Source: Microbacterium festucae
GTDB taxonomy: Bacteria > Actinomycetota > Actinomycetes > Actinomycetales > Microbacteriaceae
Assembly: GCF_025421715.1 (NCBI RefSeq)
Contig: NZ_JAOEFC010000002.1
Span: forward strand, 806,001-870,000
Reading direction: 5' to 3'
DNA: 64,000 nucleotides
The position numbers and the translations under genes were made by a program. Each line of letters opens with the position of its first letter. Positions within the stretch are counted from its first letter, which is position 1. Positions 1 to 64,000 of the stretch are shown one piece after another. A model generated the notes under the pieces. It was not told the DNA's origin. It saw only the letters and a program-made list of their open reading frames with translations, and did not search any database.

Positions 1-401
1 ACGCCCAGGCCTGCGGCGGTGGCGCGCTGACCGATCTCGACGGCGCGGTCGACATCGACGTCGCCGCCGCCGTAGCCGTTGCCCGCCGCGTCGTAGGGGT
101 CGTTCCACACGCGCACCCGCACGTCGGTGATGCCGTGGGCGGCGAGCACGTCGAACAGGTCGGCGGCGGCGCCGCTGTCGTCGCGGAAGACGACGCCCGA
201 CTCCTCGAGCGAGAGCACCGACGACACGTCGACGCCGTTGATGAAGTCGGCCGGCAGGTTCTCGACCTTCTTGACGACGATGCCGGCCTCGACGGGTCCG
301 TCCGCGGCGGCCGCGGGTGCGGCGACGCCCGTGACGGCCAGGGCGACACCGGTGAGGATGCCGGCCGCGCGGGCGGCGAGCGATCGGGGTACGGATGACA
401 T
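1..401 (-). CDS. GH53 arabinogalactan endo-beta-1,4-galactanase, N-terminal part
   Basis: The gene runs off the left edge, so only about 133 N-terminal residues are visible. It starts at an ATG (401-399) preceded by a good AAGGAGA ribosome site. A Sec signal peptide ends near AAPAAAA. The mature part reads FINGVDVSSVLSLEESGV, then GITDVRVRVWNDPY and GGGDVDVDRAVEIG, which is the conserved start of GH53 endo-galactanases (strand 1 and the RVRVWNDP block). Family members cut beta-1,4-galactan side chains outside the cell. The catalytic glutamates lie beyond the edge. Two palindromic operators upstream match those of the GH42/ABC locus at 27.5 kb, which supports a role in galactan use. Confidence 0.88.
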   Translation of the reverse strand, partial: MSSVPRSLAARAAGILTGVALAVTGVAAPAAAADGPVEAGIVVKKVENLPADFINGVDVSSVLSLEESGVVFRDDSGAAADLFDVLAAHGITDVRVRVWNDPYDAAGNGYGGGDVDVDRAVEIGQRATAAGLG

Positions 402-465
402 GACGCGTGATCTCCTTCGATCAGTGGAGCGCGGGCCCGATCGCGCGAGGTGCAGACGGTGGATG

Positions 466-481
466 CTGTGACCGGTCACAG
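466..481. promoter_or_regulatory. LacI-type operator O1 upstream of GH53
   Basis: CTGTGACCGGTCACAG is a perfect 16-bp palindrome with a CG centre, typical of LacI-family operators. It lies between the probable -10 and the start of the GH53 gene. It differs by only one or two bases from the two operators at the GH42 gene (27502-27517, 27572-27587), so the LacI protein at 26423-27436 is the likely ligand (inference). Confidence 0.75.
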
Positions 482-494
482 ACCGGTGTCACGA

Positions 495-510
495 TTGTGA
501 CCGGTGACAG
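495..510. promoter_or_regulatory. LacI-type operator O2 upstream of GH53
   Basis: TTGTGACCGGTGACAG is a near-palindrome of the same family as 466-481, with centres 29 bp apart. On the minus strand it overlaps CACAAT, a plausible -10 box for the GH53 gene, so binding here would block the polymerase. Confidence 0.6.
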
Positions 511-582
511 GCGGCGCGCGGAACCCGCGGCCGGGAGCCGTTACCCAACCGTTACCGCCGCTCCCCCGCCCCGCGGACCCGC

Positions 583-588
583 CACAAT
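583..588 (+). promoter_or_regulatory. -10 box of the marR-type gene (leaderless)
   Basis: CACAAT ends 6 nt before the ATG at 595. With no ribosome site in between, this fits a leaderless transcript. Confidence 0.5.
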
Positions 589-594
589 GGAGCC

Positions 595-1092
595 ATGACC
601 GCCGAGCATGACGAAGTCGATCGCATCGTCGAAGCGTGGGGCACGCAGCGACCGGATCTCGACTTCTCCCCGCTCGAGGTGCTCTCCCGCGTCGACCGCC
701 TCTCGCGCCACCTCGACCGCGCCCGACGCGAGGCGTTCCGCCGCAGCGACCTCGAGGCGTGGGAGTGGGACGTGCTCTCGGCACTGCGTCGCGCGGGCGA
801 GCCCTATCAGCTCAGCCCGAAGCAGCTGCTGCAGCAGACCCTCGTTTCCAGCGGCACCATGACCAACCGCATCGACCGGCTCGTCGGACGCCGCCTGGTG
901 CGCCGCGAGTCCGACCCCGCCGACGGGCGCAGCGTGCTGGTCACCCTCACCACCGACGGCCGCATCCGCGTGGATGCCGCCATCACCCGCCTGGTCGACG
1001 CCGAGGCGATCCTGCTGTCGACGCTGTCGCGCTCCGACCGCGACCGCCTCGCCGCCCTGCTGCGCAAGCTGAGCCTCGGCTTCGACGCCTGA
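595..1092 (+). CDS. MarR-family transcriptional regulator
   Basis: A 165-residue protein with the MarR winged-helix layout: an N-terminal dimerisation helix, a recognition region around LVSSGTMTNRIDRLVGRRLVRR (residues about 83-104), and the wing motif SDPADGRS near residues 106-113 (the family D-x-R-D/A-x-R wing). Members are homodimeric repressors that usually respond to small phenolic or toxic ligands and act on a neighbouring gene. No palindrome specific to it stands out here, and its neighbours (GH53, ABC-F) point away from or toward it, so the target is not evident. The gene appears to be a single transcription unit with a leaderless start. Confidence 0.92.
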   Translation: MTAEHDEVDRIVEAWGTQRPDLDFSPLEVLSRVDRLSRHLDRARREAFRRSDLEAWEWDVLSALRRAGEPYQLSPKQLLQQTLVSSGTMTNRIDRLVGRRLVRRESDPADGRSVLVTLTTDGRIRVDAAITRLVDAEAILLSTLSRSDRDRLAALLRKLSLGFDA

Positions 1093-1157
1093 CGGCGGGG
1101 CGGGGCGGGGCTTCGGGCCGGGCCTTCGGGGTCGCGGGCGGCGCGGCGGCTGTCGGG

Positions 1158-2990
1158 TCAGGCTTCGAGCTGCTCGCCGAGTTCGAGCCAGCGCAGCTCG
1201 AGGGCGTCGCGCTCGGCCTCGAGCTCGCCGATCTCGCGCATGCGCTCGCCGAGGCCCTGGTAGTCGGCCTGGTCGTGGTCGGCCAGCGCCACCCGGTCGG
1301 CGTCGATGCGCCGGGTGAGCTTCTCCAGGCGCCGGTCCAGCGCGGTGAGCTCCTTCTCGGCGGCGCGGCGGTCGGCCCCCACCAGCGCGGGCGTCGCGGG
1401 CGCGGCGGCCGAGGCCGCGGCATCCGATGCCGGTGACGACGCGGCGCCGCGGGCGGCGGCATCCGCTCGCCCCACCCCGGCGGCGCGCAGCCGCAGGTAC
1501 TCGTCGATGCCGCCGGGCAGGTGCCGGAGGTGCCCGTCGAGCACGGCGTACTGGTTGTCGGTCACGCGCTCCATGAAGTAGCGGTCGTGGCTGACCACCA
1601 GCAGCGTGCCCGCCCACGCGTCGAGGAGATCCTCGATGGCGGCGAGCATGTCGGTGTCGAGGTCGTTGGTGGGCTCGTCGAGGATGAGCACGTTGGGCTG
1701 GTCGAGGAGGATCAGCAGGAGCTGCAGTCGGCGCTGCTGACCGCCGGAAAGGTCTTTCACGGGGGTCGACAGCTGCGCCGACGAGAAGCCCATGCGCTCC
1801 AGCAGCTGGCCGGGGGTGAGCTCGGTCGCCTTCGACCCGGTGCCGAACTCGTAGGTGGTGCGCAGGCGCCCGACGACCACCCGCACCGGCTCGTGGAGGT
1901 GCGGGTCGAGCTCGTCCATGCGCTGGGTGAGGGTCGCGACCTTCACCGTCTTGCCGCGCTTGACCCGGCCCGAGGTGGGGGTGACGGTGCCGGCGACCAG
2001 GCCCAGCAGGGTGGACTTGCCGGCGCCGTTGACGCCCAGGATGCCGGTGCGCTCCCCCGGCGCGATGCGCCACTCGACGCCCCGCAGCACCTGCTTGTCG
2101 TCGTAGGCGACGCCGGCGTCGAGCAGGTCGACGACGTCTTTGCCCAGGCGCGAGACGGCGAGCGACTGCAGCTGCACCTTGTCGCGGATCTCGGGCTCGT
2201 CGGCGATGAGCACATTGGCCGCGTCGATGCGGAACTTGGGCTTGGCCGTGCGCGCGGGCGCGCCGCGGCGCAGCCACGCGAGCTCTTTGCGGGCGAGGTT
2301 CTGACGTCGCTGCTCGATGACCGCCGCCTGCCGGTCGCGCTCGACGCGCTGCAGGATGTAGGCGGCGTATCCCCCCTCGAAGGGCTCGACGATGCGGTCG
2401 TGCACCTCCCACGTGGCGGTGCACACCTCGTCGAGGAACCAGCGGTCGTGGGTGACGACCAGCAGCGCCCCCGAGGAGGCCGCCCAGCGGCGCTTGAGGT
2501 GCGCGGCGAGCCACGCGATCGCCTCGACGTCGAGGTGGTTGGTCGGCTCGTCGAGGGCGAGCACATCCCAGTCGCCCACCAGCAGGCGCGCCAGGGCGAC
2601 GCGGCGGCGCTGACCTCCCGAGAGCGCCTCGAGCGCGCCGTGCCAGTCGAGGTCGCCGACCAGGCCCGCGATCACATCGCGCACCTGCGGGTCCCCGGCC
2701 CACTCGTGCTCGGGCCGGTCGCCCACCACCGCCTCGGCCACCGTGAGGTCGTCGGCGAGCACATCGGCCTGGTCGAGCATGCCGACCGTCACCCCGCCGC
2801 GGAACGTCACCCGCCCGGCATCCGGCTCGCGCCGCCCCGCGAGCATCGCGAGCAGGCTCGACTTGCCGTCGCCGTTGCGACCGACGATCCCGATGCGGTC
2901 GCCCTCGTCGACGCCGAGCGAGACGCGGTCGAAGACGACCTTGGTCGGGTATTCCAGGTGGAGCGCCTCGGCGCCGAGCAGATGAGCCAT
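1158..2990 (-). CDS. ABC-F family ATPase (Uup/EttA-like, ribosome-associated)
   Basis: A 610-residue protein with two ABC cassettes and no membrane segments. Cassette 1 has Walker A GRNGDGKSS (about 37-45), signature LSGGQ (123-127) and LALDEPTNHLD. Cassette 2 has GVNGAGKST (about 319) and LSGGQQRR (about 413). A charged coiled-coil tail rich in RR/EKEL/DRRLEKL (about 540-610) resembles the Uup C-terminal domain. ABC-F proteins act on the ribosome (translation rescue, assembly or antibiotic protection) rather than in transport. The start is the ATG 8 nt after a TAGCCT box. It is the last gene of the rsmA-ispE side cluster but is separated from it by the 1-kb repeat array. Whether it gives drug resistance cannot be told from sequence. 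Confidence 0.93.
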   Translation of the reverse strand: MAHLLGAEALHLEYPTKVVFDRVSLGVDEGDRIGIVGRNGDGKSSLLAMLAGRREPDAGRVTFRGGVTVGMLDQADVLADDLTVAEAVVGDRPEHEWAGDPQVRDVIAGLVGDLDWHGALEALSGGQRRRVALARLLVGDWDVLALDEPTNHLDVEAIAWLAAHLKRRWAASSGALLVVTHDRWFLDEVCTATWEVHDRIVEPFEGGYAAYILQRVERDRQAAVIEQRRQNLARKELAWLRRGAPARTAKPKFRIDAANVLIADEPEIRDKVQLQSLAVSRLGKDVVDLLDAGVAYDDKQVLRGVEWRIAPGERTGILGVNGAGKSTLLGLVAGTVTPTSGRVKRGKTVKVATLTQRMDELDPHLHEPVRVVVGRLRTTYEFGTGSKATELTPGQLLERMGFSSAQLSTPVKDLSGGQQRRLQLLLILLDQPNVLILDEPTNDLDTDMLAAIEDLLDAWAGTLLVVSHDRYFMERVTDNQYAVLDGHLRHLPGGIDEYLRLRAAGVGRADAAARGAASSPASDAAASAAAPATPALVGADRRAAEKELTALDRRLEKLTRRIDADRVALADHDQADYQGLGERMREIGELEAERDALELRWLELGEQLEA

Positions 2991-2998
2991 CGCCTTCC

Positions 2999-3004
2999 AG
3001 GCTA
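2999..3004 (-). promoter_or_regulatory. -10 box (TAGCCT) of the ABC-F gene
   Basis: On the minus strand TAGCCT lies 8 nt before the ATG at 2990, which suggests a leaderless or very short leader. The region where a -35 would fall is already G/C-rich repeat. Confidence 0.5.
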
Positions 3005-3038
3005 GGTGGTCGCGGCGGGGGGCGGGTGCCGGGGGGGT

Positions 3039-3074
3039 GGGTGGGGTGGGTGGGGTGGGTGGGGTGGGTGGGGT
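3039..3074. repeat. G-rich 9-bp tandem repeat
   Basis: The 9-bp unit GGGTGGGGT is repeated four times, followed by a degenerate tail to about 3085. Runs of three and four G alternate with single T, a strong G-quadruplex pattern on the plus strand. It sits about 50 bp upstream of the ABC-F start and at the left edge of the hairpin array. Confidence 0.85.
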
Positions 3075-3121
3075 GTGTGGGGGGTCTGGTGCGCGGAGTG
3101 CGGGACTTGGTGCGTGAGCGG

Positions 3122-3952
3122 GTCCCGCAAACGGTGGGTGTTGGCGCGGGCACCCGCAGGATGCGGGACATGGCGTTGACCGGGGTCCCGGAAACCGCGA
3201 GTTGCGGCGGCTGCACCCGCAGGATGCAGGACCTGGTGTGGGCGCGAGTCCCGGAAACCGTGGGTTGCGGCGGCTGCACCCGCAGGATGCGGGACCTGGA
3301 TGCGAAGGAGGTCCCGCGGACGGTGGCTTGCGGGGGCTGCACCCGCAGGATGCGGGACCTGGTGTGGGCGCGAGTCCCGGAAACCGTGGGTTGCGGCGGC
3401 TGCACCCGCAGGATGCGGGACCTGGATGCTAAGGAGCTCCCGCGGACGGTGGCTTGCGGGGGCTGCACCCGCAGGATGCAGGACGCCGTCGCCGAGGAGG
3501 TCACGCATACGGCGGCTCGCCGGTCGGCATCCGCAGATCACGGAACGGCGCGGAGTGCGTCCCGCAGATGGCGGGTCGCCAGGAGCCGCACCTGCCGATT
3601 GTGGGACATGGTTGCCAGTGAGGTCACACGAACGGCGGGCTCTGGCGCTCACACCCGCCGATTGTGGGACATGGATGCCAGTGAGGCCACACGAAGGGCG
3701 GGCTCTGGCGCTCACACCCGCCGGTTGCGGGACAGGGATCGAGAGCGGGTCCCGCAACCGGTGGGTTGCGGGCGGCATCCGCTGAATGCGTGACCCGGAT
3801 GCCGTGACATCCCGCAAACGGGGCGTCGCGGCGCGCACACCCCACCGATCGCGGGACGCGGGCTCGGGATGGGTCTCCCAATCCGCGAGCTGCCGAACCC
3901 ACACCCGCACACAACGGGACACGGGTGCCGGCGCGGTCACACATTCGGCGGG
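3122..3952. repeat. Tandem array of about 14 hairpin units, 63-bp period
   Basis: Each unit is about 48 bp that opens with GTCCCGCA (or a variant) and closes with TGCGGGAC, so each can fold into a stem with inner GGGT/ACCC pairing. Units are joined by 15-bp spacers. Unit starts are 3122, 3185, 3248, 3311, 3374, 3437, 3500, 3559, 3623, 3686, 3749, 3809, 3873 and 3936. The first seven are exactly 63 bp apart. 3248-3373 and 3374-3499 form a nearly identical 126-bp dimer for most of their length, which shows recent duplication; units to the right are more diverged. Compensated changes occur (GTCACAC arms, GTGGGAC arms). Open frames run through on both strands because 63 is a multiple of three. 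I regard them as non-coding. No transposase or cas gene is nearby. Confidence 0.88.
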
Positions 3953-3954
3953 TC

Positions 3955-4012
3955 ACCCCACCCGCCCCGCCGCACCCCGCCCCGCCGCACCCCGCCCGAC
4001 CCCGCCGCACCG
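3955..4012. repeat. C-rich tandem repeat closing the array
   Basis: About four imperfect copies of a 15-bp CCGCCCCGCCGCACC-type unit lie between the hairpin array and the end of the acetyltransferase gene. Together with the G-rich block at 3039-3074 it means the array is bounded by purine-rich and pyrimidine-rich simple repeats of opposite strand. Confidence 0.7.
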
Positions 4013-4023
4013 CGGCCCGGGGC

Positions 4024-5352
4024 TCAGTACCAGAAGCTCAGGCGCGGGGCGGCGGGGGCGGCGAACAGGCGCGCGAGGCGCTCGGGGTCGTCGGCCTGCA
4101 GCCGGCCGGCGCGGGCCAGCGTCACCGGCGAGACGCCGCCGAGCAGGAGCGCCGACAGCTCCGCGACGCCGAGACGCACCGACGGGATGCCGGGCGGCGG
4201 GGCGTCGACGGCGTCGACCTCGGCGCGGCCGTCGTCGTCGACGGTGAGCACGAACGCGCCGCCGGCGATGTCGAGCGGGTCGTCGACCTCGAGGGCGACG
4301 GCGTCGGCGACGTCGTAGCGGCGGGCGGCGAGGGCGGCGGGAACATCCAGCACCCGCAGGTACTGGTGGTCGCGCACGGTGATCTTCGCGGCGCGCTGGT
4401 CGGAGATCATCCACCACAGCGGCTCGTCGACCGCCAGCTCGCCGGCGCGGATCGTGCCGATGAGGTCCATCGAGAGGAAGAAGCGCCACAGCGCCGCGTA
4501 GGCGTCGTCGGTCGCGGCGAGCAGCATCGAGATGTCGACCGTGGATGCCGCGTAGTCGTCGTGGTTCTCAGAGACGCTGTAGACGGCGAGGCCGTCGATG
4601 TCGTCGCCCTCGGCCGACCGGTACTGCACGACGCGCAGCCGCTCGGGCTTGTCGGCGTCGGGGCGGGTGCCGAAGGCGCGGTCCCAATGGCCGCCGGGCA
4701 TGTCGATCTCGCCGGGCGAGGCCAGACGGGTGCGCTCGTGCAGGCCGGGGGCCAGGGCGCGGCCGGTCTCGCGGGAGACGAAGTCGATGCGCCCCGCGGG
4801 GGTGGGGCCGATCCACCGGGCGCGGCGCACCGCGATCTCCCAGTGGGCGGCGGCGGCCGCCGGCGCGAAGCCGAACCGGCCGTAGATGCCCGACTCGCTG
4901 ACGGTGAGGGCGGCCAGCGGGAAGCCCTGACTGACGGCGGTGCGCAGCTCCCCCGCCATGACCGCGCTCAGCAGCCCGCGGCGGCGATGGGTGGGGGCGA
5001 CGGTGACCGAACTGATCGCGCACGCGGGCACGGTGCCGCCGGGCACGGTGAGCTGCGACTCCCACGAGGCGAAGGTCGCCACCGGGAGCGCGGGCTCGGC
5101 GCCGGCGGCGTCGTACACGCCGATCTTGCGGCGGTAGGCGGTGCGGTCGAAGAAGGCCTCGCGCTGCGTGTCGTTGCGCTCGCTGTCGAGGAACCCGCGA
5201 CCGACGGCATCCAGCCACGGGTCGGTCTCGGCGCGCACGGCGTCGTCGACGCGGCGCACCTCGAGGCCCTGCCCGGTGATCGCGGCGGTGAGCTGCTCGT
5301 CGAGCGGCGCGCTGTGGAAGCCGGCGATGCCGGCGTTCTCGCTCTGGGACAC
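4024..5352 (-). CDS. Eis-like GNAT N-acetyltransferase
   Basis: About 442 residues. The N-terminal GNAT domain carries the acetyl-CoA binding segment SSVTVAPTHRRRGLLSAVM and the TVSESGIYGRFGFAPAA block typical of the Eis (enhanced intracellular survival) family. It is followed by a second degenerate GNAT domain and a sterol-carrier-like C-terminal domain. The chain ends in LSFWY, an aromatic C-terminus; in Eis the free C-terminal carboxylate takes part in catalysis. Eis enzymes acetylate aminoglycosides or lysines, and the substrate here is unknown. A TTG lies at 5364, but GTG at 5352 sits 5 nt after a GGAGG site, so I chose GTG. It follows ispE by 42 nt in the same direction. Confidence 0.85.
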   Translation of the reverse strand: MSQSENAGIAGFHSAPLDEQLTAAITGQGLEVRRVDDAVRAETDPWLDAVGRGFLDSERNDTQREAFFDRTAYRRKIGVYDAAGAEPALPVATFASWESQLTVPGGTVPACAISSVTVAPTHRRRGLLSAVMAGELRTAVSQGFPLAALTVSESGIYGRFGFAPAAAAAHWEIAVRRARWIGPTPAGRIDFVSRETGRALAPGLHERTRLASPGEIDMPGGHWDRAFGTRPDADKPERLRVVQYRSAEGDDIDGLAVYSVSENHDDYAASTVDISMLLAATDDAYAALWRFFLSMDLIGTIRAGELAVDEPLWWMISDQRAAKITVRDHQYLRVLDVPAALAARRYDVADAVALEVDDPLDIAGGAFVLTVDDDGRAEVDAVDAPPPGIPSVRLGVAELSALLLGGVSPVTLARAGRLQADDPERLARLFAAPAAPRLSFWY

Positions 5353-5394
5353 GGTGTCCTCCAAGGGTGAGGGGTGGAACGGGGAGGGAAGAGG

Positions 5395-6330
5395 TCAGTC
5401 GACAGAGACGATGCGGGTGCCCGCGACCGCGCCATGGACGGCCAGGGCGGCGCGTCCGCGGTCGGCGAAGGCGGCGACCAGGCCGTCGGCGGCGGCCGCA
5501 TCGGCGCACAGCAGCGCCACGGTGGGTCCGGAGCCCGAGACGATGCCGGCCAGCGCGCCGAGCGACACGCCCTCGTCGATGAGCGCGCCCAGCTCGGGGC
5601 GGCGGCGCACCGCCGCCACCTGCAGGTCGTTGGAGACGACGTCGGCCAGCGCGACGGCATCCGACCGGCGCAGCGCCTGCAGCACGCGCGGGTCGACCGA
5701 CGGGATGCGACGGACCGGGCCGATGTCGGCGGCGGCGCGCAGGTCGTCGAGCGTGCCGTAGATCTCGGGGGTCGACAGGCCCTCGCCGCTGGGCACGAGC
5801 ACCCAGTCGAGCCGGCCGCGCACCAGGGCCGGGGCGAGCTCGTCGCCGCGTCCGGTTCCCACGGCGGTGCCGCCCAGCAGCGCGAACGGCACGTCGGCCC
5901 CCAGCTGCGCGCCGAGCTCCTGCAGCTGTGCCGCGGTGAGCCCCCCGCCCAGCAGCTCGTTGACGGCCACCAGGGCGGCCGCGGCGTCGGCGGAGCCCCC
6001 GCCCATGCCGCCGGCGACCGGAACGCCCTTGTGCACGTCGAGGTGCACGCCGCCGTCCCAGCCGATCTCGGTGGCGAGCAGCCGCGCGGCCCGCACGGCC
6101 AGGTTGGTGTCATCCAGCGGCACGCCGTCGACGTCGACGTCACCGGTGACGGTGATCGTGAAGTCGTCGGATGCCGTGGCCCACACGTCTTCGTGGAGCG
6201 AGACGGCCTGATAGACCGAGGCCACCTTGTGGTAGCCGTCGGGCTCGACCGGGCCGACCTCGAAGAAGACGTTGATCTTGCCGGGCGCACGTGCGTGCAC
6301 CCGGCGGGGAGGCTGCGAGGCCAGCGTCAC
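5395..6330 (-). CDS. ispE: 4-diphosphocytidyl-2-C-methyl-D-erythritol kinase
   Basis: A 311-residue GHMP kinase of the MEP isoprenoid pathway that phosphorylates CDP-ME at the 2-position using ATP. Visible motifs: ARAPGKINVFFEVGP near the N-terminus (motif 1, with the family's substrate Lys/Asn), GVPVAGGMGGGSADAAAAL (ATP-binding motif 2, GHMP phosphate loop) and GIVSGSGPTVALL (motif 3). The GTG start at 6330 overlaps the stop of the aldo/keto reductase by four bases (GTGA), so translation is probably coupled. The rsmA-ispE neighbourhood is usual in actinobacteria; here an aldo/keto reductase gene is inserted between the two. Confidence 0.95.
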   Translation of the reverse strand: MTLASQPPRRVHARAPGKINVFFEVGPVEPDGYHKVASVYQAVSLHEDVWATASDDFTITVTGDVDVDGVPLDDTNLAVRAARLLATEIGWDGGVHLDVHKGVPVAGGMGGGSADAAAALVAVNELLGGGLTAAQLQELGAQLGADVPFALLGGTAVGTGRGDELAPALVRGRLDWVLVPSGEGLSTPEIYGTLDDLRAAADIGPVRRIPSVDPRVLQALRRSDAVALADVVSNDLQVAAVRRRPELGALIDEGVSLGALAGIVSGSGPTVALLCADAAAADGLVAAFADRGRAALAVHGAVAGTRIVSVD

Positions 6331-7394
6331 TCGGCGTCCGAACCGGCCCAGTGGTCGCCGCCGGCGGCATCCACGAGCGCGTCGATCTGCTCGAGCTCTT
6401 CGATGTCGAGCGCGGGACCCTCGAGCGCCTTCAGGTTCTCGTCGAGCTGCGCCGGGCGGGAGGCGCCGATGAGCGCCGATGTGACGACCTCGTCGCGCAG
6501 CACCCACTGCAGCGCCAGCTGCGCCAGGGTCTGGCCGCGCTCCTTGGCGATCACGTCGAGGCCCCGCAGCATGGTGAGGCCCTTCTCGCTCACTCGCCGC
6601 GCGGGCACCGACCAGCGCTGCTGGGCGCGGTCGGCCTCGCCCCCGCCGAGGTACTTGTCGGTGAGCAGGCCCTGGGCGAGCGGGACGAACGCGATCGCCC
6701 CCATCCCCTCGCCGCGCAGCACGCCGGTGAGGCCGTCTTCGATCCAGCGGTCGAGCATCGAGTACGACGGCTGGTGGATGACCAGCGGCGTGCCGAGGTC
6801 GCGGGCGATGGCGTTGGCGCGGGCGGTCTGCTCGGCGGAGTACGACGAGATGCCGACGTACAGCGCCTTGCCCTGCCGCACCAGCGTGTCGAGCGCGCCG
6901 ATCGTCTCTTCCAGCGGGGTGACCGGGTCGAAGCGGTGCGAGTAGAAGATGTCGACGTAGTCGACGTTCATGCGGGTGAGCGACTGCTCGGCGCTGGCGA
7001 GCAGGTACTTGCGCGAGCCCCACTGCCCGTAGGGGCCCTCCCACATGTCGTAGCCGGCCTTCGACGACAGGATGAGCTCGTCGCGGTAGGGCGCGAAGTC
7101 CTCGCGCATCATGCGACCGAAGTTCGTCTCGGCCGAGCCGTAGGGCGGGCCGTAGTTGTTGGCCAGGTCGAAGTGGGTGATGCCCCGGTCGAAGGCGTGG
7201 CGCAGCAGCGCGCGCTGGTTGTCGAAGGGGATGTTGTCGCCGAAGTTCCACCACAGCCCCAGCGAGATCGCGGGCAGGTAGAGACCGCTGGTGCCGGTCT
7301 GGCGGTAGGAGCCCCCGACGTACCGGTCGGCGGAGGCGGCGTAGGGGCGGTGGAGGTCGCCACCGCGGGAAGGGGAGATGCGCTCGTCGGTCAC
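6327..7394 (-). CDS. Aldo/keto reductase (YghZ / L-glyceraldehyde-3-phosphate reductase type)
   Basis: A 355-residue (beta/alpha)8 NADPH-dependent reductase. The catalytic tetrad is readable: Asp in THFDLANNYG, Tyr in NNYGPPYGSAE, Lys in LSSKAGYDMW and His in FYSHRFDP. The segment WNFGDNIPFDN and the ending close to ALVDAAGGDHW match the AKR14/MgrA-YghZ group, which reduces L-glyceraldehyde 3-phosphate and methylglyoxal. GTG start, 6 nt after a TAGCCT box. Its insertion between rsmA and ispE is not the standard order, so it may be an acquired passenger. The true substrate is unproven. Confidence 0.9.
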   Translation of the reverse strand: MTDERISPSRGGDLHRPYAASADRYVGGSYRQTGTSGLYLPAISLGLWWNFGDNIPFDNQRALLRHAFDRGITHFDLANNYGPPYGSAETNFGRMMREDFAPYRDELILSSKAGYDMWEGPYGQWGSRKYLLASAEQSLTRMNVDYVDIFYSHRFDPVTPLEETIGALDTLVRQGKALYVGISSYSAEQTARANAIARDLGTPLVIHQPSYSMLDRWIEDGLTGVLRGEGMGAIAFVPLAQGLLTDKYLGGGEADRAQQRWSVPARRVSEKGLTMLRGLDVIAKERGQTLAQLALQWVLRDEVVTSALIGASRPAQLDENLKALEGPALDIEELEQIDALVDAAGGDHWAGSDAE

Positions 7395-7400
7395 GTGTCC

Positions 7401-7406
7401 AGGCTA
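7401..7406 (-). promoter_or_regulatory. -10 box (TAGCCT) of the aldo/keto reductase gene
   Basis: Minus-strand TAGCCT lies 6 nt before the GTG at 7394, giving a leaderless start within the rsmA-ispE cluster. Confidence 0.5.
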
Positions 7407-7434
7407 GCGAGCACCGGCGACGTGCGGGCCCCGA

Positions 7435-8280
7435 TCAGCCGCGCGCGGCGGCGATCCGCGCGAAGTCGTCGATCGTGAGCTGTTCGGCGCGGGTGGTCGG
7501 GTCGACCCCGGCGGCGGTGAGCAGCTCGGAGGCGACGGCCGACGAGCCGCCGAGCACCTCCGACAGCGACTGGCGCAGCATCTTGCGGCGCTGCCCGAAC
7601 GCGGCGTCGACGATCTGGAACACCGCGCGGCGCTGCGCGTCGGTGCCGCGGGGCACGGCATCCCGCTCGAACGCCACCAGCACGCTGTCGACGTTGGGCA
7701 CGGGCCAGAACACCTGGCGCGACACGGTGCCGGCCAGCCGCCACGCGCCGTACCAGGCCGCCTTCACGCTGGGAGCCCCGTAGATCTTCGACCCGGGACC
7801 GGCCGCCAGACGCTCGCCGACCTCGGCCTGCACCATGACCACCCCGCGCTCGAGACCCTCGAAGGTCTCGAGGAAGTGCAGCAGCACCGGCACGCTCACG
7901 TTGTAGGGCAGGTTCGCCACGAGCACGTTCGGCGCGCCCGGCAGCTCGGTGACCCGCAGCGCGTCGGCGTCGACGACGGTGAGGGCCTCGGCGGGGACAC
8001 CGTGCGCGGCGGCGGTGGCCGGCAGCCGCTCGGCGAGGCGGTGGTCGATCTCGACGGCGGTCACCGGCGCGCCGGTCTCGAGGATCGCGAGGGTGAGCGA
8101 TCCGAGGCCCGGACCGATCTCCACCACGCGGTCGGCTGCGCTCACGCGGGCGACGTGGACGATCTTTCGCACCGTGTTGGCGTCGACGACGAAGTTCTGA
8201 CCGAGCTTCTTGGTCGGGGTCACGTCGAGGTCGGCGGCGAGCGCGCGGATCTCGGCGGCTCCGAGCAGGGTCACGGTCAT
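7435..8280 (-). CDS. rsmA: 16S rRNA (adenine1518/1519-N6)-dimethyltransferase
   Basis: A 281-residue RsmA/KsgA that dimethylates two adjacent adenines in helix 45 of 16S rRNA late in 30S assembly. Seen: KKLGQNFVVDANTVRKIV (family N-terminal signature), the SAM loop VVEIGPGLGSLTLAIL, the acidic VTAVEIDHRLAERL, and the catalytic NLPYNVSVPVL (NLPY motif), then the C-terminal helical domain with FGQRRKMLRQSL. I use the ATG at 8280 (MTVTLLGAAEIR) because it falls 7 nt after TAGGCT and aligns with family length. A longer upstream frame is repetitive and non-conserved. Confidence 0.96.
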   Translation of the reverse strand: MTVTLLGAAEIRALAADLDVTPTKKLGQNFVVDANTVRKIVHVARVSAADRVVEIGPGLGSLTLAILETGAPVTAVEIDHRLAERLPATAAAHGVPAEALTVVDADALRVTELPGAPNVLVANLPYNVSVPVLLHFLETFEGLERGVVMVQAEVGERLAAGPGSKIYGAPSVKAAWYGAWRLAGTVSRQVFWPVPNVDSVLVAFERDAVPRGTDAQRRAVFQIVDAAFGQRRKMLRQSLSEVLGGSSAVASELLTAAGVDPTTRAEQLTIDDFARIAAARG

Positions 8281-8287
8281 GCGCTCC

Positions 8288-8293
8288 AGCCTA
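8288..8293 (-). promoter_or_regulatory. -10 box (TAGGCT) of rsmA
   Basis: Minus-strand TAGGCT lies 7 nt before the ATG at 8280, so rsmA is probably leaderless. Confidence 0.5.
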
Positions 8294-8307
8294 CTGAGCG
8301 CCGCTGC

Positions 8308-8346
8308 GCAGCCCCGCCGCACCGCCACGCAGCCCCGCCGCACCGC
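8308..8346. repeat. 18-bp direct repeat, two copies
   Basis: GCAGCCCCGCCGCACCGC occurs at 8308-8325 and again at 8329-8346 (21-bp period) in the intergenic region shared by rsmA and the glycosyltransferase gene. The rest of 8281-8517 shows no obvious gene or structured element. Confidence 0.7.
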
Positions 8347-8517
8347 TCCCCCACCCGCCCCTCCCGCACCCCGGCCGACCGAGCCACGGCATCCAGCGGA
8401 TCGTCACACGCTGTTCACACCGGCGGAATGCGGTCGTCGTGCGGGAAGGCGCATGCTGAGACCTCACAGCGTCAACGTCGCCGCGGAACGAAATCGACAG
8501 CCATTCCGGGGGGAAAC

Positions 8518-10254
8518 ATGGCCAGATCGACTGAGTCCGGCGTGGGGCGGACCAGACCAGACCGAGGGACCGAGCGCAGCCCGAGTCCCGTGATGATCCT
8601 GTTGGTGCTGATCGCGACGATCGGCATCCTCGCGTACGCGGGGTTCCTGCTGGACCCCGCCCACCGCGGCGACTGGCTGCCGTACTCGATGGTCATCGTC
8701 GCCGAGACGATCCTCGTGGCCCAGGCGCTGCTGGCGATGTGGACGATCCTGTCGGCGGGCACCGACCCGCGCGACTTCGCCTACCACGATGCGGCGGCGC
8801 GCCTGCTGCCGCTGGTCACCGACGGCGACGACACGATGCACCTGCGGGCACGTCCCGTGCTCGTCGACGTGTTCGTCACCGTCTACGGCGAGGAGATCGA
8901 GACGGTGCGCCGCACGGTGCGCGCTGCCGTCGGCATGCGCGGCGCGCACCGCACCTGGGTGCTCGACGACGGGCGGTCGGATGCCGTGAAGCTCATGGCA
9001 TCCGAGGAGGGCGCCTGGTACCTGCGCCGGCTGAGCTCGCACGGGGCGAAGGCCGGCAACATCAACCACGCGCTGTCGATCGCGAAAGGTGAGTACTTCG
9101 TCATCCTCGACGCCGACTTCGTGCCCAAGCCGCACATGCTCGTGGAGATGCTGCCGGTGTTCGTGCACGAGCACGTGGCGTTCGTGCAGACCCCGCAGGC
9201 CTACGGCAACCTGCACACCGTGGTCGCCCGCGGCGCCGCCTACATGCAGACGGTGTTCTACCGGTTCATCCAGCCGGGTCGCAACCGCTTCAACGCCGCC
9301 TTCTGCGTGGGCACCAACGTCATGTTCCGTCGCACCGCCATCGACGACATCGGCGGCATGTGCACCGACTCGAAGTCGGAGGACGTGTGGACCTCGCTGC
9401 ACCTGCACGAGCGCGGCTGGCGCTCGGTGTTCCTGCCCGACGTGCTCGCCGTGGGCGAGGCGCCCGAGACCATCGAGGCCTACAGCAAGCAGCAGCTGCG
9501 CTGGGCGACCGGCGGGTTCGAGATCCTGCTGCAGCACAACCCGCTGTCGCCGCGGCGGCAGCTGACCACCGATCAGCGCATCCAGTACCTGGTGACGGCG
9601 ACGTTCTACCTCACCGGCATCTGCCCGCTGCTGCTGCTGCTCGTGCCGCCGCTGGAGATCTACTTCGACCTGCGGCCGATGACCCTCGACGTCACGGTGT
9701 TCACGTGGCTGCTGTACTACGCGGGGTTCTACGTCATGCAGATCGTGCTGGCCTGGTTCGCGGTGGGCTCGTTCCGCTGGGAGACGCTCACCCTCGCGTC
9801 GGTGTCGTTCCCCATCTACGCCAAGGCGCTGTGGAACGTGATGACCGGGAAGGATGTCGGCTGGCACGTCACCGGGTCGGCGTCGCGGCGCTCGCCGTTC
9901 GAGTTCATCATCCCGCAGGTGCTGTTCTTCCTGTTCCTCGCCCTCACCACCGTCGTGGGGGTGTGGCGCGACGTCGGCATCGGCGAGGTGACCCTGGCGA
10001 CCATGTGGAACGCGACCAACACGGTGATCCTGGGCGCGTTCGTGGTGACCGCCGCCCGCGAGGCGCACGTGCTCGCCCACCCGCGCGCCGTGCCGGTCGC
10101 CGCCGCGCCGGTCGCGCCGGCCGCGCCGATCACGATCGTGGCCCGGCCGGTGCGGGAGCCGGAGCCGGCGACCGTGGCGATCGCGGTGGCCGCCGCAGCC
10201 CCGGCGGCACGTCGCCGCCGCACGCAGCTCACCGAGACGGGAGTGCGCTCATGA
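8518..10254 (+). CDS. Membrane GT2 beta-glycan synthase (cellulose/curdlan-synthase-like)
   Basis: A 578-residue processive glycosyltransferase of the inner membrane. Two N-terminal membrane helices are followed by a cytosolic GT-A domain with the full processive motif set: VTVYGEE, VLDDGRSD (first Asp, about residue 149), LDADF (DxD, about 199), KSEDVW (about 287) and QQLRWATGG (QxxRW, about 325). Four or five C-terminal helices follow, then a Pro/Ala tail. Such enzymes polymerise UDP-sugars into beta-glycans and extrude them. The ATG at 8518 has GGGGGG/A just upstream. It is coupled (ATGA) to an HlyD-like gene and then to a GH81 beta-1,3-glucanase, which hints at a glucan with beta-1,3 bonds. 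Product specificity cannot be read from sequence. Confidence 0.9.
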   Translation: MARSTESGVGRTRPDRGTERSPSPVMILLVLIATIGILAYAGFLLDPAHRGDWLPYSMVIVAETILVAQALLAMWTILSAGTDPRDFAYHDAAARLLPLVTDGDDTMHLRARPVLVDVFVTVYGEEIETVRRTVRAAVGMRGAHRTWVLDDGRSDAVKLMASEEGAWYLRRLSSHGAKAGNINHALSIAKGEYFVILDADFVPKPHMLVEMLPVFVHEHVAFVQTPQAYGNLHTVVARGAAYMQTVFYRFIQPGRNRFNAAFCVGTNVMFRRTAIDDIGGMCTDSKSEDVWTSLHLHERGWRSVFLPDVLAVGEAPETIEAYSKQQLRWATGGFEILLQHNPLSPRRQLTTDQRIQYLVTATFYLTGICPLLLLLVPPLEIYFDLRPMTLDVTVFTWLLYYAGFYVMQIVLAWFAVGSFRWETLTLASVSFPIYAKALWNVMTGKDVGWHVTGSASRRSPFEFIIPQVLFFLFLALTTVVGVWRDVGIGEVTLATMWNATNTVILGAFVVTAAREAHVLAHPRAVPVAAAPVAPAAPITIVARPVREPEPATVAIAVAAAAPAARRRRTQLTETGVRS

Positions 10255-10970
10255 CGTGGCGGTCGCGGATGCGGCTGTTCGTCGGGCTCGTCGCGACGCT
10301 CGCGGTGGTGGCCGCCTGCACGCTGCTGTTCACGCAGCGGCAGAACTCGGTGCGCAGCGACAGCGCCGCCATCGTCGCCCAGGAGTACCCGGTGGGCACC
10401 GACTACGGCGGCATCGTGACGGCGCAGTTCGCCCACGAGGGCGATGCCGTCACCGCCGGCGAGGTGCTCTTCGAGGTGCACAGTCCGCAGCTGCAGCGGG
10501 ACGTCGCGCTCGGCGTCGTGGCAGGCGGGGCGGATGCCGCGGCGGGGACGACCGCGGTGACGGCGAGCGTCGACGGCATCCTCGCCGACATCCGGGTGCC
10601 GCAGGGCGGGTTCGCGCAGGCGGGGAGCGAGCTGGCGACCATCTCGCGTGACGCGTCGCTGAGTGTGGAGGGCGAGTTCGTGCTCACCCCGCGCGACTAC
10701 GCGCGGATCACGGCGGGCACGACCGCCGAGATCGAGCTGCCCAACCGCTCGGTGCTGACCGGGCGGGTCACCACGATCGACGTCGCCACCGTCGACGGGC
10801 AGGCCGCCGCGACGGTCGCCCTCGACAGCGACGCGCTGGCGGTGGCCACGGCCGACTGGCTGTTCCAGCCCGGCACCCCCGTGGCCGTGACGCTGCGGCT
10901 GCGCGACGAGGGCCCGTTCGCCGGGGTGCACGAGGCGATCGCCGACCTGCTCGGGAAGATCGGACTGTGA
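10251..10970 (+). CDS. HlyD/membrane-fusion-like single-pass protein, glycan synthase partner
   Basis: 239 residues. A short cytosolic start and one membrane helix (about residues 8-27, RLFVGLVATLAVVAACTLLF) are followed by a biotinyl/lipoyl-type barrel (GGIVTAQFAHEGDAVTAGEVLFEVHSPQ, and later SVDGILADIRVPQGG) and a beta-rich HlyD-like domain. It starts at an ATG that overlaps the synthase stop (ATGA) and ends overlapping the GH81 gene (GTGA). The set-up recalls Alg8-Alg44, where an HlyD-like domain partners a GT2 synthase (established for alginate; the parallel is inference). It probably sits outside the membrane next to the synthase. Confidence 0.75.
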   Translation: MTWRSRMRLFVGLVATLAVVAACTLLFTQRQNSVRSDSAAIVAQEYPVGTDYGGIVTAQFAHEGDAVTAGEVLFEVHSPQLQRDVALGVVAGGADAAAGTTAVTASVDGILADIRVPQGGFAQAGSELATISRDASLSVEGEFVLTPRDYARITAGTTAEIELPNRSVLTGRVTTIDVATVDGQAAATVALDSDALAVATADWLFQPGTPVAVTLRLRDEGPFAGVHEAIADLLGKIGL

Positions 10971-12988
10971 CCCGGCGGCGGTGGGCGGCGGTGGCAGTCG
11001 TGGTGGCGGCCGCGCTGACGGGGTGCGCGCCGCAGGCGGTCGCGATCACTCCCCCGACCGCCCCGCCCGCCGTCGGCGAGGCAGCGGTCGCCGTGCCCGA
11101 CCTGGCCGACCTCCCGGTCGAGCCGATCGCGGCGCCGCCGGCCCTGCGGGTGGCGACGGACGTGATCCCGCCCACGAACCGCTGGTACTCGGGGCTGGCG
11201 TTCGCGGCCGACGACGTGCCGGTCTACCCCTTCCCGCTGGCCGTGCTGCCCACCGACACCGGACTCACGATGGGCGTGCCGCCGGTGCGCGCCGGGGAGG
11301 CGACCGTCGGCGCGGCCTTCGCCGGCGGCCTGGCCGTCGACCTCGGCGGTCGGGCGCCGCTCGCGCGCGAGATCGTGCGCGCCGACGAGGTGTCGGTGAC
11401 GCTCGAGTACCGCGACGACGACGGCGCGGTGGCCCGCGTGACCCTGGCCGAGGGGTCGCCGCTCGTGTCGGTCGTGGCCGCCCGGCCGGCCACGCTCACG
11501 CTGCCCGTCGCACCGCGCGCGGTCGGGGATGCCGCCGTGGTCGAGACCACGGTCGACGGCGCGGCCGCCGCGTTCCTGGTCGCCGCCCCCGCCGGCGCGG
11601 TGCAGGGCGCCGCGGTGACCCTCGCTGCCGGTGAGGCCGTGCAGCTGGCGGCACTGCCGAACGGCGCGGATGCCGCGGCGTGGGCCGACGCGGTGGGCGC
11701 ACCGGTGACGGGGGTGTCGACCACCGCGGCCGTCGGCGCGGAGGCGACGACCACGCTGCGCTACGACGGCACCGACACGACGGTGCTCGTGCCCTTCCCC
11801 GGCGCGACCGCCGGCGGGGCGGATGAGGCCACGTGCGATCTCGGCGGCTACGAGACGCCGTACGGCCCGGTGGCGGCGTGCGCGGCCACGACGCTCACCC
11901 GCACCGTGCCGGTGCTCACCCCGACCTCCCGCTACCCGCTCGACGGCCTGGGCGCTGATGCGCGCGGCGCCCTCGCCGCCCAGGTGGCCACCGACCTCGA
12001 CAGCACCGCGCCGCTGCCGGCCGACACCTACTTCGGCGGCAAGGCGCTGGCGCGCCTGGCGGCCCTGCACGAGGTGGCCGCCGCCCTCGGCGACGACGCG
12101 CTCGCCGCGCGGATCGCCGACCGGCTCGCCGCGGAGCTCGATCCCTGGCTCGACGTCGACGGCTGCCGGCAGCGCTCCGAACGCTGCTTCGTGTACGACG
12201 ATCGGCTGCGACTGGTCGTCGGCAAGACCGTCTCGTTCGGCTCGGAGGAGGGCAACGACCACCACTTCCACTACGGCTACTTCCTCTCCGCCGCCGCGGT
12301 GCTCGCCACCGCCCGCCCCGACCTCGTCGAGCGGATGCGCCCCGTGATGACGGTGCTGGCCGCCGACATCGTCACGGGCGCCGCCGACGGGGCGCTGCCG
12401 GCGCTGCGCACCTTCGACCCGTACCGCGGCCACTCGTGGGCGTCGGGGTTCTCGCCCTTCGCCGACGGCAACAACCAGGAATCCAGCTCCGAGGCGGTCG
12501 CCGCCTGGAACGGGGTCGCGCTGTGGGCCGCAGCCGCCGGCGACACGGCGCTGGCCGCCCGTGCGACGTGGCTGCTGTCGACCGAGGCCGATGCGGCGCG
12601 GCGCCTGTGGCTCGAACCCGACGCCCTGCCCGCCCCGTACGCGCACGGCATCGTCTCGCTCACCTGGAGCGCCAAGCGCGACTACGCCACCTGGTTCAGC
12701 CCCGAGCCCTCGGCGATCCTCGGCATCCAGCTGCTGCCGCTGGGCCCGGTGAGTCTGCAGTACCTCGGCGACGATCCGCAGCGCGTCGCCGCCACCGTCG
12801 CCGAGGCCGGCGACGCGGCCTTCACCGGTCCGCTCGGCGACTATGTGAACGGGTACGCCGCCCTCGCCGGGCCCGCCGCGCTCGCCGACGCCGAAGCGCG
12901 CCTGGCCGCCCGCACCGAGGTCGACGACGGCTGGTCGCCGGCCCTCGCCCGGGCGTGGCTGGCCGCCGTCGCCCTGCGCGGCGGGTGA
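10967..12988 (+). CDS. GH81 endo-beta-1,3-glucanase lipoprotein
   Basis: 673 residues, GTG start overlapping the previous stop. A lipoprotein signal ends in the lipobox ALTGC with Cys20. GH81 hallmarks: PPTNRWYSGLAF near the mature N-terminus, EEGNDHHFHYGYFLSAAAVLA (about residues 425-445, catalytic region with the conserved Asp) and FADGNNQESSSEAVAAWNG (about 496-514, with the catalytic glutamates). GH81 enzymes cleave beta-1,3-glucans. Being co-translated with a beta-glycan synthase and anchored to the membrane, it may trim or release the polymer rather than feed on external glucan, much as cellulases are found in cellulose synthase operons (inference). Confidence 0.9.
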   Translation: MTRRRWAAVAVVVAAALTGCAPQAVAITPPTAPPAVGEAAVAVPDLADLPVEPIAAPPALRVATDVIPPTNRWYSGLAFAADDVPVYPFPLAVLPTDTGLTMGVPPVRAGEATVGAAFAGGLAVDLGGRAPLAREIVRADEVSVTLEYRDDDGAVARVTLAEGSPLVSVVAARPATLTLPVAPRAVGDAAVVETTVDGAAAAFLVAAPAGAVQGAAVTLAAGEAVQLAALPNGADAAAWADAVGAPVTGVSTTAAVGAEATTTLRYDGTDTTVLVPFPGATAGGADEATCDLGGYETPYGPVAACAATTLTRTVPVLTPTSRYPLDGLGADARGALAAQVATDLDSTAPLPADTYFGGKALARLAALHEVAAALGDDALAARIADRLAAELDPWLDVDGCRQRSERCFVYDDRLRLVVGKTVSFGSEEGNDHHFHYGYFLSAAAVLATARPDLVERMRPVMTVLAADIVTGAADGALPALRTFDPYRGHSWASGFSPFADGNNQESSSEAVAAWNGVALWAAAAGDTALAARATWLLSTEADAARRLWLEPDALPAPYAHGIVSLTWSAKRDYATWFSPEPSAILGIQLLPLGPVSLQYLGDDPQRVAATVAEAGDAAFTGPLGDYVNGYAALAGPAALADAEARLAARTEVDDGWSPALARAWLAAVALRGG

Positions 12989-12997
12989 GAGCCGCGC
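12976..12997. terminator. Possible bidirectional hairpin between GH81 and hemL
   Basis: GCGCGGC (12976-12982) pairs with GCCGCGC (12991-12997) across an 8-nt loop exactly where the two genes converge (stops 10 nt apart). There is no T tract, so this is a weak terminator call. Confidence 0.4.
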
Positions 12998-12998
12998 C

Positions 12999-14306
12999 TC
13001 AGCCGGCGGCGGCCGCCGCGGCGGCGGGGAGCGCCGCGAACACCTCGTCGAGCACGGCCGCGTCGTGCGCGGCGGTGACGAACCAGGCCTCGTAGGCCGA
13101 CGGCGGCAGCGAGACCCCGGCGTCGAGCATCGCGTGGAAGAAGCGGCGGTACGCCTCGGCATCCTGCCGCTGCGCGGTGGCGTAGTCGGGCACGCCGCCG
13201 GTGACGGCCTCGCCGAAGAAGACGCTGAACAGGGTGCCCGCGCGCTGCACGACGTGGGGCACGCCCGCCGCGCGCAGCGCCGCGCCGACCGCGGCCGAGA
13301 GCGCGTCGGATGCCGTCGCCAGACGCGCGTAGACGTCGGCGTCGGCGCAGCGCAGCGTCGCCAGGCCCGCGGCGACGGCCACCGGGTTCCCGCTGAGGGT
13401 GCCGGCCTGGTAGACCGGCCCGGTCGGGGCGAGCAGGTCCATGACATCGGCGCGACCGCCCACCGCGGCCACCGGCATCCCGCCGCCGATGACCTTGCCG
13501 AAGGTGACGAGGTCGGCCACGACGGGCTCGCCCGCGTCGCGCAGCACCTGCGCGTAACCGCCTTCGGCGGCGCGGAAGCCGGTGAGCACCTCGTCGCTGA
13601 TCAGCAGCGCCCCCTCACGGCGGCACACCTCCGCCAGCAGCGCCGAGAACCCGGGCGCCGGCGGCACGACCCCCATGTTGGCGGCGGCGGCCTCGGTGAT
13701 GACGGCGGCGATGCGGCCCGGGTGGGCGGCGAAGACCGCTTCGAGGGCGGCGGTGTCGTTGTAGGGGACGACGAGGGTCTGCGCGGCGATCGCCTCGGGC
13801 ACCCCCGCAGATCCCGGCAGCGCGAACGTCGCCAGGCCCGAGCCGGCCGCGGCCAGCAGCCCGTCGGAGTGGCCGTGGTAGTGCCCGGCGAACTTCACGA
13901 GCAGGTCGCGGCCGGTGGCGCCGCGCGCCAGGCGGATGGCGGTCATCGTGGCCTCGGTGCCGGTGGAGACCAGGCGCACCTTCTCCACGCCGGGCACGCG
14001 CGCGGCGATGAGCTCGGCCAGCTCGGCCTCGGCCGGCGTCGGCGCGCCGAACGAGAGCCCGCGGCGGGCGGCGGCGACGACCGCCTCGACCACCTCGGGG
14101 TGGGCGTGGCCGAGCAGGGCCGGGCCCCAGCTGGCGACGAGGTCGACATAGCGGCGCCCGTCGGCGTCGACGACGTGGGCGCCGGCGGCCGACGTGATGA
14201 ACCGGGGCGTGCCGCCCACCGAGCCGTAGGCGCGCACGGGCGAGTCGACCCCTCCGGGGATCACGGCCTGCGCGCGGGCGAAGAGGCGGTCGTTGGCACT
14301 GGTCAT
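12999..14306 (-). CDS. hemL: Glutamate-1-semialdehyde 2,1-aminomutase
   Basis: 435 residues, a PLP enzyme that converts glutamate-1-semialdehyde to 5-aminolevulinate, the second step of the C5 route started by HemA. Seen: [22 protein letters not shown] (N-terminal signature), [37 protein letters not shown] (PLP-binding Asp) and [17 protein letters not shown] with the Schiff-base Lys near residue 268. The ATG at 14306 overlaps the hemB stop (ATGA) and has AGGAG upstream. It is the last gene of the haem operon and ends convergently with the GH81 gene. Confidence 0.97.
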
Positions 14307-15298
14307 GCGAGGCTCCTGCCGTCGTTCAGCCACCCGGCGACCTCGATCGCCCAGTAGGTGAGGATCGCTTCGGCCCCGGCCCGGCGGATGCCCACGAGGC
14401 TCTCGCCGATGGCGCGCTCACGGTCGATGAGCCCCGCCGCCGCGGCGGTCTCGATGAGGGCGTACTCCCCCGACACCTGGTAGGCCCACACCGGCACGGT
14501 GGCCGCGTCGGCCACGCGGGCCAGCACGTCGAGGTAGGGCCCGGCGGGCTTGACCATGACGACGTCGGCGCCCTCGTCGATGTCGGCGAGGGCCTCGGCC
14601 ACCCCCTCCCGCCCGTTGGCGGGATCGAGCTGGTAGGTGCGCCGGTCGCCCTGCAGGGTCGACTCGACGGCGTCGCGGAAGGGGCCGTAGAACGCCGAGG
14701 CGTACTTGGCGGAGTAGGCGAGGATCACCACGTCGCTGCGACCGGCGGCATCCAGCGCCTGCCGGCAGGCGGCCACCTGGCCGTCCATCATGCCCGACAG
14801 GCCCAGCACATCGGCGCCGGCGGCGGCCTGGGCCACCGCCATCCGCGCGTACACCTCGAGGGTGGCGTCGTTGTCGACGCTGCCGTCGGCGGCGAGCACA
14901 CCGCAGTGGCCGTGGTCGGTGAACTCGTCCAGGCACAGGTCGGCCTGCACGGTGAGGCGACCGGCGGCGGCGGTGACGGCGACCGCGATGGCGCGGTTGA
15001 GGATGCCGTCCGGGTCGACGGCGCCCGAGCCGACGGCATCCCGGGTGGCGGGCACCCCGAACAGCATGATGCCGCCCAGGCCCGCCGCGGCGGCCTGTTC
15101 GACGACGGCGGGGAGGGCCTCGAGCGGATGCTGCGAGACTCCGGGCATGCTCGCGATGGGCTGCGCGGCGTCGATCCCCTCTTTCACGAAGACGGGCAGC
15201 ACCAGCTCGCTCGGGTGCAGGTGATGCTCGGCGGCGAGACGGCGCAGCGCCGGGGTGGCGCGCAGCCGCCGCAGGCGGCGGGTGGGGAACGAGGTCAT
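14303..15298 (-). CDS. hemB: Porphobilinogen synthase (delta-aminolevulinate dehydratase)
   Basis: 331 residues. It condenses two 5-aminolevulinates to porphobilinogen. The two active-site lysines are in [16 protein letters not shown] (about 197) and [11 protein letters not shown] (about 250). The metal loop reads [15 protein letters not shown]: two of the three usual zinc cysteines are kept, but the middle one is Asp, so this is a mixed Cys/Asp site rather than the classical three-Cys zinc site. The ATG overlaps the hemD stop (ATGA) and the gene's own stop overlaps hemL (ATGA). Confidence 0.97.
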
Positions 15299-16095
15299 CG
15301 GAGGTCCTCCGGGTGGGGCGTGGAGCCGGGGTGACGGTCGGTGTCGTCGAGTTCGGCGACGAGGGCGTCGATCGACTGGGTCGCCGCGGTGTATCCCACG
15401 GTATAGCCGAGGGCGGTGGCGTCGGCGGTGGTGCCGGGGCCGATCGAGGCGATGAGGGTGCCGGCGGGCAGGCCCGGCACCTGACGGCGCAGCTCGCGCC
15501 CCACGCTGAGCGAGGTGAGCAGCACGACGTCGATGTCGCCGGCGGCGAGCGCGTGCTGCACGGCGGGGTCGAGGTCGACCCCCACGGTGCGGTAGCCGAT
15601 GCAGACGTCGACGGCGAAGCCGCGCATCTCGAGCTCGTCGCTGATGTGGGCGGTGGCGAGGTCGGAGCGCAGCACGAGGCAGCGGCCCGTCGTGGCGGGG
15701 CTGCGTCCGGTGCGCCACTGCGCGATGAGGGCCGCGGCCGACGAGGTGCCCACCGGCACGAACGAGACCTCTCCCCCGGCGTCGGCGACGGCGCGGGCGG
15801 TGGCCCGGCCGACGGCGGCCACCTGGGTGCGGGCGGGCAGGCGGATGCCGGCGGCGACGAGCTGCTCGACGGCGGCGGCGCTGGTGACGAACAGCCATGC
15901 GTAGGCGCCGTCGGCGAGCGCGGCGAACGCACGGTCGCGGGCGGCGAGGTCGCGGGGCGGGGCGGAGGCGATGAGCGGGGCGACGACGCCCTCGGCGCCG
16001 CGGCGGGCGAGGTCGGCGGCCACGCGCGCGCCCCAGTCGCCGCCGCGCGGGATCAGTACCCGGGCGCCGTGCAGCCGGCCGGTCGGCCCGCTCAC
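15295..16095 (-). CDS. hemD: Uroporphyrinogen-III synthase
   Basis: 266 residues. It closes and inverts ring D of hydroxymethylbilane to give uroporphyrinogen III. The family is poorly conserved, but the two-domain layout is clear: [22 protein letters not shown], then [74 protein letters not shown] and [17 protein letters not shown] chose GTG at 16095, which overlaps the hemC stop as GTGA, consistent with the other junctions in this operon. Confidence 0.9.
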
Positions 16096-17036
16096 ACCGT
16101 CGTCCCGGCGAGGTCGGCGAGCTCTCCCGCGCCGCGCTCGAGCAGTTCGTCGACGATCGCGGCGGCGAGCTGTTCGCGCCCGGTCACCGCCCCGCCGCGC
16201 GGCACGGTGCGCTCCACGCGCACGCTGCGTGCGCCGTCGAGCGCGTACACCTCGGCCACGGCGTGCACATCGTCGCCGGAGATGCGGGCGGCGATGCCGA
16301 CGGGCGCGGCGCAGCCCGCTTCCAGCAGTCGCAGCACGGCGCGCTCCAGGAGGCTCGTGGCCTCGGCGTCGGCGTCGGTGATGCGGGACACGAGTGCGAT
16401 GGTCGCCGCGTCGTCGGTGCGCACCTCGACCGCCAGCGCCCCCTGCCCGGCCGACGAGGGCCAGGCCTCGTCGTCGAAGGTGTCGGTGACGGCGCCGGTG
16501 CGACCGATGCGGGTGAGCCCGGCGCGCGCCAGCACGATCGCGTCGTACTCGCCGTCGGCGACCTTGCGCAGCCGCGTGTCGACGTTGCCGCGGATGCCGC
16601 GCACCTGCAGGTCGGGGCGGCGGTGCAGCAGCTGGGCCACCCGCCGCGGCGACCCCGATCCGACGACCGCGCCGGGGGGCAGGGCGTCGAGGGTGAGCCC
16701 GTCGCGGGCGCACAGCACGTCGCCCTGCGGCGCGCGCGGCGGCACCGCGGCGATCACCAGACCCGGCACCGGGGCGGTGGGCAGGTCTTTCATCGAGTGC
16801 ACGACGAGGTCGCACTCGCCGCGCAGCAGCGCCTCGCGCAGCGCCGCGACGAACACGCCGGTGCCGCCGAGCTGGGTGAGCGGCCCGGTGAGCACGTCAC
16901 CGGCGGTGGTGATGGGGACGAGCTCCACCTCGCGGCCGGTGGCGGCGCGCAGCGCATCGGCCACGTGGCCCGACTGGGTCGTGGCCAGCAGGCTCGCGCG
17001 CGTGCCGAGCCGCAGCGGCGCGGTGGCGTCGGTCAC
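16092..17036 (-). CDS. hemC: Hydroxymethylbilane synthase (porphobilinogen deaminase)
   Basis: 314 residues. It polymerises four porphobilinogens on a covalently bound dipyrromethane. Seen: [48 protein letters not shown] (substrate-binding region), [26 protein letters not shown] and [10 protein letters not shown], with the cofactor cysteine near residue 240. The GTG start overlaps the hemH stop (GTGA). Confidence 0.97.
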
Positions 17037-18262
17037 GGGGCGATCCCTGCCAGCGCCGGCTGGAAGCCGAGACGCTTGTTCTCGCAGCATCCGGGTCTGC
17101 AGACGTCGTACCACGGCCCGAGGTCGGTCAGGTGCGGGCGGTCGGCGGCGGCGTCGCCGCGCAGCCGCTCCTCGACGAGGTCGACCAGGCCCGCCACATA
17201 GGCGGGGTGCGTGCCGGGGGTCGCGGTGCGCAGCGCCACCAGTCCCAGCTCGCCGGCGGTCTCGAGCGCCTCGGTGTCGAGGTCCCAGAGCACCTCCATG
17301 TGGTCGCTGACGAACCCGAGCGGCACGATCAGCACCGCCGTGCGGCCCCGGCCGGGCAGCTCCTGCAGCGCGTCGTTGATGTCGGGCTCGAGCCACGGCA
17401 CCTGCGGCGGGCCGGAACGGCTCTGGTAGACCAGCTGCCACGGCAGGTCGCGCCCCAGCTGGGCGATGATCTGCTCGGCGACGGCGGTGTGCTGGGCGAC
17501 GTAGGCGCCGCCGGGCCCGAACCCGCGCTCGGCGGGACCCGACCGGTCGGCGTCGGAGGTGGGGATCGAGTGGGTGGAGAAGAGCACCTCGACGTCGTTC
17601 TCGAGGTCGGTGATGCCGCGGGCCTCGAGCTCGGCGATCGCGGTGCGCAGCCCGTCGACGAACGGCGTCACGAAGCCGGGGTGGTCGAAGAACTGCCGCA
17701 CCTTGTCGACCTCGACAAGGCCCGTCAGCCCGGTCGCCTCGACGGCGTCGGCGAGGTCTTCGCGGTACTGCCGGCACGACGAGTAGGAGCTGTAGGCGCT
17801 CGTGGCGATCGCGAGCAGTCGGGTGCGCCCGGCGTCGTGCGCGTCCTGCAGCGCGTCGGCGACGTAGGGCATCCAGTTGCGGTTGCCCCAGTGCACCGGC
17901 AGGTCGAGGCCGCGCGCGGCCAGCTCGGCCGTCAGCGCCGCCTTCAGCTCGCGGTTGTGCTCGTTGATGGGCGAGACGCCGCCGAAGTGCCGGTAGTGGT
18001 GGGCGACCTCTTCGAGCCGCTCGTCGGGGATGCCGCGGCCGGCGGTGACATTGCGCAGGAACGGGATGACGTCGTCCTGGCCCTCGGGTCCGCCGAAGCC
18101 GAGCAGCAGGATGCCGTCGTAGGCGACCGGCTCGGTGGCGTGCGGCTCGCCGGCGCAGGTGGCGGCAGTGGCGGCCGGCACCCGGCATCCGTCGCCGCAG
18201 ACCGGCGCCGCGGTGGCGCGCGGGGGCTTCGGGCGGAAGCCGGTGTCGATGTTCTCGGCCAT
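17033..18262 (-). CDS. hemH: Coproporphyrin ferrochelatase, [2Fe-2S] type, with Cys-containing N-terminal extension
   Basis: 409 residues. In organisms with HemQ this enzyme inserts iron into coproporphyrin III. Seen: YDGILLLGFGGPEGQDDVIPFL, FSTHSIP (iron/proton-path His) and SDHMEVLWDLD (conserved Glu). A C-terminal CRPGCC (Cys388, 392, 393) and a Cys in SSYSSCRQY (about 163) fit the four-Cys [2Fe-2S] cluster of actinobacterial ferrochelatases. Before the domain there is an extra stretch of about 47 residues with three cysteines (22, 26, 36) that most ferrochelatases lack. The ATG at 18262 overlaps the hemQ stop by one base (TGATG). A later start is possible but none is marked by a ribosome site. 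Confidence 0.93.
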   Translation of the reverse strand: MAENIDTGFRPKPPRATAAPVCGDGCRVPAATAATCAGEPHATEPVAYDGILLLGFGGPEGQDDVIPFLRNVTAGRGIPDERLEEVAHHYRHFGGVSPINEHNRELKAALTAELAARGLDLPVHWGNRNWMPYVADALQDAHDAGRTRLLAIATSAYSSYSSCRQYREDLADAVEATGLTGLVEVDKVRQFFDHPGFVTPFVDGLRTAIAELEARGITDLENDVEVLFSTHSIPTSDADRSGPAERGFGPGGAYVAQHTAVAEQIIAQLGRDLPWQLVYQSRSGPPQVPWLEPDINDALQELPGRGRTAVLIVPLGFVSDHMEVLWDLDTEALETAGELGLVALRTATPGTHPAYVAGLVDLVEERLRGDAAADRPHLTDLGPWYDVCRPGCCENKRLGFQPALAGIAP

Positions 18263-18951
18263 CAGGCCAGCACCTCCTCGAGATCGGCCACGCTGACGCG
18301 ACGGCCGGTGTAGAACGGCACCTCTTCGCGCACGTGGCGGCGGGCGCCGGTGGCGCGCAGGTCGCGCATCATGTCGACGAGGTGGATCGGGTCGTCGCTC
18401 TCGAGCGGCAGCAGCCACTCGTAGTCGCTGAGCCCGAAGGTCGACACGGTGTTGGCCACCACGTCGGTGAACTTCGCGCCCTTGCGGCCGTGCTCGGCGA
18501 GCATGCCCGAGCGCTCGTCGTCGGGCAGCAGGTACCACTCGTAGCTGCGCACGAACGGGTACAGGCACAGCCACTGGCGGGCGTGCTCGCCGCGAAGGTA
18601 GCCGGGCACGTGCCGCTTGTTGAACTCGGCCTCGCGGTGCACGCCCATGGCGCTCCACTCGCACGCGAACGCGCTGAGCACGGGGGTGCGCCGCAGCTGC
18701 CGCAGCGCGCGCTGCAGCGCCGCGGGGTCTTCGCCGTGCAGCCACACCATCAGGTCGGCGTCGCCGCGCATGCCGGTGACGTCGTACAGGCCCCGCAGGG
18801 TCACCTCCGCCTCCGGCAGCGCGTCGATCGCGCGCTGCAGCTCGGCGCGCGCGGCGGCGCGCGGCGCGACGCGGGGGCGCGGGCCGGTGAGGATCGCGAA
18901 GAGCGTGTAGCCGACGAGGTTCTCGGCGGCGGTGTCGTGCTCGCGGGTCAT
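18262..18951 (-). CDS. hemQ: Coproheme decarboxylase (ChdC/HemQ)
   Basis: 229 residues, chlorite-dismutase-like fold. It oxidatively decarboxylates coproheme to haem b, the last step of the coproporphyrin-dependent pathway of Gram-positives. Seen: GYTLFAILTG, LRGLYDVTGMRGDADLMVWLHG, SAMGVHREAEFNKRHVPGYLRG, YPFVRSYEWYLLPDDERSGMLAEHGRKG (catalytic Tyr and the proximal-His region) and GLSDYEWLLPLESDD. It overlaps hemY by ATGA. Its presence fixes the pathway type and means the neighbouring hemY product acts on coproporphyrinogen. Confidence 0.96.
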   Translation of the reverse strand: MTREHDTAAENLVGYTLFAILTGPRPRVAPRAAARAELQRAIDALPEAEVTLRGLYDVTGMRGDADLMVWLHGEDPAALQRALRQLRRTPVLSAFACEWSAMGVHREAEFNKRHVPGYLRGEHARQWLCLYPFVRSYEWYLLPDDERSGMLAEHGRKGAKFTDVVANTVSTFGLSDYEWLLPLESDDPIHLVDMMRDLRATGARRHVREEVPFYTGRRVSVADLEEVLA

Positions 18952-20345
18952 GGGCGTGCTCCGATCGTGGGGGTCAGCGAACTGGTCAGGGTGGCCGCCA
19001 GCGCCCGCGCGTGCGGGACGACCGAGGCCAGGCCCGTGCCGGCGACGGCGGCGCCGGCGACGTGGATGCCGCGGGCGGCGAGTGCGGCGAGGCGGTCGGG
19101 GGCGGCCGGGGCGACGGCGACGGCGTCGTCCCAGACCGCGGCGGCGGTGGCGACGACATCGGCGGCGGTGAGGGGGACGCCGGTGAGCAGGGCGATCTCG
19201 GCGGCGAGCTGCGCGGGGGTGTCGAGGCCGGGGGCGGCGGCATCGCGCGCCGACAGCCGCACGAGGTGCCCGCTGTCGCCGCGCGCCCACGCCCACTTGG
19301 CGCTCACGTGCGTGAGGGCCTTGGCCGCCGACGGCACGTCGGGCGCGACGATCACGCCGGTGCCGACGGGGTGGGCATCCAGCGCCGCGCTGCGCACGAG
19401 CGCGGCGATCACGCGCACCGGCGCCGACGGGGGTGCAGTCTCGCCGCCCAGCAGCGTCACGGCCGCGCGCGACCCGGTCGACACGACGACGTGGCGGGCG
19501 CGCAGCTCGCCGCCGCTCCACACGACGGTCGCGTCGCCGTCGCCGTCGGTGCGGATGCCGTGCACCGCGGCGCCGGTGTGCACGCGGGCGCCGTGCGCCT
19601 CGGCGGCGGCTCGCAGCGCCGCCGGCAGGCGCCACATGCCGCCCGCGATGCCGGCGACGGCCGACCCGGTCTGGGTGGCGGCGGCCACGGTGTCGGCAGC
19701 GGTCAGCAGCGACCCGGTGCGCTGCACCTCGCGCCACATCGTCGGATGCAGCCGCGACAGACGCGCGCTCGCGGCGGGCAGGGAGTAGACGCTGCGGCAC
19801 AGCGGGTCGACGAGGCGCCGGGTGAGCTCGGGGCCGCACCGCGCGGTCACGAGGTCGGCGAGGCTCGGCTCGGGGTCGGTACCGCCGGCATCCCACGCGG
19901 GCAGGTCGCGTTCGGCGGCGGCGCGGGCGGCCGCGGCGGAGCCGAGGATGCGCACCACGTCCTCTGCCTGCGGATCGGCGGGGATGCCGAGCACGGTGCG
20001 GCGCGGCAGCGGCGCGCGCACGATGCCGTCGGGGGTCTGCGCGGCCAGGTGCGCGCCGCCGGGCTCGGGGGCGACGATCTCGAGGTCGAGGGCGGCGTCG
20101 GCGATGAGGTCGGCGACCCCGGTGGTGCGGGTCGCGAACGACTCGGCGCCGAGGTCGAACGCGCGCCCGGCCAGCTCGCCGCGTCGCAGCAGCCCGCCGA
20201 CCTCGTCACCGGACTCCAGCAGCACCACCCGGCCGCCGGCGCGCGCCACGCCGTGGGCGACCACGAGCCCCGCCACGCCGCCGCCGATCACGACGACGTC
20301 GACGTCGGGCGCGGCGGTGACGGGCATGTCGCCGGCTGCGCTCAT
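18948..20345 (-). CDS. hemY: Coproporphyrinogen III oxidase (HemY/CgoX, FAD)
   Basis: 465 residues. N-terminal FAD dinucleotide fold VDVVVIGGGVAGLVVAHGVARAGGRVVLLES, then GRAFDLGAESFATR, the SVYSLPAASARLSRLHPTMW substrate-domain segment, GGMWRLPAALRAAAEAHG and a C-terminal GIHVAGAAVAGTGLASVVPHAR FAD-closing motif. The family was named protoporphyrinogen oxidase; in HemQ-bearing bacteria it makes coproporphyrin III by six-electron oxidation. The ATG at 20345 overlaps the hemE stop (ATGA). A second Met six residues on is possible. Confidence 0.94.
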   Translation of the reverse strand: MSAAGDMPVTAAPDVDVVVIGGGVAGLVVAHGVARAGGRVVLLESGDEVGGLLRRGELAGRAFDLGAESFATRTTGVADLIADAALDLEIVAPEPGGAHLAAQTPDGIVRAPLPRRTVLGIPADPQAEDVVRILGSAAAARAAAERDLPAWDAGGTDPEPSLADLVTARCGPELTRRLVDPLCRSVYSLPAASARLSRLHPTMWREVQRTGSLLTAADTVAAATQTGSAVAGIAGGMWRLPAALRAAAEAHGARVHTGAAVHGIRTDGDGDATVVWSGGELRARHVVVSTGSRAAVTLLGGETAPPSAPVRVIAALVRSAALDAHPVGTGVIVAPDVPSAAKALTHVSAKWAWARGDSGHLVRLSARDAAAPGLDTPAQLAAEIALLTGVPLTAADVVATAAAVWDDAVAVAPAAPDRLAALAARGIHVAGAAVAGTGLASVVPHARALAATLTSSLTPTIGARP

Positions 20346-21406
20346 CCCGCCCGCCAGGCGTGCACGGTGCGCACGACGGCGCCGATCGCATCGGGGTCGG
20401 CGTCCATGGGCACGCCGTGGCCGAGGTTGAAGATGTGGGCGCGCGCGGCCGTGCCGGCTCGCAGCACCTCTTCGACGGCGGCGGTGCGGGTGGCCTCGGG
20501 GGCGAACAGGAACGCGGGGTCGAGGTTGCCCTGCACGGTCACGTCGCGGCCGATGCGGCGCACCGCCTCGTCCAGCGGCACGCGGTGGTCGACGCCGACG
20601 CCCTCGACGTCGGTGTCGGCCATGTCGGCCAGCAGCTCGCCGGTGCCGACGCCGAAGTGGATGAAGCCGAAGCGGTCGACGCCCTCGGGCACGGCGGCGC
20701 GGCGGGCGGCGGCCAGGGTGGCGCGGGAGGCGGGCAGCACCTGCGCGCGGTAGACGTCGGGGGCGAGCGAGCCCACCCACGAGTCGAAGAGCTGACCGAC
20801 GCTGGCCCCGGCCTCCAGCTGCAGGGCGAGGAAGGTGCCGGCGACCTCGGCCAGCCACGCGGTGAGGTCGGCCCAGGCGGCGGGGTCTTCGAGCATGAGC
20901 CGGCGCGCGGCGAGGTGGTCCTTGGACGGTCCGCCCTCGACGAGGTAGGCGGCCAGGGTGAACGGGGCGCCCGCGAAGCCGATGAGCGGCAGCGGCTCGC
21001 CGCGGCGCTCACCCTCTTCGGCGAGCATCACGGTGGTGCGGGCCACGGCGTCGGCCACCGCGTCGCCGCGCTCGAAGATGCGCGCCGGGTCGACGGCGAC
21101 CGCGGCGGAGATGTCGGCGGCGGTGCGCAGCGGGTGGGCGAAGACCGGACCGCGCCCGGGGGCGATCTCGACGTCGATGCCCATGAGGTGCAGCGGCACG
21201 ATGATGTCGCTGAAGAACACGGCCGCATCCACCCCGTGGCGGCGCACCGGCTGCATCGTGATCTCCGATGCCATCGCCGGGTCGAGGCAGGCCTCGAGCA
21301 TCGTGCCCGAGGTGCGCAGCGCCCGGTACTCGGGCAGCGACCGGCCCGCCTGCCGCATGAACCACACCGGGGTCACCTCGGGGCGCTCGCCGTGCAGGGC
21401 GCGCAC
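20342..21406 (-). CDS. hemE: Uroporphyrinogen-III decarboxylase; true start may be upstream at an ATC
   Basis: It removes four carboxyl groups from uroporphyrinogen III. Seen: EVTPVWFMRQAGRSLPEYR (substrate-binding Arg motif), AAVFFSDIIVPLHLMG (catalytic Asp) and GFIHFGVGTGELL. From the GTG at 21406 the protein has 354 residues but lacks the usual N-terminal helix. The frame stays open upstream and reads ISASAHPLIAHDTGRSRLV, in line with relatives, with no ATG/GTG/TTG. An ATC at 21460 sits exactly 6 nt after a GAGGAG site, so a non-canonical ATC start (372 residues) is likely. It is the first gene of the haem operon, divergent from hemA. Confidence 0.95.
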   Translation of the reverse strand: MRALHGERPEVTPVWFMRQAGRSLPEYRALRTSGTMLEACLDPAMASEITMQPVRRHGVDAAVFFSDIIVPLHLMGIDVEIAPGRGPVFAHPLRTAADISAAVAVDPARIFERGDAVADAVARTTVMLAEEGERRGEPLPLIGFAGAPFTLAAYLVEGGPSKDHLAARRLMLEDPAAWADLTAWLAEVAGTFLALQLEAGASVGQLFDSWVGSLAPDVYRAQVLPASRATLAAARRAAVPEGVDRFGFIHFGVGTGELLADMADTDVEGVGVDHRVPLDEAVRRIGRDVTVQGNLDPAFLFAPEATRTAAVEEVLRAGTAARAHIFNLGHGVPMDADPDAIGAVVRTVHAWRAG

Positions 21407-21536
21407 CAGGCGCGACCGGCCGGTGTCGTGGGCGATGAGGGGATGCGCGGATGCCGAGATGACGGGCTCCTCTGGTCGGGACAGCGGGCGGAACGGGAAC
21501 AGGGACGCACGGTCGATGACGGGATCGCACCGGGAG

Positions 21537-21555
21537 TTAATCGTTATACTAATCG
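21537..21555. promoter_or_regulatory. AT-rich divergent promoter of hemA and hemE
   Basis: The rare A/T island TTAATCGTTATACTAATCG holds TATACT for the plus strand (21545-21550) and TATAAC for the minus strand. TAATCG is repeated directly at 21538-21543 and 21550-21555, 12 bp apart. This is probably the shared promoter core, and the repeat may bind a regulator. It does not look like a DtxR/IdeR box. Confidence 0.6.
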
Positions 21556-21615
21556 CATCCGCGCTCGGCGCCCGCGCCCCGCACCCCGACCCCCTGCATC
21601 CGAAGGTCCCGCATC

Positions 21616-22887
21616 GTGCTCGTCTGCCTCACCGCCCACCAGCGCACGACGCCGCTCGAGTCGCTCGAGCGGCTGTCGCTGATCGGCGACGGGATCGCAC
21701 CGCAGCTCAAGGCCGCCCACGACGGCATCCGCGGTGCGGTGGTGGTGTCCACGTGCAACCGGTTCGAGGCCTACTTCGATCTCGTCGACGGCTCGCCGGT
21801 GCCGGCGATGGATGCCGCGATGCAGCAGGTCGCCGACCTCGCCGGGCTGCCGTTTCGCACCGTGCGCGACACCGTCGACTTCGCACAGGGCAACCGCGTC
21901 GCGCGGCACCTGTTCGCCGTGGCCGCCGGGCTCGACTCGGTCGCCGTCGGCGAAGACGAGATCGCCGGGCAGGTGCGCCGCGCCCTCGAGGCCGCCCGCA
22001 AGGACGGCCTGACCACCGCGCCCCTCGAGCACCTCTTCCAGCGCGCCACCGAGACCAGCCGCGCCGTGAAGAACGCCACCCGACTGGGCGAGTCGGGCCG
22101 GTCGCTGGTGCGCCTGGCCGTCGAGCTGGCGGGCTCGCGGGTCGAGGACTGGGCGACGGTGCGCGTGCTCATGGTCGGATCGGGCCGCTACGCCGCAGCC
22201 TCGCTCGCGGCGCTGCGGGCTGTGGGCGCCCAGGACATCCGCGTGCACTCGCGCTCGGGCCGGCGCCGCTTCGCCGACCGCGAGCACCTCATCACCGTCG
22301 CCGCCGAGGACTACGCCGAAGAGGCCGCCTTCGCCGACGTGGTCGTCACGTGCACCTCCACGACATCCGAGTACGCCCTCACCGCCGAAGGCCACGGCGC
22401 CGCACGCTCGGGGGTGACCGCCCCGCAGGTGATCATCGACCTCGGCATGCCGCGCAACGTCGACCCCGGGGTGCGGGCCCTGCCCGGCATCGAGCTGCTC
22501 GACCTCGAGACCATCCGCGTGCACGCCCCCATCGACGAGTTCGCCACGCTCGACCAGGCGCACGAGATCGTCGGCGCCGCCGCCCGGCGCCACGCCATGG
22601 CGCGGCGCGTGCACGAGGTGGCCCCCGCCGTGGTCGACCTGCGCGCCCACGTGGTGAAGCTGCTGGCCGACGAGGTCGCCCGCCACGACTCCCCCGAGAT
22701 CGAGGCGGCGCTGCGTCACTTCTCCGGTGTGCTGCTGCACGGCCTCATCGCCCGCGGTCACACCCTCGCCGCCGGCGGCGACGGGGCGGCATGGGCGGAT
22801 GCCGTGCGCACGGTGCTCCCCGCCGACGAGGCCGCCGACGACGCCGCCCACGAGGCCGAGACCGGCACCGACGGGACCGCCCGGTGA
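21616..22887 (+). CDS. hemA: Glutamyl-tRNA reductase
   Basis: 423 residues, GTG start with GAAGG upstream. It reduces glutamyl-tRNA(Glu) to glutamate-1-semialdehyde with NADPH, the committed haem step. Seen: the catalytic cysteine in VVSTCNRFEAY (Cys47), VGEDEIAGQVRRALEAAR, the NADPH domain VRVLMVGSGRYAAASLAAL, VVVTCTST, VIIDLGMPRNVDPGV, and the C-terminal dimerisation helices, with a shorter acidic tail. It diverges from the hemE-hemL operon and its stop overlaps the next gene's GTG (GTGA), so the LacI-family gene behind it is translationally coupled. Confidence 0.96.
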   Translation: MLVCLTAHQRTTPLESLERLSLIGDGIAPQLKAAHDGIRGAVVVSTCNRFEAYFDLVDGSPVPAMDAAMQQVADLAGLPFRTVRDTVDFAQGNRVARHLFAVAAGLDSVAVGEDEIAGQVRRALEAARKDGLTTAPLEHLFQRATETSRAVKNATRLGESGRSLVRLAVELAGSRVEDWATVRVLMVGSGRYAAASLAALRAVGAQDIRVHSRSGRRRFADREHLITVAAEDYAEEAAFADVVVTCTSTTSEYALTAEGHGAARSGVTAPQVIIDLGMPRNVDPGVRALPGIELLDLETIRVHAPIDEFATLDQAHEIVGAAARRHAMARRVHEVAPAVVDLRAHVVKLLADEVARHDSPEIEAALRHFSGVLLHGLIARGHTLAAGGDGAAWADAVRTVLPADEAADDAAHEAETGTDGTAR

Positions 22888-23891
22888 GCCGGGTCACGCT
22901 GCGCGAGGTCGCCGAGCGGGCGGGCGTGTCGACGGCGGCGACCAGCCAGGCCCTCAACGGGCGCGGCAACCTCCGCCCCGAGACGCGGGAGCGCATCAAG
23001 GCCATCGCCGTCGAGCTCGGCTACATCCCCAACAAGCACGCCGCGGCCCTGCGCAGCGGCCGCACCATGTCGGTCGGCTTCGTGATGGCCGACAGCACCA
23101 CCGGCGACGGGCGCCGGGCGCTGCAGCGCGCCCATCAGCTCAACGCCCTGGTGCGCGCCTGCGCCGCGCACGGGTTCACCGTCACGGTGCTGCCCGACAG
23201 CCGGCCCGACCTGCTGCCCGGCGCCGAGATCGACGTGCTCTACTTCCCCGACCCGGCCGACGACCGCAGCGTGCTGCGTGCGGCCGCGGCCCGCGGCATC
23301 CCGGTCGTGGCCAACGACCTCTACATCGCCGGGGCGTCGGGTCTGAGCGTGCGCACCGGCTACGACGCCGCGGTGCGCGCGGGCCTGGCCCACCTCGAGG
23401 CCACCGGCGCCGAGCGCATCGGCTTCCTCGTCGACGAGAGCGAGGTGCCCCGCGACCAGATCGGCGAGAGCGCCTACCTCGCGTGGTGCGCCGTGCGCGG
23501 GCGCACGCCGCTGGTGGCCCGCGTCGACGCCGGCCGTCGGCGCCTGGCCCGTGAGGTGCGCGACCTGCTCGAGCGCGGCGCCGACGCGATCTTCGCCTTC
23601 TGCGAGGAGGGGCCCGAGATCTACCTGCAGCTCGAGGTCACCCAGGCCGTGATCCCGCGCGACCTGCAGCTGATCGCGCTGTGCACCAACGACTGCGCCC
23701 TCAACACGCGCCTGGGCGTCACCCACGTGTGCGTGCACCCCGACCTCGCCGCGCAGGCGATGTTCGACGCGCTCGGCGGCGTGGTCGCCGGTGACGGCCC
23801 GCAGGTCATCGACCTGCCCTGGGAGCTCGTCGCCGGCTCCAGCACCCGCTCGCCGGCGGTGGTGGCCGCTCAGTCCTCGAAGGTGCCGTAG
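22884..23891 (+). CDS. LacI-family transcriptional regulator coupled to hemA
   Basis: 335 residues. N-terminal LacI helix-turn-helix and hinge helix: VTLREVAERAGVSTAATSQALNGRGNLRPETRERIKAIAVELGYIPNKHAAALRSGRT. A periplasmic-binding-protein-like sensor domain follows (GFVMADSTTGDG, ...ADAIFAFCEEGPEIY, IPRDLQLIALCTND). It starts at a GTG overlapping the hemA stop and its 3' end overlaps the convergent tatD by 22 bp. LacI proteins usually sense sugars, so its place in a haem transcription unit is unexpected. The target and ligand are unknown. Confidence 0.9.
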   Translation: MSRVTLREVAERAGVSTAATSQALNGRGNLRPETRERIKAIAVELGYIPNKHAAALRSGRTMSVGFVMADSTTGDGRRALQRAHQLNALVRACAAHGFTVTVLPDSRPDLLPGAEIDVLYFPDPADDRSVLRAAAARGIPVVANDLYIAGASGLSVRTGYDAAVRAGLAHLEATGAERIGFLVDESEVPRDQIGESAYLAWCAVRGRTPLVARVDAGRRRLAREVRDLLERGADAIFAFCEEGPEIYLQLEVTQAVIPRDLQLIALCTNDCALNTRLGVTHVCVHPDLAAQAMFDALGGVVAGDGPQVIDLPWELVAGSSTRSPAVVAAQSSKVP

Positions 23892-24781
23892 ACCTCGAGC
23901 GTGTTCGCGGCCACCCGGGCGGCGAACTCGTCGACGTCGACCCCGAGCTCGGCGGCCAGGAAGCGCAGCGTCACCGGGATGAGGTAGGGGGCGTTGGGCC
24001 TTCCCCGGTGCGGCACCGGGGTGAGAAACGGCGCGTCGGTCTCGACCAGGATGCGCTCCGGCGGGGTGACGGCGAGGGCGTCGCGCAGGTTCTGCGCGTT
24101 CTTGAACGTGACGTTGCCGGCGAAGCTCAGCCAGTAGCCGCGGTCGGCGGCGATCTTCGCCATCTCGGCATCGCCCGAGAAGCAGTGGAACACGGTGCGC
24201 TCGGGCGCGCCCACCCGGGCGAGGGTCTCCAGCACGGCGTCGTGCGCGTCGCGGTCGTGGATCTGTATCGCGATGCCGTGCGTCTTGGCCAGCGCGATGT
24301 GCGCCTCGAAGCTCTCGAACTGCGCGGGGCGCCCGTCGTCGTCGGTGCGGAAGAAGTCGAGGCCGGTCTCGCCGATCGCCCGCACGCGCGGCTGCGCGGC
24401 GAGCTCGTCGATGACGGCGATGGCCTCGTCGAGGCGTCCCGCCGCGGCGTACAGCGGCGCCTCGTTGGGGTGGATCGCCACGGCCGCCAGCACCCGCGGG
24501 TGCGCCGTGGCCGCCCATGCCGACCAGCGGCTCGAGTCGATGTCGCCGCCGGCCTGCACGACGCCGGCGACCCCGACCGCGAGGGCGCGGTCGAGCTGCT
24601 CGTCGAGCGAGAGGCCCACGCCGTCCTCGATCTCGAGGTGCGCGTGGTTGTCGTACACCGGCACCGCCAGCGGTTCGGGCGCGGCGGGGTAGGTCACATC
24701 GCGCGTGCCCTTCTCCCGCGTGCGCACGTAGGCCGAGGGGTCGGCGCCGCCGTCCGGGTAGGGCACCGGAGGGTGGGTCAT
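23870..24781 (-). CDS. tatD: TatD-family metal-dependent hydrolase / 3'-5' DNase
   Basis: 303 residues, TIM-barrel amidohydrolase. Metal ligands: DNHAHLE (His pair), GETGLDFFR (Glu), IQIHDRDAHDAVL (His), VFHCFSGD (His) and VETDAPFL (Asp). TatD proteins are Mg2+-dependent nucleases acting on damaged DNA ends. About 40 residues of less conserved sequence precede the barrel. Only 4 nt separate it from the metG stop, the usual metG-tatD pair of actinobacteria. In many relatives rsmA follows directly; here 15 kb of haem and glycan genes lie between. Confidence 0.93.
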   Translation of the reverse strand: MTHPPVPYPDGGADPSAYVRTREKGTRDVTYPAAPEPLAVPVYDNHAHLEIEDGVGLSLDEQLDRALAVGVAGVVQAGGDIDSSRWSAWAATAHPRVLAAVAIHPNEAPLYAAAGRLDEAIAVIDELAAQPRVRAIGETGLDFFRTDDDGRPAQFESFEAHIALAKTHGIAIQIHDRDAHDAVLETLARVGAPERTVFHCFSGDAEMAKIAADRGYWLSFAGNVTFKNAQNLRDALAVTPPERILVETDAPFLTPVPHRGRPNAPYLIPVTLRFLAAELGVDVDEFAARVAANTLEVYGTFED

Positions 24782-24785
24782 CGGG

Positions 24786-26363
24786 TCAGGCCTGCTCGAC
24801 GCGCGGGAACAGCGGCGAGAGCCCGTTCACGTTCGTGCCGGGGCGCAGCACCCCCCACGCTCCCGCCTCGCGCAGCGGCTGGTCCTGCAGACGCCCGAGC
24901 GACTCGGCGGCGCCGAGGGCGACCCAGAGCTTCTCGGTGGCCACCGGCATGACCGGCGACAGCAGCACCGTGAGGGCGCGCAGGCCCTCTGCGGCGGTGT
25001 AGAGCACGGTGCCCAGGCGCTCGCGCTGGGCGTCGTCCTTGGCCAGCGCCCACGGCTCGTTGACGGTGATGTAGCCGTTGAGCTCGTCGACGATGCGCCA
25101 GATCGCGCCGATCGCCTCGTCGATGCGGAAGCGCTCCATCTCGGCATCCGCGTCGGCGGCGGCCTGGGCGACCACGGTCTGCACGGCACGGTCGACATCG
25201 GTGAGCTCGTGACCGGCGGGCGGCACGATGCCCTCGAAGTAGCGCTCGATCATCGCGATCGTGCGCGAGGCGAGGTTGCCGAAGCCGTTGGCGAGCTCGG
25301 CCTGGTAGCGGGCCGAGAGGTCCTCCCAGGAGAACGAGCCGTCCTGGCCGAACGCGATCGCCGACAGGAAGTAGAAGCGGTAGGCATCCGAGCCGAACAC
25401 GTCGGTGATCTCGTTGGGGGCGATGCCGGTGAGCTTCGACTTCGACATCTTCTCGCCGCCGACCAGCAGCCAGCCGTGCGCGAACACGCCCCGGGGCACG
25501 TCGAGCCCGGCGGCCATCAGCATGGCGGGCCAGATGACGGCGTGGAAGCGCAGGATGTCCTTGCCGACCACGTGGTAGGCCGGCCACCGGCGCGCGAACT
25601 GCTCGGGGTCGGTGCCGTAGCCCACCGCGGTGGCGTAGTTCAGCAGCGCGTCGACCCACACGTAGATGACGTGCGAGTCGTCCCACGGCACGCGGATGCC
25701 CCAGTCGAACGCGGAACGCGAGATCGAGAGGTCTTTCAGACCCGACTTCACGAACGAGACGACCTCGTTGCGCGCCGAGTCGGGGCGCACGAAATCGGGC
25801 ACGGTCTTGTAGAGCTCGAGCAGGCGATCGCCGAACTCGCTCAGCTTGAAGAAGTAGTTCTTCTCCTGCAGCAGCTCCAGCGGCTTGGAGTGGATCGCGC
25901 AGACCTTGAGGCCCTCGAACGCGCCGGTGCCGTCGACGATCTCGGCTTCGGGCTTGAACTCCTCGCAGCCCACGCAGTAGAGCGCCTCGTACTCGCCGGC
26001 GTAGATGTAGCCGCGGTCGAACAGGGCCTGCACGAACTGCTGCACGCGCTCCTCGTGGCGGGCCTGCGTGGTGCGGATGAAGTCGTCGTTGGCCACCCCG
26101 AGGGTGTCCAGCAGCGGGAACCACGACTGGGTGACGAGCTTGTCCACCCACTCCTGCGGGGTCACACCGTTGGCGGCGGCGGCGCGCAGCATCTTCTGCC
26201 CGTGCTCGTCGGTGCCGGTGAGCATCCAGGTGTCATCGCCCGCCTGGCGGTGCCAGCGCGCGAGCGTGTCGACCGCGACCGACGTGTAGCCGTGCCCGAT
26301 GTGGGGCAGGTCACTCGGGTAGTAGATCGGGGTCGTGATGTAGAAGGAACGGCCGTTGCTCAC
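24786..26363 (-). CDS. metG: Methionyl-tRNA synthetase
   Basis: 525 residues, class I synthetase charging tRNA(Met). Seen: FYITTPIYYPSDLPHIGHGYTSVAVDTLARW with HIGH at 21-24, WMLTGTDEHGQK, a single metal-knuckle pair YCVGCEEF (about 127-130; the second pair is lost, as in the shorter MetG subtype), VYVWVDALLNYATAVGYG, GKDILRFHAVIWPAMLM and VGGEKMSKSKLTG (KMSKS about 302-306). It has no C-terminal tRNA-binding extension. GTG start, 6 nt after TAGAAT, so probably leaderless. Confidence 0.97.
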   Translation of the reverse strand: MSNGRSFYITTPIYYPSDLPHIGHGYTSVAVDTLARWHRQAGDDTWMLTGTDEHGQKMLRAAAANGVTPQEWVDKLVTQSWFPLLDTLGVANDDFIRTTQARHEERVQQFVQALFDRGYIYAGEYEALYCVGCEEFKPEAEIVDGTGAFEGLKVCAIHSKPLELLQEKNYFFKLSEFGDRLLELYKTVPDFVRPDSARNEVVSFVKSGLKDLSISRSAFDWGIRVPWDDSHVIYVWVDALLNYATAVGYGTDPEQFARRWPAYHVVGKDILRFHAVIWPAMLMAAGLDVPRGVFAHGWLLVGGEKMSKSKLTGIAPNEITDVFGSDAYRFYFLSAIAFGQDGSFSWEDLSARYQAELANGFGNLASRTIAMIERYFEGIVPPAGHELTDVDRAVQTVVAQAAADADAEMERFRIDEAIGAIWRIVDELNGYITVNEPWALAKDDAQRERLGTVLYTAAEGLRALTVLLSPVMPVATEKLWVALGAAESLGRLQDQPLREAGAWGVLRPGTNVNGLSPLFPRVEQA

Positions 26364-26369
26364 CCGATG

Positions 26370-26375
26370 ATTCTA
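26370..26375 (-). promoter_or_regulatory. -10 box (TAGAAT) of metG
   Basis: Minus-strand TAGAAT ends 6 nt before the GTG at 26363, giving a leaderless start. Confidence 0.55.
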
Positions 26376-26422
26376 GGCGGGGCATGCGCCGCCGCCGCGC
26401 GTGTGACGGCGCGGCCGCCGCG

Positions 26423-27436
26423 TCACGCCGTTTCGCGCACGACGAGGCTCGTCGGCAGCACGACGGGCTCGCGCGGGGTGCCGCCGATGACGTCGAGCAG
26501 CATGTCGACCATCTCGTGGCTGATCTGCGACCAGGGCTGGCGCACGGTCGTCAGCGGCGGGTCGTGGGTCTCCGCGAGCCCCGAGTCGTCGAAGCCGGCG
26601 ACGGCGACATCGCCGGGCACCGACTTGCCCGCCTTGCGCAGGGCGGTGATGGCGCCGACGGCGATGACATCGGATGCCGCGAAGACGGCGTCGATGTCGG
26701 GGGCGCGCTCGAGCAGGCGCATCATCGCCTCTTCACCGGCGACGGCCTCGTAGCGCACCTGCTCGACGAGATCGGGGTCGAACCGCTCCCCCATCTCGCC
26801 CCGGAAGCCGACGAGCCGGAACCGGCCGCCGGGGGTGTCGTCGGGGCCGGTGATGACCCCGATGCGACGGTGCCCCTGGTCGAGCAGGTAGCGGGTCATC
26901 ATGGCCGCCGAGGCGGCTTCATCGACCGACACGTTCGGCACGCTCGCCCCGCGCCCGAGCGGGATGCCGGTGCAGACGGTGGGCACCCCGGCGGCCACGA
27001 GCGAGGCCAGCAGCGAGTCGGACTCGTGCGAGGAGACCAGCAGCACGCCGTCGACGTGCCCGGCGCGCACGTACCGCTCGATCTCGGCCTGCTCCTTCGC
27101 GCCGTCGGCGATGAGGAGGACGAGGGTCATGGAGCGGGAGGCGAGGGCCTCGGTGGCCCCGCGCAGCAGCAGTGCGAACGTCGGGTCGGAGAAGAGCAGG
27201 TGCTGCGGCTCGGTGAGCAGGAAGGCGAGGGAGTTGGAGCGCCCCGTCGCGAGGCTGCGCGCCGCGTGGTTGGCGGTGTAGCCGGTGGAGCTGATGGCCG
27301 CCTCGACGGCGGTGCGCGCCTCGGGCGAGACCCAGTGCCCGCCGTTGATGACCCTCGAGACCGTGCCGTACGACACGCCGGCGACGGCCGCGACGTCGCG
27401 GATCGTCGGTTTGCGTGTGCTGTCGATGGAACCCAC
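26423..27436 (-). CDS. LacI-family repressor of the galactan locus
   Basis: 337 residues: helix-turn-helix PTIRDVAAVAGVSYGTVSRVINGGHWVSPEARTAVEAAI, hinge NHAARSLATGRSN, then a sugar-sensing domain (LAFLLTEPQHLLFSDP, VDGVLLVSSHESDSLL, PNVSVDEAASAAMMTRYLLDQGHRRIGVITGP, DAVFAASDVIAVGA, VAGFDDSGLAETHDPPLTTVRQP). It is divergent from the GH42/ABC operon, with two 16-bp CG-centred palindromes between them. The same palindrome precedes the GH53 gene. It most likely represses all three functions until galactose or galacto-oligosaccharide is present (inference). GTG start, 6 nt after TAGAGT. Confidence 0.93.
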   Translation of the reverse strand: MGSIDSTRKPTIRDVAAVAGVSYGTVSRVINGGHWVSPEARTAVEAAISSTGYTANHAARSLATGRSNSLAFLLTEPQHLLFSDPTFALLLRGATEALASRSMTLVLLIADGAKEQAEIERYVRAGHVDGVLLVSSHESDSLLASLVAAGVPTVCTGIPLGRGASVPNVSVDEAASAAMMTRYLLDQGHRRIGVITGPDDTPGGRFRLVGFRGEMGERFDPDLVEQVRYEAVAGEEAMMRLLERAPDIDAVFAASDVIAVGAITALRKAGKSVPGDVAVAGFDDSGLAETHDPPLTTVRQPWSQISHEMVDMLLDVIGGTPREPVVLPTSLVVRETA

Positions 27437-27442
27437 GCGCCG

Positions 27443-27448
27443 ACTCTA
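27443..27448 (-). promoter_or_regulatory. -10 box (TAGAGT) of the galactan repressor gene
   Basis: Minus-strand TAGAGT is 6 nt before the GTG at 27436, with GTGAAG 18 bp further up as a possible -35. Confidence 0.5.
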
Positions 27449-27482
27449 CCCCCGCCGGGGCAGCCGCTTCACGTCCTGATAC

Positions 27483-27497
27483 TGTGGTCTGACCACA
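27483..27497. promoter_or_regulatory. Perfect 15-bp palindrome, GntR/FadR-like
   Basis: TGTGGTCTGACCACA has 7-bp arms around a single T. The core TGGTCTGACCA resembles operators of FadR/GntR-type regulators and is unlike the CG-centred LacI sites beside it, so a second regulator may act on this divergent promoter region. Confidence 0.55.
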
Positions 27498-27501
27498 TAC
27501 C

Positions 27502-27517
27502 CTGTAACCGATCACAG
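27502..27517. promoter_or_regulatory. LacI operator upstream of the GH42 promoter
   Basis: CTGTAACCGATCACAG, one of two related sites flanking the GH42 promoter. The centre-to-centre distance to the downstream site is 70 bp, close to a whole number of helical turns, so looping is possible. Confidence 0.75.
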
Positions 27518-27531
27518 TTGGGTAACACCGC

Positions 27532-27560
27532 GTGACAACATCGCGACCCCCGGTTACGAT
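27532..27560 (+). promoter_or_regulatory. Promoter of the GH42-ABC operon
   Basis: GTGACA (27532-27537), a 17-bp spacer and TACGAT (27555-27560) form a good sigma70-type promoter. Transcription should begin near 27567, just before the second operator. Confidence 0.7.
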
Positions 27561-27571
27561 TCAGGAAGTCA

Positions 27572-27587
27572 CTGTGACCGGTTACAG
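27572..27587. promoter_or_regulatory. LacI operator downstream of the GH42 start site
   Basis: CTGTGACCGGTTACAG starts about 5 bp after the predicted transcription start, the classical place for a roadblock operator. It is near-identical to the GH53 operator CTGTGACCGGTCACAG. Confidence 0.8.
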
Positions 27588-27625
27588 CCGACCGGTCCCC
27601 GACGAAGACGACGCCCGACACGACG

Positions 27626-29665
27626 ATGAAGACGAGCACGATGACGACGCAGCACTGGCCCTCCCTCCCCGGCATCGCCTACGGCGGTGACTACACCCCG
27701 GAGCAGTGGTCGCCCGAGACCTGGCGCGAAGACGTCACCCTCATGCGCGAGGCCGGCGTCAACATGGTCAGCATCGGCATCTTCGCGTGGGGCCTCATCG
27801 AGGTGCGCGAGGGCGAGTTCGACTTCACCTGGCTCGACGAGGTCGTCGACCTCCTGCACGCGAACGGCATCGCCGTCGACATGGGCACGCCCACCGCCTC
27901 GCCGCCGGCCTGGTTCTTCGCGAACCACCCCGACGCCCGCGCCGTCACCCGCGACGGCGTCGCCCTCGGCTTCGGCGCCCGCGGCATGGCCTCGCACTCC
28001 GCCCCCGCCTACCGCCAGGCCGCGGTGCGCATCGCCACCGAGCTCGCCCGTCGCTACGGCGACCACCCCGCCGTCGTGCTGTGGCACGTACACAACGAGT
28101 ACGGCGTGCCGGTGGGCGAGGACTACTCCCCGCACGCCGTGCGCGAGTGGCGCCTGTGGCTGCAGCAGCGCTACGGCAGCCTCGACGGCCTCAACCGCGC
28201 CTGGGGCACCGCGTTCTGGGGTCAGCACTACGGCGACTGGGAGCACGTCGGCGCCCCCGCCGCCGCCGCCAGCGTCGTCAACCCCGCCCAGCGCCTCGAC
28301 TTCGCCCGCTTCACCGACCACCAGCTGCGCCAGTGCTTCATCGCCGAGCGCGACGCGATCCGCGCGCACAGCGACCGGCCGATCACCACCAACTTCATGG
28401 CCAACCAGCACGGCGGCTGCGACCTGTGGAAGTGGGCGGCCGAGGTCGACGTCGTCTCCGACGACCACTACCTGTGGGCCGCCGACGAAGAGGGCGAGAT
28501 CGGCCTGGCGATCGCCGCCGACCTCTCCCGCTCGGTGGGCGGCGGCGCCCCGTGGATCCTCATGGAGCACTCCACCTCGGCGGTGAACTGGCAGCCCCGC
28601 AACATCGCCAAGCGCGCCGGCGAGATGGCCCGCAACTCCCTGTCGCACCTCGGGCGCGGCGCCGACGGCATCCTCTTCTTCCAGTGGCGCGCCTCGCGTT
28701 CGGGAGCCGAGAAGTTCCACTCGGCGATGCTCCCCCACGCCGGCACGACCTCCCGGGTGTTCCGCGAGGTCGTCGACCTCGGCGCCAAGCTCGGCGCGCT
28801 CGACGAGGTGCGCGGCTCGCGCGTGCACGCCGACGTGGCGATCCTGTGGGACTTCGAGTCGTTCTGGGCACAGGACCTCGAGTGGCGCCCCTCCGAAGAC
28901 GTCGACCACGACGAGCGCATCCGCGCGTTCTACGAGAAGCTGTGGCGCGACGGCATCACCGTCGACTTCGCCCTTCCCGGCCACGACCTCTCCGGCTACA
29001 AGCTGGTGCTCGCCCCCGCGCAGTACGCGCTGAGCGCCGCGGATGCCGCGAACCTCGGCCGCTACGTCGACGGCGGCGGCACGCTCGTCGTCTCCTTCTT
29101 CTCCGGCGTCGTCGACGAGAACGACGCGGTGCACCCGGGCGGGTTCGCCGCCCCGCTGCAGCCGGCCCTCGGCCTGCGCGTGGAGGAGCACCTGCCGCTG
29201 CGCGAGGGCGACCGCCACGAGGTCTCCTTCGACGGCATCCGTCTCACCGCCGACGTGTGGCAGGAAGACCTCGTGCTCGCCGGCGCCGACGTGCGCGGCA
29301 CCTACCTCGGCGGACCCGCCGAGGGGCGCCCCGCCATCACCCGTCACGCCCACGGCGCGGGCGCGGGCTGGTACATCAGCACGCGACCGGATGCCGACGG
29401 CCTCGCGGCCATCCTCGACGAGGTGTATGCCGACGCCGGCATCCGCCCCGCCGGTCACCCGAGCGGCCTCGAGGTCGTCGTGCGCCGCGGCGCGGACGCC
29501 GACTTCACCGTCGCGATCAACCACACCAGCGAGACCGTTTCGTTGCAGATTTCGGGGACGGACCTGCTGACACAGGCCGTCGCCGAGGGCACGCTAGAGG
29601 TGGCCGGGGGCGACGTCGCCGTCGTCCGCACGCCACACGCAGCCCAGGACCTCGATCAGCCCTGA
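27626..29665 (+). CDS. GH42 beta-galactosidase
   Basis: 679 residues, cytoplasmic (no signal). Domain A barrel: GIAYGGDYTPEQWSPETWREDVTLMREAGVNMVSIGIFAWGLIEVREGEFDFTWLD, PTASPPAWFF, acid/base Glu158 in WHVHNEYGVP and nucleophile Glu314 in ILMEHSTSAVNW. A domain B trimerisation region (VDLGAKLGALDEVRG onwards) and a small C-terminal domain follow. GH42 enzymes remove terminal beta-galactose, often from galactan oligosaccharides brought in by a dedicated ABC importer. The importer genes follow within 73 bp. The ATG at 27626 has only a weak ribosome site; a second in-frame ATG lies at 27641. Confidence 0.95.
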   Translation: MKTSTMTTQHWPSLPGIAYGGDYTPEQWSPETWREDVTLMREAGVNMVSIGIFAWGLIEVREGEFDFTWLDEVVDLLHANGIAVDMGTPTASPPAWFFANHPDARAVTRDGVALGFGARGMASHSAPAYRQAAVRIATELARRYGDHPAVVLWHVHNEYGVPVGEDYSPHAVREWRLWLQQRYGSLDGLNRAWGTAFWGQHYGDWEHVGAPAAAASVVNPAQRLDFARFTDHQLRQCFIAERDAIRAHSDRPITTNFMANQHGGCDLWKWAAEVDVVSDDHYLWAADEEGEIGLAIAADLSRSVGGGAPWILMEHSTSAVNWQPRNIAKRAGEMARNSLSHLGRGADGILFFQWRASRSGAEKFHSAMLPHAGTTSRVFREVVDLGAKLGALDEVRGSRVHADVAILWDFESFWAQDLEWRPSEDVDHDERIRAFYEKLWRDGITVDFALPGHDLSGYKLVLAPAQYALSAADAANLGRYVDGGGTLVVSFFSGVVDENDAVHPGGFAAPLQPALGLRVEEHLPLREGDRHEVSFDGIRLTADVWQEDLVLAGADVRGTYLGGPAEGRPAITRHAHGAGAGWYISTRPDADGLAAILDEVYADAGIRPAGHPSGLEVVVRRGADADFTVAINHTSETVSLQISGTDLLTQAVAEGTLEVAGGDVAVVRTPHAAQDLDQP

Positions 29666-29737
29666 TCGAGGCCATCCCGCGACCAGGAAAGACCCTGATC
29701 GCACCGCACTGAGATCCCACCAAGGAAGGAAAATCCC

Positions 29738-30970
29738 ATGCGCAAGATGGGCATCGGCATCGCCGCCCTGGCGACGACCACCCTGCTGCTGGCGGGCTGC
29801 TCCGGCAGCTCGACTCCGGCCGAGAGCGACAGCGCTCCCGACGCCAGCGGCGTCACCCTCACCATCTGGACCGACGAGAACCGCAAGCCGGCGATCGAGG
29901 CGGCGGCGAAGACGTTCGAGGAGGAGACCGGCGGCAAGATCGAGCTGGTCCAGAAGAACTTCGAGGACATCCGCAACGACTTCACCAACCAGGTGCCCAC
30001 CGGCGAGGGCCCCGACATCACGATCGGCGCGCACGACTGGCTGGGCAGCCTCGTCGAGGCCGGCGTCGTGTCGACTCTCGACCTCGGCGACGTGGCGGAC
30101 AGCTTCTCGCAGGTCTCGCGCGACGCGTTCACCTACGACGGCCAGCTCTACGCGCTGCCCTACTCGCAGGAGACCATCGCCCTCATCCAGAACACCGACC
30201 TCGTCGGCGAAGACGCCCCCGCCACGTGGGACGACGCCATCGCCGCGGGCCGGGCTGCGGGTGTCGAGCGCCCCATCGTGATCAACACCGCCGGCCAGAC
30301 CGGTGACGCCTACACGATGTACGGCTTCCAGACCTCGTTCGGCGCCCCGGTGTTCGTGCAGGACTCGTCGGGCGGCTACACCTCCGAGGTCGGCATGGGC
30401 GGCGAGGCCGGCAACGCGTTCGCGCAGTGGCTGGGCGCCAACGGCGAGACCGGCACCGGCGACATCTCCACCACCGTCGACTACGACATCAACAACGAGC
30501 TGTTCGCGTCCGGCAAGGCCGCCTACACCGTGCAGGGCCCGTGGGCCGTCGAGGCGCTCACCGCGCAGGGCGTGAACATCAAGGTCAACCCCATCCCCTC
30601 GGCCGGCGGCGAGACCGCGGCACCGTTCGTGGGCGTGCAGGGCTTCTACATCAGCTCGCAGAGCAAGAACGCCCTCGTCGCACAGGAGTTCCTGACCAAC
30701 TACCTCGCCACCTACGACGCCCAGAAGGCGCTGTACGAGGCCGACCCGCGCATCCCCGCGTGGACCGAGCTGGCCGACGAGGTCTCCTCCGACCCGGTCA
30801 TCGCCGGTTTCGTCGCCTCCTCGGAGAACGGCGTCCCGATGCCGAACATCCCCGAGATGGGCTCGGTCTGGGACCTGTGGAACGCCGCGCAGGTGCAGAT
30901 CATCAAGGGCGCCGACCCGGTCGGCACCTGGGACAAGATGGTCACCGACCTGCAGGCCACACTCGGCTGA
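29738..30970 (+). CDS. Sugar ABC transporter substrate-binding lipoprotein (MalE/GanS type)
   Basis: 410 residues, strong AAGGAAGGAAA ribosome site. The lipoprotein signal ends LLLAGC with Cys21, so the protein is anchored outside the membrane. The mature protein is a type 1 maltose/galacto-oligosaccharide-binding fold: VTLTIWTDENRKPAIEAAAKTFEEETG, GPDITIGAHDWLGSLVEAG, YALPYSQETIALIQNTDL, FASGKAAYTVQGPWAVEAL and PFVGVQGFYISSQSKN. Its place directly behind GH42 and its similarity in layout to GanS-GanP-GanQ point to beta-1,4-galacto-oligosaccharides as cargo (inference). Confidence 0.93.
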   Translation: MRKMGIGIAALATTTLLLAGCSGSSTPAESDSAPDASGVTLTIWTDENRKPAIEAAAKTFEEETGGKIELVQKNFEDIRNDFTNQVPTGEGPDITIGAHDWLGSLVEAGVVSTLDLGDVADSFSQVSRDAFTYDGQLYALPYSQETIALIQNTDLVGEDAPATWDDAIAAGRAAGVERPIVINTAGQTGDAYTMYGFQTSFGAPVFVQDSSGGYTSEVGMGGEAGNAFAQWLGANGETGTGDISTTVDYDINNELFASGKAAYTVQGPWAVEALTAQGVNIKVNPIPSAGGETAAPFVGVQGFYISSQSKNALVAQEFLTNYLATYDAQKALYEADPRIPAWTELADEVSSDPVIAGFVASSENGVPMPNIPEMGSVWDLWNAAQVQIIKGADPVGTWDKMVTDLQATLG

Positions 30971-31038
30971 TCCCCTCCCGAGGGCGGGGGGCCTCTCCCC
31001 CGCCCTCGGGCTCACCGCTTCCCTCGAAGGAGATGCAC

Positions 31039-32664
31039 ATGTCGGTACCGCAGGGCACCGTCTCGGACACCGCGCCGGCCACCCCGGCGCTGTCCCCCCG
31101 CGGCAGCGAGCCGCACGGCCGCCGCTGGCGCGGCCTGGGTTGGGGCTTCCTCGTGAAGCTCGCCATCATGGGCGTGGTCAACGCCTTCGGCCTCATGGGC
31201 ATCTTCGCGGCGGCGCAGGCGCAGTCGTGGCTGATCCTCTCGGTCGCCGTCCTCCTGCTCGTCATCGCCGACGTCGTCTACTTCACCAAGCGCGCCCTGC
31301 CGCTGAAGTACCTGCTGCCGGGCCTCGCCTTCCTCCTGATCTTCCAGGTCTTCATCTTCGGCTACACCGCCTACATCTCCTTCACCAACTACGGCGCCGG
31401 TCACGTCGGCTCGCAGGAGCAGGCCGTGCAGGCCGCCCTCGCCCAGGGCGAGCGGCGGGTCGACGGCGCTGCCACCTACCCGCTCGCGATCGTCGAACGC
31501 GGCGGTGAGCTCGGCTTCGCCATCAACGACGACGGCGACATCAAGGCCGGCTCCCCCGACGAGCCCCTCTCCACCGTCGCCGAGGGCGCGTCCTCGGGCG
31601 CCCCCACCGAGGTGCCCGGCTGGACGATCGTCTCTCGCAACGAGCTGCTGAGCGACCAGGCCCTGCAGGCAGAGGTCGTGGAGCTGCGCGTGCCGGTCTC
31701 CGACGACCCCAACGACGGCTCGATCCGCACCCGCGACGGCTCCACCGGTTCGGTGTACCTGTCGACGATGGAGTGGGATGCCGACGCGCAGACCATCACC
31801 GACACCGCCACCGGCACCGTCTACCACGCCTCCGACAGCGGCAGCTTCGTCGCCGACGACGGCACGGCCCTGCCCACCGGCTGGGTCGTCAACGTCGGCT
31901 TCGACAACTTCCTGCGCCTGTTCACCGACCCGGCGATGTTCCAGCCGCTGGCCATGGTGACCCTGTGGACCTTCGCGTGGGCGCTGCTGTCGGTGATCGT
32001 GCCGTTCGCGCTCGGCCTGCTGTTCGCGCTCATCTTCAACGACGACCGCCTCAAGGGCCGCAAGATCCTGCGGACGCTGTTCATCCTCCCCTACGCGTTC
32101 CCGGCGTTCATGTCGGCGCTGCTGTTCCGCGGCATGTTCAACGCCGAGTTCGGCGTGATCAACGAGCTGTTCTTCGGCGGCGCGAACATCGACTGGCTCG
32201 GCGACCCGTGGCTGGCCCGGTTCGCGGTGCTGTTCGTGAACATCTGGCTCACCTACCCGTACTACTTCCTGGTGTGCACGGGCGCCCTGCAGGCCCTGCC
32301 CGCCGACACGCTGGAGGCGGCCTCGATCGACGGTGCCGGCAAGACCCGCCAGCTGCGCTCGATCATCCTGCCCCTGGTGCTGGTGGCCACCGCGCCGCTG
32401 CTGATCTCGTCGTTCGCGTTCAGCTTCAACAACTTCACCGTCATCTACATGTTCAACAACGGCGGGCCGGCGATCCCGGGCGCACCGTACGCCCTGGGCT
32501 CCACCGACATCCTGATCTCCGCGATCTGGGACATCTCCGGAGTGGCGGGGGGCCGAGCCGATTACGGTCTGGCCAGCGCCCTGTCGATCCTCGTGTTCAT
32601 CGTGGTCGGGGTCATCTCCGCCATCGCCTTCCGTCAGACCAAGAAGCTCGAGGAGTACCAGTGA
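31039..32664 (+). CDS. Sugar ABC permease, MalF/GanP type with large extracytoplasmic loop
   Basis: 541 residues. Three membrane helices (about residues 37-120: LVKLAIMGVVNAFGLMGIFAAAQ, WLILSVAVLLLVIADVVYF, LLPGLAFLLIFQVFIFGYTAYISF) are followed by about 180 extracytoplasmic residues comparable to the MalF P2 domain. The transport core comes next (VTLWTFAWALLSVIVPFALGLLFALIF; FILPYAFPAFMSALLFRGMF; EAA loop LPADTLEAASIDGAGKTRQLRSIILPL, which docks the ATPase). The ATG at 31039 is 6 nt from AAGGAG; another ATG lies at 31033. The stop overlaps the next ATG by one base. No ATPase gene is in the operon, so a shared MsiK-like ATPase elsewhere is expected. Confidence 0.92.
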   Translation: MSVPQGTVSDTAPATPALSPRGSEPHGRRWRGLGWGFLVKLAIMGVVNAFGLMGIFAAAQAQSWLILSVAVLLLVIADVVYFTKRALPLKYLLPGLAFLLIFQVFIFGYTAYISFTNYGAGHVGSQEQAVQAALAQGERRVDGAATYPLAIVERGGELGFAINDDGDIKAGSPDEPLSTVAEGASSGAPTEVPGWTIVSRNELLSDQALQAEVVELRVPVSDDPNDGSIRTRDGSTGSVYLSTMEWDADAQTITDTATGTVYHASDSGSFVADDGTALPTGWVVNVGFDNFLRLFTDPAMFQPLAMVTLWTFAWALLSVIVPFALGLLFALIFNDDRLKGRKILRTLFILPYAFPAFMSALLFRGMFNAEFGVINELFFGGANIDWLGDPWLARFAVLFVNIWLTYPYYFLVCTGALQALPADTLEAASIDGAGKTRQLRSIILPLVLVATAPLLISSFAFSFNNFTVIYMFNNGGPAIPGAPYALGSTDILISAIWDISGVAGGRADYGLASALSILVFIVVGVISAIAFRQTKKLEEYQ

Positions 32665-33569
32665 TGTCCGCTCCCGCACAGACCGCGCCGAAGATCGCCC
32701 TCGACGCCTCGCGCCGCAAGGCCGTCCGCAAGCGCTGGGCGCTCGATGTCGGCTGGAAGTACCTGCTGGCGCTGGTCATCCTCTTCTACGCGATCTTCCC
32801 GCTCGTGTACGTGGTGTCGGCCTCGCTCAACCCCAACGGGTCGCTGGCCGCCTCGAACAACCTGTTCTCGGCGTTCGACTTCGCCAACTACGCGGCCCTG
32901 GCCGGCACCCGCTACTGGACCTGGTACGCCAACACGCTCATCGTCGGCGGCGGTGCCGCCATCGGCGCCGTGCTCATGGGCGCCGCCGCGGCCTACGCCT
33001 TCTCGCGCTTCCGCTTCAAGGGGCGCCGCGCGGGGCTCACGTCGCTGCTGATCATCCAGATGTTCCCGCAGGCGCTGGCGTTCGTCGCGATCTTCCTCAT
33101 GCTGCTCGCCCTCGGCGAGGTGTTCCCGGCGCTGGGGCTCAACTCGAAGATCGCGCTGATCTGCGTCTACCTCGGCGGCGCGCTGGGTGTGAACACGTTC
33201 CTCATGTACGGGTTCTTCAACACCATCCCGCAGGAGCTCGACGAGTCGGCCAAGATCGACGGCGCCACCCACGCGCAGATCTTCTGGCGCATCATCATGC
33301 CGCTGGTGACCCCGATCCTGGCCGTGGTGGGGCTGCTCGCCTTCATCGCCTCGTTCGGCGACTACATCGTCTCGAAGATCGTGCTGGTCTCCGAAGACAA
33401 CTGGACCCTCGCCGTCGGCATGTTCCAGTGGGTCTCCAACCAGCTCTCCAGCAACTGGGGGCTGTTCGCCGCCGGCGCGATCCTCGCCTCGATCCCGGTG
33501 CTCGTGCTCTTCCTGACGCTGCAGCGCTACATCATCGGGGGTCTGACCGCCGGCTCCGTCAAGGGCTGA
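32664..33569 (+). CDS. Sugar ABC permease, MalG/GanQ type
   Basis: 301 residues with six membrane helices: LLALVILFYAIFPLVYVVSASL, TLIVGGGAAIGAVLMGAAAAYAFSRF, LLIIQMFPQALAFVAIFLMLLAL, then the EAA loop IPQELDESAKIDGATHAQIFWRIIMPLVTP and two further helices, ending in ITLQRY-like LTLQRYIIGGLTAGSVKG, the usual MalG C-terminus. It pairs with the MalF-type permease and overlaps it by one base (TGATG). It is the last gene of the galactan operon and is followed by a hairpin. Confidence 0.94.
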   Translation: MSAPAQTAPKIALDASRRKAVRKRWALDVGWKYLLALVILFYAIFPLVYVVSASLNPNGSLAASNNLFSAFDFANYAALAGTRYWTWYANTLIVGGGAAIGAVLMGAAAAYAFSRFRFKGRRAGLTSLLIIQMFPQALAFVAIFLMLLALGEVFPALGLNSKIALICVYLGGALGVNTFLMYGFFNTIPQELDESAKIDGATHAQIFWRIIMPLVTPILAVVGLLAFIASFGDYIVSKIVLVSEDNWTLAVGMFQWVSNQLSSNWGLFAAGAILASIPVLVLFLTLQRYIIGGLTAGSVKG

Positions 33570-33582
33570 GCTCACGCCGCCC

Positions 33583-33620
33583 CACCGCCCGTCTCCGACA
33601 CCCGTCGGCGGCGGGCGGTG
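33583..33620. terminator. Hairpin between the galactan operon and rsmI
   Basis: CACCGCCCG (33583-33591) pairs with CGGGCGGTG (33612-33620). The loop can pair further through GTC/GAC-like bases. It lies between two convergent genes and could stop both. Confidence 0.6.
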
Positions 33621-33640
33621 TCGTGTGCGGGCGAGGCGGG

Positions 33641-34459
33641 TCAGCCGCGGGCGGCGAGGGCGGCCTGGTAGAGGTCGCGTGCCGAGTGCCCGGTCTGGGC
33701 CGACACCTCGCCGGCGGCATCCTTCAGCCGGATGCCGGTGGCGACGAGGCGCTGCACCTCGGCGAGGGCGTCGTCGGGCGAGACGACCCGCGCCGCCCCT
33801 CCCCCGACGACCACGACGATCTCGCCGCGCACGCCGTCGGCGGCCCACGCGGCGAGGTCGGAGAGCGCACCGCGGCGCACCTCCTCGTGGAGCTTCGTCA
33901 GCTCGCGGCACACCGCCGCCGGCCGGTCGGCGCCGAACGCGTCGGCCATGGCGGTGAGGGTGTCGGCGATGCGCGAGGGCGCCTCGAAGAACACCATCGT
34001 GCGCGGTTCGGATGCCAGGGCCCGCAGCGCCGCCCGGCGGTCGCCGGGCTTGCGGGGCAGGAAACCCTCGAACGTGAAGCGGTCGGTGGGAAGCCCCGAC
34101 AGGGCCAGCGCGGTGACCGGCGCGCTCGGCCCCGGGATGACGGTGACCTGCACGTCGGCGGCCGCCGCGGCGGCGACCACGCCGTAGCCGGGGTCGCTGA
34201 CGGTGGGCATGCCGGCGTCGCTGAGCACGAGCACGTCCTCGTCGCGGGCGCGGGCCACCAGGTCGCCGGCGCGCTGCTTCTCGTTGTGGTCGTGCAGGGC
34301 GATCAGCTGCGGCCGGTTGGCCACGCCCAGCGCCTGCAGCAGCCGCTGGGTGGTGCGGGTGTCTTCGGCGGCGATCACCGAGGCCTCCTCCAGCGCCCGC
34401 ACGAGACGGGGCGAGGCGTCGCCGAGGTTTCCGATCGGCGTCGCAGCGAGGATGATCAC
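33641..34459 (-). CDS. rsmI: 16S rRNA (cytidine1402-2'-O)-methyltransferase
   Basis: 272 residues. SAM-dependent enzyme that 2'-O-methylates C1402 in the ribosomal P site. Seen: VIILAATPIGNLGDASPRLVRALEEASVIAAEDTRTTQRLL (family start), LSDAGMPTVSDPGYGVV, VIPGPSAPVTALALSGLPTDRFTFEGFLPRK and MVFFEAPSRIADTL, then the small C-terminal DLYQAAL domain. I chose GTG at 34459: it begins the conserved core and lies 6 nt after TATGCT. The pairing with a divergent protein mannosyltransferase gene is common in actinobacteria. Confidence 0.95.
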   Translation of the reverse strand: MIILAATPIGNLGDASPRLVRALEEASVIAAEDTRTTQRLLQALGVANRPQLIALHDHNEKQRAGDLVARARDEDVLVLSDAGMPTVSDPGYGVVAAAAAADVQVTVIPGPSAPVTALALSGLPTDRFTFEGFLPRKPGDRRAALRALASEPRTMVFFEAPSRIADTLTAMADAFGADRPAAVCRELTKLHEEVRRGALSDLAAWAADGVRGEIVVVVGGGAARVVSPDDALAEVQRLVATGIRLKDAAGEVSAQTGHSARDLYQAALAARG

Positions 34460-34465
34460 CGCCCC

Positions 34466-34471
34466 AGCATA
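34466..34471 (-). promoter_or_regulatory. -10 box (TATGCT) of rsmI
   Basis: Minus-strand TATGCT, 6 nt before the GTG at 34459; leaderless. Confidence 0.5.
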
Positions 34472-34517
34472 GGCGCGCCGTGCCGGGGCCCGACGTGCCG
34501 ACGGGGCCGGCCGGCAA

Positions 34518-34523
34518 TAGGCT
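34518..34523 (+). promoter_or_regulatory. -10 box (TAGGCT) of the mannosyltransferase gene
   Basis: TAGGCT ends 7 nt before the GTG at 34531; leaderless. It faces the rsmI box only 46 bp away. Confidence 0.55.
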
Positions 34524-34530
34524 GTCAGCC

Positions 34531-36141
34531 GTGACGACGACCGTGGAGCCGCTGCTGCCGAGCGTGCGCCCCTCGTTCTCGGATCGCTGGCGGGCACGGG
34601 TGCGTGCCGACCCGGCGCGCCTGCGGCTGTGGGGCTGGCTCGCCCCGACCCTGGTGACCCTGGTGGCGGCGGTGCTGCGGCTGTGGAACCTCGGTCAGCC
34701 GCACTCCCTCGTCTTCGACGAGACCTACTACGTCAAGGACGCCTGGAGCCAGTGGCAGCTCGGCTACGCCGCCACCTGGCCCGACGGCGCCGACGCGCAG
34801 TTCGCCGCCGGCGAGACCGACCTGTTCGGCACCGACGGCAGCTTCGTCGTGCACCCGCCGCTGGGCAAGTACCTCATCGGCCTGGGCATGGCCCTCTTCG
34901 GCGCCGACTCGTCGTTCGGCTGGCGCATCGCCGCCGCCCTGGCCGGCACCGCCACCGTGCTGGTGCTCTACCTGCTGGCGCGCAGCATGACCGGCTCGAT
35001 CGTCTTCGCCGCGACCGCCTCGGGGCTGCTGGCCATCGACGGCCTCGGCATCGTGATGAGCCGGGTGTCGCTGCTGGACATCTTCCTCACCCTGTTCACG
35101 GTGCTCGCGTTCTGGTTCGTCGTTCTCGACCGCCGCGGCCATCTCGACCGCCTGGCCGCCGGCATCGCGGCCCGCCGGGCGGGGGATGCCGCCGACGGGC
35201 CCGCCCCGAAGATCGCGTGGGGCCCGGTGCTGTGGAACCGGCCGTGGGTGATCGCCGCCGGCGCCGCCGCGGGCGCCGCCACCGCCGTGAAGTGGTCGGG
35301 CGTGTGGGTGCTGGCCGCCCTCGGCCTCTACCTCGTCGTCACCGACGCCCTGGCCCGTCGCCGGGGCGGCGTCTGGTACTGGCCGATGGATGCCGTGCGC
35401 CAGGGCCTCGCATCGTTCGTGCTGCTGGTGCCGGTGGCCCTGCTGGTGTACCTCGGCTCGTGGGCCGGCTGGCTCGCCTCGGACGGCGGCTACGGCCGTC
35501 ACACGCTCGACGATCAGCCCGCGACGGGGCTGTTCGCGTGGGTGCCGCTGCCGCTGCAGAACCTCTGGAAGTACCACGAGACGATCTACGGCTCGATGAC
35601 CGGCATGACCACCCCGCACAGCTACGCGTCGCCGGCGTGGCAGTGGCCGCTGCTGATGCGCCCCACCTCGATGTACGCCAACGTCACCGCCGATGGTCAG
35701 GGCGGCTGCACCGGCGGCGCCAACGGCTGCCTGGAAGTGCTCTACAGCATGCCCAACCCGCTGCTGTGGTACGCCTCGGTGGTCGCCGCGATCTACCTCG
35801 TCGCCCGCTTCGTGATCGCCCGCGACTGGCGTCACGCGCTGGTGCTGGTGGGCATCGCGGCCACGTGGCTGCCGTGGCTGCTGTTCCCCGAGCGCACGGT
35901 GTTCCAGTTCTACACGATCGCCATCTGGCCCTTCCTGCTGCTGGCGCTCACCTTCGCACTGCGCGACATTGTCGGTGGCGGCGGCGTCGAGACCGCCCGG
36001 CGGCTGGCGGGGCAGCGCGTGGTGCTCGTCTTCCTCGGCGTGGCGGTGCTGCTGTCGGCGTTCTGGTTCCCGCTGTGGTCGGGGATGCAGGTGCCGTACG
36101 ACTTCTACCGCCTCCACAACTGGATGCAGGGCTGGGTCTGA
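34531..36141 (+). CDS. pmt: Protein O-mannosyltransferase (GT39, Pmt)
   Basis: 536 residues, polytopic membrane protein. The first extracytoplasmic loop has the catalytic acidic pair in HSLVFDETYYVKDAWSQW (Asp/Glu about 64-65), then VVHPPLGKYLIGLGMALFG, the IDGLGIVMSRVSLLDIFLTLFTVLAFWFV helix, and a C-terminal PMT_4TMC-type region (MPNPLLWYASVVAAIYLV, ATWLPWLLFPERTVFQFYTIAIWPF). It transfers mannose from polyprenyl-phosphate mannose to Ser/Thr of secreted proteins during Sec export. The Ala/Pro/Thr-rich exported proteins nearby (1984-residue protein, lipoproteins) are possible substrates (inference). Confidence 0.95.
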   Translation: MTTTVEPLLPSVRPSFSDRWRARVRADPARLRLWGWLAPTLVTLVAAVLRLWNLGQPHSLVFDETYYVKDAWSQWQLGYAATWPDGADAQFAAGETDLFGTDGSFVVHPPLGKYLIGLGMALFGADSSFGWRIAAALAGTATVLVLYLLARSMTGSIVFAATASGLLAIDGLGIVMSRVSLLDIFLTLFTVLAFWFVVLDRRGHLDRLAAGIAARRAGDAADGPAPKIAWGPVLWNRPWVIAAGAAAGAATAVKWSGVWVLAALGLYLVVTDALARRRGGVWYWPMDAVRQGLASFVLLVPVALLVYLGSWAGWLASDGGYGRHTLDDQPATGLFAWVPLPLQNLWKYHETIYGSMTGMTTPHSYASPAWQWPLLMRPTSMYANVTADGQGGCTGGANGCLEVLYSMPNPLLWYASVVAAIYLVARFVIARDWRHALVLVGIAATWLPWLLFPERTVFQFYTIAIWPFLLLALTFALRDIVGGGGVETARRLAGQRVVLVFLGVAVLLSAFWFPLWSGMQVPYDFYRLHNWMQGWV

Positions 36142-36164
36142 CGGACGTGGGGCCCGGCTCACTC

Positions 36165-36170
36165 TAGGCT
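36165..36170 (+). promoter_or_regulatory. -10 box (TAGGCT) of the FHA/kinase operon
   Basis: TAGGCT ends 6 nt before the GTG at 36177. It is the only clear promoter found for the ten genes 36177-52469. Confidence 0.55.
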
Positions 36171-36176
36171 TATGCC

Positions 36177-37064
36177 GTGTTCAGCTACCGCGCGTCTGGG
36201 GCGGCGATGGAGACCGGGTTCGCCCTGGTGACCGATCGCTTCCTCGCTGTCGCGCGGGCAGACGCCGAGAGCACCGCCCTGCTGTGGGCGGCGCTGTCGG
36301 ACACCGACGCCCCGCTCGACGCGCTGCGCGCGCGTCTGACGCAGATCACCACCGACCTCGCCGTGGTCGAGCTGGTCGACCCCGCCACCCGCGCGGTGCG
36401 CATCGCGCTGCACGGCGATGTCGGCGTGGAGGTCGCCACCGCGACCGGCAGCGCGCCGGTGCGCGCCGTCGACCGCTCGTCGTGGCATCCGCACGACACC
36501 GCCGGGGTGCGCGCCCTCACCCTGCGCGTGGGCGCCGACACCGGCACCGGACCCTGGCTGCCGCTCGGCCGCGGCGTGGCCCCGGCCGCGCGACTGGCCT
36601 GGGGCACCCCGCTGCCCGACACCGCCGCCACCCCGGCAGCTCCCGGTGCCGCCGTGCCGGACGCCCTCGTGCCGGACGCCGTCGACGCGGTCGACGACAC
36701 CCTGCTGGTGGCCCGCCCGCAGCAGCGGCCGGTGACCGCCTGGCTGCGCCTGGGAGATGACCGCGTGCTCGACCTCGACCTGCCGCTCGTGCTCGGCCGC
36801 TCCCCGCAGCCGGCCGACCACCCCGGGGCGCGCCTCGTGCGCCTGGCCTCGCCGCTGCGCGAGATCTCGGCCGCCCACCTCGAGGTGCGCCGCGACGGCG
36901 ACGGCCTCGTGGCCACCGACCTCGACTCCACCAATGGCACCGTCGTGCGCGCCGCCGACGGCTCGACCCGGCTGCTGCGTCACGGCACCTCGGCCCACCT
37001 CGCCCCCGGCACCGTGCTCGAACTCGGCGACGGCGTCGTCGCGCTCGTCGAGGCGGGGAGCTGA
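36177..37064 (+). CDS. FHA-domain protein, first gene of the signalling operon
   Basis: 295 residues, soluble. Residues 1-170 form an unrecognised alpha/beta region (SYRASGAAMETGFALVTDRFLAVA; it vaguely resembles a degenerate PP2C start, unproven). The C-terminal FHA domain (about 185-295) has GRSPQP, SPLREISAAHLEVRRDGD and DLDSTNGTVV, i.e. the Arg, Ser, His and Asn that read phosphothreonine. Just before the FHA sits VDDTLLVARPQQRP, a possible phosphothreonine site of the type seen in three other proteins of the operon. GTG start, leaderless; 2 nt separate its stop from the kinase start. Confidence 0.85.
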   Translation: MFSYRASGAAMETGFALVTDRFLAVARADAESTALLWAALSDTDAPLDALRARLTQITTDLAVVELVDPATRAVRIALHGDVGVEVATATGSAPVRAVDRSSWHPHDTAGVRALTLRVGADTGTGPWLPLGRGVAPAARLAWGTPLPDTAATPAAPGAAVPDALVPDAVDAVDDTLLVARPQQRPVTAWLRLGDDRVLDLDLPLVLGRSPQPADHPGARLVRLASPLREISAAHLEVRRDGDGLVATDLDSTNGTVVRAADGSTRLLRHGTSAHLAPGTVLELGDGVVALVEAGS

Positions 37065-37066
37065 TC

Positions 37067-38206
37067 GTGGCCGGCCGACTTCCCTCCACCCCGCCGGTGC
37101 TCGGCGGGTTCACCTACGTGCGCCCCCTCGGCACCGGCGGCTTCGCCGACGTGTTCCTGTTCGAGCAGAACCTCCCCCGCCGCCCCGTCGCGGTGAAGGT
37201 GCTGCTGCGCGACATCGTCGACGAGGGCCTGCTGCGCATGTTCAACGCCGAGGCCGACGTCATGGCCCGGCTGAGCTCGCACCCCAGCATCCTCACCATC
37301 TACGAAGCGAGCATCTCGGCCGACGGCCGGCCGTACCTCGTGATGGAGTTCTGCCCCACCTCCCTCACCACCCGCTACCGCCGCGAGGTGATCCCGGTGG
37401 CCGAGGTGCTGCAGATCGGCGTGAAGGTCTCGTCGGCGCTCGAGACGGCGCACCGGTCGGGCCTGCTGCACCGCGACATCAAGCCATCGAACATCCTCAT
37501 CACCGCCTTCGGCGCCCCCGTGCTCAGCGACTTCGGCATCGCCGCCGCCGTGGGCGGCCGGGAGGGCGCCGACGAGGTGTTCGCCATGTCGGTGCCGTGG
37601 TCGGCCCCCGAGATCGTCGACGAGAAGGTGTCGGGCTCGATCGCCGCCGAGGTGTGGGGGCTCGGGGCGACGATCTACTCGCTGCTGGCCGGGCACAGCC
37701 CGTTCGAGCGTCAGGGCAGCGGGCAGAACACCCGCGAGGCGCTGAAGGGCCGCATCCGCCGCGCCACCTACACCCCCACCGGTCGCGCCGACGTGCCGCC
37801 GCAGCTGGAGGCGGTGCTCGCCCGCGCCATGAGCAAAGACCCCGCGGCCCGCCAGGCCTCGGCTGCCGAGTTCGCCCGCGACCTGCAGGCCGCCCAGCTG
37901 GCGCTGGGTCTGCCCGCCACCGCCATCGAGGTCGCCCACGACGAGTGGGCCACCGCGGGCGCGGTCATCGACTTCGCCGACGACCGTCAGCGCGGGCCGG
38001 TGCGCCCGAGCGTCGACTACGCCTCGAAGCGGCCGCGCCGCACCGTCACCCCCACCCGCCGCGCGCCCGACGACGGCACCGTGCTGGCCGGCTCCGAGCC
38101 GGCGCCGCGCAGCCGCCTGCCGCTGGTGCTCTCGCTCGTCGCGGGCTCGGTCGTCGCGCTCGGCGCCGCCGCCGTGGCCGCCGTGATGCTGTGGGGCGGC
38201 GGCTGA
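37067..38206 (+). CDS. Transmembrane Ser/Thr protein kinase (PknB-like catalytic domain)
   Basis: 379 residues. Hanks-type kinase domain 15-290: glycine loop LGTGGFADVF, Lys44 in RPVAVKVLL, catalytic loop LHRDIKPSNIL (Asp137), SDFGIAAAV (DFG), SAPEIVDEK (APE), EVWGLGATIYSLLAGHSPF. A juxtamembrane tail of about 60 residues is rich in Arg/Pro/Thr and includes PDDGTVLAGSEP. One membrane helix (about 349-374) ends the protein, with only a few residues outside and no PASTA or other sensor, so signal input must come from elsewhere. The stop overlaps the next ATG (TGATG). Confidence 0.95.
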   Translation: MAGRLPSTPPVLGGFTYVRPLGTGGFADVFLFEQNLPRRPVAVKVLLRDIVDEGLLRMFNAEADVMARLSSHPSILTIYEASISADGRPYLVMEFCPTSLTTRYRREVIPVAEVLQIGVKVSSALETAHRSGLLHRDIKPSNILITAFGAPVLSDFGIAAAVGGREGADEVFAMSVPWSAPEIVDEKVSGSIAAEVWGLGATIYSLLAGHSPFERQGSGQNTREALKGRIRRATYTPTGRADVPPQLEAVLARAMSKDPAARQASAAEFARDLQAAQLALGLPATAIEVAHDEWATAGAVIDFADDRQRGPVRPSVDYASKRPRRTVTPTRRAPDDGTVLAGSEPAPRSRLPLVLSLVAGSVVALGAAAVAAVMLWGGG

Positions 38207-41200
38207 TGGCGGCGCCCCAGCCCGAGGCGCGCCGGCGTCCGCGGGTCAGCACGATCATCGGCGCCGGAGCGGTCGCCGTCACCGCGGCGCTCGTGGTCAC
38301 CCTCGCCGTGGTCTGGCCCGGCTTCGACGCGCGGCAGACGCCCGTCGACGACGGCACCGTGTGGGCCGTGCAGACCGGCGCCGCCGACGGCTACGCGCGG
38401 GTGAACCTGGAGCTCGGCGAACTCGACACCGTCAAGACCGCCGAGAACGCCAGTGCCCTGGCGCAGACCTCCGACCGCGTCTTCGTCTTCAGCGACGGCG
38501 ACACGCAGTTCGCCGACGTCGACCTGACGGCGCCCATCGACCTGCTCGCCACCACCGAAGACGCCTACACGCGCACCCCGGCCGGCACCCAGGACGTCGC
38601 CTCCGGCGGCGACCTCCTCGTCTTCCGCACCGATCTCGGAGCGGTCTACGCCGCCACCCTCTCGGGCGGCGGCGACGCGATCGCCATCGACCCGTACGCC
38701 GACGCGCAGGTCGAGCCCGGTCAGGAGCGGCCCCGCTTCGCCGCCGACGCCGTCGCCGTCTCCCCCACCGGCATCCTGTTCGCCTACTCGGCGGCCGAGG
38801 CGCGCATCATCCGCGCCGACGCCCGCACCGGCCGCATCCTCGGCGACGACCCGGTCGCATCGGCGCCCGCTGCCGTGCAGCTGAGCAGCGTCGCCGACCG
38901 CTGGATCCTCCTCGACGAGACCACCGGCGACCTGCGGGTGCGCGGGCGCGACGAGCCCATCCCCACCGCCGCCCAGGCCGGGGCCCGGCTGCAGCGCTCG
39001 GCGGCCGAGGCCGGCCCCGCCTACCTCGCCGACACCGACGGCCTCGTGCGCATCGACCTGGATGCCGGCGGCGCCGAGCGCGTCGTCGACGAGAACCTCG
39101 GCACCCCCGCCGCACCGACCCCGTTCCTCGGCTCGGTGCACGCCGCGTGGCTGCGCGAGGGCGCCGGCGGCGGATCGCTGTGGTCGAGCGAGGACGGCGT
39201 GGTGCGCGGCCTCGACTACGGCGCCGGCGTGCTCGGCGATCAGATCACCCCCGAGTTCGTCGGCAACGCCACCCGCATCGCCCTCAACGAGCAGACCTCC
39301 GGGTGGGTGTGGACGGTGCCCGACGGGGCGATCATCCCGTCATCGCAGCAGTGGGATCTGCAGGAGCAGTCGGAGTCGTCGCAGGAGCAGGACACCGTCT
39401 CGGAGCGCGTGATCGACCCGAAGCCCCCGGTCGCCGTCGACGACGCGTTCGGCGTGCGCGCGGGCGCGGCCACCCTGCTGCCGGTGCTGCTCAACGACCA
39501 CGACCCCAACGAGGACGTGCTGAGCATCGACCCGGCCTCAGTGACCGGTCTAGACCCCGCCTTCGGCACCGTCGGCTTCGCCGGCGCCGAGCAGCAGCTG
39601 GCGGTGCAGGTGGCCCCGGGCGCCACCGGCTCGGCCACCTTCTCGTACCGCGTCACCGACGGCACCACCAGCGACGGACTGTACTCGGCGCCGGCCACCG
39701 TCACCCTCACCGTCGCGGCATCCGACCAGAACAGCCCGCCGGTGTGGTGCGGCGTGGAGGGCTGCCTCGCCGAGCCGCCGCGGCCCACGGTCGAGCCCGG
39801 CGGCACCGTCACCGTCGACGCCCTGCAGGGCTGGGTCGACCCCGAGGGCGACCCGATCTACCTCGTCGACGCGGTCGGCCCCGGCGAGGGCAGCGTCGCC
39901 GCCCAGCCCGACGGCACCGTCACCTTCCAGCACGGCGACCCCAACGCCACGGCCGAGTTCGAGGCGCCGATCGCCCTCACCGTCGCCGACGCGCGCGGCG
40001 CGACCGCCCAGACCACCCTCACCGTCTCGGTGACCGCGGCACCCGAGTTCACCGCCGGCAGCTTCGCGGTGGTCGGGGTGGCCGGCTCCCCCGTCGAGGT
40101 CGACGTGGCCCCGCACGTCACCGGCGCCTCCGGCCCGCCGCAGCTGACCAAGACCGCCGTCCTCGACGAGGCCGGCGCCACCGTCACCCCCAACGCCACC
40201 GGCCTCACGATGGAGGTCGGCGCCGCCGCGCCGGGCTCGTACCTGGTGCAGTACACGGTGCGCGACGCGCGCGGCGAGGCGACGGGTCTGGTGCGGGTGA
40301 CCATGCGCGACCCGGCCACCGCGGTCATCTCCACCCCGCCGCTGACCGCATTCGTCCGGCCCAGCGAAGACGCCGCCGTCGACGTGTTCGGACCGGTGGT
40401 GAACCCCGCGGGCCTCGTGCTGCTGCTGAGCGACCTGCGCCCCGAGAGCGACCCGCGGGCCTCGCTGTCGGTCGACCTCGTCGGGCAGAGCATCATCCGG
40501 GTCAGCGGCTCCACCGACTCCGGCGAGCCGGGCACGCTCGGCGTCGTGCGCTACACGCTCTCCGACGGGTCGGGCAGCGCCGCCGCCACCGCCGAGGGCG
40601 AGCTGACGGTCATCCTGCTCCCCGCCCCCACGGCATCCCGCCCCATCGCCGTCGACGACGCCGTCACGGTGCGCGCGGGAGCCCAGATCGACATCCCCGC
40701 GCTGCGCAACGACAGCGCACCGGCGGCGGCGCTGGTGGCGCTGGACCCGTCGCAGATCGTCAACGAGTCGGGTGCCGGCCTGGCCTTCGCGTCGGGTCGC
40801 ACCGTGCGCTATCTCGCCCCCGACGAGCCGGGCACCTACGCCATCGGCTACCGCATCTTCCGGCTCGGCTTCCCCGAGGCCACCGACGACGCGCGCATCA
40901 TCGTCACCGTCGTGGGCGACGAGTCCAACCGTCCGCCGCTGCCGGGCATCCTCGAGGGGCGCGTGCTCAGCGGCGAGGCGGTGCGCATCCCGTTCGACGC
41001 GTTCGCCGCCGACCCCGACGGGGATGCCGTCACCCTCGACCGCATCGTCGACCAGCCCCGCGAGGGCACCGCCGCCATCTCCGCCGAGGGCGACGCGATC
41101 ATCTACACGAGCCGCGAGGGCTTCAGCGGGCAGGACGCCTTCACGTACCAGGTGCGCGACGCCGAGGGCGCCACCGGCACCGCGCAGGTGCGGGTGGGCG

Positions 41201-44160
41201 TGCTGGCCGCCGAGTCCGACCCCAGCCCGGTGACCTTCAGCGACTACCTGCAGCTGCAGGCCGGCAGCACCAGCCAGGCCGTGGTGCGCCCCGCCGACAA
41301 CGACATCGACCCCGCCGGCGGTGAGCTGACGCTCGTGTCGGTGGCCCCCAACGCGGTGCCCGACACCGACGAGTACGCGCAGCTGCAGGCGATGCTCGGC
41401 GAGGTCGACGACGGCCAGGTCACCATCCGCGCCGGCGACGTGCCCGGCACCTACGCGTTCACCTACACCGTCACCAACGACGCCCGCGACACCTCGATCG
41501 GCATGATCGTCGTCAAGGTCGTGCGCGACCGGGTGGCCGACTACCCGGTCGTCTCCGACACCACCCTCACCATCGAGACCCGCGACGCGTTCGCCGACGG
41601 GGTCGACGTGCTCGACGGCAAGGTGGCCTGGAACACCGGCGACGTGTCGGGGCTCACCCTGTCGCTGTGGGGATCGCATCCCGGCATCCGGGTGTCGGGA
41701 TGGGAGATCTCGGGCGCCGTGCCCGAAGAGTCGCTGCTCATCCCGTTCCAGGTCAGCGGCACCTCCTTCGACGGCCAGGCCGTCACCTCCTACGGGTTCC
41801 TGCGGGTGCCCGGCGACCGCGACGTGCGTCTGAGCCTGCGCGCCGACGCCAGCCGGATCGACGTGCTCGAGAACCAGTCGGCCGACCTCGACATGGCCGC
41901 CGCGGTCGCCGTGCCCGCGGGCGCGTCGCTCGTGGTCGACGCCGACGGCGTGCGCGCCGGCGGCGGCCGCCCCGCGGGCACCTGCACGGTCGTGTCGGGC
42001 ACGACCATCCGCTACACCGCCGGGGCCGGCGCCCCCTGGACCGACACCTGCATCGTGCCGGTGCGCCTCGACATCCAGGACGCGCCCACCTTCCTCACGG
42101 TGCGCGTCGACGTCGAGGCCGAACAACCCGAGCCGGTGCTGCGCAGCGCTTCGCTGACGGTGAGCCCGGGGTCCTCCGCCACCTACAACCTGCAGGACAT
42201 GGTCGGCTGGGCGGGCAAGGAGGACTACTCGAGCCTGCAATACGACCTCGCCTACCGCGGCGACCAGTTCACGGTGACCCGCGACGGCCAGAACGTCACC
42301 GTCACCGCCGCCGACGCCGCCCGCCCCGGCCGCGAGGAGGCGGCCGTGCTGGCCCTGCCGAGCCACCCCTCGGCGCGTCCCGCGGCCCTGAACCTCGTCG
42401 TCGGCCCCGCCCCGTCGCTGCTGCCCAAGGGCGGCTCGACGGCGCAGACCTGCTCGCAGGCCGGCGGCAACACCTCGTGCACCATCACCGTCATCGGCGC
42501 CGCCGGCGAGGTCAACCCGCTGCCGGGCACCCCGCTGACCCTGGTGTCGGTCACCGACCCGGTCGCCTGCCCCGGGGTGTCGTTCCGCCTCGCCGGCCCC
42601 GGCGTCGTGCGCGCCTCGTGGGGCGCCGAGACTCCGGGCGCCGCCGACTGCACCGGCGCGTTCACCGTCGCCGACGCGCAGGGCCGGCAGTCCAGCGGCG
42701 ACCGCGACGGCCGCGTCACCCTCGACCTGCAGGGCCTGCCCGCCGCCCCCACCCGCGTCGACTGGACCGGCTACACCAGCACCGGCGTGACGCTGCGCGT
42801 CATCGGCGGGTCGCCGTCGTACCCGTCGATCGACGGCTACCGCATCACCGCATCCGGCCGCGTCGTGGCCACCTGCGACGCGTCGGGCGCGTGCCCGGCC
42901 ATCAGCGCGCCCGCCGGCGAGCGCATCACCTACCAGGCCCGCTCGTTCAACGCGGTCGGCGAATCGCGCACCGCCGTCGAGGTCACCGCCTGGTCGTACG
43001 CCTCCCCCGCCGCCCCCACGTCGGGCACGTTCGAGCCGACGCCCAACGGCACCACCGGCGGCGTGGCGACGATCACCGTCAGCGGCATCGACACGTCCAC
43101 CGGCTTCATCCGCCTGGCCGGCGGCTCCGGGGGCGAGGTGACCCTGCCGGTGCGCGGCGACACGGTGGTCTTCCGCGATTACGTGATCGGCTCCAACGCG
43201 CCCACCACCCTCACCGCCACCCCGCTCACCCGCTTCGACCTGCCCTCGGTGCCCGGCGGCTCGCAAGAGGGCTCGGCGCTCTCCTTCCGCGCCAACGGCA
43301 TCGGGGCGCCCGGCCTCGGGCTCGAGGTCACCGCCTCGCGCAGCAGCGAAGACGGCTCGGTCACCGCCACGGCCACCGTCACCGCCAACGGCGTGGGCGA
43401 GCGCATCCTCGTCGGGTTCACCGACGGGGCGATCTGCCGCCCGTCGGATGCCGTCGCCGCCGGCGGCGGCACCGCGTCGGCCACCTTCCCCGCACCGCTG
43501 TGGCAGGAGAAGCAGGTGAAGGCGTGCGCCGTCACCGAGTACAAGGGCCGCGGCTTCGGCGTCACCGAGCAGACCGGCGCGGCGACCCCGGTCGCCACCG
43601 TCGCCACCCCGCGCGGCGATGCCACCTACACCGTGCGCGCCGATGCCCGCGGCAGCGACGGCGGCCGCACGTTCGAGTGGACCCGGGTCGACGCGCCGAC
43701 GCTGTCGGCCACCCGCCCCTTCACCGTGCGCTACTCGGGCGCCGGCATCCAGACCGGCGACTTCGGGCAGCTGTTCCGCCTCGGCGCCTCGCCCGGGCCG
43801 ATCACCGCGGCCGCCTGCCACCCGCTGTTCGGCTGCAGCGACGAGATCGCCGTCACCCCCACCGGCGCCGCCTACACCGCCGCGGTCACCTTCCCCGCGC
43901 AGTGCCGCAGCGAAGACGCCGCAGCGCCCCGCCCGACGGTGAGCGCCAACCCGAGCGACTACGCGCTGACGACCACGTCGGTGAAGGATGCCGACGGCGT
44001 CGTCACCTGGACGTACGAGCTGCGCTGGCAGGGCCAGCTGACGGGCCTCAACGCCCTCGTCGGCGGCGATGCCTACGTGCTCGAGTGCGCGCCCCCGCCG
44101 CCCCCGCCCGCAGAGCCGGATCCGGAGCCGGAGCCGCCGGCTCCGCCGACGACCCCCTGA
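38206..44160 (+). CDS. Giant membrane-anchored extracellular protein with propeller-like, Ig-like and FN3 regions
   Basis: 1984 residues. One N-terminal membrane helix (about 14-37) anchors it with the bulk outside. Residues about 45-395 contain repeated strands such as LLVFRTDLGAVYAATL, WILLDETTGDLRVRGR and AYLADTDGLVRIDLDAGG, which look like a beta-propeller. From about 405 come tandem Ig/cadherin-like domains beginning with PVAVDDAFGVRAG (405), PIAVDDAVTVRAG (810), GRVLSGEAVRIPFDAFAADPDGD (908) and TFSDYLQLQAGS (1008). A fibronectin-III-like unit begins near 1510. Many paired cysteines occur after 1650 and the C-terminus is Pro/Glu-rich. There is no LPxTG or second membrane helix. It may be a structural or adhesive cell-envelope protein handled by the MoxR/DUF58 machine; the function is unproven. 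Confidence 0.88.
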   Translation: MAAPQPEARRRPRVSTIIGAGAVAVTAALVVTLAVVWPGFDARQTPVDDGTVWAVQTGAADGYARVNLELGELDTVKTAENASALAQTSDRVFVFSDGDTQFADVDLTAPIDLLATTEDAYTRTPAGTQDVASGGDLLVFRTDLGAVYAATLSGGGDAIAIDPYADAQVEPGQERPRFAADAVAVSPTGILFAYSAAEARIIRADARTGRILGDDPVASAPAAVQLSSVADRWILLDETTGDLRVRGRDEPIPTAAQAGARLQRSAAEAGPAYLADTDGLVRIDLDAGGAERVVDENLGTPAAPTPFLGSVHAAWLREGAGGGSLWSSEDGVVRGLDYGAGVLGDQITPEFVGNATRIALNEQTSGWVWTVPDGAIIPSSQQWDLQEQSESSQEQDTVSERVIDPKPPVAVDDAFGVRAGAATLLPVLLNDHDPNEDVLSIDPASVTGLDPAFGTVGFAGAEQQLAVQVAPGATGSATFSYRVTDGTTSDGLYSAPATVTLTVAASDQNSPPVWCGVEGCLAEPPRPTVEPGGTVTVDALQGWVDPEGDPIYLVDAVGPGEGSVAAQPDGTVTFQHGDPNATAEFEAPIALTVADARGATAQTTLTVSVTAAPEFTAGSFAVVGVAGSPVEVDVAPHVTGASGPPQLTKTAVLDEAGATVTPNATGLTMEVGAAAPGSYLVQYTVRDARGEATGLVRVTMRDPATAVISTPPLTAFVRPSEDAAVDVFGPVVNPAGLVLLLSDLRPESDPRASLSVDLVGQSIIRVSGSTDSGEPGTLGVVRYTLSDGSGSAAATAEGELTVILLPAPTASRPIAVDDAVTVRAGAQIDIPALRNDSAPAAALVALDPSQIVNESGAGLAFASGRTVRYLAPDEPGTYAIGYRIFRLGFPEATDDARIIVTVVGDESNRPPLPGILEGRVLSGEAVRIPFDAFAADPDGDAVTLDRIVDQPREGTAAISAEGDAIIYTSREGFSGQDAFTYQVRDAEGATGTAQVRVGVLAAESDPSPVTFSDYLQLQAGSTSQAVVRPADNDIDPAGGELTLVSVAPNAVPDTDEYAQLQAMLGEVDDGQVTIRAGDVPGTYAFTYTVTNDARDTSIGMIVVKVVRDRVADYPVVSDTTLTIETRDAFADGVDVLDGKVAWNTGDVSGLTLSLWGSHPGIRVSGWEISGAVPEESLLIPFQVSGTSFDGQAVTSYGFLRVPGDRDVRLSLRADASRIDVLENQSADLDMAAAVAVPAGASLVVDADGVRAGGGRPAGTCTVVSGTTIRYTAGAGAPWTDTCIVPVRLDIQDAPTFLTVRVDVEAEQPEPVLRSASLTVSPGSSATYNLQDMVGWAGKEDYSSLQYDLAYRGDQFTVTRDGQNVTVTAADAARPGREEAAVLALPSHPSARPAALNLVVGPAPSLLPKGGSTAQTCSQAGGNTSCTITVIGAAGEVNPLPGTPLTLVSVTDPVACPGVSFRLAGPGVVRASWGAETPGAADCTGAFTVADAQGRQSSGDRDGRVTLDLQGLPAAPTRVDWTGYTSTGVTLRVIGGSPSYPSIDGYRITASGRVVATCDASGACPAISAPAGERITYQARSFNAVGESRTAVEVTAWSYASPAAPTSGTFEPTPNGTTGGVATITVSGIDTSTGFIRLAGGSGGEVTLPVRGDTVVFRDYVIGSNAPTTLTATPLTRFDLPSVPGGSQEGSALSFRANGIGAPGLGLEVTASRSSEDGSVTATATVTANGVGERILVGFTDGAICRPSDAVAAGGGTASATFPAPLWQEKQVKACAVTEYKGRGFGVTEQTGAATPVATVATPRGDATYTVRADARGSDGGRTFEWTRVDAPTLSATRPFTVRYSGAGIQTGDFGQLFRLGASPGPITAAACHPLFGCSDEIAVTPTGAAYTAAVTFPAQCRSEDAAAPRPTVSANPSDYALTTTSVKDADGVVTWTYELRWQGQLTGLNALVGGDAYVLECAPPPPPPAEPDPEPEPPAPPTTP

Positions 44161-44218
44161 CGCCCCTCCGCGCACACCGCCCCGCCGACTCCCCCCGTCG
44201 CCCCTCGAGAGGACCCCG

Positions 44219-45184
44219 ATGACCGTCACCCCCGAGCAGACCGCCTGGTTCCAGGAGACCTTCGCCAAGCTCGTCGACAACGTCGAGCAGGTCGTGCTGG
44301 GCAAGCGCCACGTCGTCGAGCTCGCCTTCACCGCGATGCTCTCCGAAGGCCACCTGCTGCTGGAAGACGTGCCCGGCACCGGAAAGACCTCGCTCGCCCG
44401 GGCGATGGGCCAGTCGGTGCAGGGCACGAGCACCCGCATCCAGTTCACGCCCGACCTGCTGCCGGGCGATGTCACCGGCATCACCGTGTACGACCAGCGC
44501 GGCGGCACGTTCGAGTTCCACCAGGGACCGGTGTTCGCCAACATCGTGCTGGCCGACGAGATCAACCGCGCCTCCCCCAAGACGCAGTCGGCGCTGCTGG
44601 AGGTCATGGAGGAGGGCCAGGTCACCGTCGACGGCGTCACCCGCCGGGTCGGTGTGCCCTTCCTGGTGGTCGCGACGCAGAACCCCGTCGAGCAGGCCGG
44701 CACCTACCGCCTGCCCGAGGCGCAGCTCGACCGCTTCCTCATGAAGACGACGCTCGGCTACCCCGACCACGCCGCGACCGTGCGCATCCTCGAAGGCACC
44801 GCCACCGCCCGCCGCGAGGTCACCCCGGTGATCACCCCGCAGGGCGTGGTGGGGATGGCCGACATCGCCCGCGACGTCTACCTCAACCCCCTCGTGCTCG
44901 ACTACATCGCCCGCATCGTGGAGGCCACGCGCCTGGCCACCCAGGTGCGCCTGGGGGTGAGCGTGCGCGGCGCGCTCGCGCTCACCAAGGCCGCCAAGAC
45001 CTGGGCGGTCGCCCACGGCCGCGGCTATGTGACCCCCGACGATGTGAAGGCCCTCGCCGAGCCGGTGCTCGCCCACCGCCTCATCCTCGACCCCGAGGCG
45101 GAGTTCGACGGCGTCACCGCGGGCGCGGTGATCGGTCAGGTCATGCTCGACACCGCGCCGCCGAGCCAGCGAGAGGGCGACTGA
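44219..45184 (+). CDS. MoxR-family AAA+ ATPase
   Basis: 321 residues. Walker A LEDVPGTGKTSLARAM (52-58), the FTPDLLPGDVTGITVYD block diagnostic of MoxR, Walker B NIVLADEINRASPKTQSALLEVMEE (Asp113, Glu114), sensor 1 VVATQNPVEQAGTYRLPEAQLDRFL and sensor 2 in the C-terminal lid (LGVSVRGALALTKAAKTWA). MoxR ATPases act as chaperones that load or activate protein complexes together with DUF58/VWA partners. The ATG at 44219 follows GAGAGGA; 58 nt separate it from the giant gene. The next gene encodes the DUF58 partner 7 nt downstream. Confidence 0.96.
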   Translation: MTVTPEQTAWFQETFAKLVDNVEQVVLGKRHVVELAFTAMLSEGHLLLEDVPGTGKTSLARAMGQSVQGTSTRIQFTPDLLPGDVTGITVYDQRGGTFEFHQGPVFANIVLADEINRASPKTQSALLEVMEEGQVTVDGVTRRVGVPFLVVATQNPVEQAGTYRLPEAQLDRFLMKTTLGYPDHAATVRILEGTATARREVTPVITPQGVVGMADIARDVYLNPLVLDYIARIVEATRLATQVRLGVSVRGALALTKAAKTWAVAHGRGYVTPDDVKALAEPVLAHRLILDPEAEFDGVTAGAVIGQVMLDTAPPSQREGD

Positions 45185-45191
45185 CGCCCCG

Positions 45192-46550
45192 ATGAGCCCC
45201 GACACCGAGCTGCGCTTCACCCGCACCACCGGCCACACCGGTGCCGCGGGTGTCACGCGCACCCGCTACGCCACCTCCAGCACCTCCACGGCGCTGGCGG
45301 TGCAGGGCATCCGCTCCTGGCGGCGGGTGCGGGCGGGCGCCGTGGCGGCGTGGTCGGCGGTGCGGCACACCCTCACCCCCGCCGGCTGGCTGCTGGTGGC
45401 CGGGGTCGCGTTCGGGCTCGGGCTGGGGCTCGCCTTCGGGTGGCTCGAGTTCGTCGCCGGCGGCGTCATCGCCGCGGTGCTGCTGCTGCTGTCGGTGCCG
45501 TTCCTGTTCAGTGCCCGCTCCTACGACGTCGACCTCACCCTCGGCCACGACCGTGTGGTGGCCGGCACCCAGGTGGCGGGCATCCTCAGCGTCGTCAACA
45601 TCGGTCGCGGCATCACCCTGCCCGGCCGCATCGACATCCCGGTGGGCGAGGGCCTGGTCGACGTGTACGTGCCGATGCTGCGCCACGACCACCGCCACGA
45701 AGAGCAGGTCGTCGTCCCCACCCACCGGCGGGGCGTCATCCAGGTGGGGCCGGCGCGCACGGTGCGCGGCGACCCGCTCGGCATCCTCCGCCGCGAGGCG
45801 GCGTGGGAAGACGTGCACACCCTCTACGTGCACCCGGTCACCACCCCGCTGCTGTCGACGAGCGCCGGATTCATCCGCGACCTCGAGGGCAGCGCGTCGC
45901 GCACCGTCGTCGACGCCGACATCTCGTTCCACGCCATCCGCGCCTACGTGCCCGGCGACGCGCAGCGACAGGTGCACTGGAAGTCGACCGCCAAGACCGG
46001 CACCCTCATGGTGCGCCAGTACGAGGAGACCCGGCGCTCGCGCATGGTGATCGCCCTGGCCACCGCCGAGCACGAGTACGCCACCGAAGAGGAGTTCGAG
46101 CTGGCCGTCAGCACCGCCGCCTCGATCGGCGTGCGCGGCATCCGCGACGGGCGCGACGTCGATGTCGTCACCGGCGGCATCGTGCCCGAGTTCGTGCGCA
46201 CGAACGTGCGCACCATCCGCGAGCTCACCACCATCAGCGCCCGCACCCTGCTCGACGACCTGTCGGGCGTGGAGACCGGGCCCCGGGTGAGCCCGCTGGG
46301 AGATGTCACGTCGCTGGCCGCAGAGACCCACCCCGACGCCTCGATCGCGTTCCTGGTGTGCGGCTCGACCCAGACCGCGCGCGCCATCCAGGCCGCCGCG
46401 CTGGCCTTCCCCTCCGACGTCGGGGTCTGCGCCATCGTCTGCAACCCCGAGGCAGAGCCCGCCATGCGGCGCCTGGGCTCGATGACGGTGCTGTCGGTGG
46501 GACTGCTCGACGACGTGCGCCAGCTGCTCTCGCGGGGAGCTCAGACGTGA
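45192..46550 (+). CDS. DUF58 membrane protein (MoxR partner)
   Basis: 452 residues. About 60 cytosolic residues and two membrane helices (about 63-81, 86-106) are followed by a beta domain and the DUF58 signature DISFHAIRAYVPGDAQRQVHWKSTAKTGTLMVRQYEETRRSRMVIAL, then a VWA-like Rossmann region (EFELAVSTAASIGVRGIRDGRDVDVVTGG). DUF58 proteins are encoded with MoxR in nearly all such loci and are thought to be acted on by it. Its stop is 13 nt from the TgpA-like gene. Confidence 0.93.
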   Translation: MSPDTELRFTRTTGHTGAAGVTRTRYATSSTSTALAVQGIRSWRRVRAGAVAAWSAVRHTLTPAGWLLVAGVAFGLGLGLAFGWLEFVAGGVIAAVLLLLSVPFLFSARSYDVDLTLGHDRVVAGTQVAGILSVVNIGRGITLPGRIDIPVGEGLVDVYVPMLRHDHRHEEQVVVPTHRRGVIQVGPARTVRGDPLGILRREAAWEDVHTLYVHPVTTPLLSTSAGFIRDLEGSASRTVVDADISFHAIRAYVPGDAQRQVHWKSTAKTGTLMVRQYEETRRSRMVIALATAEHEYATEEEFELAVSTAASIGVRGIRDGRDVDVVTGGIVPEFVRTNVRTIRELTTISARTLLDDLSGVETGPRVSPLGDVTSLAAETHPDASIAFLVCGSTQTARAIQAAALAFPSDVGVCAIVCNPEAEPAMRRLGSMTVLSVGLLDDVRQLLSRGAQT

Positions 46551-46563
46551 GCGGGGCGGGATC

Positions 46564-49101
46564 ATGACCGGTCCGCTGCCCGTGCGCCGGCGCTCGCGAC
46601 GCGCCGAACGCCTCTCGCCGCGCTTCCTCATCGTGGGCGCGCTGCTGCTGGACGCCCTGTTCCTCGTGGGCGCGCTGGCGGTGTGGCCGCTGCACCGCGA
46701 CCCCGCCCTGCTGATCGCGATCGGCGTCGCCCTGGTGCTGGCCCACCTCATCGCGCTGGCCGGCCTGCGCTGGTCGTGGAACGGCTGGTGGCTGGCGCTG
46801 GTCACCTTCGCGGCCTACGTCGTGGTGGGAGTGCCGGTGGCGGCGCCCACCATGCTCGGCAGCATGCCGCAGCTGGTGGCGGCGCTGCGGGCGGTCGTGA
46901 CCGCACCGGTCACGGGGTGGAAGGATCTCCTCACCCTCGAGCTCCCCCTCGGCGCCTACCAGGCCACCCTCGCCCCCACCTTCCTGCTGTTCCTCGCCGT
47001 TCCCGTCGCGGCCCTGTCGCTGGCCTGGCGCGCGCGACGGCTGTGGGTGCTCGCGCCCCTCGTCGGTCTGCTGCTTCCCGCCTACGGCGTGCTGTTCGGG
47101 GCGGGCACGCTGCGGGCGGCGCTGCGGATCGAGGGCACCGTGCTCCCCGGCCTCGCGGAGCTGCTGGTGGGCGCCGGGTCGATCCTCCTCGCCCTCGCCT
47201 TCCTGGTGTGGCGCACCGTCGACGAGCGCCGCCGCGCCGTGCGGGCGGCCGAGGCCGCCACCGGCATCCGCACCACCGGTCGCAGCTCGTCGGCCCTCGC
47301 GGCCCGCTCCGGCATCGCGATCGGCATGATCCTCGCCGCGGTGGCGGTGTCGGCGGTGGTGGCGCCGTGGGCCCTGGCCGACCAGCCCCGCCAGGTGCTG
47401 CGCACCGCCGTCGACCCGCGCCTCACCCTCGACCGCGAGCTCAGCCCCCTCACCCAGTACCGTGCGTTCTTCACCGACGACCGCTTCGACGAGGTGCTCT
47501 TCGAGGTGCAGACCGATGCCGACGTCGACCGGGTGCGCCTGGCGACGATGTCGTTCTACGACGGCCAGGTCGCCCGCGTCACCGACCCGACCGCCCCCGG
47601 CTCCGACCAGACCACCGCGTTCGTGCGCGTGCCCTCGCGGCTTCCCGCCCCCATCGGCGGCGAACCGGTGTCGGCGCGCGTCGAGATCGCCGGCTACCGG
47701 GGCGTGTGGGTGCCCACCGTGGGCGCTCTCACCGGCATCGACTTCGGCGGTGCCGACGCCGCCGCCCGCGCCGACGGCTTCTTCTACAACGCGGCCACCC
47801 GCACCGGGGTGGAGCTCTCGGGCGGGGGGCTCGGCACCGGCGTCTCGTACGTGCAGCAGGGGGCGACGGATGCCACCGGCACGGGCCTGGCCGATCTGAC
47901 CCCGGGCCGGGAGGCGCCGCAGCTGCCCGCCGAGGTGGTGCCGGCGAGCCTCGTCGAGTGGATGGCCGCGCAGAACGCCGCCACCGGCGGCGCGGGCCTG
48001 GCCCAGCTGGTGGAGACGCTGCGCGCGCGCGGGTTCCTCAGTCACTCCCTCACCGCCGACGGCGCCGCCGACTGGCGCGCCGCGCTCGGTGGCGCCGGCT
48101 TCGAACCCAGTCGCGCCGGGCACTCCACCGGCCGCATCGACGACATGTTCACGGCGCTCCTGCAGCGGCAGAACGACGTGGGCGGCGACGACGACGCGCT
48201 GCTGGTGGCCGCCGTCGGCGACGACGAGCAGTTCGCCGTGGCCACCGCGATGATCGCCGACCAGCTGGGTTTCGCCGCCCGCATCGTGCTGGGCGCACGT
48301 CTGACCGCCGGCGACGACGCGGCGATCCCGGCCTGCGTCGACGGCCTCTGCCGCGGCGGCAACATGACCGCCTGGGTCGAGGTGCAAGACGCCGACGGCT
48401 CGTGGACGGCGGTGGACGTCACCCCGCAGCACACCGACAGCGTGGCCCCCGAAGACCTGCAGCACCGCGACCCCGAGGTGCCCACCGAGGTGCGCCCCGA
48501 CCACGCCGACACGGTGCTGCCGGGCGAGGCCAACCCCGCCGATGCCGGTCCGCGCGATGCGCCCGAGACGGCCGACCAAGTCGACCTGTCGGCGCTGTGG
48601 GCGGCGCTGCGCGGCGGCGGCATCGCGGTGCTGGCCCTCGTGATCGTGCTCGGTCCGTTCCTGCTCGTGCTGCTGCTGAAGGCCCTGCGTCGCCGCGGGC
48701 GTCGCGGCGCCGGCGACGTCGTCGAGCGGATGACCGGCGGCTGGGACGAGTTCGTCGACACCGCCGTCGACCACGGCCGCACCCCGCCCGCCCATCACAC
48801 CCGGCAGGAGCTGGCCGCCCTCTACGGCGACGGCGCCCACAGCGGCGCGGCGACCCTCGCGACCCTCGCCGACCGCTCGGTGTTCGACGTCGCGCCGCCG
48901 CCGGCGGCCGAGGCCGACCGCTTCTGGGAGATCGTCGACGCCGAGCGCACCCGGTTCGCCGCGGCGACCACCCGGTGGGGGCGCCTGCGCGCCCGGCTGT
49001 CGCTGCGCTCGCTCTGGCGGCGCGGGCCGCGCCGACCGCGGCCGCCCGCCCCGCCCCGCCCCGCCGCGCCCCCCGCCCCGTCAGAAGGAGGACCCCGATG
49101 A
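46564..49101 (+). CDS. TgpA-like membrane transglutaminase homologue, catalytically degenerate
   Basis: 845 residues. The N-terminal part has about six membrane helices (22-215 and around 250), then a large extracytoplasmic region with the transglutaminase-core fold, one helix (about 680-705) and a cytosolic Pro-rich tail. In active members the core reads G-x-C-E-x-[FY]-A and later H-A-W-x-E. Here it reads GDDEQFAVATAMIADQLGFAARIV (Asp554 in place of the Cys) and NMTAWVEV (Thr602 in place of His). Asp618 of the triad (AVDVTP) is kept. So the fold seems present but the catalytic Cys and His are gone. It is probably a scaffold or peptide-binding pseudo-enzyme. It ends overlapping the next ATG (ATGA). 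Confidence 0.88.
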   Translation: MTGPLPVRRRSRRAERLSPRFLIVGALLLDALFLVGALAVWPLHRDPALLIAIGVALVLAHLIALAGLRWSWNGWWLALVTFAAYVVVGVPVAAPTMLGSMPQLVAALRAVVTAPVTGWKDLLTLELPLGAYQATLAPTFLLFLAVPVAALSLAWRARRLWVLAPLVGLLLPAYGVLFGAGTLRAALRIEGTVLPGLAELLVGAGSILLALAFLVWRTVDERRRAVRAAEAATGIRTTGRSSSALAARSGIAIGMILAAVAVSAVVAPWALADQPRQVLRTAVDPRLTLDRELSPLTQYRAFFTDDRFDEVLFEVQTDADVDRVRLATMSFYDGQVARVTDPTAPGSDQTTAFVRVPSRLPAPIGGEPVSARVEIAGYRGVWVPTVGALTGIDFGGADAAARADGFFYNAATRTGVELSGGGLGTGVSYVQQGATDATGTGLADLTPGREAPQLPAEVVPASLVEWMAAQNAATGGAGLAQLVETLRARGFLSHSLTADGAADWRAALGGAGFEPSRAGHSTGRIDDMFTALLQRQNDVGGDDDALLVAAVGDDEQFAVATAMIADQLGFAARIVLGARLTAGDDAAIPACVDGLCRGGNMTAWVEVQDADGSWTAVDVTPQHTDSVAPEDLQHRDPEVPTEVRPDHADTVLPGEANPADAGPRDAPETADQVDLSALWAALRGGGIAVLALVIVLGPFLLVLLLKALRRRGRRGAGDVVERMTGGWDEFVDTAVDHGRTPPAHHTRQELAALYGDGAHSGAATLATLADRSVFDVAPPPAAEADRFWEIVDAERTRFAAATTRWGRLRARLSLRSLWRRGPRRPRPPAPPRPAAPPAPSEGGPR

Positions 49102-50189
49102 TCCCCCCCGTCACCACCGTCCTGCTGCTGGGTGCGTCGGTCGTCGTCGGCCTCGCGCTGTACGTCTGGACGGCGCTGGCGCTGTCGGCCCTGTTCGCCA
49201 AGGCGGGCGTCTCGCGCGGCCAGGCCTGGGTGCCGGTGCTCAACGTCTGGGTGCTGTTCGTGCTCGCGGGGCTGCCGGGGTGGTGGGCGATCGCGATCGC
49301 CGCGCTGGTGATCGTCGGCGGCGTGGCCACGGCGATCCTCGGCACGACGCTGGCGGCAGCGGCCGTCGACGCCTCCTTCGGGGGCGACGTCGCCGGCGCG
49401 CAGAGCGCCGCCACCGTGGCCACGCTCGTGCCCGCGCTCATCTGGCTCGTGCTGCTGATCCCCGTCGTCGTCCTCCACGTGCGCATGCTGCTCGGCATCG
49501 GCCGCCGCCTCGGCTTCGGCGCGGGGTACGCGGTGCTCGGCGTGGTGCTGTTCCCGGTGTGGGCGAGCCTGGCCGGGTGGGGGTCGGCGCGCTGGGACGA
49601 GCCGGCGCCCGCCGCGCCCGAACCCACGACCGAGGCGGAGGCCGCGCTTCCGGCACTGGCGCCCTTCACCCCCGGGGCCGCGCCGGTCGCCGGGATGCCG
49701 GCGGCGACGTTCGCCCCCGCACCGCCCGCCCCCGCGCCGGCGCCCCTTCCCGGCCCCGAGCCCGAGCCGGTCGCCGCACCGCCCGCCACCGGAGCGTGGG
49801 CACCGGCCGCCGCCTCCCCCGCCACCGCCGCCGCCGCCGGCGACGACGTCGACGAGCGCACCGCGATCGCCCCGCCCCGGGCCGCCTGGCGGCTCGAAGT
49901 GCCGGGGGCCGTCGTGCCGCTCGTGGCCGACGCGGTCGTGCTCGGCCGCAACCCCGCCGCCCCCGCCGGCGTCGACGGGGCGCAGCTGGTGCCCATCGAC
50001 GACGCCACCCGCACCGTCTCCAAGACGCACGCGCTGCTGCGCCGCACCGGCGCGGGGTGGACGCTGGTCGACCTCGGCTCGACCAACGGCGTCTTCCTCC
50101 CCGGCGAGCGCGAGGTGACCGCCCCCACGCCGGTCACCGGCGCCTTCTTCCTGGGCGACGCCGCCCTCGCCCTGGTGGGGCCCTCGTGA
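49098..50189 (+). CDS. Membrane FHA-domain protein
   Basis: 363 residues, strong GAAGGAGGA ribosome site. The N-terminal 160 residues form a small membrane domain of about four helices (VTTVLLLGASVVVGLALYVW; AWVPVLNVWVLFVLAGLPGWWAIAIAALVIVGG; ALIWLVLLIPVVVLHVRMLLGIG), resembling DUF5684/RDD-like signal-peptidase-associated proteins. A Pro/Ala linker of about 100 residues ends in DDVDERTAIAPPRAAW. The C-terminal FHA (about 270-363) has VLGRNPAAP, RTVSKTHALLRRTG and DLGSTNGVFL. It can recruit a phosphothreonine protein to the membrane. It overlaps both neighbours by ATGA/GTGA. Confidence 0.88.
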   Translation: MIPPVTTVLLLGASVVVGLALYVWTALALSALFAKAGVSRGQAWVPVLNVWVLFVLAGLPGWWAIAIAALVIVGGVATAILGTTLAAAAVDASFGGDVAGAQSAATVATLVPALIWLVLLIPVVVLHVRMLLGIGRRLGFGAGYAVLGVVLFPVWASLAGWGSARWDEPAPAAPEPTTEAEAALPALAPFTPGAAPVAGMPAATFAPAPPAPAPAPLPGPEPEPVAAPPATGAWAPAAASPATAAAAGDDVDERTAIAPPRAAWRLEVPGAVVPLVADAVVLGRNPAAPAGVDGAQLVPIDDATRTVSKTHALLRRTGAGWTLVDLGSTNGVFLPGEREVTAPTPVTGAFFLGDAALALVGPS

Positions 50190-51010
50190 CGGCCGCCCTG
50201 CAGGTGACCGTCGGCAGCCACACCGACGCGGGGCTGCGCCGCGCCGTCAACGAGGATTCGGTGCTCGCCCGGCATCCGGTGTTCGTCGTCGCCGACGGCA
50301 TGGGCGGTCACGACGCCGGCGACCGCGCCAGCGCCGCCGTCGTCGCCGCCTTCGCTCCGCTCGTGGGCCGCGAGGTCACCGCGCACGAGGTGGCCGCCAC
50401 CGTGCAGGCCGCCCACGCCGCCGTCGCCGAGATCGCCGCCACCACCCGCCGCGGCGCCGGATCGACGCTCACCGGTGTCGTGGCCGTGCACCATGACGGG
50501 CTGCTGCGCTGGCTGGTCGTCAACATCGGCGACTCGCGCGTGTACCGCCTGCTCGACCACCGGCTCGAGCAGCTGACGGTCGACCACTCCGTCGCGCAGG
50601 AGATGGTGGATGCCGGCACTCTCGCCCGCGAGGACATGTCGACGTTCTCGGGGCGCAACGTCATCACCCGCGCGGTCGGCGAGGAGCGCAGCGCCGCCGA
50701 CTTCTGGCTGCTGCCGGTGACCACCGGCGAGCGGCTGCTGGTGTGCTCGGACGGGCTGACCACCGAGCTCACCGACGAGGCGCTGCGCGCCGGGCTCACC
50801 CTGGGCGGCACCGCCGAGCAGACCGCGCGCGCCCTGGTGGCGCAGGCGGTGGCCGCGGGCGGCCGCGACAACATCACGGTCATCGTCATCGACGTGACCG
50901 CCGGCGGGGCCAACACCTCGTTCGACGAGGTGACCGGCGGCCTGTCGTCGGCCGAGTCGTCGACGGTCGAGGTGGCCACCGTGCAGTCCGCGAGACGGAG
51001 GGCCCGATGA
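50186..51010 (+). CDS. PP2C-family Ser/Thr protein phosphatase
   Basis: 274 residues, soluble. Metal-binding and catalytic motifs: GLRRAVNEDSVLA (Glu23, Asp24), VFVVADGMGGHDAGDRAS (Asp37, Gly38), VVNIGDSRVYRL, LLVCSDGLTTELTDE and GGRDNITVIVIDV. It should reverse phosphorylation by the operon's kinase (PknB/PstP-like pair, inference). The GTG overlaps the preceding stop (GTGA) and its stop overlaps the next ATG (ATGA). Unlike PstP it has no membrane anchor. Confidence 0.95.
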   Translation: MTAALQVTVGSHTDAGLRRAVNEDSVLARHPVFVVADGMGGHDAGDRASAAVVAAFAPLVGREVTAHEVAATVQAAHAAVAEIAATTRRGAGSTLTGVVAVHHDGLLRWLVVNIGDSRVYRLLDHRLEQLTVDHSVAQEMVDAGTLAREDMSTFSGRNVITRAVGEERSAADFWLLPVTTGERLLVCSDGLTTELTDEALRAGLTLGGTAEQTARALVAQAVAAGGRDNITVIVIDVTAGGANTSFDEVTGGLSSAESSTVEVATVQSARRRAR

Positions 51011-51744
51011 GCACACCCGACGACACCGGCGAGACCACGGGCGACACCACCGACGAGACCACCGACGAGACGGTCGTCGTGCGGCGCGGACCGGAGCCCG
51101 ACGACGCCACCGTTCTCGCCCGGCGACGGCCGCAGCCCGCACCGGAGCCCGTGCCCGACGACGCCACCGTTCTCGCCCGGCGCCGGCCGGAGCCCGCATC
51201 CGCGCCGGAGCCCGAGCCCGCACCCGAGCCCGAGCCCGACGACGCCACCGTTCTCGCCCGGCGGCGGCCGGAGCCCGCGCCGGCGGCAGAGCCCGCACCC
51301 GACGACGCGACCGTCGTGGTGCGGCGCGCCCCCGAGGATGCCACCGTCGTCGCGCCCCGACGCGGGGCCCCCGCCGCCGACCCGGCGCCCGCGGTCGAGC
51401 ACGCCCCCGCGCCGCGCACCGACCCGCCGCCCACCCAGCCGCTGCAGGTCGTCGCCGCCCGGCCGCCCCTGCCGGGCGCCGCGACCGATCCGCCCACCCG
51501 CGGCGACGAGGTGCGCCGCGCCTACCGGCCCGGTGCCGACGGCATCGACCAGCGCGCCTACGGGGTGCGCAGCACCGCCGCGCCCCCGCCCGCGGCGGTG
51601 CACCGGCCCGCGCCGCAGACCTCCGCGCCGGCACCGGCGCCCGCCCCGCGACGCCGACGGCGCGGGCCCGTGACCGCGATCGCCGCGACAGCGCTGGTGC
51701 TGGTGGCCGCCGGCATCCTGCTGGTCGCGCTCGTGACAGGATGA
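51007..51744 (+). CDS. Repetitive tail-anchored protein with D-D-A-T-V repeats
   Basis: 245 residues, not a known family. An acidic Thr-rich start (TGETTGDTTDETTDETVVVRR) is followed by repeats PDDATVLARRRPEPA: three near-identical copies at 51097, 51154 and 51235 plus degenerate PDDATVVVRRAPEDATVVAPRR. A Pro/Ala region, RRRRR, and one C-terminal membrane helix (222-245) complete it. It has no catalytic domain. The repeated Thr, set after acidic residues and before V/L, looks like a phospho-acceptor, so this may be a multivalent phosphorylated docking protein for the FHA proteins (inference). Confidence 0.8.
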   Translation: MSTPDDTGETTGDTTDETTDETVVVRRGPEPDDATVLARRRPQPAPEPVPDDATVLARRRPEPASAPEPEPAPEPEPDDATVLARRRPEPAPAAEPAPDDATVVVRRAPEDATVVAPRRGAPAADPAPAVEHAPAPRTDPPPTQPLQVVAARPPLPGAATDPPTRGDEVRRAYRPGADGIDQRAYGVRSTAAPPPAAVHRPAPQTSAPAPAPAPRRRRRGPVTAIAATALVLVAAGILLVALVTG

Positions 51745-51752
51745 GGAGCACC

Positions 51753-52469
51753 ATGGACGGGCACGAGATCGGGATCGAGTTCTGCGGCGAGTGGTTCCAC
51801 CCCGCGCGGGACGAGGAATACACCATCGGCCGCGACGCCGACCTCGTCGTCGACGAGAACCCCTACCTGCACCGCCGGCTGCTCTCGCTCGGCTTCGAGG
51901 GCGGCATGTGGTGGCTCGCCAACGTCGGGCAGTCGATCTCGGTGAGCCTGTCCACCGCCGACGGGGTCTACCAGGCCGTCCTCGGCCCCGGGGCGCGCGT
52001 GCCGCTGGTGTTCCCGCGGCTGGTGGTGCTGTTCACCGCAGGGCCCTACACATACGAGCTCAGCGTGCACAGCCCGCAGGCCGCCTTCCACTCCGCGCCC
52101 CTCGTCGCCGACGCCTCCGACCCCACCCAGATCACCATCGGCAACGTGTCGCTCACCCCCACGCAGCGGCTGCTGGTCATCGCGCTGTGCGAGCCGATGC
52201 TGCGCGACGGCATCGTCGGGCAGAGCCAGATCCCCTCGTCGGCGCAGGCCGCGGCGCGCCTGGGCTGGCCGCTGACCACGTTCAACCGCAAGCTCGACGC
52301 CGTCTGCGACAAGCTCGACCGCGAAGGCGTGACGGGCCTGCGCGGCGGTGCCGGACGCCTGGCCACCAACCGCCGCGCGCGGCTGGTCGAGCACGCGATC
52401 CTCTCGCGCCTGGTGACCCCGCAAGACCTCGGGGCCCTCGACGAAGCGGTCGCCGCCGCCCGCGCCTGA
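51753..52469 (+). CDS. FHA-like plus winged-helix-like protein, possible phospho-responsive regulator
   Basis: 238 residues. The N-terminal half (EFCGEWFHPARDEEYTIGRDADLVVDENPYLHRRLLSLGFEGGMWWLANVG) resembles an FHA domain, with GRDADL and HRRLL in the places of GR and SxxH but no clear N-G turn. The second half (LTPTQRLLVIALCEPMLRDG... SSAQAAARLGWPLTTFNRKLDAVCDKLDREG... LATNRRARLVEHAI) reads like a winged-helix DNA-binding domain. ATG at 51753 follows GAGGAG; an earlier ATG at 51741 overlaps the previous stop. It is the last gene of the operon and could feed kinase activity into transcription. Confidence 0.75.
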   Translation: MDGHEIGIEFCGEWFHPARDEEYTIGRDADLVVDENPYLHRRLLSLGFEGGMWWLANVGQSISVSLSTADGVYQAVLGPGARVPLVFPRLVVLFTAGPYTYELSVHSPQAAFHSAPLVADASDPTQITIGNVSLTPTQRLLVIALCEPMLRDGIVGQSQIPSSAQAAARLGWPLTTFNRKLDAVCDKLDREGVTGLRGGAGRLATNRRARLVEHAILSRLVTPQDLGALDEAVAAARA

Positions 52470-52497
52470 GCCTGCCCGCCCCCACCGTCCGCCGATC

Positions 52498-52503
52498 TAG
52501 GAT
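52498..52503 (+). promoter_or_regulatory. -10 box (TAGGAT) of hrpA
   Basis: TAGGAT ends 8 nt before the ATG at 52512; separates hrpA from the signalling operon. Confidence 0.55.
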
Positions 52504-52511
52504 GGAAGGCT

Positions 52512-55500
52512 ATGCCCGCGCCCGTCATCTCCTACCCGCCCGAGCTGCCCGTCAGCGCCGCCCGGGATGAGATCGCCCGCGCCATCGCCGACCACCAGGT
52601 GGTCATCGTCGCCGGAGCCACCGGTTCGGGCAAGACCACGCAGCTGCCGAAGATCTGCCTCGAGCTCGGCCGCACCGCCATCGCGCACACCCAGCCGCGC
52701 CGCATCGCCGCGCGCACCATCTCGGAGCGCATCGCCCACGAGATGCAGGTGCCGCTGGGCGCCGAGGTCGGCTACAAGGTGCGCTTCACCGACCAGGTCT
52801 CCGCCGAGACCCAGGTGACGCTGCTCACCGACGGCATCCTGCTCAACGAGATCCACCGCGACCGCCTGCTGCGCCGCTACGACACGATCATCGTCGACGA
52901 GGCGCACGAGCGCTCCCTCAACATCGACTTCCTGCTGGGCTACCTCACCCGCATCCTGCCCCAGCGCCCCGACCTCAAGGTCATCATCACCTCCGCCACC
53001 ATCGACCCCGAGAGCTTCGCGCGGCACTTCGCGGATGCCGGCGGCACACCCGCCCCCATCGTCGAGGTGTCGGGGCGCACCTACCCGGTCGAGATCCGCT
53101 ACCGCCCGCCGGTGGCCGAGGGCGAAGACGCCGACAAGGACGACGAGGTCGACGCCCTGCTCGGGGCCCTGCGCGAGCTCGACCGCGAGGCCGACGGCGA
53201 CGTGCTGGTCTTCCTCCCCGGCGAGGCCGAGATCCGCGACGCCGCGGATGCCGTGCGCGGCATGTACCGCTCGCACCCCCGCCCCACCGAGGTGCTGCCG
53301 CTGTTCGGGAGGCTTTCGGCAGCCGAGCAGCACCGCGTGTTCGAGCCGTCGCAGGTGCCCGGGGTGCGGCGGCGCATCATTCTGGCCACCAACGTCGCCG
53401 AGACGAGCCTCACCGTCCCCGGCATCCGCTACGTCGTCGATGCCGGCACGGCGCGCATCTCGCGCTACAGCGTGCGCTCCAAGATCCAGCGCCTGCCCAT
53501 CGAGGCCATCTCGCAGGCCTCGGCGCAGCAGCGCTCGGGCCGCGCGGGGCGCACCTCGCCCGGCATCGCGGTGCGGCTCTACTCCGAAGAGGACTTCGCG
53601 TCGCGGCCGGAGTACACCGAGCCCGAGATCCTGCGCACCTCGCTCGCCTCGGTGATCCTGCAGATGCTCGCCCTGGGCTTCGGCGACATCTCCGAGTTCC
53701 CCTTCCTCACCGGTCCCGACTCCCGCGGCGTCAAGGCGGCCCTCGAGCTCCTGCTCGAGCTGCGCGCCGTCGACCGCGCCTCGGGGTCGCCGCGGCTCAC
53801 CCCCCTCGGCCGCGAGATCGCCCGTCTCCCCATCGACCCGCGGTTCGCGCGCATGCTGCTCGAGGCCCGCGAACGGGGCGTCACCCGCGACGTGCTGGCC
53901 ATCGTCGCGGGCCTGTCGATCCAAGACGTGCGCGAGCGCCCCGAGGAGCGCCGCGAGGAGGCCGACCGGCTGCACGCCCGCTTCACCGACCCCACCAGCG
54001 ACTTCCTCACGCTGCTGAACCTGTGGAACCACCTCGACGAGCAGCAGCGCGAGCTCGGTTCGAGCGCGTTCCGGCGACTGTGCCGCTCGGAGCACCTCAA
54101 CTACGTGCGCGTGCGGGAATGGTTCGACGTGCACCGGCAGCTGCGTCAGCTCACCCGCGCCCCCCGCGGCGGCGAGCGGCGCCCCGCCGACGAGGCATCC
54201 GCCGCCGGCGTCGCCGATCCTGATGCCGTGCATCGCGCGATCCTCTCGGGCCTGCTCTCCCACATCGGCGTGCTCGACACCCGCAGCGTCAGCGGCGCGG
54301 GGTCGAACCAGAAGGGCCAGAGCGGCAAAGACACCAAGCGCAAGCCGCTGCCGGTCTACCGCGGCGCGCGGGGCGCGTCGTTCGCGGTGTTCCCGGGGTC
54401 GGCGCTGCGCAAGGCGACCCCGGATGCCGTCATGGCCGCCGAGCTCGTCGAGACCTCGCGGCTGTTCGCCCGCACCGTCGCGGTCATCGACCCGGCATGG
54501 GCCGAAGACCTCGCCGGCGACCTCGCCCACCGCTCCCTCTCCGACCCGCACTGGTCGAAGGATGCCGGGGCGGCGGTGGCCGCTGAGAAGGTCACCCTCT
54601 TCGGCGTCGAGATCGTACCCCGGCGCCGCGTGCAGTTGGCGCGCATCGACCGGCCGCTGGCGCGCGAACTGTTCCTGCGCCACGCGCTCGTCGACGGCGA
54701 GTGGAACACGCACCACCTCGACAAGCGCCTCACCGCCTTCGAGCGGCGCAACCTCGAGCTGCGCCGCCGGCTCGAGCGGGTGGAGGAGCGCGAGCGGCGC
54801 CGCGACATCCTCGTCGGCGACGAGGCCGTCTACGCCTTCTACGAGGCGCGGCTGCCCGCCGACGTGTTCGATGTGCGCTCGTTCGAGTCGTGGTGGCAGG
54901 ATGCCTCGCGGCGCACCCCGAAGCTGCTCGACATGACCGAGGCCGACCTCGTCGACGAGGCATCGCGCTCGGACGAGCGCGCCTTCCCCGCGCGGTGGCT
55001 GCAGGGCGACCAGGTGCTCTCCCTGGCCTACCGGTTCGAGCCCGGTGCCGCCGACGACGGCGTGAGCGTCGTCGTGCCGCTCGTGCTGCTGGCGCAGCTG
55101 CGTCCCGACGGGTTCGACTGGCAGGTGCCCGGCATGCGCGACGAGCTCATCGCCGCCCTGTTGCGCGCGCTCCCCAAGGCCATCCGCCGCCACGTCGTGC
55201 CGGCGGCCGACTGGGCGGCCACCCTCAGCGCGGAACTGGCCGGCGAGGGCCCCGAGTCGCACGACGGCCTGCCGCCGCGCACGCTGCGCGCCGCCCTGGC
55301 GGCCCGCATCCAGCGGGTGGCCAATCAGCCCGTCACCGCCGACGACTTCGACCTCGACCGGGTGCCCGGCCACCTCACCGTCTCGTTCCGCGCCGTCGAC
55401 CAGCGCGGCCGGGCGCTCGGCTCGTCGCGCGACCTCGCCGACCTGCAGCGTCGGCTCGCCGGGCGCGCCCGCGAGAGCGTCGCCCGCTCCCTGCAGGCCC

Positions 55501-56459
55501 CGGCCCCCGCCGGGCGCGCCCGCCCGGCCGCGGGCGCCGTCGCCGCGGCATCCGGCATCCCCGCCGCCGGTGCGGCGGGCGTCACCGAGCGCACCGGCCT
55601 CACCACCTGGGACGTCGGGGTGCTCCCCGAGGTCGTCGACACCAAGGTCGCCGGCGGTGTCGTCCGCGGCTACCCGGCGCTGGTCGACGAGGGCGCCACC
55701 GTGGCGCTGCGCATCGAGGCCACCCCCGAGGGCGCCGCGCGCCTGACCCGCGCGGGCGTGCGCCGCCTGGTGCTGCTGTCGAGTCCCACCCCCGCCCCCT
55801 ACGTGCTCGAGCACCTCACCGCGCCCGAGAAGCTGGCCCTCGCCGCCTCGCCGTACCCGTCGGCGAAGGCCCTCATCGAAGACGCGCGCGTCGCGGTGGC
55901 CGACGCCGTGATCGCCCGCACCGCGCCCGAGGTGCGTACGCCCGAGCAGTTCGCCGCCGTACAGGGCGCGTTCGCGGGCGCCGTGGTCGACGAGCTGTTC
56001 CAGGCCGTGTCGCTGACCTCCCGCATCCTCACCCTGCACCGCCAGGTCGACAAGGCCGTGCGGGGCCAGAACTCCATGACCCTGCTGTCGGCGCTCGGCG
56101 ACGTGAAGGGCCAGCTCGCCGGTCTCGTGCACGACCGGTTCGTCTCGCGCACGGGCCTTGCCCGCCTCGCGCACCTCCCCCGCTATCTGCAGGGCGCGCT
56201 CGAGCGCGTCGAGGGGCTCGCCGACAACCCCGGTCGCGACCGGCAGCGGCAGAGCGAGTTCGAGCGCGCGGCGACGCTGTACGCCGAGGCGGGCGGCACC
56301 ATCCCCGTCGACCCGGCTGCCGCGGCCGCGCTCGTGCACGCCCGCTGGCTGCTCGAGGAGTACCGGGTGAGCCTGTTCGCCCAGCGCCTGGGCACCGCCG
56401 AGCCGGTGTCGCTGCAGCGCATCACCAAGGCCCTGTCCCAGAAACCGAACGGAGCATGA
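52512..56459 (+). CDS. hrpA: ATP-dependent RNA helicase HrpA (DEAH box)
   Basis: 1315 residues, full length for HrpA. Helicase core: VIVAGATGSGKTTQLPKICLELG (Walker A 35-43), TQPRRIAARTISERIAHEM, IIVDEAHERSLNIDFLLGYL (DEAH 129-132), VIITSATIDPESFARHF (SAT), DVLVFLPGEAEIRDA, NVAETSLTVPGIRYVVDAGTARISRY and QRSGRAGRTSPGIAVRLYSEEDF. HA2/OB and long C-terminal DUF3418-type regions follow. HrpA unwinds RNA and in E. coli rescues stalled or colliding ribosomes (established there). Own leaderless promoter; ends overlapping the oxidoreductase start region. Confidence 0.96.
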   Translation: MPAPVISYPPELPVSAARDEIARAIADHQVVIVAGATGSGKTTQLPKICLELGRTAIAHTQPRRIAARTISERIAHEMQVPLGAEVGYKVRFTDQVSAETQVTLLTDGILLNEIHRDRLLRRYDTIIVDEAHERSLNIDFLLGYLTRILPQRPDLKVIITSATIDPESFARHFADAGGTPAPIVEVSGRTYPVEIRYRPPVAEGEDADKDDEVDALLGALRELDREADGDVLVFLPGEAEIRDAADAVRGMYRSHPRPTEVLPLFGRLSAAEQHRVFEPSQVPGVRRRIILATNVAETSLTVPGIRYVVDAGTARISRYSVRSKIQRLPIEAISQASAQQRSGRAGRTSPGIAVRLYSEEDFASRPEYTEPEILRTSLASVILQMLALGFGDISEFPFLTGPDSRGVKAALELLLELRAVDRASGSPRLTPLGREIARLPIDPRFARMLLEARERGVTRDVLAIVAGLSIQDVRERPEERREEADRLHARFTDPTSDFLTLLNLWNHLDEQQRELGSSAFRRLCRSEHLNYVRVREWFDVHRQLRQLTRAPRGGERRPADEASAAGVADPDAVHRAILSGLLSHIGVLDTRSVSGAGSNQKGQSGKDTKRKPLPVYRGARGASFAVFPGSALRKATPDAVMAAELVETSRLFARTVAVIDPAWAEDLAGDLAHRSLSDPHWSKDAGAAVAAEKVTLFGVEIVPRRRVQLARIDRPLARELFLRHALVDGEWNTHHLDKRLTAFERRNLELRRRLERVEERERRRDILVGDEAVYAFYEARLPADVFDVRSFESWWQDASRRTPKLLDMTEADLVDEASRSDERAFPARWLQGDQVLSLAYRFEPGAADDGVSVVVPLVLLAQLRPDGFDWQVPGMRDELIAALLRALPKAIRRHVVPAADWAATLSAELAGEGPESHDGLPPRTLRAALAARIQRVANQPVTADDFDLDRVPGHLTVSFRAVDQRGRALGSSRDLADLQRRLAGRARESVARSLQAPAPAGRARPAAGAVAAASGIPAAGAAGVTERTGLTTWDVGVLPEVVDTKVAGGVVRGYPALVDEGATVALRIEATPEGAARLTRAGVRRLVLLSSPTPAPYVLEHLTAPEKLALAASPYPSAKALIEDARVAVADAVIARTAPEVRTPEQFAAVQGAFAGAVVDELFQAVSLTSRILTLHRQVDKAVRGQNSMTLLSALGDVKGQLAGLVHDRFVSRTGLARLAHLPRYLQGALERVEGLADNPGRDRQRQSEFERAATLYAEAGGTIPVDPAAAAALVHARWLLEEYRVSLFAQRLGTAEPVSLQRITKALSQKPNGA

Positions 56460-57400
56460 TGACCATCGCCATCACCCACACCGCCTTCGGCGGCCCCGAG
56501 GTTCTCACCCCCACCGAGGTCGCCCTGCCGCCGCTGGGCGCCACCGACGTGGCCGTGCGCATCGAGGCGGCCGGGGTCAACCCGGTCGACCACAAGCTGC
56601 GCTCGGGGCAGCGCGCCTCCGACCCGATCACCACGCCGCGCCACGTCGGCAACGACGGCGCCGGTGTCGTCACCGCCGTCGGCCCCGACGTCACCGGCTT
56701 CCGGGTGGGCGACCGCGTCGTCATCACCGGCGCCCTCGGCACCTACGCGTCCGAGCTCGTCGTCTCGCAGGAGGCGCTGTTCCCCCGCCCGCCGCAGGTC
56801 TCCGCCGCCGAGGGCGCCGCGCTGGGCATCCCGATCGGCACCGCCTACCAGACCGTCCGCTCCCTGGCCGTCGGTCCCGAGGACACCGTGCTCGTCCACG
56901 CCGGCTCGGGCGCGGTCGGCCAGGCTGTCATCCAGTTCGCCGTGCTCGCCGGTGCACGGGTGCTCGCCACCACCAGCGACCGCCGTGCCGACCGGGTGCG
57001 CGCCCTCGGGGCCGAGCCCGTCTCGTACGCGCCGGGTATCGCCGACCGCGTGCGCGCCGCGGCCCCCGACGGGGTCACCGTCGCCATCGACCTCGCCGGC
57101 ACCGACGAGGCCCTCGACAGCTCGGTCGAGCTCGTCGCCGACCGCCGCCGCATCGCGACCCTGGTGCGCGGCGCCGACGCCGATGCCCTCGGCATCCAGG
57201 CGTTCCGCGGCGGCAGCCCGCGCCCGCTCACCGCGCGAGAAGAGGCGTGGCGCCGCGAGTCGATCCCGGTCGCCCTGCACCTGCTCGCCGTCGGCGCCTT
57301 CTCGGTCGAGCTCGGGCCCGCCCTGCCGCTGGCAGAGGCCGCCGAGGCGCACCGCGTCGTCGAGGCCGGTGTCGACGGCAAGGTCGTGCTCGTCCCCTGA
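56459..57400 (+). CDS. MDR-superfamily NADPH:quinone oxidoreductase-like protein
   Basis: 313 residues, zinc-independent medium-chain reductase. GroES-like N-terminus: MTIAITHTAFGGPEVLTPTEVALPP, VRIEAAGVNPVDHKLRSG, GNDGAGVVTAVGPDVTGFRVGDRVV. Nucleotide-binding domain: DTVLVHAGSGAVGQAVIQFAVLAGARVLATTSDRRADRVRALGAEPV. The zinc cysteines of alcohol dehydrogenases are absent. The ATG at 56459 follows GGAG and overlaps the hrpA stop; ATG at 56456 is an alternative. Followed by a very strong hairpin terminator. Substrate unknown. Confidence 0.92.
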   Translation: MTIAITHTAFGGPEVLTPTEVALPPLGATDVAVRIEAAGVNPVDHKLRSGQRASDPITTPRHVGNDGAGVVTAVGPDVTGFRVGDRVVITGALGTYASELVVSQEALFPRPPQVSAAEGAALGIPIGTAYQTVRSLAVGPEDTVLVHAGSGAVGQAVIQFAVLAGARVLATTSDRRADRVRALGAEPVSYAPGIADRVRAAAPDGVTVAIDLAGTDEALDSSVELVADRRRIATLVRGADADALGIQAFRGGSPRPLTAREEAWRRESIPVALHLLAVGAFSVELGPALPLAEAAEAHRVVEAGVDGKVVLVP

Positions 57401-57413
57401 CCGCCCCGTACAC

Positions 57414-57453
57414 GCAGAAACGGCCCCGTCCCAGCGGACGGGGCCGTTTCTGC
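57414..57453. terminator. Strong bidirectional intrinsic terminator
   Basis: An 18-bp perfect stem GCAGAAACGGCCCCGTCC (57414-57431) and its complement (57436-57453) enclose a 4-nt CAGC loop, with A3/T3 at each base. It sits exactly between two convergent genes (stops at 57400 and 57462) and should end both transcripts. Confidence 0.92.
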
Positions 57454-57461
57454 AGCCGGAC

Positions 57462-58694
57462 TCAGTTGCCCGAGCGGCGCTTGTTGTAGACGTCGAACGC
57501 GACGGCCAGCAGCAGCACGAGACCCTTGACGGCCTGCTGCCACTCGATGCCGATGCCCATGATCGACATGCCGTTGTTGAGCACACCGATGATGAGACCA
57601 CCGATGATGGCGCCGCCGATGGTGCCGACACCGCCCTGCACCGCCGCACCGCCGATGAAGGCCGCCGAGATGGCCTCGAGCTCGAAGCCGTCACCGGCCT
57701 TGGGCCCTGCCAGGTTCAGACGGGCCGTGAAGATGAGGCCTGCCAGCGCGGCGAGCACGCCCATGTTCACGAACAGCCAGAAGTCCACACGGCGCGTCTT
57801 GATGCCCGACAGCTCGGCGGCGTGACGGTTGCCGCCGATCGCGTAGATGTGGCGGCCGAAGACGGTGCGGTTCATCACGATGCCGTAGATGAGCACCAGC
57901 GCGGCCAGGATGATGAGGGTCACCGGGATGCCCTTGTACGAGGCCAGCGCCCAGGTGAACCAGCCGATGACGGCGGCCACGAGCACCAGCTTGATGACGA
58001 ACCAGACCACCGGGTCGACGACCTGGTCGTACTTCTGGCGGCCGCGGCGGGTGCGCACCTGCTGCACGACGAGCGCGACGATGGCGACCGCGCCGATCAG
58101 CAGCGTGAACACGTCCGGATCGGATTCACCGAAGATGCCGGTGAGGAAGCCGTTGCCCAGCGCACGGTACTCGGTGGGGAACGAGCCGATGTTGGCGTTG
58201 CCGAGCACGACCAGCGCGAGCCCGCGGAAGATCAGCATGCCCGCCAATGTCACGATGAACGCGGGTATGCCGACGTAGGCGACCCAGAAGCCCTGCCAGG
58301 CGCCCACCAGCGCTCCGATGAGCAGCGACAGGATGATCGAGAGCCACCACGGCATCCCCATCTTCACGGCGAACACGCCCGAGACGGCACCGATGAAGGC
58401 GGCGACCGAGCCGACCGACAGGTCGATGTGGCCGGCGATGATGATCATCACCATGCCGATGGCGAGCACGAGGATGTACCCGTTCTGCACGATGAGGTTC
58501 GAGATGTTCTGCGGCCGCAGCAGGATGCCGTTGGTGAGGATCGTGAACAGGGTCACCACCGCGATCAGCGCGATGAAGATGCCGTTCTTGCCGAGGTCCG
58601 ACAGGACCGTGGTCAGCCACCTCGTGAAGGCGTTCTCCGGGGGGTTGATCCGCGCGCCCGCGGCGACGTCGTTCGGGAGATTGTCGTTGGACAT
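57462..58694 (-). CDS. gguB: Sugar ABC permease GguB/MmsB-like
   Basis: 410 residues with about ten membrane helices of the ribose/xylose-type permease family (BPD_transp_2). Seen: GIFIALIAVVTLFTILTNGILLRPQNISNLIVQNGYILVLAIGMVMIIIAGHIDLSVGSVAAFIGAV (family signature HIDLSVGS), GIPAFIVTLAGMLIFRGLALVVL, FGRHIYAIGGNRHAAELSGI and GAAVQGGVGTIGGAIIGGLIIGVLNNGMSIMGI. It is the last gene of the chvE-gguA-gguB set, which in Agrobacterium imports galactose, arabinose and xylose (established). AraD upstream favours L-arabinose. AGGAGA ribosome site, 22 nt after gguA. Confidence 0.94.
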   Translation of the reverse strand: MSNDNLPNDVAAGARINPPENAFTRWLTTVLSDLGKNGIFIALIAVVTLFTILTNGILLRPQNISNLIVQNGYILVLAIGMVMIIIAGHIDLSVGSVAAFIGAVSGVFAVKMGMPWWLSIILSLLIGALVGAWQGFWVAYVGIPAFIVTLAGMLIFRGLALVVLGNANIGSFPTEYRALGNGFLTGIFGESDPDVFTLLIGAVAIVALVVQQVRTRRGRQKYDQVVDPVVWFVIKLVLVAAVIGWFTWALASYKGIPVTLIILAALVLIYGIVMNRTVFGRHIYAIGGNRHAAELSGIKTRRVDFWLFVNMGVLAALAGLIFTARLNLAGPKAGDGFELEAISAAFIGGAAVQGGVGTIGGAIIGGLIIGVLNNGMSIMGIGIEWQQAVKGLVLLLAVAFDVYNKRRSGN

Positions 58695-58716
58695 GGTCGT
58701 GTTCTCCTGAGCCCCG

Positions 58717-60246
<1,530 letters not shown>

Positions 60247-60277
60247 GGTTTCCGACTTCCTTAGGGGATGGATGGGT

Positions 60278-60311
60278 GGTGCTGGTGGCGGGCGGGCCCG
60301 CCACCAGCACC
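60278..60311. other. Intercistronic hairpin between chvE and gguA
   Basis: GGTGCTGGTGGCGGGC (60278-60293) pairs perfectly with 60296-60311. No T tract follows, so it is more likely an RNA stabiliser or partial attenuator that gives more binding protein than ATPase, a common layout in sugar ABC operons. Confidence 0.75.
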
Positions 60312-60332
60312 GTGGTGAGAGGTGTGGCCTGC

Positions 60333-61457
60333 TTAGAGGCCGAGCTCCTCAGCCGTCCAGTAGCCGGTGTCGACCAGCGCGGACTCGACGTTGTCCCTCA
60401 CGACCGGGACCGGGGCCAGCAGGTACGACGGGACGACCTTGACGTCGTTGTCGTACGTGGTGGTGTCGTTGGTCTCCGGCTCTTCGCCGTTGAGCACCGA
60501 GACGGCCATGCCGGCGGCGACCTTCGCGAGCTCACGCGTGTCCTTGAAGATCGTCGCGTACTGCTCGCCCGACAGGATCGCCTTGACCGAGTCGACCTCG
60601 GCGTCCTGGCCCGAGATGATCGGCCACTCGTCGCCGACGCTGTAACCGGCGTCGGTGAGGGCGCCGATGATGCCGCGCGAGATGCCGTCGTAGGGCGAGA
60701 GCACCGCGTTGACCTTCGAGCCGTCCGAGTAGTTCGCCGTGATCAGGTTCTCCATACGGCTCTGGGCCTCTTCGCCGTCCCAGCGCAGCGTCGCCGCCTG
60801 CTCGATGTCGGTCTGGCCCGACTTCACGACGAGCGTGCCGTCGTCGATGAAGGGCTGGAACACGTCCATCGCGCCGTTGAAGAAGAAGAACGCGTTGTTG
60901 TCGTCCAGCGAGCCGGCGAACAGCTCGATGTTGAACGGGCCGGCCGGAGCGTCCGGCAGCGGGTTGCCCTCGAGGTCGGTCAGACCGAGGCCGTTGAGCA
61001 CGGTCCAGGCCTGCTGGTTGCCGACGAGCTCGTTGTCGAACGTGGCGTAGTAGTCCACGTTCTCGGTGCCCTTGATGAGGCGGTCGTAGGCGATCACCGG
61101 GATGTCGCTGTCGGCGGCGGTCTGCAGCACCTCGGAGAGCGTGGTGCCGTCGATCGAGGCGACGATGAGCGCCTCGGCCCCCTTCGTGATCATGTTCTCG
61201 ATCTGCGAGACCTGCGTGGGGATGTCGTCCTCTGCGTACTGCAGGTCGACGGTGTAGCCCTGGTCCTCGAGAGCCTTCTTGACGGCGTCGCCGTCCTGGA
61301 TCCAGCGCTCCGACGACTTGGTCGGCATGGCCACGCCGATGAGGCCGCCGTCGCCGCCGCCCTCGCCGCCGCTGCCGCTGTCTCCCGAGCCCGAGCAGCC
61401 GGTGAGCATGAGCGCGCCGACGGCGAACGCCGCGATGGCGATCTTCTTGATCTTCAC
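60333..61457 (-). CDS. chvE: ChvE-like sugar-binding lipoprotein
   Basis: 374 residues, GTG start with AAAGGAA 7 nt upstream. Lipobox LMLTGC with Cys21, then a Gly/Ser linker. Type 1 periplasmic-binding fold of the ribose/ChvE group: [107 protein letters not shown] and [17 protein letters not shown]. ChvE homologues bind arabinose, galactose, xylose and similar aldoses. Confidence 0.94.
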
Positions 61458-61554
61458 TGTGGTTCCTTTCCAGTGGACTTCACTGTCTTGGTGTGGTGTT
61501 GAGTTGTCCTCGATGGTGCGAGTGTGACCGCTTGATCCGCGCGCGAAGCGCGGG

Positions 61555-62289
61555 TCACCGGCGGTCGTCGGTGGTCTGGCCGTAGACGTTCTGGTACCGG
61601 TTGTAGAGGGCGTCGATCGCTTCCTGCGGGATCGGGACGAGCTCGCCGCCCTGCCGGGCGAGGTGGACGGTGCGCGCGACGTCTTCGAGCATCACCGCGG
61701 CCTTCACGGCATCCTTCGCCGTCGCCCCGATCGTGAACGGCCCGTGGCTGCGCATCAACACCGCCCGCGACCGGTGCCCGGTCAACGTGTCCACGATGCC
61801 CCGACCGATCGAATCGTCGCCGATGATCGCGAACGGCCCCACCGGGATCGGACCCCCGAACTCATCGGCCATCGCCGTGATCACACACGGGATCTCCTCC
61901 CCCCGCGCCGCCCACGCCACCGCATAATCCGAGTGCGTGTGCACGACCCCGCCGACCTCCGGCATGTTCCGGTACACATACGCGTGCGCCGCGGTGTCCG
62001 ACGACGGCGACCGGTCACTGCCGGGCGTTCCCGCCACGACATTCCCGTCGAGATCGCACAGGATCATGTTCTCCGGCGCGAGATCGTCATACGACACACC
62101 CGACGGCTTGATCACGAACAGATCCGCATCCGGCACCCGGCCCGACACGTTCCCCCCGGTCCACACCACCAGCCCGTACCGCACCAACTCCGCATGCAAC
62201 CCCGCCACCTCGGCCCGCGTCCGCGCAATCGCAACCTCGGTCTTCACACCCGCGACATAGGCGTCGGTGCGATCGGCGGCGGTGCTCAT
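61555..62289 (-). CDS. araD: L-ribulose-5-phosphate 4-epimerase
   Basis: 244 residues, class II aldolase fold. Substrate loop [28 protein letters not shown], metal ligands [16 protein letters not shown] (His pair) and [12 protein letters not shown] (His), plus the Asp/Glu-rich [12 protein letters not shown]. It converts L-ribulose-5-phosphate to D-xylulose-5-phosphate, the last step of L-arabinose breakdown. araA and araB are not in the window. The ATG at 62289 has GAAGGAG upstream; a longer frame to 62367 would run through the operator and is rejected. Confidence 0.94.
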
Positions 62290-62353
62290 GCGGTGGACTC
62301 CTTCGTCCGACGTATCGTTCGATGCCGCGAGGTGCGGTGTCGTGTGACAGTCG

Positions 62354-62369
62354 ATGTGACCGTTCACAT
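62354..62369. promoter_or_regulatory. LacI operator of the araD-chvE-gguAB operon
   Basis: Read on the minus strand: ATGTGAACGGTCACAT. It differs by one base from the site before the LacI gene (63482-63497, ATGTGCACGGTCACAT). It covers the region just downstream of the -10 box at 62376-62381. Confidence 0.8.
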
Positions 62370-62375
62370 TGCGAA

Positions 62376-62406
62376 ACTATAGACCCACGGTCGACCGGGC
62401 TGTCAA
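62376..62406 (-). promoter_or_regulatory. Promoter of the araD operon
   Basis: Minus strand TTGACA (62406-62401) and TATAGT (62381-62376) with a 19-bp spacer. Transcription would start inside the operator. Confidence 0.65.
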
Positions 62407-62448
62407 CTCCCGGCGTGTCCCGGTTGATATCGGGTTGGTAACGGGCCC

Positions 62449-63462
62449 TCAGCGGATGCCGACGGGCGCCGACGAGCTGCGCACGCGCAGCTCCGGCAGG
62501 ATCACCGCCGCGGTCTGCTCCCCCGAGGCGGAGCCCAGCAGCAGATCCACGCACCGGCGGCCCAGTTCGGCGAAGTCCTGACGCACCGTGGTCAGCGGGG
62601 GCCAGAAGTGGGCGGCCTCGGGGATGTCGTCGAACCCCACGATGCTCACGTCGCGCGGACAGTCCAGGCCCTCGGCGCGCACCGCGTGCATGAGCCCCAG
62701 CGCCATCTGGTCGTTCGACGAGAAGATCGCCGTGAAGTCGCGCACCCGCAGCATCTCGCGCCCCGCGTAGTAGCCGAACTCCGCCGTCCAGTCCCCCAGG
62801 ATCGGCGCCGTCGTGGGGATGTCCCAGGCGCTCATCTCGTCGAGGAAGCCGCGCATGCGCGCCTCCGCCTCGATCCAGTCCTGCGGGCCGGCGAGGTGGT
62901 AGATGTTCCGGTGCCCCAGCTCGATGAGGTGCCGCGTGGCCAGGCGGGCACCGGCGATCTGGTCGACCGAGAGCGTGTGATCGGGGTCGAGGTCGGTGGA
63001 CTGCAGGGTCACGTAGGGCAGGTCGGGCTTCTGCGCAATGAGGGCGCGGATCACCCGCGACTGGGGCGCGATGACGACGAGTCCCTCGATCCCCTGGGCC
63101 ATGAGGTGCGACAGCCCGTCGGGGATCGACGAGGGGTCCGTGGGGTCGATGTTGGCCGTCGACGCCCAGTAGCCGCGGGCCCGCGCAGCGGCCTCGATCG
63201 CCGCGATCGACGAGGCGGGGCCGTACTGCGTGGCCGACGCGGCGAGGATGCCGATGGTGTGCGAGCGGCTGGTGACCAGGGCCCGCGCCGCGCGGTTCGG
63301 GCTGTACGACAGGTCGGACATCACCGCCCGCACCCGCTCGCGCGTCTCGGGCCGGATGCTCGGATGGTCGTTGAGCACGCGCGACACCGTCTGATGCGAC
63401 ACCCCGGCGAGCCGGGCCACATCGCGGATGCTGGGCCGGCGCCCCTGGGCCTCGTCGCTCAT
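62449..63462 (-). CDS. LacI-family regulator of the arabinose/aldose operon
   Basis: 337 residues. Helix-turn-helix PSIRDVARLAGVSHQTVSRVLNDHPSIRPETRERVRAVMSDLSYSPNRAARALVTSRS, then a sensor domain (IGILAASATQYGPASSIAAIEAAARARGYW, EGLVVIAPQSRVI, AGARLATRHLIELGHRNIYHLAGPQDWIEAEARMRGF, IFSSNDQMALGLMHAV, VSIVGFDDIPEAAHFWPPLTTVRQDF). It is tandem with araD. A near-identical palindrome lies before its own gene and before araD, so autorepression together with operon control is likely. GGAGA ribosome site before ATG 63462. Confidence 0.93.
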   Translation of the reverse strand: MSDEAQGRRPSIRDVARLAGVSHQTVSRVLNDHPSIRPETRERVRAVMSDLSYSPNRAARALVTSRSHTIGILAASATQYGPASSIAAIEAAARARGYWASTANIDPTDPSSIPDGLSHLMAQGIEGLVVIAPQSRVIRALIAQKPDLPYVTLQSTDLDPDHTLSVDQIAGARLATRHLIELGHRNIYHLAGPQDWIEAEARMRGFLDEMSAWDIPTTAPILGDWTAEFGYYAGREMLRVRDFTAIFSSNDQMALGLMHAVRAEGLDCPRDVSIVGFDDIPEAAHFWPPLTTVRQDFAELGRRCVDLLLGSASGEQTAAVILPELRVRSSSAPVGIR

Positions 63463-63481
63463 GGTGTCTCTCCGTCACCCG

Positions 63482-63497
63482 ATGTGCACGGTCACAT
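63482..63497. promoter_or_regulatory. LacI operator upstream of the regulator gene
   Basis: ATGTGCACGGTCACAT, CG-centred. It lies just downstream of CATAAT (63514-63509 on the minus strand), the likely -10 of the regulator gene. Confidence 0.75.
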
Positions 63498-63545
63498 CAG
63501 TCGTGCCCATTATGACCCGACAGGCCCCGGATATCGAGGAATTCC

Positions 63546-63562
63546 CGTGTGACAGTCACACG
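63546..63562. promoter_or_regulatory. Perfect 17-bp palindrome
   Basis: CGTGTGACAGTCACACG, 8-bp arms around one A. It is odd-centred and so not a standard LacI site. It lies between the regulator and the last gene. Confidence 0.55.
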
Positions 63563-63577
63563 CGAGGCGCGGACTCC

Positions 63578-63602
63578 TGTGACAACGGCCCGCTTTGTCA
63601 CA
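63578..63602. promoter_or_regulatory. Inverted repeat TGTGACAA-N9-TTGTCACA
   Basis: 8-bp arms at 63578-63585 and 63595-63602, 26 bp upstream of the -10 box of the last gene; probably an operator for that gene. The regulator is unknown. Confidence 0.55.
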
Positions 63603-63627
63603 TCGCGGGTCGCCGGCGGCCCGCGCA

Positions 63628-63633
63628 TAGGAT
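63628..63633 (+). promoter_or_regulatory. -10 box (TAGGAT) of the last gene
   Basis: TAGGAT ends 6 nt before the ATG at 63640; leaderless. Confidence 0.5.
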
Positions 63634-63639
63634 GCGGTC

Positions 63640-64000
63640 ATGGACGACCTGTCGCGGCATCTGCCGCTGTCGCAGCGCTCCGGCGTCGACGAGTCGGGCG
63701 CCACCGCCGACCGCCGTGCCGACATCGCCCGGGTGCGCGAGCGCCACGCCGAGCTGGTCGCCGGAGCGCAGCCGGAGCGCTCGGTGGAGTCGGAGCGGGC
63801 GGTGCAGGAGTCGGCGCGCGCGGCGCAGCCGGAGCGGGCGGCGCAGCCGGAGCGGGCGGTGCAGGCGGAGCGGGCGGCGCAGCTGCGGGCCGAAGCCGAC
63901 GGCATCCGCCGGGGACCGCGCCGCCCGATGCGCGATCTGGTGGCCGCGGTGCGCGAGCTCGCCGCCGACGCCGGCGACGCGCCGCTCGGGCTGCCCGCGC
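63640..64000 (+). CDS. Unrecognised protein, N-terminal part, with Glu/Arg/Ala/Gln repeats
   Basis: The gene is cut by the right edge after about 120 residues. It starts MDDLSRHLPLSQRSGVDESGATADRRADIARVRERH, followed by a low-complexity helical stretch built on (Q/x)PERA(A/V)Q units, about five copies between 63766 and 63885, then GIRRGPRRPMRDLVAAVRELAADAG. I do not recognise a family. The start is supported by the TAGGAT box and the high-GC third-position pattern. It is divergent from the LacI/araD locus, with two palindromes in between. Confidence 0.6.
   Translation, partial: MDDLSRHLPLSQRSGVDESGATADRRADIARVRERHAELVAGAQPERSVESERAVQESARAAQPERAAQPERAVQAERAAQLRAEADGIRRGPRRPMRDLVAAVRELAADAGDAPLGLPA

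Follow-up and report, generated by a model that had tools for sequence, protein, structure and literature searches.

A repeat that returns every 63 bp lies between two genes of Microbacterium festucae, within the 64,000-nucleotide stretch of DNA analysed here (the window), which spans 806001-870000 of contig NZ_JAOEFC010000002.1. What is being kept by this repetition: a fold, a mobile element, or a sequence that is read as double-stranded DNA? A first-pass annotation had described tandem hairpin units, suggested that the fold and not just the sequence was retained, and proposed a nucleoid-protein element, a phase-variable promoter spacer or a replicating non-autonomous repeat.

The 63-bp array and its flanks

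The array lies at about 3089-3957 and occupies most of the gap between the stop (4024) of an upstream GNAT-type, Eis-like acetyltransferase gene (4024..5364, minus strand, 3' end facing the array) and the start (2990) of a downstream gene for an ABC-F type ATPase (1158..2990, minus strand, 5' end facing the array); both are ORFs named from their sequence. We detected 25 sites of 21 bp each, alternating in orientation with a period of 63 bp. In the site model their A/T positions run from 3105 to 3937 in the order +-+-; where the array is regular the steps are 18 and 45, and weak or irregular units lie near 3501-3606 and 3669-3919. Tandem Repeats Finder reports periods of 63 and 126 bp at 3099-3484 and of 63 bp at 3589-3739; these periods and the half-site counts given below confirm that the 63-bp tandem array is real.

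The first site, 3088..3109 on the plus strand (core TGCGGGACTTG, A at 3105), is a degenerate left end. An example of the diverging-pair module, the counterpart of the 50/51-bp module of relatives, is found at 3121..3170, with GTCCCGCA ... TGCGGGAC as its arms (T at 3123, A at 3168, a distance of 45); a 15-bp spacer between converging sites then occupies 3170..3184 (A at 3168 to T at 3186, a distance of 18). These arms and this spacer are as the first-pass annotation described them, and the 126-bp duplication that it saw on the left is also recovered by Tandem Repeats Finder: two near-identical 126-bp double units at 3222..3473 mark a recent local duplication, and the 126-bp period runs to 3.1 copies. 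A second local expansion, at 3589..3739, comprises 2.4 copies at 92% and carries the GTCACAC / GTGGGAC variant, a single variant that was duplicated.

The simple repeats noted on either side are likewise present according to Tandem Repeats Finder. On the left, the G-rich strand of (GGGGTGGGT)n at 3031..3085 is the plus strand and runs into the array; on the right, a C-rich repeat at 3956..4019 is G-rich on the minus strand, again running into the array. In the M. festucae genome arrays usually have a G-rich left and a C-rich right flank, irrespective of gene direction (p=3e-8), with G4 motifs on the inward strand only (12/54 vs 0/54). As these patterns are absent in relatives, they are a species feature, and we rejected the idea that the flanks belong to the core element. 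The window contains two more tandem repeats, at 51091-51295 (57/81-bp periods) and at 63768-63883 (18/57-bp periods).

A period of 63 bp had been taken to leave all frames open, but there are 1-5 stops per frame in all six frames across the window array, one of 10 arrays among the 27 in this genome with stops in all six. When all arrays are counted, the frame is lost at 18% of steps of the 45 type and at 7% of those of the 18 type. No gene was found inside any of the 27 arrays with a home-made codon-based gene caller. We rejected a coding repeat because of the frame-breaking steps and because no single frame stays open through the arrays.

A 21-bp site with fixed geometry

With the window array as query, BLASTN returned 107 matches in the M. 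festucae genome, and the half-site pattern matched 87+94 times, as opposed to 3+4 for its reversed control, so the array stands far above chance. A census based on BLAST, pattern matches and 27 stretches of the genome, which may have overlooked short arrays, gives 27 intergenic arrays with 572 copies of one 21-bp site in 3.33 Mb. The repeat unit proper is this asymmetric site, ACCCRCnnnTTGYGGGACnYG. Its weight matrix was refined on the 27 stretches (about 0.5 Mb), where it finds 572 sites inside arrays and 30 outside.

Neighbouring sites alternate in orientation almost without exception, at a distance of 45 bp in diverging pairs and 18 bp in converging ones. Converging neighbours are at exactly 18 bp in 232/250 cases and within 1 bp of it in 98.8%; diverging neighbours, counted without short hits that overlap and without the few long gaps, are at exactly 45 bp in 185/229 cases and within 1 bp in 96.5%. 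The two distances add up to 63 bp, or six helical turns of 10.5 bp. The most conserved bases of the unit (C33, C35 and G43-C47) form two clusters about 11 bp apart, a pattern that would fit a protein reading two successive major grooves.

A looser search for the core and a scan of GTDB with the direct repeat of 21 bp uncovered the form that this site takes in the genus. The core module TGTCCCAC-N34/35-GTGGGACA is present in 101 of 367 Microbacterium genomes in up to 42 copies, with many relatives holding one or a few, and its reversed-pattern control gave 0 everywhere. Of 56 diverging neighbours of the genus form (CRTGTCCCAC...GTGGGACAYG) at the loci read, 54 keep a distance of 45 or 46 bp. 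Direct repeats mostly follow one another at 21 bp, and the distance between converging sites is free to vary. The outer half of the site (GYGGGACnYG) is constant across the genus; the inner half varies by species at a fixed length, the blocks being CGACAGAAA in G569, CTGCgGcAA in G595 and TGTGCaGAAA in G585. The inverted pair of the M. festucae type is absent from 399 other genomes of the family and at background level in 197 other genomes of the genus, except for a weak excess in one (G584). Its 63-bp array pattern had no match in GTDB or viral contigs, collections that may omit the M. festucae genome itself. Literature searches brought up nothing relevant, either for Microbacterium repeats or for the sequence of the site.

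The gap between the ABC-F and GNAT genes measures 205, 152 and 39 bp in three relatives. In one close relative, G407, it contains a different inverted pair, GGAGGAGATCYGCG, at an offset of exactly 51 bp; this pair occurs at five loci of that genome, the ABC-F/GNAT gap included (C1:51017, 1294730, 1830366, 2488330 and 2863038). At the other array loci checked in G407 and in a second relative, G411, there is no array. Given that the orthologous gaps of close relatives may be short and lack the module, function at any single locus is dispensable.

All arrays of M. festucae are intergenic: 15 lie between convergent, 9 between tandem and 3 between divergent genes, as called with the codon-based gene caller. 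The baseline in this genome is 50 convergent, 221 tandem and 57 divergent gaps, so that convergent gaps are strongly favoured (15/27 vs 50/328, p=6e-6). The 43 loci examined in relatives (18 convergent, 24 tandem, 1 divergent) show the same preference (18/43 vs 62/336, p=0.001) and a deficit of divergent gaps (1/43 vs 64/336, p=0.004). Where the flanking genes are in tandem, the array is closer to the 3' end of the upstream gene in 24 of 33 pairs from M. festucae and relatives together (p=0.014, counted by hand). Twenty flanking proteins belong to ordinary metabolism and housekeeping and share no common theme, and the arrays are unevenly spread along the contigs. One array adjoins a gene whose 413-aa product has two DNA-binding domains of the TetR type (L069:8689-9930).

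Other gaps of the M. festucae genome, free of arrays, hold more inverted-pair families with a fixed span and a variable loop, mostly at convergent gene ends: CGAGTGTCCAAGACACGCGG always has an offset of 39, CGCATAACTCAGGCAGA of 58/59 and CGAAACTCCTCCATTCC of 60. The array family may thus be one of several such site systems. In a second inverted-pair family, GAGTGTCCAAGACACG, the offset is exactly 39 in every complete pair, the loops differ, and most copies lie between convergent genes (L065:4707; L066:9667; L067:11138 and 11334; L068:14658, 15176 and 15348; L084:6042 and 6217; L087:17404); a pair in another species (L110:3526) has an offset of 40. The CGCATAACTCAGGCAGA family, a third, has a span of 73/74 and occupies two gaps, all copies convergent (L069:13853 and 14015; L078:661 and 835). 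Repeats with a 21-bp period and a similar CRTGTCCCAC or GTGGGACAC core occur in other actinobacterial families, in Sinomonas (L120, L173, L185), Actinophytocola (L121, L123), Actinoplanes (L132) and Amycolatopsis (L141), and a Thermoanaerobaculia MAG from an unrelated phylum (L188, L131, L183) carries long 21/22-bp tandem arrays of GTGGGACACG units.

Folding, growth and mobility of the arrays

If a hairpin were selected, the arms of one unit should pair better with each other than with the arms of different units. Among 184 distinct units of M. festucae, the outer arms pair at 0.886, compared with 0.890 when shuffled globally and 0.883 when shuffled within arrays; the inner arms pair at 0.756 vs 0.793, below every shuffle. 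For 70 modules from 27 relatives the values are 0.625 vs 0.632 (inner arms) and 0.852 vs 0.864 (outer arms), and a second set of 73 modules from 15 genomes, overlapping the first in some genomes, gives 0.630 vs 0.631 (p=0.83). With arm covariation absent from all three data sets, the fold is not what is kept. The arm changes previously read as compensatory are one variant duplicated inside the window array, and a mini-hairpin within the half-site was rejected because it showed no covariation.

Other observations bear on folding as well. Units of the window array can fold in alternative ways, at z-scores between -2.7 and 0.4; no stem-loop with a T-run terminator was found at 2900-4100 of the window; and Rfam matched only tRNAs in 103 kb containing arrays and gave only sub-threshold chance matches on the window array. 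The loop is constant in length although its sequence varies. Relatives use the same site as direct 21-bp repeats, which are incapable of forming a hairpin with one another. Some of their modules are near-perfect palindromes (G508). The first-pass interpretation holds in part. Of the outcomes that it had named as refuting, half were observed: covariation is absent, but many other copies of the unit exist and relatives keep the geometry of the module.

The sequences of the arrays also record how they grew. Between arrays, several columns of the site reach or exceed 0.95 identity, as against 0.39 for loops and 0.36 for spacers, where 0.30 is expected from base composition; within arrays loops and spacers are at about 0.60. 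The 572 sites comprise 521 distinct 21-mers, only 9 of which occur in more than one array. As the sites, but not the near-chance loops and spacers, are conserved from one array to another, the arrays expanded through local duplication rather than by copying from locus to locus.

Searches for a mobilising enzyme were negative. Y1_Tnp (RAYT, PF01797) gave 0 matches in the M. festucae genome and 0 in seven relatives, with positive controls, and no rve transposase was found in M. festucae. The rve loci that we read in five relatives have the module at the element ends in no case, and we rejected transposon ends on this basis. A locus in G569 (L258:1221-2543), considered as a transposon bearing module ends, was also rejected: it is an IS3-type element, with a 3-bp duplication (TCC), that has landed within one of a module's sites, so these may serve as targets for insertion sequences. 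The module does end in TG...CA, resembling some DDE transposon ends, and its CR..YG flanks extend the inverted repeat; they are inverted, not direct, unlike a target duplication. The exact module had no match in viral contigs, where five 21-bp matches appear unrelated; BLAST against phages and plasmids gave only chance matches, and a query with a 41-bp consensus turned up no such array among 72,556 plasmid records. A phage or plasmid origin was rejected on these searches.

Candidate roles for the arrays

Of the three earlier proposals, the nucleoid-protein element comes closest; what the data support best is a set of sites for a DNA-binding protein with sequence specificity. We think it probable, from the conservation and spacing of the site, that the arrays are bound by a putative protein of this kind that recognises double-stranded DNA and is conserved in Microbacterium. 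It would read a bipartite, asymmetric 21-bp site, with the outer block GYGGGACnYG and a species-specific inner block one helical turn inward. The basic module is a diverging pair of sites with 45/46 bp between equivalent bases, to which some species have added direct 21-bp repeats on the outside and which M. festucae has multiplied in tandem at exactly 63 bp. Because 63 bp is six helical turns, this puts all sites on the same side of the helix, and the bound protein, which may bind cooperatively, could form a continuous one-sided filament.

What such a protein might do is suggested by where its sites lie. Because diverging pairs are symmetric, a polymerase arriving from either side would meet the same site orientation; this, together with the position at gene 3' ends, makes a bidirectional roadblock or insulator the most likely role, one that would stop read-through between neighbouring, mostly convergent genes. 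Taken with the protein step on which it depends, this role is a plausible but tentative reading. About half of the sites have tandem flanking genes, which counts against it, as does the finding that the extra direct repeats in relatives have no clear bias to the side of incoming transcription; avoidance of promoters, too, would be equally expected of any tolerated insertion. More speculative still is the full scheme, in which Microbacterium would have a putative new, dedicated protein that acts as a bidirectional roadblock on gene 3' ends, its inner recognition would drift between species, and its sites in M. festucae would have been expanded into 27 one-face filaments of ~20 sites each.

The main rival is an array that organises the chromosome, in which a protein of the nucleoid-associated, occlusion or partition type binds these sites and thereby marks or bridges some 27 chromosomal places, and the position at gene ends reflects tolerance alone. 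It is favoured by the presence of hundreds of sites, by their helical phasing (63 and 21 bp), by arrays that are naturally operator-like and by flanking genes of ordinary metabolism with no common theme. It leaves the preference for convergent gaps unexplained, however, and the uneven placement along contigs and the one or few modules in many relatives, insufficient for a global organiser, make it a somewhat unlikely account. A neutral expansion of functionless tandem repeats would suit the near relatives whose orthologous gaps lack arrays, as well as growth by local duplication; we consider it very improbable, as it is contradicted by a site and a 45-bp distance that are kept across arrays and species while the neighbouring bases drift to near chance.

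The two remaining alternatives make the inverted pair itself the functional unit. A selfish element like a REPIN/BIME or MITE, a short inverted pair spread by a transposase in trans, would explain intergenic pairs with constant spacing and the TG...CA ends; it is improbable given that neither RAYT nor rve was found in M. festucae, that the rve loci of relatives lack module ends and an IS3-type element sits inside a site, that only 9 of 521 distinct 21-mers are common to several arrays with between-array spacers near chance, and that the CR..YG flanks extend the inverted repeat. The replicating non-autonomous repeat of the first-pass annotation is disfavoured on the same transposase and 21-mer results, and its phase-variable promoter spacer by the preference for convergent gene ends and the rarity of arrays in divergent promoter regions. 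Hairpins repeated in tandem in 3' UTRs, acting through their fold to terminate or stabilise transcripts, would account for a foldable pair, the near-palindromic modules of G508 and the location at gene 3' ends, but three tests without covariation, the missing T-run terminator in the window region and Rfam match, the alternative folds and a loop of fixed length despite its variable sequence render them decidedly unlikely.

Like the REPINs and BIMEs of Pseudomonas fluorescens and E. coli, the Microbacterium sites are short intergenic inverted pairs with constant spacing and variable loops, clustered in alternating orientation; REPIN spacings are 71 or 110 bp (PMC3116915), and the tag at the end of a REP palindrome is, according to one published account, a GTAG or CGTC tetranucleotide (PMC3733652). 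The shared inverted-pair anatomy comes without four defining features of that class: there is no RAYT transposase, copies at different loci are not near-identical, the arms do not behave as a selected stem, and the consensus has neither GTAG nor CGTC at its ends. Direct 21-bp repeats and exact 63-bp phasing also set the Microbacterium site apart from REPINs and BIMEs. As for MITEs, the rve search found no autonomous element with the same ends.

The closest mechanistic analogy that we can offer is the stoperators of cluster A mycobacteriophages, also asymmetric intergenic sites, at which a repressor touches two successive major grooves on the same DNA face and brings transcription elongation to a halt (PMC9283540). 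Stoperators measure 13 bp, are dispersed over the genome of a phage and serve as targets of a phage repressor, whereas the sites described here are chromosomal, 21 bp long and paired or arrayed, with a protein that is putative. The Sal-box terminators of mouse rDNA, 18-bp sites bound by TTF-I that stop polymerase and replication forks, are likewise repeated downstream of genes; they are eukaryotic, confined to a single locus and unrelated in sequence. Plasmid iteron and centromere arrays have direct repeats, about 21 bp in length and aligned on a single helical face, together with inverted pairs, as seen here, but the Microbacterium sites occupy 27 chromosomal loci.

A site of exact geometry found genus-wide, with hundreds of copies in one genome and an inner half that varies by species, implies a putative DNA-binding protein of chromosome-scale reach. 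The arrays are natural operator arrays that could serve for fluorescent locus tagging and for the study of cooperative one-face binding, and the drift of the inner block offers a natural series for the co-evolution of protein and site. High-GC actinobacteria often lack classical T-run terminators; if the protein stops polymerase at gene ends, it would explain how some of them separate convergent genes, and such a roadblock, if true, would be a chromosomal, host-encoded counterpart of phage stoperators.
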